Shown here: positions 1 to 23,949 of the stretch, one piece after another
How the letters are laid out: every line of letters starts with the position of its first letter
Position numbering within the stretch: the first letter of the stretch is position 1
Virus record (IMG/VR): IMGVR_UViG_3300046010_012789
Location: 1 to 23,949 of that record
Origin: a virus
Strand: one strand, 5' to 3'
DNA length: 23,949 nucleotides
The notes under the pieces: model-generated
The model's database searches: none
What the model was told of the DNA's origin: nothing
Seen by the model: only the letters and a program-made list of their open reading frames with translations
Position numbers and translations under genes: made by a program

Positions 1-2072
1 CCATCATATTTGTATCCTAATGCTAATTTACCAGTTGCAAAAAATTTAACAATATATTGAACTAAAGCTTCATCTCCATCAAATTTTGCAGCAGCCGCTA
101 ATACTCCTCCTACTATACCTCCTGTTGGTTTTGGTTGGGGGTTAGAGGAATATGAAGTATTTCCTGCTGTTTCTGGGTCTCCAGGTTCAAGTTTAGGAGC
201 AAATCTATCTACAATTCCCTTATTCCACTTAGAGAACATTGTTGCTTCTGTTCCTTTAACATATCCTCCAGCTGTTGCTCCTACAGTAACCATACTTGCA
301 TATTCTGGGGTGATCGCTGTTTTTAGATCTATGTTACGTACAAAAGTAGAATAATTTTTTGGGCTTATAGTTCCATCTCCATATCCGTATAACATTAAAG
401 TATAATCTTGGGATGGTTTAAGTTTTTCAGAATAACTACTATCTATAATTTTTATTGAATTGTCATCTTCATCTACTATAGGTTCTAAGTTATTTACTCC
501 ACCCAATGAAACATTTAATGCATCACATATAGATGATAAAAATGATTGTAAATTTAAATTACCATCATTATCTAAATTACCATCTAATGCTGTTTGAATA
601 GTGGCAAAACTAACATATATATTCATGGGCCAAGCATACCCTTTGTCTGAGTGGTGCCATCCGGCTAATTGGTTGAAAGCATCAATTTCATTATTGGGAC
701 CTATTTCTCCATTTACAACACATACTCTAGGATCAAGGGATATTTGGCCAGGGAAATAATACATTTTATTTTTCCAAGTATTAAAATCTATGTCTATAAG
801 TGGTGGGTTTGGAGAATTACCTTTTGATATTTTAGGTAAAACAAAATTTCTAATAAATTGTAGAAGATATCCAAATCTCATATAAAATCCTAAATCTAAT
901 GGAATTTCAGGCATTTCCTCTTCTCCATTATTGTAGTAAAAATATACTACATCTGTTTTCTTTTGATTAGTATCTGCTGGGTCAAATGTTATGGTTTCAT
1001 CTCCTAGTTCAATCTCAAGAGGTTGAGTAGCAGGTTTTATAAATGCTCCTATTGGAAAAGATGTTCCATTAATACTATATGTTATTCCTCCTGATGGGGT
1101 TTGTGTTTGTTTGAAAAATATTTTTTGAACAAATAAATGAGCGGCTATTTTGTTTCTTAAAGGTGATGGATCATTTGTTTCTTTTTCTTCAGTATTCTCT
1201 TCTTCTGTTGTTGAAGTTTGAGCTTGAATTACTTGATCTATAAAACCAAATTCTTTTTTACCGGGAGATATGTTGATTTTAAGTGATTCAACTATGTCTC
1301 CTAAACTTATCAGAGATAATGTTATATCATATGAACCATCTTGAGCAAATGACCATTCAAAATTTACTACTCTGGCTAACAATGAATCGTAATTTCCAGA
1401 TTTATCTTTTCTCCAACCTTCTAGCCTTTTAAGGATTTGAAGTGGGGATTCTTTTTCTAAATTATTTGAGAAAAAACCACCATCAGCCTCTATAAAAGTA
1501 TAACCCATCTGCTCTAAATTTTCAGTTTTATTTGATCTATAAACTGAGTTTCCCCATTCTAATAGTACTGTATATCCTAAACGAAGATATAGAATATCTA
1601 TAATATCAAATTGAGTTTTGCTGTATACTTTAAGTTTTATTGTGGCTTTTTTAATAGAACCTCTGTTTAAACATTTTATATCTACACTTTCAATACCAGG
1701 CATAGGAACTAAACCAAAGTCTAATTCTTTAGAGTCACCTGAAATATTATATATTCCATTCTTTCCTAGGAGTCCTGTTCTTTGTTGTAAAGGAGAATCT
1801 ACACTTGTAAAACTAGATACACCACCAAATAAAATAAAATCTTTAGCTAATTTATCTCCCCATCCAAAATGAGATAATCCAGCATCTCTCATTCTTTGTT
1901 CAGAAACATCAACACCAGAAGCTAATTTTACCCAAGCTGTATTGGAGTTTAATAAAGTAACATCTTGGATACTTCTTTTATCAATTGCTCCAGAACCATG
2001 TGTTTCTTGACGTAAATTAATTTGTTTAGCTACATAGTCTCTAAATGGTTCCCCTATTATATTATTGTTCAT
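1..2072 (-). CDS. Large virion structural protein, probably baseplate-associated (3' part outside window)
   Basis: Open from ATG at 2072 to the left edge of the window, giving 690 codons with no stop, so the C-terminus is missing. The start lies 5 nt after the stop of the LysM gene and is the first ATG of the frame in that gap. The N-terminus reads MNNNIIGEPFRDYV. A region around residues 150-175 contains a hydrophobic segment, DILYLRLGYTVLLEWGNS, followed by mixed beta-rich sequence and an acidic Glu/Thr stretch (TSTTEEENTEEKE) that looks like a linker. No signal peptide or membrane segment is evident. I do not recognise a named family. Its place after tape measure and LysM baseplate genes, its length and the co-directional packing suggest a baseplate or hub component. 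This is inference from position, not from a catalytic or fold signature. Confidence 0.6.
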   Translation of the reverse strand, partial: MNNNIIGEPFRDYVAKQINLRQETHGSGAIDKRSIQDVTLLNSNTAWVKLASGVDVSEQRMRDAGLSHFGWGDKLAKDFILFGGVSSFTSVDSPLQQRTGLLGKNGIYNISGDSKELDFGLVPMPGIESVDIKCLNRGSIKKATIKLKVYSKTQFDIIDILYLRLGYTVLLEWGNSVYRSNKTENLEQMGYTFIEADGGFFSNNLEKESPLQILKRLEGWRKDKSGNYDSLLARVVNFEWSFAQDGSYDITLSLISLGDIVESLKINISPGKKEFGFIDQVIQAQTSTTEEENTEEKETNDPSPLRNKIAAHLFVQKIFFKQTQTPSGGITYSINGTSFPIGAFIKPATQPLEIELGDETITFDPADTNQKKTDVVYFYYNNGEEEMPEIPLDLGFYMRFGYLLQFIRNFVLPKISKGNSPNPPLIDIDFNTWKNKMYYFPGQISLDPRVCVVNGEIGPNNEIDAFNQLAGWHHSDKGYAWPMNIYVSFATIQTALDGNLDNDGNLNLQSFLSSICDALNVSLGGVNNLEPIVDEDDNSIKIIDSSYSEKLKPSQDYTLMLYGYGDGTISPKNYSTFVRNIDLKTAITPEYASMVTVGATAGGYVKGTEATMFSKWNKGIVDRFAPKLEPGDPETAGNTSYSSNPQPKPTGGIVGGVLAAAAKFDGDEALVQYIVKFFATGKLALGYKYD

Positions 2073-2077
2073 AACAT

Positions 2078-2389
2078 TTATTTATTTAAACTATCAAATT
2101 GGTTTAAAATAGTTCCTACTCTACTATAAGCCGGTATTCTAATTTGTGCCCCTGGGTCAGGATATAATGAGTCTGGTGAGGAAATATTTAAATTAGCTCT
2201 AGCTATTATCCACCATAACTGAGGATTCCCGTAATATGATAACGCTAATGAATCATACCTATCACCTCTTGTAGTATACACATAAGTATCTGTAAAATCA
2301 ACTTTTATTTCAGGGTATTTTACATTTATGTATCTTCTTTTTTGATTTGAAGGGGTTGTTATAATTGGTATGTTTGAATAACGAGCCAT
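2078..2389 (-). CDS. LysM-domain baseplate protein (T4 gp53-like / tail protein X-like)
   Basis: 103 residues. Residues about 37-70 carry a LysM-like unit: YTTRGDRYDSLALSYYGN, then a Trp-Trp helix (QLWWIIARANLN) and a closing strand around PGAQIRIP. That is the pattern of phage LysM proteins, which in contractile tails are baseplate wedge or hub components (T4 gp53; tail protein X of P2-like phages). The basic N-terminus (about 25 residues, QKRRYINVKYPEI) is probably a structural arm. ATG at 2389 sits 6 nt after the stop of the 798-residue gene. The gap holds no promoter-like element, so it is expected to be co-transcribed with that gene. The role in baseplate assembly is inferred from the family. 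Peptidoglycan binding is possible but unproven for this copy. Confidence 0.75.
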   Translation of the reverse strand: MARYSNIPIITTPSNQKRRYINVKYPEIKVDFTDTYVYTTRGDRYDSLALSYYGNPQLWWIIARANLNISSPDSLYPDPGAQIRIPAYSRVGTILNQFDSLNK

Positions 2390-2395
2390 ATTTTA

Positions 2396-4792
2396 CTATT
2401 GGTTTATAAATTGATTTATTGACCCACTATGATTGAATTGTGGTCTAAATTTCTGGATTGGGTGGAAAGAAATTCCTGATACTCTAATATAAAATGGCAA
2501 TGCGTTTCCTTTTTCAATTTCCCAAGGTGATTCTTCTACAATTTCATATGTAATTCCATCCATTACTCCCCATTCTCCAGATACATAGTTTCCTACAGTT
2601 AATACGTGAATATTTCCTGCTATATATCCTTGATCAGTATACGTAGGGGCAATTGAGGAAGCAAGGGTATTTAATTGCTCATACATAATATTTAAATTAG
2701 CTTTACTATCCGCAATAATAGTAAAACCTAAAGAAATAGTTCTATCAAAAGTATTATATTTCCAAAATTTTTCAGCACGACCCATATAAGATTGCCCTTT
2801 CCATTCTGATGAATATGAATCTGAGAATGAATCAATATATGCTCTAAAATTTAGGGTGTTGGCTATTTCAGCTGTTGTTGGATTGATGATTCCTATACTA
2901 AATGGGATTAAATCAGTTCCGCTATCTATAGGGTTTGATTTTCTTTTATCTATACTACTGTAATAAATCTTATCGAGTATTGCACCATCTTTATAATTGG
3001 GGACATCTTTTGGATCTTTTGTTATAGCATCATATCCCCCATAAACATATCCATCTCTAGTTGATTGAACATAATCATTAAATCCTCTAACTCCTCTAGA
3101 TGTTAATCTAAAATCAGGAGCTATACCTCGAGGATATTGGTTAATTACAAATGTAAGATTACCACTATCATAATAATAACCTGCGTTTTTATCTAAATTA
3201 GCTAGATATCCTTTATTATGGTCTTTAGGTTTATCATAATGGTCCTTGGATGATTGATTCAAATTATCATTCCATAATGTTTTTTCTGAAGAGTATTGGC
3301 CTAAAATTTTACCCTCAGGATCAACTGCTAAATATGATCCTGATGTTAGGATGTATTGTGGGTCTGCAATTAATTGTCTTCCACTTCCAGAAACTCCGGA
3401 GGTTGTTCCAGTACCTGAAGATTTTAATATTTTATTAATGGGGGAAACGTAGATAGTATTATCTTGGTTTCTTGTTTTAAGATTAGATGGGTTTGTATAT
3501 AGATTATTTGAAACTGGGTTGGTTGTAATTCCTAGTCTATCTAATGGGGTATTATTATTGGTTTCTAGGTAATTATCTGCTCCAAATAAATCATAATCTG
3601 TGGTAGATGTAACTAATGACGCATATCTAAGGGAAACACTACTATTTTCATCTCCAAATATATTTGTAGTACTGTAATATACTGTTGGGCGAGATGGGTC
3701 ATCAAACGGTATGTTGTTTGTTCGAATAGGAGTAAGACCGTCGCCTAAAGTAGCAAATTTTATGTCTGTATTTCCAACTCCTAAAGTTGAATCAGGACCA
3801 CCACTATATGAATATAAAATAGGGGAATTTGAATTAAATGGATTTGTTGGGTTTAAACCATTTAAGTTCCAAAGATTTAATAACCTATTTGCATATGTTT
3901 TAGGTGCATTTTCAGCATCTTGAACTTGTTGAAATAATTCAGCTTGTTTATCTAATGCTTTAGATGCAGCATTATCTTTTTTATTTAATTTTTTTATAGC
4001 TTGTTTATCTCTATAGGCATCCCATTTTTGTAAAAACTGGTTTAGTTTACTTTGAGCAAATGAATTTTTGTTAAATTCAGCTAAAGATCCGTTTGGGGTG
4101 GTTGGTATCGAAGCATTTACAGCAAGTTCATTTTTTGTTTTAATATCTTGCTCATTTGCTTGAGCTAATTTTCTTCCAGCTTTGTTGGATGCATTTTGAG
4201 ATTTTCTCCATAACGCAAGGGGAACTTTTGGATCTTCAGCATTTTTTTCAATTTGATTATTTGCAAATGCTATATCTCCGTATTTTCTAATTGAAAATGT
4301 TGGAAATAAACCTGTTGGGTCAAGTCCTTGTTTATTTAAATGGCCCCCAAATGCTACTACTCCAGCTTCAGCTATTGTAGATAATGGTGTATAAACACCT
4401 GCATTGAAAAACCCATTGCTTTGATTTTGGGAAATTGCACCTGTTTTTGGATTTATATCTTTTGCAAACCCCCCATAAGCAGGGCCAAAAGATGCTTCTG
4501 TTTTTGGAGCAACTCTTGAAAGAATATTTTGTTTTGCTGTAAATAAAAGTCCACTTGGGTTTCTAAAATCAAAGAAATATTTTGTTAAACGAGCTACATC
4601 CTCTGCTGCATTTAATGGGGCTGAAATTCCTCCACGTAAAAGAAAATCACTGTTTAAAGTTGGAGTATCTGGTCTGTCTATTGGGTTTTTAATATACGGT
4701 TGGTTACTACTTCCCCCTCCTGGTCTATCATTACCAAATTTAAGAGACTTCAGTGCAGTATCACCGTTTTGTAATTTAATTAAAAGACCCAT
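2396..4792 (-). CDS. Large baseplate/tail structural protein with Asn/Ser-rich body
   Basis: 798 residues, soluble. The N-terminus MGLLIKL resembles the MGLLTKL start of the 71-residue protein just upstream. Residues about 200-300 are rich in Lys, Ala, Gln and Asn (for example WDAYRDKQAIKKLNKKDNAA) and probably helical. Around 320-345 there is a Gly-rich segment, YSYSGGPDSTLGVGNTDI. The C-terminal part (about 660-785) looks like a folded tube- or baseplate-type domain, with GQSYMGRAEKFWKYNTFDR, a helix LNIMYEQLNTLASSIAPTY, GNIHVLTVGNYV, EESPWEIEKGNALP and a closing FRPQF. I associate this C-terminal pattern with phage baseplate proteins but cannot name the family. The gene starts 10 nt after the 71-residue gene without its own promoter-like element, which suggests co-transcription. 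Confidence 0.6.
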   Translation of the reverse strand: MGLLIKLQNGDTALKSLKFGNDRPGGGSSNQPYIKNPIDRPDTPTLNSDFLLRGGISAPLNAAEDVARLTKYFFDFRNPSGLLFTAKQNILSRVAPKTEASFGPAYGGFAKDINPKTGAISQNQSNGFFNAGVYTPLSTIAEAGVVAFGGHLNKQGLDPTGLFPTFSIRKYGDIAFANNQIEKNAEDPKVPLALWRKSQNASNKAGRKLAQANEQDIKTKNELAVNASIPTTPNGSLAEFNKNSFAQSKLNQFLQKWDAYRDKQAIKKLNKKDNAASKALDKQAELFQQVQDAENAPKTYANRLLNLWNLNGLNPTNPFNSNSPILYSYSGGPDSTLGVGNTDIKFATLGDGLTPIRTNNIPFDDPSRPTVYYSTTNIFGDENSSVSLRYASLVTSTTDYDLFGADNYLETNNNTPLDRLGITTNPVSNNLYTNPSNLKTRNQDNTIYVSPINKILKSSGTGTTSGVSGSGRQLIADPQYILTSGSYLAVDPEGKILGQYSSEKTLWNDNLNQSSKDHYDKPKDHNKGYLANLDKNAGYYYDSGNLTFVINQYPRGIAPDFRLTSRGVRGFNDYVQSTRDGYVYGGYDAITKDPKDVPNYKDGAILDKIYYSSIDKRKSNPIDSGTDLIPFSIGIINPTTAEIANTLNFRAYIDSFSDSYSSEWKGQSYMGRAEKFWKYNTFDRTISLGFTIIADSKANLNIMYEQLNTLASSIAPTYTDQGYIAGNIHVLTVGNYVSGEWGVMDGITYEIVEESPWEIEKGNALPFYIRVSGISFHPIQKFRPQFNHSGSINQFINQ

Positions 4793-4802
4793 CTAGTTTT
4801 TA

Positions 4803-5018
4803 TTAACCTGGTAAGTTATCTGAATAACGTGGTGGGGTTACTCCGTTTGTATCCAATTGGGAAGGTGTTGGGTAACCTGGAAGGTTTGGGTTTCCATTGA
4901 TTGAATATGAGTAATGGAGTTTTGATGTTGATACATCTGTATTAGATACAGGTGGAGTTTGACCATCAAATTGGCTTAAATTTGAGCCTTCTGTTGTTAG
5001 TTTAGTTAATAGTCCCAT
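4803..5018 (-). CDS. Small tail-associated protein with MGLLTKL N-terminus
   Basis: 71 residues, Pro/Ser/Asn-rich, without membrane segment or signal peptide. Composition suggests a mostly extended or disordered polypeptide (repeated Pro, PGYPTPSQLD, PPRYSDNLPG). It lies between the tape measure and the large baseplate gene, and its first residues, MGLLTKLTTEGS, match the start of the downstream protein (MGLLIKLQNGDT). The ATG at 5018 is 11 nt from a promoter-like element at 5030-5040, giving an A-rich leader with no Shine-Dalgarno. Position suggests a small baseplate or hub component. No function is recognisable from sequence alone. Confidence 0.6.
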   Translation of the reverse strand: MGLLTKLTTEGSNLSQFDGQTPPVSNTDVSTSKLHYSYSINGNPNLPGYPTPSQLDTNGVTPPRYSDNLPG

Positions 5019-5029
5019 GATTTATTTTA

Positions 5030-5040
5030 TTATAAATATT
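5030..5040 (-). promoter_or_regulatory. Late-promoter-like A/T element
   Basis: The sense strand reads AATATTTATAATAAAA, 11 nt before the ATG of the 71-residue gene. It is one of a family of near-identical elements that occupy almost every gap in the window. A promoter role is inferred from position and conservation. Confidence 0.55.
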
Positions 5041-5045
5041 ACTAA

Positions 5046-7532
5046 TTATTGAACTTGACGAGCTCCTAATTTTAGAGCTGAAGCTACTTTTTGTCCATCT
5101 ATATTAATGTCTTGACCTTGGGAGATTACATTAATGAGTTGTTGTAAAAGTTGATTTGTTTTTTTAGTTTCCTCACTATTACTTGAAGTAATTGGATTAC
5201 CTGCTCCTTCTTTCCCTCCACCTAAAATTTGATTTGTTGTTTGAACACCAGTATTTAACGTGTCTAGTTTAGCATAAAATTCATCTAGTGGAACAACCGC
5301 TTCAGAACCAGCTTCACCGATTAAAGCGTTAGTTGGACCGTTAACTATTCCACCATCAGCAAACGCTACCATCCCAGCTAAATCTATTGGTGCTATTGGT
5401 TTAATATCTACACCAGGGATATAGTTTAACATATCTATGGAACTATTTACCATTGATATAGCTCCATTTAACATAGCTTGGAATGGAGTTAATATCATTC
5501 TAAGTATTCCATTTCCTATTTTTTTAAACCCTTCTGCAAAATCACCACTAAATAAATCCTTAATACCATTAAATATAGATTTTAAACCGCTTAATGGTTC
5601 CATTATATATGTTTTAATTACTTCACCTAAAGCTTTAAAATTATTTATTATTGGGCGTAATACAACATTTACAAGAGGTGTAAGGGCTTCTACAATTTGC
5701 ATTATAGGATCTAAAATAGCTAAAATTGGTTCGGCTATTCGAACAAATACTTCTTTTAATTTTTCTACTGATTGGTTAAAACGATCTTGTAGGGATTGTT
5801 GTTTAACCATATTATCTAATTGACCTTCTTTAAGCATTTGGGCTGCTTTTTCGGCACCGTATTTTTGTTTGGCTGCTTCGTATGCTTCTCTTTCTTGTGC
5901 GTTAAGATCTTTTCCTACGGCTTTTAATGCTTCCTGCTCAAATAACATTCCAGCTAATTCTTCACGACTCATTCCAGCAGCTTTAGCCATTGCTTCTTGC
6001 TGGATTCTATTCATTTTGCTAAAATCTGCTGCGGAACCAACTTGTTTATTGATTTCTTCTGCTACGGTTTTTAAATCGTTATTTAATGCTGCTTGTCGTG
6101 CTTTTTCTAGGTTAATGCTTTTACCTGTTAGTAGTTCAGCACTTAATTCACTTTCAATAGATTGTTCAAAGTTTAATAAACCGTCTGCTATATTCTCAAC
6201 TTTAGACATTTCTAAACCTACAGCTTTAGCAGCAACCATCATTTGAGCCATTCCTTTAGCTCCACCGGCAGTTGATAATTGAGTAGCTTTTGAAAGTTTA
6301 CTCATATCAGCCATTAATGTTTTAGTATTAAGAGCAACACCTTTTTGATATGTTGCAATTTTAGCGGCAGCTTGGAATTCTTCAACATTGCCTTCTAATG
6401 TACCCCCCATAACCATGGTCATCTTTTGCATTCCCATGATTTCTTCGTTGGTCATTCCGGCTTGTTCTCTTAATTTAGTGAATACTTTTAAGTTTTCTTC
6501 ACTAATCATTCCTGAAGTTCCAAGTTCTTGATTAACTGCTTGTAAGGTTTCTCCTAATTTTTTAGAGGTAAGAGCAGAATCCATGGACATATCAGCCATG
6601 GTACCTAATTGTTCATTGACTTTTAATGCCTGATCATAGGTGATGTTCATGTTTTTAGCCATGTCACCTGTTCCAGAATCAAGCATTTGCATTGCTTCAA
6701 CAATTTGTTCAATAACTATTTTAATTATTGCTACAGGACCTAAAGCAGCTGTAAGATTTTTTCCAAAAACTTTAGCTCCTTCACCCAATATCTTCATTTG
6801 ACCAGACATGCCTGAAATAGATGGATCGGCTGCTACCTCTCTCATTCTTTCTTGGGCTTCATCTAAGCCTAGCTTATTAGCCATTCCGGGGAATGCTTTA
6901 CCTAACCCCCCAAATACTCCTTCTAATACACCTGTTTTTTTATCTATCTGGTCTTCAACATCTGCAAAATTTCTTGCATTTACTATTAAATCTTCAAATG
7001 CTGTATTTTGTCCTTCTATTGTGCCCTCTATTTCATTTTGGGCTGCTTTAATTTTTTTTAATTGAGTGAGCTGGCTTGAGTTTTGATTTCCTTTTTTTCT
7101 TTCAGCTATAATAGCTTGTTTATCTTGCTCTAAAGTATCATAGGCAATTTGAAGTCTTTTTTTCTCAGCTAAAGCTTGTTTTTCAATAGACTCTAATTGT
7201 TTTTTAGATAATCTATTTATCCCACTATGGTGATTTGATAAATCTGCTGCTAAATTAGTTAATTTATTGAATGATGAGGTGGTATCTCTTATTCCTTTAT
7301 TTCCTTTTTGGATTTGTCTAACAACATCTTGAAAAGAAGATGCCATTGATTCTACACTATCTGTAGAGTCTTTTAATTCATCTTCCCATTTTCCTAAAAG
7401 TTCGGAAACTAAAGCAGCATCTTTTTTAAGAGCATCTAAATTAAATGAACTTAAATTTTTATTTAAAAGAGTTGCTAATTTTTGTAACCTTTCAAATTCT
7501 TTTGCTACGTCTTTAGGGTCTTTTTCAGCCAT
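5046..7532 (-). CDS. Tail tape measure protein
   Basis: 828 residues. The N-terminal third (about 1-215) is strongly helical and charged, consistent with coiled coil (for example KKQLESIEKQALAEKKRLQI). A hydrophobic helix near 262-290 (LGPVAIIKIVIEQIVEAM) and a second hydrophobic block around 600-700 (EPILAILDPIMQIVEALTPL) are typical of tape measures. The decisive signature is near residues 724-753: FADGGIVNGPTNALIGEAG followed by SEAVVPLDEF, a motif found near the C-terminus of many phage tape measures. The protein sets tail length as a scaffold inside the tube. At roughly 1.5 angstrom per residue it would fit a tail of about 120 nm, a rough estimate from the family rule. It directly follows the chaperone pair, the classical order. 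ATG at 7532 is 12 nt from a promoter-like element. Confidence 0.93.
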   Translation of the reverse strand: MAEKDPKDVAKEFERLQKLATLLNKNLSSFNLDALKKDAALVSELLGKWEDELKDSTDSVESMASSFQDVVRQIQKGNKGIRDTTSSFNKLTNLAADLSNHHSGINRLSKKQLESIEKQALAEKKRLQIAYDTLEQDKQAIIAERKKGNQNSSQLTQLKKIKAAQNEIEGTIEGQNTAFEDLIVNARNFADVEDQIDKKTGVLEGVFGGLGKAFPGMANKLGLDEAQERMREVAADPSISGMSGQMKILGEGAKVFGKNLTAALGPVAIIKIVIEQIVEAMQMLDSGTGDMAKNMNITYDQALKVNEQLGTMADMSMDSALTSKKLGETLQAVNQELGTSGMISEENLKVFTKLREQAGMTNEEIMGMQKMTMVMGGTLEGNVEEFQAAAKIATYQKGVALNTKTLMADMSKLSKATQLSTAGGAKGMAQMMVAAKAVGLEMSKVENIADGLLNFEQSIESELSAELLTGKSINLEKARQAALNNDLKTVAEEINKQVGSAADFSKMNRIQQEAMAKAAGMSREELAGMLFEQEALKAVGKDLNAQEREAYEAAKQKYGAEKAAQMLKEGQLDNMVKQQSLQDRFNQSVEKLKEVFVRIAEPILAILDPIMQIVEALTPLVNVVLRPIINNFKALGEVIKTYIMEPLSGLKSIFNGIKDLFSGDFAEGFKKIGNGILRMILTPFQAMLNGAISMVNSSIDMLNYIPGVDIKPIAPIDLAGMVAFADGGIVNGPTNALIGEAGSEAVVPLDEFYAKLDTLNTGVQTTNQILGGGKEGAGNPITSSNSEETKKTNQLLQQLINVISQGQDINIDGQKVASALKLGARQVQ

Positions 7533-7544
7533 TCAATTATTTTA

Positions 7545-7555
7545 TTATAAATATT
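7545..7555 (-). promoter_or_regulatory. Late-promoter-like A/T element
   Basis: The sense strand reads AATATTTATAATAAAATAAT, 12 nt before the tape measure ATG. It would let the tape measure be expressed separately from the upstream chaperone pair. Same element family as at 5030-5040. Confidence 0.55.
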
Positions 7556-7568
7556 TGACCTATGAATT

Positions 7569-7904
7569 TTATTTATATTTTACTGGTCTTTTAGAAGTTT
7601 GAGAGGATTTTAAAAATTCAGGGGCTTTAATTTTTCCGGTTTCATCAATTACTGTTTTAGTTCCTGATGGAGTTGAATTGTTGGTAGAAGTTTTGTTTAT
7701 TTCATCAAAATGTTTTTGGATTTGATTAAAGGTAAATTTACGGAGCCAGATTGGCATATTGTAAACAGTATACCAATCATATCCTCCATTACCGTGAAAA
7801 ACAATCTGATGAATGTTAGTAAATAGTGATTCTCTAACCTTTGGTGCTATATCATAGCTCAGGCCAAAAAAAGCTAATCCCAAGTGGAATATTGACTCTG
7901 TCAC
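7569..7904 (-). CDS. Second tail assembly chaperone ORF, probably made by frameshift
   Basis: This frame has no ATG near its beginning; the first usable codon is GTG at 7904. The ORF overlaps the end of the gp26-like gene by 53 nt and lies directly upstream of the tape measure. The 111-residue product contains the segment GGYDWYTVYNMPIWLRKF with a following helix, which resembles small chaperone-like ORFs found before phage tape measures. The lack of an ATG, the overlap and the context fit the G/GT design of lambda-type phages or the -2 shift of Mu-type phages, in which a fraction of ribosomes extend the upstream protein. Here the second frame is +1 (or -2) relative to the first. A shift at the 3' T7 tract would give a fusion of about 338-339 residues. 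Independent GTG initiation is possible: a GGGAG lies only 2 nt before it, closer than usual. Confidence 0.7.
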   Translation of the reverse strand: MTESIFHLGLAFFGLSYDIAPKVRESLFTNIHQIVFHGNGGYDWYTVYNMPIWLRKFTFNQIQKHFDEINKTSTNNSTPSGTKTVIDETGKIKAPEFLKSSQTSKRPVKYK

Positions 7905-8586
7905 TACTCCCGTCGGGAAAAAAAGTTAGATCAACATCTGGTTGAATCTCTTTAACATATTCTCTTAATGCCCTGGAGTCTCGGGCTAAGAGGGCTTTAT
8001 CTACAAATTCTCGAACATCTTTTTTCTCTCTCATCCCATTTACAGATGTTATAATATATTTTAAACGTGTTGAGAGTTCTGGGGATGAATCTTTATTTAT
8101 TTTTTTAAGTCCTTCTAATTCACGTTGGATTTCTTGTTCATCTTTATGAGTTAATAATTTAAATGTAAGTTCATTTCCTGAATGAGGGCATTTAAATGGA
8201 AATTCATTTCCTGATACTGTACGGATTTCGTCTCTAAGTGGTTTATTTTCAATTTGGGATAAATCAATTGTATATGATTCTCCACCATATTCAAATGAAT
8301 ATTCTGAGCCATATCCTAAGATACGAGCTGCAACCATTATCGCATTTTTATCACCAGCTAGCAAATCATTATATTCAATTGGGGATACAATTAAAGATTT
8401 CATTACTCTATCTAAAACTGTACCGTTTCTAATATATGATTGGTTTGTAAGGATATCTTCTTCCTTAGCTGTCATATATTTCATTTGAATTTTACCTTTA
8501 GCTAATTCAGATCCTTCGGGGTAAAGTAAACCTTTAGATGGTAATTCGATTTCCTCGGTGGGTAAATTAAATTTTGATTCTTCCAT
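7852..8586 (-). CDS. gp26-like baseplate/tail assembly chaperone (T4_baseplate-type)
   Basis: 244 residues. The N-terminus EEIELPSKGLLYPEG followed by GKIQMKYMTAKEEDILTNQ (residues 11-49), then the helix TVLDRVMKSLIV, is the pattern I associate with T4 gp26-like proteins, annotated as baseplate hub assembly or tail assembly chaperone. A CPHSGNE segment in the middle could be part of a small metal site, but only one Cys is seen there. The C-terminus GISFFWPEL overlaps a second ORF in another frame. The gene lies two genes after the tube and just before the tape measure, the normal place of the tape measure chaperone. The gap before it holds only a degraded copy of the local promoter-like element. 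Confidence 0.78.
   Translation of the reverse strand: MEESKFNLPTEEIELPSKGLLYPEGSELAKGKIQMKYMTAKEEDILTNQSYIRNGTVLDRVMKSLIVSPIEYNDLLAGDKNAIMVAARILGYGSEYSFEYGGESYTIDLSQIENKPLRDEIRTVSGNEFPFKCPHSGNELTFKLLTHKDEQEIQRELEGLKKINKDSSPELSTRLKYIITSVNGMREKKDVREFVDKALLARDSRALREYVKEIQPDVDLTFFPDGSSDRVNIPLGISFFWPEL
7866..7924 (-). other. Candidate programmed frameshift region with two T7 tracts
   Basis: Within the stretch open in both frames the sense strand has two runs of seven T (plus-strand A7 at 7918-7924 and 7866-7872). At the 3' run, frame 0 reads AGC TTT TTT TGG and the second frame reads GCT TTT TTT GGC, so a tRNA-Phe slip of -2, or a +1 skip, joins them with cognate pairing. The 5' run follows immediately after the last stop (TAA) of the second frame, so both runs are usable. 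The window is short and bounded by stops, as expected for programmed shifts. Confidence 0.55.
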
Positions 8587-8598
8587 AATTTTTATTTA

Positions 8599-8609
8599 TT
8601 ATAACTTTA
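8599..8609 (-). promoter_or_regulatory. Degenerate late-promoter-like element
   Basis: The sense strand reads TAAAGTTATAATAAAT upstream of the gp26-like gene. It keeps the TTATAATAAA half of the family but not the ATATT half. Weak; included because it occupies the same place as the conserved elements. Confidence 0.3.
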
Positions 8610-8628
8610 TTTGTCTTATATACATATA

Positions 8629-9000
8629 TTAAAGAGCAGAAATATTATCATCTGCTACATTAAAAGATACTACTCCTGGTACTTTTCTGATCTGGGCGGC
8701 TATTTCTTGCATTTTATTTTTATCAAATCCACCTTTTGTAATCCAAGGATAACCATCTACTTTTACTGTGATTATCGCTTGAAATCTTGTTGTATTTTGT
8801 TCACTATATTCAAGCGGTTCTTTTGAAGATAAAACAGCAATTCCAGTAATAGCTCTAATATCTGAATATATTTCTTTTTGGGGTCTAGTCTCAATATTAG
8901 TTATAAGAGTACCAATCATTTTATATTTATCTTGGTATTCCTCATTTAATTTTTTATTGAGTTCTTCTTTAACTAACGCTCTTAGGTTATTTAATTTCAT
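8629..9000 (-). CDS. Conserved-looking small protein between tube and chaperone genes
   Basis: 123 residues. A charged N-terminal helix (MKLNNLRALVKEELNKKL) is followed by alternating strands and helices: KMIGTLITNIETRP, EIYSDIRAITGIAVL, RFQAIITVKVD, and a last helix NKMQEIAAQIRKV before GVVSFNVAD. The order resembles a ferredoxin-like (beta-alpha-beta) small domain, but that is a prediction by eye. No catalytic motif, membrane segment or signal peptide. It sits after a terminator and starts a new unit with its own promoter-like element at 9015-9025, leading into the chaperones. A role in tail assembly is likely from position only. Confidence 0.6.
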   Translation of the reverse strand: MKLNNLRALVKEELNKKLNEEYQDKYKMIGTLITNIETRPQKEIYSDIRAITGIAVLSSKEPLEYSEQNTTRFQAIITVKVDGYPWITKGGFDKNKMQEIAAQIRKVPGVVSFNVADDNISAL

Positions 9001-9014
9001 GTCTGTTAATATAA

Positions 9015-9025
9015 TTATAAATATT
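9015..9025 (-). promoter_or_regulatory. Late-promoter-like A/T element
   Basis: The sense strand reads AATATTTATAATTATA, 14 nt before the ATG at 9000 and just after the terminator at 9047-9070. It would restart transcription for the chaperone and tape measure unit. Confidence 0.55.
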
Positions 9026-9035
9026 TAATATTCCA

Positions 9036-9070
9036 AGGAAAAATAAAAGCCCCAACAAAAGTTGGAGCTT
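9036..9070 (-). terminator. Intrinsic terminator after the tail tube gene
   Basis: On the sense (minus) strand a 10-bp stem, AAGCTCCAAC / GTTGGGGCTT, closes a TTTT loop and runs into TTATTTTTCC. One position pairs only as G-U in RNA made from the minus strand and would be a C-A mismatch in RNA from the plus strand. That supports termination of leftward transcription from the tube gene. Confidence 0.85.
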
Positions 9071-9097
9071 ATATATTTGCCGGATTGTGTCTTTTTA

Positions 9098-9586
9098 TTA
9101 GAAGTTCAAAATACAGTAGTCTGGTTGGACTTCAATTGAGATATTTACTGCGTTACCGTCATCATCCCAGTTATAATCTCCAAAGTTAACACTTGTAATA
9201 ACAGCTCCTTTAATTACCCATTCGTTAACAATATCACCTACTGGTCCTAAACCGTTAAATGTAATATCTTTTTTATAGAAATCAGAGTAACCATCTCTAC
9301 CTGTTACTGACTCGTGTCCTAAACGAACCCATTCCATTACAGTTTGTGAACCTGCAGGGGTAATTGCTTCAAATAATGTAAAAGTAACTGTATTCCAAAT
9401 AGTTTTTCCTTTTACATAACGTTGAACGTTAATGTGGTTAAGAGCAACTGCCGTTTGAGATAATGAAATTGCAGACATTCCTTTTACCAAATACGATGGA
9501 ATACCATCCATATAAAGGATAAAACGGTTTGTTAGTCTAGGTTCAAACGCCGTATAGAAAATTTCGTTAGGATTTAAAATTGCCAT
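9098..9586 (-). CDS. Tail tube protein, T4 gp19-like
   Basis: 162 residues, almost the same length as T4 gp19 (163). The pattern fits the gp19 family: N-terminal PRLTNRFILYMDGIPSYLVK, a central NHINVQRYVKGKTIWNTVTF (the conserved region in which the peptide chain is turned against the tube), GSQTVMEWVRLGHESVTGRDG, and a C-terminal Asp-rich turn (NFGDYNWDDDGN) followed by the strand NISIEVQPDYCIL. It forms the hexameric inner tube through which DNA passes. It follows sheath gene 1, as gp19 follows gp18 in T4, and is followed by a strong terminator. The ATG at 9586 has a 25-nt A-rich leader after a promoter-like element. Confidence 0.93.
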   Translation of the reverse strand: MAILNPNEIFYTAFEPRLTNRFILYMDGIPSYLVKGMSAISLSQTAVALNHINVQRYVKGKTIWNTVTFTLFEAITPAGSQTVMEWVRLGHESVTGRDGYSDFYKKDITFNGLGPVGDIVNEWVIKGAVITSVNFGDYNWDDDGNAVNISIEVQPDYCILNF

Positions 9587-9611
9587 TTTGTTTTATTTTT
9601 GTTTCGTTTTA

Positions 9612-9622
9612 TTATAAATATT
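9612..9622 (-). promoter_or_regulatory. Late-promoter-like A/T element
   Basis: The sense strand reads AATATTTATAATAAAACG, 25 nt before the tail tube ATG. With the terminator downstream it would create a monocistronic tube transcript. Confidence 0.55.
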
Positions 9623-9636
9623 ATATTCTCAATTTT

Positions 9637-11376
9637 TTAAACTGGGAATTGAGCTCCTGTTGGTAATAAGATAAAATCTAAAGATATAAATTCTGCTGTT
9701 TTAGTTGGTTGTACATAAATTTGTCCAATCAATTGATTTCTATCTATTACATCAGGTCCGTTATTTGAATCATCCATTACTACTTTAAAGGCATATAAAC
9801 CTTGTTTTTGTTGGATAATTTGTAAGTATGGAGTTACTTTACCAACAAATGCATTTCTAGTAGCGTTAGTGTTTTGTTCAAATACTACTGTATCTGCGAT
9901 TTGACGAATATAGTTTTTCAATTCGATCATCAAACGTCTAACATTTACTCTATCTAAAGCAGATGCTTCTTTTTGTAATGTTTTTTGTCCAAATACAACA
10001 ACACCTTCTTTTGGTAATGATGCTAATGGGTTAACATTTGATGCATATAAATCATCTTTATTTGCTTGAGTCAATTTATATTGAGCGCGAATTACTGTAG
10101 ATAAACCACCTCTGTTAATACCCGCTGGAGCAAACCAAGGAGCAGCTACTTTATCGTTAAATGCATAAACACCTGGGATAACTGTTGAAGCTGGGGCCCA
10201 AATTTGTCTTCCTGTAGCTGGGTCAGCTACTCTAACCCATGGATAGTAAGAAGCAGCATATGAAGTATCTCTTGTATTTGCTTCTGAGATTGCATCTGGA
10301 ACACCCATTCCATAAGTTACTAAATCCATTACATATAAATTATCTCCTCTATCTTGAGTATTTTGGATAATTGTTGAAATTCTTGATGTATGGTCTGGTA
10401 AATCGTTTGTTAAACCAGGAGTAAACAATACATTAAATTGATAAGCATCTCTATTTTTCAATATAGTAATTGCATCATCGTAATCTGATGGGTTAACACC
10501 TTGTGTATTTGTAGATGTAATATTTTCGTATAATGCTGCTCCAGCAATTACATCTCCTGTAGCTCCACCAAATGTACCGTTTTGAGCAACTGGAATTGAA
10601 CTTGTATATTGTGATTTTGGTTGTCCGTTTGCGTCTAAATAATTTGGTGTTGGATTATTAACAGCAGCAACACGTACATAACGTGATTTATTTGGATATT
10701 CACCAGTTACATCAATTTGTTCATTTGCTGGATCATATGCTAATTTTTGATCTCCAATTACTTTGGAAATGTAACGAGATGAATATGGATCCAAACTTAC
10801 GTTATTCCATGTTTCAAGGATTAATTTTTGATTTGTTCTATCATCTCCTCTTCTTACCAATAATGTAAATGTACCTGAAGATGTGTTTGGGGTGATAATT
10901 TCAAATCTAACATTATCTTTAGTTCCTAAAAGTAAAGCTCCTCCACTTCCAGTAACATTATTGTTCATGATTACACCTTCGGAAATTGTTTCAAGTTCAA
11001 ATATATTAGGACCTGCATATCCAGGGAGAACATATCCATTAACAACATATGCTTCATCATTTGCTACAACTGAGGATGTTGCTGATGTGTAAGAACCACT
11101 TACTACACGTGTTACAAGTAATGAAGCACCACCATAGTTAAAATAATTGTAAGCTGCTAATGAAGTAAAATAAGAACAAGCTAAACCACCACTTGTAAAT
11201 GTATCACCAAAATAGTTTTGGTAATCAGAATATGAAGTGATTAATGTAGGAACATTTACAGGACCTTTAACTGTTGGGCCTATAATAGCTGCACCAGCTT
11301 GTACAGGTTGTCCTGTTAAAAACGTGTTGTCGATTTCACTTATTGTTACTCCAGGAGAAATTGAAAAATTTGCCAT
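9637..11376 (-). CDS. Tail sheath protein 1, T4 gp18-like
   Basis: 579 residues. The N-terminus MANFSISPGVTISEID and GAAIIGPTVKGPVNVPTLI is the classical start of contractile sheath proteins, and the C-terminal 119 residues (from VFGQKTLQKEASALD through VNVRRLMIELKNYI to the final LPTGAQFPV) match the sheath C-terminal domain. Sheath subunits form hexameric rings around the tube and contract on infection. The central part (WVRVADPATGRQIWAPAS, PGVYAFNDKVAAPWFAPAG) is also typical. The protein is shorter than T4 gp18 (659) because the variable protruding region near residues 95-125 is short. It lies directly upstream of the tube gene. A paralogue is encoded about 0.8 kb upstream. Start at 11376 is 12 nt from a promoter-like element. 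Confidence 0.94.
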   Translation of the reverse strand: MANFSISPGVTISEIDNTFLTGQPVQAGAAIIGPTVKGPVNVPTLITSYSDYQNYFGDTFTSGGLACSYFTSLAAYNYFNYGGASLLVTRVVSGSYTSATSSVVANDEAYVVNGYVLPGYAGPNIFELETISEGVIMNNNVTGSGGALLLGTKDNVRFEIITPNTSSGTFTLLVRRGDDRTNQKLILETWNNVSLDPYSSRYISKVIGDQKLAYDPANEQIDVTGEYPNKSRYVRVAAVNNPTPNYLDANGQPKSQYTSSIPVAQNGTFGGATGDVIAGAALYENITSTNTQGVNPSDYDDAITILKNRDAYQFNVLFTPGLTNDLPDHTSRISTIIQNTQDRGDNLYVMDLVTYGMGVPDAISEANTRDTSYAASYYPWVRVADPATGRQIWAPASTVIPGVYAFNDKVAAPWFAPAGINRGGLSTVIRAQYKLTQANKDDLYASNVNPLASLPKEGVVVFGQKTLQKEASALDRVNVRRLMIELKNYIRQIADTVVFEQNTNATRNAFVGKVTPYLQIIQQKQGLYAFKVVMDDSNNGPDVIDRNQLIGQIYVQPTKTAEFISLDFILLPTGAQFPV

Positions 11377-11388
11377 TTTTATTTTTTA

Positions 11389-11399
11389 TTATAAATATT
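11389..11399 (-). promoter_or_regulatory. Late-promoter-like A/T element
   Basis: The sense strand reads AATATTTATAATAAAAAAT, 12 nt before the sheath 1 ATG. It gives the sheath its own start, separate from the endonuclease gene upstream. Confidence 0.55.
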
Positions 11400-11409
11400 A
11401 ATTTTCTTT

Positions 11410-12120
11410 TTAAAATACTAGGGGTTTGTACTTCCATTTAAATCCATATGCTGTTTTTGAATAACCTATCAAACAACAACTTATATTACTTCGTTTAAAT
11501 TTTAAATTACTATTAGATGCTTCTTCTATACTTTTAAATTCTTGAATTAAATTATCATTTATATCTAATTGAAGAATAGGTTTATATTTTTTATCTGTAA
11601 AAGATTGGGGTTGTTTTTTTCCTAATTTCCCTTGTCTGATTTTTTCACAATGTTCTTTGGATAATTTTTTTCCTGATTTAATTTGGCTTATTTTTTCTCT
11701 AAATCCTTCAGGTTTTAAGTTTCCTTTATTAGCTTTACTAAGTTTTTCTTTTCGGGTTTGATTGTTTTTTAATATTGGGTTAGGTATACCTTTTTTTGAG
11801 GTTGATATTTTATTTATTATGTAATTGTATTTTTCTTTTCCTAGTTTTTCTAAATTCCACCCAGCACTATAATCTACTAAATTGTAAAATTCATCTGAAT
11901 TTAAAGCATTAAATTTATGTATCCAATGTGTTTCTTTTAGAGTTAATTCTTCATCTGAGGAGCAATATTCAAGGGTTTCTTTTTGGAAGTTTTCTTTGCC
12001 GTATTTTTTAATATCTTCTAAAAGAAGAACCCCAGAACCTAGATATTTTGGGTTATTATTAGAATCTTTCCCAATATATTTTTTTCCGTTTATTAAATTG
12101 GTTGTCAAATAAATTACCAT
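11410..12120 (-). CDS. GIY-YIG homing endonuclease with NUMOD3-type repeats
   Basis: 236 residues. Residues 1-90 form a GIY-YIG nuclease: the first motif as VIYLTT (2-7), YIGK at 15-18, KYLGSG at 25-30, and a likely catalytic Glu at 63 in LKETHWIHKF. From about 108 to 170 come short basic repeats of NUMOD3 type (KKGIPNP, KANKGN, KSGKKLSKEH, RQGKLGKKQP), which contact DNA. Residues 181-235 form a NUMOD1-like unit (PILQLDINDNLIQEF ... YGFKWKY). This is a free-standing intergenic homing gene, not part of an intron as far as I can see: the neighbouring sheath ORFs are complete. It would cut alleles lacking the insertion and spread by repair. A promoter-like element lies only 4 nt before its ATG. 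Confidence 0.92.
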   Translation of the reverse strand: MVIYLTTNLINGKKYIGKDSNNNPKYLGSGVLLLEDIKKYGKENFQKETLEYCSSDEELTLKETHWIHKFNALNSDEFYNLVDYSAGWNLEKLGKEKYNYIINKISTSKKGIPNPILKNNQTRKEKLSKANKGNLKPEGFREKISQIKSGKKLSKEHCEKIRQGKLGKKQPQSFTDKKYKPILQLDINDNLIQEFKSIEEASNSNLKFKRSNISCCLIGYSKTAYGFKWKYKPLVF

Positions 12121-12124
12121 TTTA

Positions 12125-12135
12125 TTATAAATATT
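12125..12135 (-). promoter_or_regulatory. Late-promoter-like A/T element, very close to ATG
   Basis: The sense strand reads AATATTTATAATAAAATG, where the last three bases are the start codon of the endonuclease gene; only 4 nt separate element and ATG. If it acts as a -10 box, the transcript would begin at or near the ATG. Confidence 0.5.
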
Positions 12136-12163
12136 GCAAAATAGTAAAATTTTAATATTTTAC

Positions 12164-14254
12164 TTAAGAAAATTGGGCACCTGTAGGTAAGATATTAAAG
12201 TCTAATATAATAAATTCTACTGTTTTGGTAGGTTGTAAATATATTTGACCTATTAATTGGTTGTTATCTATTGTAGTAGGTGTATTATTTGATTCATCCA
12301 TTACCACTTTAAATGCTATTAAACCTTGTCTTTGTTGTACAGATGCTAAATATGGATTTACTTGAGCTAAGAAATTGTTTCTAGTTGTTACTGTGTTTTG
12401 TTCAAACACTAAAGTATCTGCTACTTGTGAAATATAATTTTTTAATTCAATAAGTAATCTTCTTACGTTTACACGATCAAGTGCACTTCTTTTTTTCTGT
12501 AATGTTTTTTGTCCAAATACTGTTACACCTGTGTTAGGGAATGTAGCGATTGAGTTAACATTACTTTCGTATAAAGTATCTCTGTTTCCTTGAGTCAATG
12601 AACGTTCTGCTCTAATAACGGTAGTCATTCTTCCGCGGTTAACTCCAGCAGGAGCAAACCAAGGTTCTGCTATATTATCGTTAAATGCATATACACCAGG
12701 AATCATTGTTGAAGCAGGTACCCAAACTTGTCTTCCTGAATCTGGATCAATTGTTTGAACCCAAGGCCAATATGCAGCGGCATATGAAGTATCATATGTT
12801 AAAGCATTTGTTGTTACAGGTAATATATTTTCGTTATATCTTGCTAAATCTAGCAATGTCATTGAATCTCCTCTACTTTGTACAACATTTAATAATTGTG
12901 TTATAACAGGAATATGAGATGCACAATTTGTTCCATCTGCAATTAAACCAGGTGCTGTAATCAAATTATATTTGTAAGCATCTTTATTTGCAAGTAATGA
13001 AATTGATTCTGTATAATTGTTTGCTGTTAAACCTTGAATATTTGTATCGGAAATATTTTCATAATACGCGCCTGCTACTCCTGTTGGAATATTTTTTCCG
13101 CTCGCTCCTCCAAATACTCCAGCAGATGATGTTGGTAATGATCCTGTATATTCTGATTTTGGATTTCCAGTATTGTCAAAATAATTTGGAGTTGTTAAAT
13201 TTACTTGTTTAACACGTACATATCTAGATTGGTTTCTATATTCTCCATTTAATTGGATATAATATTCTCCATTATCATTGGCAACAGCTTCATATTGATT
13301 TCCTATTACTTTTTCAATATAATTTGGAGCAAATGGGTCAAGTGAAAGATTTGACCATGTTTCTAAAATTGAAGGTGAATTTGTTGAATCGTTACCTTGA
13401 CGAATAAGTAAAGTAAATGTACCATTGTTTACATTTGGAGAAACAACTTGCCATCTAAAATTATCTGCTGTTCCACGCTCTAAGGTTCCATTTGAATATA
13501 GAGAACCTGAACTGTTCATCATTTCACCTTCAGATAAGGTTTCTAATACGAATACTTCAGAGTTAGTTCCTCCAGTAAAATATGTTGTAGTACTTCCAGA
13601 AACAACATATTGTGAATTTCCAATTAAACCATTTGAACCAATATATGTGAATATTAAATTTGGTGATGAAATACTAGACGAAATATTTAATGTACTAGAA
13701 CTTGAAATATTAAATATATTAGATGCAGTAGCTAAATAATTTGCAATAGTATTAGATGCAAATGAAGATGTGTTAATATATATTGTAGTTGATGTATTTG
13801 TAACATTTGATCCTGTAAAATAATATGTAATTCCACTTACCTCAAATGAACTTGATCCAACAGACATACTTTCTGAAATGTATGTTAAATTAAGTGTAGC
13901 TGAAGCTGATGTAGCTGATACTGATGAAGGTATAGTTGATGAAGTTGCTGGGGTCCAATCTGTAATTGTGCTTCCACTTACTACTCTTGTTACAAGTAAT
14001 GTATTACCTCCATTATTAAAATAATTGTAAGCTGAAATTGATGTTAAATATGAATAAGTTTGGCTACCGCTTAAAAATGTAGAACCAAATTTATTTAAAT
14101 AATCACTATATGTTGTACATAATACAGGGATTCCTACTTTACCTTTAACTGTGGGGCCAATAATAGCGGCACCTGCCTGTATAGGTCCTTCTGTAATAAA
14201 TGATTGATCGTTTTCTATAGCTAGCACGCCAGGTGAGACAATTGTTTCAGCCAT
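12164..14254 (-). CDS. Tail sheath protein 2, T4 gp18-like, with Ser/Thr-rich insertion
   Basis: 696 residues. It shares start and end with sheath 1: GAAIIGPTVKGK in the N-terminus, and over the last 118 residues 89 are identical in an ungapped comparison by eye (about 75%). Almost the whole length difference (117 residues) is one insertion at roughly residues 107-222, very rich in Ser, Thr, Asn and Ile (for example NISSSSTLNISSSISS). In gp18-type sheaths this region is a protruding outer domain, so the insertion should be displayed on the tail surface. All canonical sheath regions (PWVQTIDPDSGRQVWVPAS, GVYAFNDNIAEPWFAPAG) are intact, so it looks functional. Only 11 nt separate it from the upstream endonuclease gene and no promoter-like element is there, so its transcription probably begins upstream of that endonuclease. 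Confidence 0.93.
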   Translation of the reverse strand: MAETIVSPGVLAIENDQSFITEGPIQAGAAIIGPTVKGKVGIPVLCTTYSDYLNKFGSTFLSGSQTYSYLTSISAYNYFNNGGNTLLVTRVVSGSTITDWTPATSSTIPSSVSATSASATLNLTYISESMSVGSSSFEVSGITYYFTGSNVTNTSTTIYINTSSFASNTIANYLATASNIFNISSSSTLNISSSISSPNLIFTYIGSNGLIGNSQYVVSGSTTTYFTGGTNSEVFVLETLSEGEMMNSSGSLYSNGTLERGTADNFRWQVVSPNVNNGTFTLLIRQGNDSTNSPSILETWSNLSLDPFAPNYIEKVIGNQYEAVANDNGEYYIQLNGEYRNQSRYVRVKQVNLTTPNYFDNTGNPKSEYTGSLPTSSAGVFGGASGKNIPTGVAGAYYENISDTNIQGLTANNYTESISLLANKDAYKYNLITAPGLIADGTNCASHIPVITQLLNVVQSRGDSMTLLDLARYNENILPVTTNALTYDTSYAAAYWPWVQTIDPDSGRQVWVPASTMIPGVYAFNDNIAEPWFAPAGVNRGRMTTVIRAERSLTQGNRDTLYESNVNSIATFPNTGVTVFGQKTLQKKRSALDRVNVRRLLIELKNYISQVADTLVFEQNTVTTRNNFLAQVNPYLASVQQRQGLIAFKVVMDESNNTPTTIDNNQLIGQIYLQPTKTVEFIILDFNILPTGAQFS

Positions 14255-14265
14255 TATTTATTTTT

Positions 14266-14919
14266 TTAGTTTATTTTATAATTCCATAGATATCCATATG
14301 CTGTTTTTTGCTTTCCTCGGCAACATGCGGCTATGTTATCTCCTATTTTATTGTTTAAAAATTTCTCAGCTTCATTAGCACTTCTCCAAATTTTAATTAA
14401 TTTATTATCTAATGAATATTGACATACTGTGTTTCCTTTTTTAGAGGTTAAATGAGAAGAAAAATTAATTTCTGGGGTGTATTTCCAGATAGAGTTTCCA
14501 GCAATTTTAGTTTTTCCTTTTAAACAACCATCTATGTCTACTCCTGTTAATGTTTTAGCTTCTTTTATACTATCCCATATTTTAATTAAATTTCCATCTA
14601 AATTATATTGGTATATTTTTTTTTGTAATTTGGTAACTACTTTTTGAATAGATTCTTGGGATTTTTTTGATGGACCTCCACCCCCATTATTTTTATTTTT
14701 TATCTTAAAACCCCATTGTCTAAATTGCTCTATCCAATATGATTCAAGAGGTTTCCAATCTTTTGAATTAATTGAAAAAATCTCATCTATTACATAATAT
14801 TTAATATCTTGGCCATATTTTAATATATGATCATATTTTCTTGATTGTGGATTAACTGTTTTACCAATATAAACCTCACCAGAAGATAATTCTATTAAAT
14901 AAATATAAGTAATTTTCAT
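14266..14919 (-). CDS. GIY-YIG homing endonuclease with two NUMOD1-type repeats
   Basis: 217 residues. The nuclease domain (1-85) has the GIY motif as YIYLIE (5-10), YIGKT at 17-21, a likely catalytic Arg at 27 in SRKYDHILKYG, a likely catalytic Glu at 59 in PLESYWIEQF, and an Asn-Gly-rich end (NKNNGGGGPSKKS). The C-terminal half holds two NUMOD1-like DNA-binding repeats, 102-147 (IYQYNLDGNLIKIWDSIKEA) and 166-215 (VCQYSLDNKLIKIWRSANEA). It differs in architecture from the endonuclease at 11410-12120 (NUMOD3 there), so the two did not arise by simple local duplication. It lies immediately upstream of sheath 2. A promoter-like element is only 3 nt from its ATG. Confidence 0.92.
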   Translation of the reverse strand: MKITYIYLIELSSGEVYIGKTVNPQSRKYDHILKYGQDIKYYVIDEIFSINSKDWKPLESYWIEQFRQWGFKIKNKNNGGGGPSKKSQESIQKVVTKLQKKIYQYNLDGNLIKIWDSIKEAKTLTGVDIDGCLKGKTKIAGNSIWKYTPEINFSSHLTSKKGNTVCQYSLDNKLIKIWRSANEAEKFLNNKIGDNIAACCRGKQKTAYGYLWNYKIN

Positions 14920-14922
14920 CTA

Positions 14923-14933
14923 TTATAAATATG
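14923..14933 (-). promoter_or_regulatory. Late-promoter-like A/T element, adjacent to ATG
   Basis: The sense strand reads CATATTTATAATAGATG, ending in the start codon of the endonuclease gene; 3 nt spacing. It is also the nearest upstream element for sheath 2. Confidence 0.5.
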
Positions 14934-14950
14934 ATGAAGTTTGTTTTAAA

Positions 14951-15214
14951 TTAATCTATTTTAACTATTTCACCGGTTTCCGGGTTTACAGATGCTTTTC
15001 CATATTTTTCAAATACGGATTGGGTAAATTCTGATTCTTGATTTGAAAGATTAGATAAATATGATTTTGCGTTATTATAACGGTTTTCAATTTGGATTTT
15101 GATCATTTCAATTTCACCTAACTCTAATATTAAATTTTGGGTTTGAGTTTGGATTGTTTTTAATGTTTGTAACTCTTCTTCGGTTAAAAACTGTTTTTCT
15201 GAAACTATTGACAT
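14951..15214 (-). CDS. Small coiled-coil protein
   Basis: 87 residues, predicted by eye to be almost entirely helical: LTEEELQTLKTIQTQTQNLI, then a second helix through EIEMIKIQIENRYNNAKSYL and a third around NQESEFTQSVFEKYG, with a short C-terminal tail PETGEIVKID. This looks like a small antiparallel coiled coil, a shape often seen in phage chaperones and assembly factors. I recognise no named family. The start is preceded by a variant element (TGATAAATATA on the plus strand) at 14 nt. Position between fibre cluster and sheath suggests a virion or assembly role; this is inference. Confidence 0.6.
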   Translation of the reverse strand: MSIVSEKQFLTEEELQTLKTIQTQTQNLILELGEIEMIKIQIENRYNNAKSYLSNLSNQESEFTQSVFEKYGKASVNPETGEIVKID

Positions 15215-15228
15215 ATTATTTTATTTGT

Positions 15229-15239
15229 TGATAAATATA
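15229..15239 (-). promoter_or_regulatory. Variant late-promoter-like A/T element
   Basis: The sense strand reads ATATATTTATCAACAAAT, 14 nt before the coiled-coil gene. One base differs from the core (TTTATC instead of TTTATA). Confidence 0.4.
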
Positions 15240-15476
15240 TTATACTTCAAATTGGGTTAACCAAATATTAACCATACCTGGGATATCATTATCATTCCAT
15301 GTAATATTATAAGGCATATCTTCAGCGCGAACTCCAAAGGATGCTGTGTCTGTAGTTAACAATACATCAACTGCTAATAGTTGGTCTATTGCCTTGTCAC
15401 TAATTGTGTTAAGGTCTATTGTAATTGTAGGATTCTCAATCGCTACGTTAAACTGTGGAAATTTATAGGTTGCCAT
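15240..15476 (-). CDS. Small virion-associated protein of unknown function
   Basis: 78 residues, beta-rich by eye: FPQFNVAIENPTITIDLNTI, a short helix DKAIDQLLAVDVLL, then ASFGVRAEDMPYNITW and a closing VNIWLTQFEV. No membrane segment or signal peptide. It starts 1 nt after the stop of the DUF1566 gene, so translation of the two is probably coupled, and the products may act together, for example as a cap or base for the lectin-like protein. No family recognised. Confidence 0.55.
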   Translation of the reverse strand: MATYKFPQFNVAIENPTITIDLNTISDKAIDQLLAVDVLLTTDTASFGVRAEDMPYNITWNDNDIPGMVNIWLTQFEV

Positions 15477-15477
15477 A

Positions 15478-16083
15478 TTATGATAATGTTGTGCCTGTTA
15501 CTGTGAATACTCTGCAAGGGATGTATCTCATAGATCCACTTGTTGTTTTTGTTATTTGTGATATAGTAGCTGCAGTTCCAGATGTTTGATTAGTTATTAC
15601 ATATGCCCTTGTCGCTGCATTGTAAAATGTTGTTCCAGTCCAATAATTAAAAACAGTAATACCTAAATTTAAAGGTGAGTAATTAAATACTTGTCCAACC
15701 CAATTAGCTAAACTAAATAACTCCTGTATGTTTGGCAACCTCCATCCAGTTGTAAAAGTCCCAATGCTTACTGCTAATGCTCCGTCTATTGCATTATTCC
15801 ATGTTATATCTGCTCCATTATTTGTACGCCGCCAACCTAATACTGTTGCTCCATCATAAGTTGACCAATCAATTACTATATTATTGGTATATGTTTGAGT
15901 ACCTAATTCATTTGTAAATCTATTAGTATTACCAAAAGGATTATTTTCAGCAAGTGTTGTAAAATTAGTTAACCTACCAGCTTCAAAATCGCCATCGTCT
16001 CCAGTACGATATGAAGTGGTTTGTCCCGTCTTCATTAATTTAGCTGTGGTTTGATTTTTTACATTTATATAAATATCATTCAT
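15478..16083 (-). CDS. DUF1566 / Lcl C-terminal-type lectin-like adhesin
   Basis: 201 residues. The second half has the DUF1566/Lcl_C pattern: GWRLPNIQELFSLAN, then FNYWTGTTFYNAATRAYVIT and a final SMRYIPCRVF. These domains adopt a C-type-lectin or FGE-like fold and occur in adhesins, phage receptor-binding proteins and some hypervariable proteins. The first 60 residues (GQTTSYRTGDDGDFEAGR) match the start of such domains rather than a long anchor, so nearly the whole protein is the domain. The ATG overlaps the stop of the upstream fibre gene by 4 nt (ATGA), so it is translationally coupled to a fibre-associated protein. Likely role: receptor recognition at the fibre tip. No reverse transcriptase or template repeat is seen in this window. 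Confidence 0.75.
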   Translation of the reverse strand: MNDIYINVKNQTTAKLMKTGQTTSYRTGDDGDFEAGRLTNFTTLAENNPFGNTNRFTNELGTQTYTNNIVIDWSTYDGATVLGWRRTNNGADITWNNAIDGALAVSIGTFTTGWRLPNIQELFSLANWVGQVFNYSPLNLGITVFNYWTGTTFYNAATRAYVITNQTSGTAATISQITKTTSGSMRYIPCRVFTVTGTTLS

Positions 16084-16634
16084 ATTCTTACACTATTTAA
16101 AATAACTAAACTTATTGTGGGGGGTGTAATAATTAAACTATCAAATTTATTAACAGTATTCCCATAAACATATGAACTAGTAACAGCAGATCCAGATGCT
16201 TGATATTTTATAGTAATTGAACCTGAGGGGTTTGATTCGGAACTTGATATATAAAATGAATATGGGGCATTAAATACATATGGGGTGTTAGTTTCAAAAT
16301 TTAATCCAATAACAAATGGAGAATATATTGGGGAATTAGTATAAATAGAACCTGTTACGATTAAACTCCCAGATATAATAGCAGAACCAGTGTATGGAAA
16401 TACCACTCCACCACCACCACCACCTTCAATATATGATGCTGTTAATGCATATGAAGCACTAGTGGCAAAAGAAGCACTTTCTCCTACAGTTACAATGTTT
16501 TCATTACTTCCTGATTGATGTAGGAATAATTTTCCATCATATACGTTAATAGCTAATTCACCTATTTCAAGTGAAGATGTTGTGGGGATACTTCCAGATG
16601 CTAAACTTCGTTTATGTAATATTTTATCTGCCAT
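16080..16634 (-). CDS. Tail fibre / adhesin protein with virion-anchor N-terminus
   Basis: 184 residues. The N-terminus KILHKRSLASGSIPTTSSLE and then IGELAINVYDGKLFLHQSGS is the common anchor of phage fibres, in which a short beta-structure binds the virion (Mtd-type N-terminus). Residues about 50-75 carry the local fibre repeat (ASFATSASYALTASYIEG), followed by a glycine run and FPYTGSAIISGSLIVTGSIY, also present in the giant fibre. The C-terminal about 85 residues form a beta-rich domain of unknown type. The gene overlaps the DUF1566 gene by 4 nt, and the pair may form one fibre with a separate tip. A promoter-like element lies 6 nt from its ATG. Confidence 0.75.
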   Translation of the reverse strand: MADKILHKRSLASGSIPTTSSLEIGELAINVYDGKLFLHQSGSNENIVTVGESASFATSASYALTASYIEGGGGGGVVFPYTGSAIISGSLIVTGSIYTNSPIYSPFVIGLNFETNTPYVFNAPYSFYISSSESNPSGSITIKYQASGSAVTSSYVYGNTVNKFDSLIITPPTISLVILNSVRI

Positions 16635-16640
16635 TTCTGT

Positions 16641-16651
16641 TTATAAATATG
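16641..16651 (-). promoter_or_regulatory. Late-promoter-like A/T element
   Basis: The sense strand reads CATATTTATAAACAGAAATG, ending in the ATG of the 184-residue fibre gene; 6 nt spacing. Confidence 0.5.
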
Positions 16652-17233
16652 TTAATATGTTCCTCCATCAACTGATCCGGATGTATTTTTCCAAACATTT
16701 TGTGTTGCATCCCATCGAATTGAATCTCCATGTTCAACGTTTTCTAGTTTCATATCATGAATTTCACCTAATTCAAACCCCAATTCAATGTTTACACTAA
16801 GCATCCCAACATTACCTGAGTTAATTACTGTACCTAAATACACTTCTGGTAGAGGTGCTGTAGGTCGAGTTGTAGTAAATGAACCAGATGAATGTAAATA
16901 AATTTCTGCACCATTTGTAAATCCAGTTAAATCTACATTTCTAAGTATACCAGCTGTTACTATATACCCTTCTGTATTATTTGGGATTGAATGAGCGCAT
17001 AAACCTAATGTTCCCTCTGAAGTTGCATATGTTGTGTAATCTGCAACAGCAACTGTAGGGAATGTACTAGATCCATTAAATCGTACAACTGTACCAGGTG
17101 TTAAGGTATTACCAGTAGTGTTTTTTATACGGTAAACCATTTGATTGCTAAACTCAATGAAAAATTCGGGGATATCGGTCCGAATCATCATGGTTTTAGT
17201 ATCTTCAGTCCAGTGTATAGTTCTAGTAGACAT
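16652..17233 (-). CDS. Fibre-cluster beta-rich protein ending in DGGTY
   Basis: 193 residues. After an N-terminal strand region (MSTRTIHWTEDTKTMMIRTD) comes NTTGNTLTPGTVVRFNGSST, and later TEGYIVTAGILRNVDLTGF, GAEIYLHSSGSFTTTRP and EVYLGTVINSGNVGMLSVNI, a beta-barrel-like series seen in phage decoration and fibre proteins. The helix-poor C-terminal part, ELGEIHDMKLENVEHGDSIR, ends in SVDGGTY, nearly the same last residues as the 84-residue protein upstream (YIDGGFY). It has no TASY repeats itself. Position inside the fibre cluster suggests a head, neck or tail fibre component. The exact role is unknown. Confidence 0.6.
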   Translation of the reverse strand: MSTRTIHWTEDTKTMMIRTDIPEFFIEFSNQMVYRIKNTTGNTLTPGTVVRFNGSSTFPTVAVADYTTYATSEGTLGLCAHSIPNNTEGYIVTAGILRNVDLTGFTNGAEIYLHSSGSFTTTRPTAPLPEVYLGTVINSGNVGMLSVNIELGFELGEIHDMKLENVEHGDSIRWDATQNVWKNTSGSVDGGTY

Positions 17234-17244
17234 GTTTTAATTTG

Positions 17245-17255
17245 TAATAAATATT
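17245..17255 (-). promoter_or_regulatory. Variant late-promoter-like A/T element
   Basis: The sense strand reads AATATTTATTACAAATT, 11 nt before the ATG at 17233 and overlapping the stop of the 84-residue gene. It keeps AATATTTAT but has T in place of A after it. Confidence 0.4.
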
Positions 17256-17508
17256 AATAAAATCCACCATCAATATATGATGCTGTTTGAGAAAATGATG
17301 ATGTTAAAGCATATGAAGCGCTTACTGCTTGTAAAACATATGATGCTGTTTGAGCTGTTTGAACATATGAAGCTGTTAAAGAATTTAAAGCCCAAGATGA
17401 AGTTCCATTTAAACTACCTGTTATACCATTGGTTACAATTAATGAACCTGTTATGGTGGAATTTTTTTGTGATATTAAGCCATTTTTGACTACAAATTCA
17501 TTTGCCAT
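17254..17508 (-). CDS. Short fibre protein made of TASYV repeats
   Basis: 84 residues. The N-terminus MANEFVVKNGLISQKNSTIT and GSLIVTNGITGSLNGTSSWA is a usual fibre entry; residues 45-78 are 9-residue repeats (LTASYVQTAQTASYVLQA ... FSQTASY), and it ends in IDGGFY. The repeat part is clearly related to the giant fibre near 18790-18960 (ALTASYVTTAQTASYVLNA). It is therefore either a short fibre segment or an adaptor that trimerises with a longer fibre. The stop at 17254 overlaps the element that precedes the next gene. The start has a 34-nt leader after a promoter-like element. Confidence 0.65.
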   Translation of the reverse strand: MANEFVVKNGLISQKNSTITGSLIVTNGITGSLNGTSSWALNSLTASYVQTAQTASYVLQAVSASYALTSSFSQTASYIDGGFY

Positions 17509-17542
17509 GTTTTACTAGTTTTCCCTATCCAACTAAATATGA

Positions 17543-17553
17543 TTATAAATATG
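17543..17553 (-). promoter_or_regulatory. Late-promoter-like A/T element
   Basis: The sense strand reads CATATTTATAATCATATTT, 34 nt before the ATG at 17508, the longest leader in the set. Confidence 0.5.
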
Positions 17554-17554
17554 T

Positions 17555-18238
17555 TTAAATATAAGTTATTAACATTTTTACAGTCCAACCAGATGACGCA
17601 GCTACAGCATTTATTTGAATTTGTCCTGTTACTATTAAAGATTGAAATGTTATATCTTCTGTATTTCCTATATCATTTGTTGAGTTATCATAATATTCTA
17701 CTGAATTACCATTCCATACAGTTATAAATTCACCTGCTCTTGCGTTTGTTCCGTTATGTAAAGTATATTTTCCATGAGCAGAAGTATATGAACCCGTTGC
17801 TTGTTGGAATAAATTATTTGATCCTACAATTGTTGAATTAATTGTAGATGAATCAGTTAATGTTCCATTTAATGCTAGTGTTCCTCCATTTCCTATTGTA
17901 AAACTATTTGCAAAAGATGCTGTTTGAGCAGTAATAGTATTGCTAGCCCAACTAGCAGTACCATGTAAACTACCTGTAATAGCACTTGCATTTAAAGATC
18001 CAGTTACTGTTAATCCACTTCCACTAACTAGTAATGATCCTGAAATTACTGCATCACCAGTATATGGGAATCCAGCTCCACCGCCTCCAATTGCTGTGGA
18101 TGCTGTTGTAAATAATTCTCCATTTGTTCCAAACATTACAACATTAGTTACAGCAGTAGATGATGTTACTAGAGTTGGGAAAAATACTGATCCCGATACT
18201 GTAAATGATCCTGTTATTATGGGTTGAAATATTCTCAT
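17555..18238 (-). CDS. Tail fibre protein
   Basis: 227 residues of beta-type fibre sequence: MRIFQPIITGSFTVSGSVFF, a Gly-rich turn (TAIGGGGAGFPYTGDAVISG), SLLVSGSGLTVTGSLNASAI, LHGTASWASNTITAQTASFA, and a C-terminal about 95 residues (from FTIGNGGTLALNG to VKMLITYI) that looks like a folded head domain (TSAHGKYTLHNGTNARAGEF). The first part repeats the FPYTGxAxISGSL module of the giant fibre and of the 184-residue protein. The ATG lies 1 nt after the giant fibre's stop; the end of that gene supplies an AGGA about 5 nt before the start, so translation is probably coupled. Likely a fibre partner or tip of the giant fibre. Confidence 0.7.
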   Translation of the reverse strand: MRIFQPIITGSFTVSGSVFFPTLVTSSTAVTNVVMFGTNGELFTTASTAIGGGGAGFPYTGDAVISGSLLVSGSGLTVTGSLNASAITGSLHGTASWASNTITAQTASFANSFTIGNGGTLALNGTLTDSSTINSTIVGSNNLFQQATGSYTSAHGKYTLHNGTNARAGEFITVWNGNSVEYYDNSTNDIGNTEDITFQSLIVTGQIQINAVAASSGWTVKMLITYI

Positions 18239-18239
18239 C

Positions 18240-21200
18240 TTATCCTACTTGTGTTACTGTTATAATTACTGATGGGGTTGATGGGAGATTACCTGTTGCT
18301 GTAAATGCTGCGAGTTGCATGGTAGTATCGGAAGATTGCCAAACTATTTCATAGTAGTCATTAATATTAAAGGTATCTACATAATTCCAAGCAGCTATTA
18401 TTTTACCATTTCCTCCTGCAGCTTTAGCTATATCTATATTACTATTTGATCTAGGTACATTAGTTCCATTTTTCTTAAACCAAATATATGCTGTTTCTGT
18501 ACCATTACTGGTTTTTTCAAGTTGCGCTGAGAATTGTATATTGTATACTCCAGCATGGGCAAATGTAATTCTACTACCACTAACAAAACTAACTCCATTT
18601 GAATGTTCAGTTGTATCTAATTGCATTGAACGCGATACGTTAGCTACAGGATTTGTTTGGGATCCTGTACTACAAAAAACTCCATACCATCCAAATCCAT
18701 CTAAAAATGATGATGTGTTAGCTGATGTTAATATTGGGAGCCCATTTATATAACCACTTCCTGTTATTTGGAGTGAGCCTGTTATTATTACATTTTGAGT
18801 AAGTGGGTTGACATATGATGCTGTTTGTGCATTTTTAACATAAGATGCTGTTGTAGCATATGAAGCGCTAATTGCATTTAAAACATAACTTGCTGTTTGA
18901 GCTGTTGTAACATACGATGCTGTTAAAGCATTTTCAGCCCAACTTGCGGTACCAAAAAATCTACTACTTGATGGGATTGTTATACCAGTTGTATCTATTG
19001 TAGTAACTAAACTTCTACTAATAGCGCCATTAGCGTAAGTATAAAAAGCTGCTCTACTACCATAACTAGATGTTGAGTAATTTTCTGTTGCTTGAAACTC
19101 TAAAGATGTTGGAACAGCATCTATTACGGGGAAGTAACTACTTGTCGCATAACCTAACCCAGCGAATCTAACTAATACATCTCCTGATAATGTTGGGGTT
19201 GGATTATCTGATGCTCCTCTAGCATGTCTACCTACAAAGATAGTACCTATATTTGATCCAAAACCATCAACGGTTACTCGTGCAGCTTGATTATCATTAC
19301 TTGTAACATGAATCATACCCCCTGGGTTAATTACTGGTTGGTAGGTTCCATTATTACTTCCTATTATGCTTAACCCCCCAATATCGTTAGCAGGTATATT
19401 AGGTATTCTTATTACTGTTCTTGCTGTGGAAGATACTTCAAATGGAACAAACGATCCGGATTTTAATTGAAAACCTGCTCCTGCAAAAGTAACGTTTCCA
19501 TTTGCGTTTGATATTACTGCTGGGATACCGCCGGGAATATCTGATTGTATGCTGATTGATCCGGATTGAACGTATATTGATCTCCATGGGTTGGTTAAAG
19601 ATCCTAGATCAAACGAACTAGATATCTGTGGGATAACATCTCCAGCTATTTGTATACTACCTGTCAATGTAGTAGTACCTATTAAGGTATTATTTCCTGT
19701 TTGAGTAGTTGAACCAGTTATATTAAGGGAACCGGTCATTATAGTAGTCCCCTGTATTGTGCTAGACCCACTTATACTAATACTACCACTTAGTGTTGTA
19801 TTACCAATTAATGTATTATTTCCTGTTTGAGTTGTAGATCCTGTTATATTTAGACTTCCTGTTAAAGTTGTAGATCCAATTAACGTATTAGAACCTGTTG
19901 TAAATAAACTACCTGTTATTGTTTGGTTACCTTTAAATATATTTGAACCTGTTGTGGCAAGTGAAGCACTTTTAGCTACAAATACAGGATCTGTTTCAGC
20001 AAAATATGATGCTGTATCTGCATATGTTGAAAATAAAGCATATGAAGAAGATAAAGATGTTCCTGTTGTCCCCCCAGTTGATCCAATAGCAAATCCACTT
20101 TCTTGTGTTGGAAAAGTTATTATAGCACTTGCCGTATCTACAAGTTGTATATTTTCTGGGATGATTTGATTGTAATTTGAATCAAATACAGTTATGATAG
20201 GTGTTCTAGTACTTAAATTGTGATTAAAAGTATATGATGTTGTATTTGTAAATGATCCTGTTACAAGTGAACCTGAAATAATTGTTACACCACCACCACC
20301 TGATGCTATCACTGTTACTGCTCCTTGACCACCTGCTGGGATTAATGTAATACCCGATCCTGCTATTAATTGAGTCACACCACCATTTCCTGCAGTTGCT
20401 GCATAATCAGCTGTTAATGCATTATCTGCATGTGATGCTGATGTTACGTTGTTAACTGTAACTGTACTTAAAGTACCACCTGCACTATTTAATAATCTTA
20501 CTTGATTATTTGATGGTTGTGATAAACTAGCTCCTAATGTTGTTGAATAAGATGATGTTTGAGAAGTTGTAGCTGAAGTAGCATTACCTTGTAAAGATCC
20601 TGTAAATGAAAAAGCTTTAACACTTCCACTTACATCTAATGAACCTGACATCAAATGTTGGTTATTAGGATTTAATTCAAGTTTATTATGTATATCAACA
20701 TCACTACCACCTGCAAATATTTGTACTGGAAAATTTGATATATTTCCTATATGTAAATGGTTACCGGTAGAGTATAAATAAGCATCATTAACTCCTCCAA
20801 CAAATCCGGCATCATAGTTTTCACTATTGATACCCATATCAATATAATTGGTAGTTTCATTACCATTATTTGCTGTGGCAACTATATCGGATGATGCATC
20901 TGTACCTTGATTTGTATTTTGAATATTTAATTGTAAATAATTATCTAAATTACCTTTACCTGATATTACATTAATTGATGTTGGATGTGGTTGCCAAACA
21001 TATAATGCTTCTGGGTTAGCAGTTGTATTGTTATCTTGGTTTATTATTATACTAGTTGATCCTGATTGGAATATTGAACTAGTTGCAAGGGTTGTATCTG
21101 TAATAAAATATGGTACGTGTGTTGCTTTACCACCTAGTATATTTGAGGCAGTTTGAGCAAACTCAACGTAAGAGGCTGTTTGAGCATTTTCAACATATGA

Positions 21201-22457
21201 AGCAGTTAACGCGTATGAAGAAGTTCCTTCTAATGAACCTGTAAATACACCATTTTCCCAATCTATTGAAACTGTAGTTCCGTCTGATTTAAGAAGTTGT
21301 CGATTATTCCAATCTATAGATAATGCTGCTGATGGGGAATATAAATATCTATTTTCTGCATCAATTGAGTTAGCACCAGTTGTATCCCATATATTAACAC
21401 CTGTAGTAGTAGCTTCTAATAAAGAAGTATTTGCTGTTGGATTTTCTACTATGAATGAATCTGTTGTTAAATAAACTTGTGATCCAGTTACATTTAACGA
21501 ACCCGTAATACTTAATGAACCTGTTATTTCAGCACTTCCGGTATATGGAAAGGGTGAAATATATCCTTCTAGATAAGATGCTGTTAATGCATATGAGGCG
21601 CTTGTAACAGTTCCATCTATATTTGAAGCACTTACATATGAAGCAGTTTGAGCAAATTCAACGTAAGAGGCCGTTTGAGCATTTTGAACATATGAAGCTG
21701 TTGAAGCGTATGAAGCAGTTCCTGCAAATTGACTGGTAGTTGAACCTGTATAATTGTTAAATGAAGATGTAAGGACTACTCCACTATTTATTATGGTTGC
21801 TACATCTTGATAATTAGCATATGTAGTTAAACCATTAGCAGTAGTTGTTAATATATAAGAACCAGTATCATATCCTATACTACTACTAAACCAATCAATT
21901 TGGTCTGGGTAAAATGTTCCTGATTGGTGTAGGGTACCTGAGATGGTTTGATCGCCATTAAATATATTTGAACCAGTAGTTGCAAATGAACCTGATTTTG
22001 CTGTAAATATTGGGTCTGTTTCTTGGTAATATGAGGCAGTTTGAGCATTCTCTACATATGAGGCAGTTTGAGCATTCTCTACATAAGATGCAGTTTGAGC
22101 AAGTTCAACGTAGCTAGCAGTTTGAGATAAAACTACATATGAAGCTGTTGAAGCGTATGAAGCGCTTTCAGCAATACTAGCTGTTTCAGCATATGATGAT
22201 GACGTTTCATAATTTATCTCATATGAAGCACTTACAGCATATGAAGCACTTACAGCATATGAAGAAGTTCCTGCAAATTGGCTAGTGTTTGAACCTGTAT
22301 AATAGTTAAATGAGGAGGTTGTTACTAGAGAACTTGTATCAAATGATTGGGTTGGTAAATTTGTCAGACCACTCCCATCTCCATAAAATGAGCCACTAAA
22401 GGAGCCTGATATACTATAGGATCCTGATCGTAACTGTTCTGGTTTGATTAGAGCCAT
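18240..22457 (-). CDS. Giant repeat-rich tail fibre with C1q-like C-terminal domain
   Basis: 1405 residues, the longest gene here. The N-terminus MALIKPEQLRSGSYSISGSF and FYGDGSGLTNLP is a typical fibre entry. Blocks of 9-residue TASYVENAQ-type repeats occur at about 100-145, 245-275, 415-440 and 1160-1215, separated by ITGSL/TTGSN beta modules. A module of ETDPxFxAKS followed by ATTGSNIF occurs twice (about residues 146-170 and 824-850). The last 150 residues (1256-1405) form a C1q/TNF-like jelly-roll, with RITFAHAGVYNIQFSAQLEK, AYIWFKKNGTNVP and AWNYVDTFNINDYYEIVW; such domains are receptor-binding tips. No intramolecular chaperone motif was recognised. It starts 1 nt after the 48-residue gene and is followed by a coupled fibre gene. 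Role: host recognition, by inference from domain order. Confidence 0.88.
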   Translation of the reverse strand: MALIKPEQLRSGSYSISGSFSGSFYGDGSGLTNLPTQSFDTSSLVTTSSFNYYTGSNTSQFAGTSSYAVSASYAVSASYEINYETSSSYAETASIAESASYASTASYVVLSQTASYVELAQTASYVENAQTASYVENAQTASYYQETDPIFTAKSGSFATTGSNIFNGDQTISGTLHQSGTFYPDQIDWFSSSIGYDTGSYILTTTANGLTTYANYQDVATIINSGVVLTSSFNNYTGSTTSQFAGTASYASTASYVQNAQTASYVEFAQTASYVSASNIDGTVTSASYALTASYLEGYISPFPYTGSAEITGSLSITGSLNVTGSQVYLTTDSFIVENPTANTSLLEATTTGVNIWDTTGANSIDAENRYLYSPSAALSIDWNNRQLLKSDGTTVSIDWENGVFTGSLEGTSSYALTASYVENAQTASYVEFAQTASNILGGKATHVPYFITDTTLATSSIFQSGSTSIIINQDNNTTANPEALYVWQPHPTSINVISGKGNLDNYLQLNIQNTNQGTDASSDIVATANNGNETTNYIDMGINSENYDAGFVGGVNDAYLYSTGNHLHIGNISNFPVQIFAGGSDVDIHNKLELNPNNQHLMSGSLDVSGSVKAFSFTGSLQGNATSATTSQTSSYSTTLGASLSQPSNNQVRLLNSAGGTLSTVTVNNVTSASHADNALTADYAATAGNGGVTQLIAGSGITLIPAGGQGAVTVIASGGGGVTIISGSLVTGSFTNTTSYTFNHNLSTRTPIITVFDSNYNQIIPENIQLVDTASAIITFPTQESGFAIGSTGGTTGTSLSSSYALFSTYADTASYFAETDPVFVAKSASLATTGSNIFKGNQTITGSLFTTGSNTLIGSTTLTGSLNITGSTTQTGNNTLIGNTTLSGSISISGSSTIQGTTIMTGSLNITGSTTQTGNNTLIGTTTLTGSIQIAGDVIPQISSSFDLGSLTNPWRSIYVQSGSISIQSDIPGGIPAVISNANGNVTFAGAGFQLKSGSFVPFEVSSTARTVIRIPNIPANDIGGLSIIGSNNGTYQPVINPGGMIHVTSNDNQAARVTVDGFGSNIGTIFVGRHARGASDNPTPTLSGDVLVRFAGLGYATSSYFPVIDAVPTSLEFQATENYSTSSYGSRAAFYTYANGAISRSLVTTIDTTGITIPSSSRFFGTASWAENALTASYVTTAQTASYVLNAISASYATTASYVKNAQTASYVNPLTQNVIITGSLQITGSGYINGLPILTSANTSSFLDGFGWYGVFCSTGSQTNPVANVSRSMQLDTTEHSNGVSFVSGSRITFAHAGVYNIQFSAQLEKTSNGTETAYIWFKKNGTNVPRSNSNIDIAKAAGGNGKIIAAWNYVDTFNINDYYEIVWQSSDTTMQLAAFTATGNLPSTPSVIITVTQVG
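19640..19930 (-). repeat. TTGSNTLIG/TQTGNNTLIG repeat block in the giant fibre
   Basis: Coding repeats: SLNITGSTTQTGNNTLIG occurs twice, separated by a related ISGSSTIQG module, and SLFTTGSNTLIG lies just before. Units are similar rather than identical at DNA level. The stretch is best read as stacked beta-repeat modules of a trimeric fibre shaft. Confidence 0.7.
22029..22136 (-). repeat. Four 27-bp tandem coding repeats, two identical
   Basis: Units at 22029-22055, 22056-22082, 22083-22109 and 22110-22136. The first two are identical over 27 bases; the others diverge. The period of 27 bp is 9 codons and encodes TASYVENAQ-type units, so the reading frame is kept. Exact identity of two units points to a recent duplication. 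Confidence 0.85.
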
Positions 22458-22458
22458 C

Positions 22459-22605
22459 TTATCTTCCTTGCGCTACGTATGTTTTAGCGTAATTTTTGCT
22501 TGTTTTGTTTTTGCTTGTTTTGCTTTTTGCATGTACTCCAGGGCGTTTAACCTTTGGTTTTTTGTTAAATAATGAAGTTGACGATGTTTTAACTTTAGCT
22601 GCCAT
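22459..22605 (-). CDS. 48-residue highly basic protein
   Basis: A short ORF: ATG at 22605, TAA at 22459-22461, 49 codons including stop. The product begins MAAKVKTSSTSLFNKKPKVK, continues RPGVHAKSKTSKNKTSKN and ends YAKTYVAQGR. About one third of residues are Lys or Arg and there are no acidic residues, so it should bind nucleic acid or an acidic partner. Support for it being real: a promoter-like element 4 nt before the ATG, a 1-nt gap to the giant fibre gene, and an SD-like AAGGAAG at its end that would serve that downstream start. Related Lys-rich small proteins seem familiar to me from other phage structural regions, but I cannot name the family. Role unknown. Confidence 0.72.
   Translation of the reverse strand: MAAKVKTSSTSLFNKKPKVKRPGVHAKSKTSKNKTSKNYAKTYVAQGR
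22496..22525 (-). repeat. Two 15-bp tandem repeats in the basic-protein gene
   Basis: Units 22496-22510 and 22511-22525 differ at one base and encode KTSKN-type repeats. Low-complexity Lys-rich coding DNA. Confidence 0.7.
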
Positions 22606-22609
22606 TTTA

Positions 22610-22620
22610 TTATAAATATT
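22610..22620 (-). promoter_or_regulatory. Late-promoter-like A/T element, very close to ATG
   Basis: The sense strand reads AATATTTATAATAAAATG, ending in the ATG of the 48-residue gene (4 nt spacing). This 18-base string is identical to the one before the endonuclease gene at 12120. Confidence 0.5.
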
Positions 22621-22623
22621 AAA

Positions 22624-23892
22624 TTAACTATTAAATTTTCCAATTGCTATAACTTCATCTCCAGCATCTAAACTATAGTTTAATTGAGATGGGTCTATTA
22701 CTAGGGTTGAAACTCCTCCACTTTCTGTAAAAGAAACTATACTTGTATATTCTACCAAAGCTCCGTTTACAAAGAATGTAAAGTTTGTAACTGAGGTTGT
22801 TGGTAAATTTGGTGGGGCTACTGCCCATCCTGAAGGGAATGTAACTGTAGTTGAGTTGGTAACTGTTCCTGTTTTTTGGATGTTAATATTAAGATATAAT
22901 ATAACACTGTTGTTGATTCCACCTCCACTTGGGCCACCGCCTGTTGGGCCAGGGAATGAAGTTGGTGATTTTTTCTTACCTGTAGAAACAAATTCTGCTT
23001 TACTTCCCACAACTTCCATTCCAATAATAACTTGAGCTTTACTATTGTATTTTTTAATTGCTGTAATTTCTTTTTGAATATTATCTGGGATAATGTATCC
23101 TTTAATGGTTAAAGTAAAGGTTGATTTTGCAATTCTGTTTGAATTATCTGAAATTTCAATTGGAGTGTCAAATGAACTGATTGTAGCATAAAATTTAAAT
23201 CGATCTTTTTCTCCCCAATATGTGTCAGAAGCATAGTTTATGGCTTCAACTATTTTGTTTAGTTGAGATACGTAATACGTTTGAACAGCGCATGTATATG
23301 TTATTGTGACATAGTCCGGGATAACGTTTACCACGAATTGTTCTACGGGTATACGATTGTTTAACGCGTCAAAATTTGAATATGCATTTTTATTGTTGTA
23401 TAATTTTCTCCAAGCAGCATATAGATGTGGAGAATTTGCATCCATTTTATTCCCTAGAGAACGATTTTTGTCTATATTGTCTCTTTTAAACATGATAAGC
23501 GGAGCCATAATTGCGCCGTTCTTATCTTTGTAATATCCATCTTTTTGAGTTGATTTCCATCTTTCAGGTGAACCATATATTACAGGTACTGCTATTCTTA
23601 CACCATTTTGTACAACAGATGGTTTAATTACCTGGGTGAAATAGTAGTGGATTGCCTCGTCTATATCTTCAAATCCAATTGTAAATGGTTTTGTATCATC
23701 TCCTTTAAATGAGAGTTGTTCAGAACGATTTTTTCCAACTCCATTTTGTTCATTTGATGTAAACTGGTCAAAGTTAGATGGTATGTTTGGGTTTCCTATT
23801 GTTTCGCCATTTTCAGGGTTAACATATGGATTTACCAAATCATTTGAGATCTGTTGTTGTGATTTCGGATTGGGTTTTCTAGCTTTAGGCAT
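22624..23892 (-). CDS. gp15-like tail completion / sheath terminator protein with C-terminal extension
   Basis: 422 residues. Residues about 70-275 follow the order of T4 gp15: GFEDIDEAIHYYFTQVI, GVRIAVPVIYGSPERW (98-112, compare gp15 IRVPITYASKEH), MAPLIMFKRDNID, NVIPDYVTITYTCAVQTYYV (189-208), a helix KIVEAINYASDTYWG, then FKFYATISSFDTPIEISDNS and STFTLTIKGYIIPDN. The gp15 family caps the tail tube and sheath and joins the head. Beyond the core there is a Gly/Pro linker (305-326, FPGPTGGGPSGGG) and a beta-rich domain of about 95 residues (327-422, with FTFFVNGALVEYTSIVSF and LDAGDEVIAIGKF) absent from T4 gp15. The first 60 residues are Pro/Asn-rich and probably disordered. ATG at 23892 has an AAAGG only 1 nt before it. 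The match to gp15 is by eye. Confidence 0.78.
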   Translation of the reverse strand: MPKARKPNPKSQQQISNDLVNPYVNPENGETIGNPNIPSNFDQFTSNEQNGVGKNRSEQLSFKGDDTKPFTIGFEDIDEAIHYYFTQVIKPSVVQNGVRIAVPVIYGSPERWKSTQKDGYYKDKNGAIMAPLIMFKRDNIDKNRSLGNKMDANSPHLYAAWRKLYNNKNAYSNFDALNNRIPVEQFVVNVIPDYVTITYTCAVQTYYVSQLNKIVEAINYASDTYWGEKDRFKFYATISSFDTPIEISDNSNRIAKSTFTLTIKGYIIPDNIQKEITAIKKYNSKAQVIIGMEVVGSKAEFVSTGKKKSPTSFPGPTGGGPSGGGINNSVILYLNINIQKTGTVTNSTTVTFPSGWAVAPPNLPTTSVTNFTFFVNGALVEYTSIVSFTESGGVSTLVIDPSQLNYSLDAGDEVIAIGKFNS

Positions 23893-23896
23893 ACCT

Positions 23897-23907
23897 TTAT
23901 AAATATG
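23897..23907 (-). promoter_or_regulatory. Late-promoter-like A/T element, proximal copy
   Basis: The sense strand reads CATATTTATAAAGGTATG, ending in the ATG of the gp15-like gene (4 nt spacing). Confidence 0.5.
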
Positions 23908-23923
23908 AGTCGATGATAAATAT

Positions 23924-23934
23924 TTATAAATATG
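23924..23934 (-). promoter_or_regulatory. Late-promoter-like A/T element, distal copy
   Basis: A second CATATTTATAAA copy 31 nt before the gp15-like ATG, 27 bp from the proximal copy. The only gene in the window with two copies. The sequence further upstream is outside the window, so whether it belongs to another gene is unknown. Confidence 0.45.
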
Positions 23935-23949
23935 AATAAACGACTAGAG

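Follow-up and report, generated by a model that had tools for sequence, protein, structure and literature searches.

A very probable +1 frameshift at a conserved site in T4-type tail assembly chaperone genes

Tail assembly chaperones that are made in two forms by frameshifting are known, and cases with −1, −2 and +1 shifts have been described (PMC5009743). Atkins et al. 2016 (PMC5009743) describe this frameshift as a conserved feature of long-tailed phages 'except T4'. In T4, genes 26 and 51 are separate, and, as the work is cited in PMC10885494 and PMC12846349, the short and long forms were reported to be separate genes without frameshifting (Vladimirov, Gautam and Davidson 2022, Virology 566:9). 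Here we analyzed a stretch of viral DNA of 23,949 nucleotides (IMG/VR record IMGVR_UViG_3300046010_012789; hereafter the window), in which a gp26-like reading frame, ORF1, overlaps a second one, ORF2. The initial annotation had proposed that a programmed shift joins the chaperone to ORF2, and both the conservation among relatives and the signature of the frame change in their sequences support this proposal strongly, the evidence being comparative throughout. Chaperone frameshifting as such is already known, and what appears to be new is the +1 U7 site of the T4 type; our literature search, whose reach did not extend to the 2022 T4 paper itself, found no +1 shift at UUU UUU UGG CCU in T4-type chaperones.

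Gene layout and the two reading frames

The following genes and sites of the window are considered here.

9098-9586, minus strand: tail tube protein, gp19-like (PHROG_4542, E 5e-17), upstream of ORF1
8586-7852, minus strand: ORF1 (TAC-N), putative T4 gp26/gp51-type tail assembly chaperone, 244 aa, the normal translation product
7924-7918, minus strand: tract 1, T7, within ACT TTT TTT CCC; possibly a second +1 slip site confined to a clade, 51 nt 5' of tract 2
7872-7866, minus strand: tract 2, T7, predicted main +1 slip site UUU UUU UGG CCU (codons 7872-7870 and 7869-7867; skipped U 7866)
7572-7865, minus strand: ORF2 after the shift (TAC-C), 98 aa, predicted C-terminal extension of the frameshift product
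7852-7854, minus strand: zero-frame TGA stop, a few codons past the slip codon, read from the sequence
5046-7532, minus strand: tail tape measure protein (PHROG_167, E 2e-9), the next gene downstream of ORF2

The gene order is tube, a 123-aa ORF, chaperone N (ORF1), chaperone C (ORF2) and tape measure, and ORF1 and ORF2 form a pair lying between tail tube and tape measure, as in the G/GT kind. We take this order of tube, chaperone N, chaperone C and tape measure to be that of lambda V-G-T-H. Read directly from the minus strand, the codons at the 3' end of ORF1 are AGC TTT TTT TGG CCT GAG CTA TGA, and from tract 1 on ORF1 reads CTA ACT TTT TTT CCC GAC GGG AGT AGT GAC AGA GTC AAT ATT CCA CTT GGG ATT, followed by AGC and tract 2. 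ORF2 is open from stop to stop (7925-7569, minus strand) in the frame that is +1 to ORF1, and ahead of codon 36, counted from the shift, it offers only GTG 7904 and one TTG as starts. The initial annotation had placed the overlap at 7852-7926, directly before the tape measure, with two T7 runs (7924-7918 and 7872-7866) at which tRNA-Phe re-pairing is cognate for either a +1 or a −2 shift; all of this proved correct, the PHROG_167 gene starting at 7532, just after ORF2. It had also described ORF2 as having no ATG but only a GTG, and the first part of this description holds up to codon 36, while the GTG is not the sole candidate, a TTG being present as well. The coding strand of the 24-kb window carries just two runs of seven or more T, both in the overlap, and the opposite strand carries 18. 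T7 runs are not enriched when both strands are counted together (23 seen vs 37 expected), and the significance of the tracts therefore rests on their position and conservation and not on their number.

ORF1 matched PHROG_150 ('baseplate hub') with an E value of 1.8e-7, as did 57 of 57 relatives, and T4 gp26 and gp51 match the same family (7e-71 and 3e-84, respectively); Pfam T4_baseplate was matched by 40 of the 57 ORF1 relatives. The AlphaFold2 model of ORF1 (pLDDT 91) is similar in structure to predicted T4-like baseplate hub assembly proteins, among them the one from Bacillus phage SP-15, and a structure search against the PDB returned nothing significant, the HK97 chaperone 2ob9 appearing only at E 1.2. 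Profile comparison (hhalign) of ORF1 with single T4 gp26 or gp51 was not significant (probability <2%), and on these sequence comparisons the kinship of ORF1 to T4 gp26/gp51 runs through PHROG_150 only. In ORF2, a core reading GLTxxYR..QIH..VFHGxGGYxWxxVYNMPxWLRxF is conserved in 54 relatives, and its AF2 model consists of three helices, for which a fold search gave no match. PHROG_634, which covers residues 147-246 of T4 gp51, was weakly matched by 6 of the 54 ORF2 relatives (best E 0.0024) and not by the ORF2 of the window itself, weak ORF2 matches were also found to PHROG_32580 (tail assembly chaperone), and hhalign of ORF2 directly against T4 gp51 gave no match. These weak profile matches, together with synteny, suggest that ORF1 and ORF2 function as a tail chaperone. 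Most of the relatives found in the genome collection are contigs of Flavobacteriales MAGs, from which a host within Bacteroidota seems probable.

Two further observations concern the rest of the window. At 9637-14919, two tail sheath paralogues lie beside ORFs resembling GIY-YIG/NUMOD homing endonucleases (11410-12120 and 14266-14919), and at 18240-22457 there is a 1405-aa tail protein with many TASYVxxAQTASY and SGSLxITGS repeats and no Pfam match.

Conservation of the slip site and change of frame

We collected 80 close relatives, named phages and ~100 distant relatives from homology searches; 156 sequences were left once duplicates had been removed, and grouping these at 70% protein identity gave 45 clusters. 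TTT TTT TGG CCT or a +1-compatible variant stands where ORF1 ends in 156 distinct relatives from 45 clusters, with protein identities as low as ~24%, the exceptions to the +1 site being two relatives with an ATG (L180 and L184) and one −1 relative. The zero-frame codons are TTT TTT TGG CCT in 33 of the 45 clusters, and variant sites with ORF2 in the +1 frame read TTT CTT TGG CCT, CTT TTT TGG CCT, TTC TTT TGG CCT, TTT CTT TAC CCT and TTT TTT TAC CCT. Further +1 variants are TTT TTT TGG AAT (Rhodothermus RM378), TTT CTA TTC CCT (LR756508) and TTC TTT CGT CCC (GXN1). Under the re-pairing rule for +1, by which a P-site UUU moves onto UUU or UUC, or CUU onto UUU as in RF2, each of the listed variants, read from the sites as given, offers a +1 step (UUU-Y or CUU-U) at codon 1 or 2. 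In the genome collection, 11 contigs extend as far as the site, one of them a WOR-3 chromosome with 34% identity, and all 11 read TTT TTT TGG CCT or TTT TTT TTC CCT. Judged from these sequences, tract 2 is near-universal and close to invariant in the 45 clusters.

Codon 2 is TTT in 39 of 39 Phe-bearing clusters against a background of 68% (log10 P −6.9 in a calculation that is naive to lineage). A rule that codon 2 is never TTC holds in the homology sample (39/39 clusters), but it had to be softened when a directed scan yielded at least 8 TAC loci with TTT TTC TGG. Of the 8 loci listed, 7 belong to one lineage, in which a +1 slip is impossible on codon 2 and would need codon 1; ORF2 there reads FSGLN..., which fits a slip on the first UUU. 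When IMG/VR was scanned for TTTTTTTGGCCTGA, 113 of 119 among the matches listed were found where a TAC-N gene ends and in the frame of that gene, 112 of them with ORF2 in +1; the codon-1 variant TTCTTTTGGCCTGA was at a TAC-N locus in 40 of 120 among the matches listed and the codon-2 variant TTTTTCTGGCCTGA in 8 of 120, all three fractions holding among the matches listed and not being absolute frequencies.

The position of the frame change can be read from the pattern of variability. Among 36 cluster representatives, variability peaks at the third positions of frame 0 upstream of tract 2 and at those of the +1 frame downstream of it, and the 12 bases TTTTTTTGGCCT at the switch point are almost invariant, wobble positions included. 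Moreover, in the lineages L089, L103, L106, L160, L162 and L169, among others, the first possible start of ORF2 is codon 29-36, which falls past most of the conserved domain of ORF2, and in many lineages the +1 frame is closed just upstream of the tract. With no early start and a closed +1 frame, separate initiation of ORF2 is impossible in those lineages. Comparison among relatives shows a change of frame, its position, its +1 direction and the lack of usable starts in many of them.

The initial annotation had considered that relatives with an ATG start for ORF2 would count against a programmed shift. Two such relatives do exist (L180 and L184), with an ATG for ORF2 at the ORF1 stop, yet both have lost the T7 tract and carry ORF2 in another frame. 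The ends of their ORF1 read TTC TTG TAT CCT and TTC CTT TGG CCA, respectively, and the peptide F-[FL]-[WY]-P-D is kept. Because the loss of the tract goes together with the move of ORF2 to another frame, these two relatives are, on their sequences, natural controls and not a refutation.

Proposed mechanism, alternatives and the upstream tract

We consider it very probable that a programmed shift into ORF2 occurs at tract 2 by a +1 slip and gives a TAC-NC fusion. In the proposed mechanism, ribosomes on the T4-type chaperone mRNA would reach UUU UUU UGG CCU (7872-7861, minus strand), and the majority would read through and stop a few codons later, yielding the short chaperone TAC-N. A fraction would slip one base forward, the P-site tRNA-Phe moving from UUU to the overlapping UUU; the slip would be possible because tRNA-Phe can re-pair with this UUU while UGG (Trp) waits in the A site. 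The slipped ribosomes would then read ...SFF-GLSYD... through ORF2 and produce TAC-NC of ~338 aa. If lambda G/GT is a guide, binding of the tape measure may fall to the N part and recruitment of tail tube subunits to the C domain. We infer the efficiency of the shift, the role of UGG and the chaperone function of both forms. No conserved RNA structure downstream and no clear stimulator was found, the 60-nt windows downstream of the site having a mean z of −0.65 to −0.9, near that of the flanks.

The initial annotation had left the direction as +1 or −2, and of these +1 is by far the better supported. A −2 frameshift as in phage Mu would move the P-site tRNA-Phe back two bases on U7 and add one extra Phe. 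Such shifts are known for Mu (PMC5009743), and −2 re-pairing would be cognate for the T7 form as well as for the TTT TTC TGG lineage. A mechanism of this kind would have to work at all homologous sites, and we found that it fails at TTC TTT TGG (the L169 group; 9 distinct contigs), at TTC TTT CGT (GXN1) and at TTT CTA TTC (LR756508), where re-pairing would be non-cognate and which all keep ORF2 in the same frame. These three variant sites permit +1 and not −2, which makes +1 much likelier and rules out −2 as a general mechanism; we regard a −2 shift as very unlikely. That ORF2 is a separate gene, started from GTG 7904 or a TTG, is more improbable still. In-frame GTG and TTG codons do exist in the window, two relatives begin ORF2 with an ATG, and the annotations of KVP40 and cyanophages show a gene of its own, with an ATG. 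However, the GTG is not conserved, many lineages lack any start before codon 29-36 and have the +1 frame closed right upstream of the tract, and the relatives that gained an ATG have lost the slip site; an independent GTG or TTG start is ruled out by the lineages without any early start. Transcriptional slippage, by which U's would be added to or removed from the T7 run, has a homopolymer to act upon, but seven bases is short for such slippage, and TTT CTT TGG, TTC TTT TGG and TTT CTA TTC interrupt the run while ORF2 stays in +1. We give this explanation hardly any weight, and slippage of this type, or an assembly error, is ruled out by the variants with interrupted T runs and by the recurrence of the site in isolates and independent contigs. 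The preferred explanation is a +1 slip of the ribosome at tract 2, and a +1 shift in all relatives that keep the homologous site is the simplest reading.

Tract 1 is a different matter. The two tracts had been proposed as alternatives, with conservation of both in related phages as a check; tract 2 is conserved in this way, but tract 1 is not universal. A slippery tract 1 (Phe-Phe with a +1-compatible second codon) was present in 62 of 153 relatives and 11 of 45 clusters, always 51 nt upstream of tract 2, and equal roles for the tracts are ruled out by its being missing in most lineages. The idea of a second site is partly supported by the +1 frame between the tracts, which is open in 62 of 62 relatives with tract 1, whereas synonymous reshuffling (50 full-T7 members) predicts ~45%. 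In relatives without tract 1, the frame is open over the same interval in 33 of 91, with ~37% expected, and the interval upstream of tract 1 showed no such avoidance of stops. Four tract-1 clusters were tested for dual coding: in L002 and L029, third-position variability falls and first-position variability rises between the tracts, as dual coding predicts, and the pattern was absent from L020 and L050. Tract 1 may instead be mere coding chance (L-T-F-F-P) without any role, which we rate as a serious possibility somewhat short of an even chance: Phe-Phe-Pro is coded there and the tract is missing in most clusters. The fully open frame and the dual-coded appearance of two of the four clusters argue against chance, although this is not proof, as the clusters share ancestry. 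A conserved RNA element between the tracts could also cause the constraint. On the sequences compared, we therefore consider the chances that tract 1 is a functional, clade-specific second +1 site to be about even, a rating held down because the clusters are related. A slip at tract 1 would give a fusion of the same length that differs in a stretch of ~16 residues. We tentatively propose, at slightly less than even confidence, that this clade has two in-phase +1 sites 51 nt apart, with the interval kept open by selection and TAC-NC products of identical length in which ~16 residues are dual-coded, and that the same two-form output is reached across the family by +1, by −1, by a separate ATG gene or by duplication.

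Versions within the family and comparison with known systems

The +1 signal was found in phages of Flavobacterium, Microcystis and Rhodothermus and in uncultured relatives, and related +1 sites occur in Bacillus SP-15, Listeria LIS04 and GXN1. L087 has the canonical −1 heptamer, T TTT TTC, at its end, followed by an extension in the −1 frame. By inspection, T TTT TTC also closes the gp26-like genes of S-SM2 (L192) and Bellamy (L196), both Kyanoviridae phages, and of KVP40 (L195) and Atu_ph07 (L193), and the −1 frame that carries a small gp51-like gene stays open across it. From these gene ends, the four phages likely use −1 programmed frameshifting, and where the gp51-like genes are annotated they are given as separate ATG genes. 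In L355, a GGCCTGA.../FFGLT segment is apparently duplicated in tandem at the slip site, with a +1 reading of FSGLTYEFFGLTFEYN. The annotations of Flavobacterium phage immuto (L082), RM378 (L084), SP-15 (L190) and LIS04 (L191) truncate, separate or omit the C domain, and none marks ribosomal slippage.

If the +1 slip is accepted, a family of T4-type chaperones shifts +1 at a signal whose conservation is very strong, which bears on the 'except T4' statement. UUU UUU UGG CCU would offer a simple sense-codon +1 site for mechanistic work, and the 14-base motif a marker of the chaperone gene in metagenomes; public annotations are seen to truncate or miss the chaperone C domain. That a single family contains versions with +1, with apparent −1, with an ATG start and with a duplicated gene also bears on the origin of the separate gp26 and gp51 of T4.

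Among known systems, lambda G/GT (and the P2 and HK97 types) is alike in that a chaperone encoded between tube and tape measure has a short form and a minor form extended by frameshifting; lambda uses −1 on a different heptamer, whereas the shift here would be +1 on UUU UUU UGG and would lie in a chaperone of the T4 type, for which no sequence relation to gpG is demonstrated. The −2 shift of phage Mu reaches the same (+1) frame, but the variants found here disallow −2. T4 gp26/gp51 share PHROG_150 with ORF1, and PHROG_634, the C-terminal part of gp51, is weakly matched by ORF2 relatives; T4 differs in having two separate genes, reportedly with no frameshift. The TAC of Vandenendeviridae/Andersonviridae (phage Adele, PMC12846349) likewise has a T-rich slip site at the end of TAC-N and an unannotated extension, but it shifts −1 at GTTTTT and belongs to another motif and family. 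In the haloarchaeal myovirus HSTV-2, a tail gene has been described as 'very likely +1' (PMC5009743), with another gene or slip sequence, and in Listeria PSA structural or tail genes shift +1 on codons for proline, again with a different slip sequence. With respect to the slip itself, UUU has been reported to be among the next most slippery codons for +1 (PMC10885494). In RF2 (prfB), at CUU UGA C, the P-site tRNA slips +1 on CUU/UUU as is proposed here, and the immuto site reads CUU UGG C; RF2 differs in that a UGA stop takes the place of the sense codon UGG and in that its shift serves autoregulation, which the chaperone shift does not.
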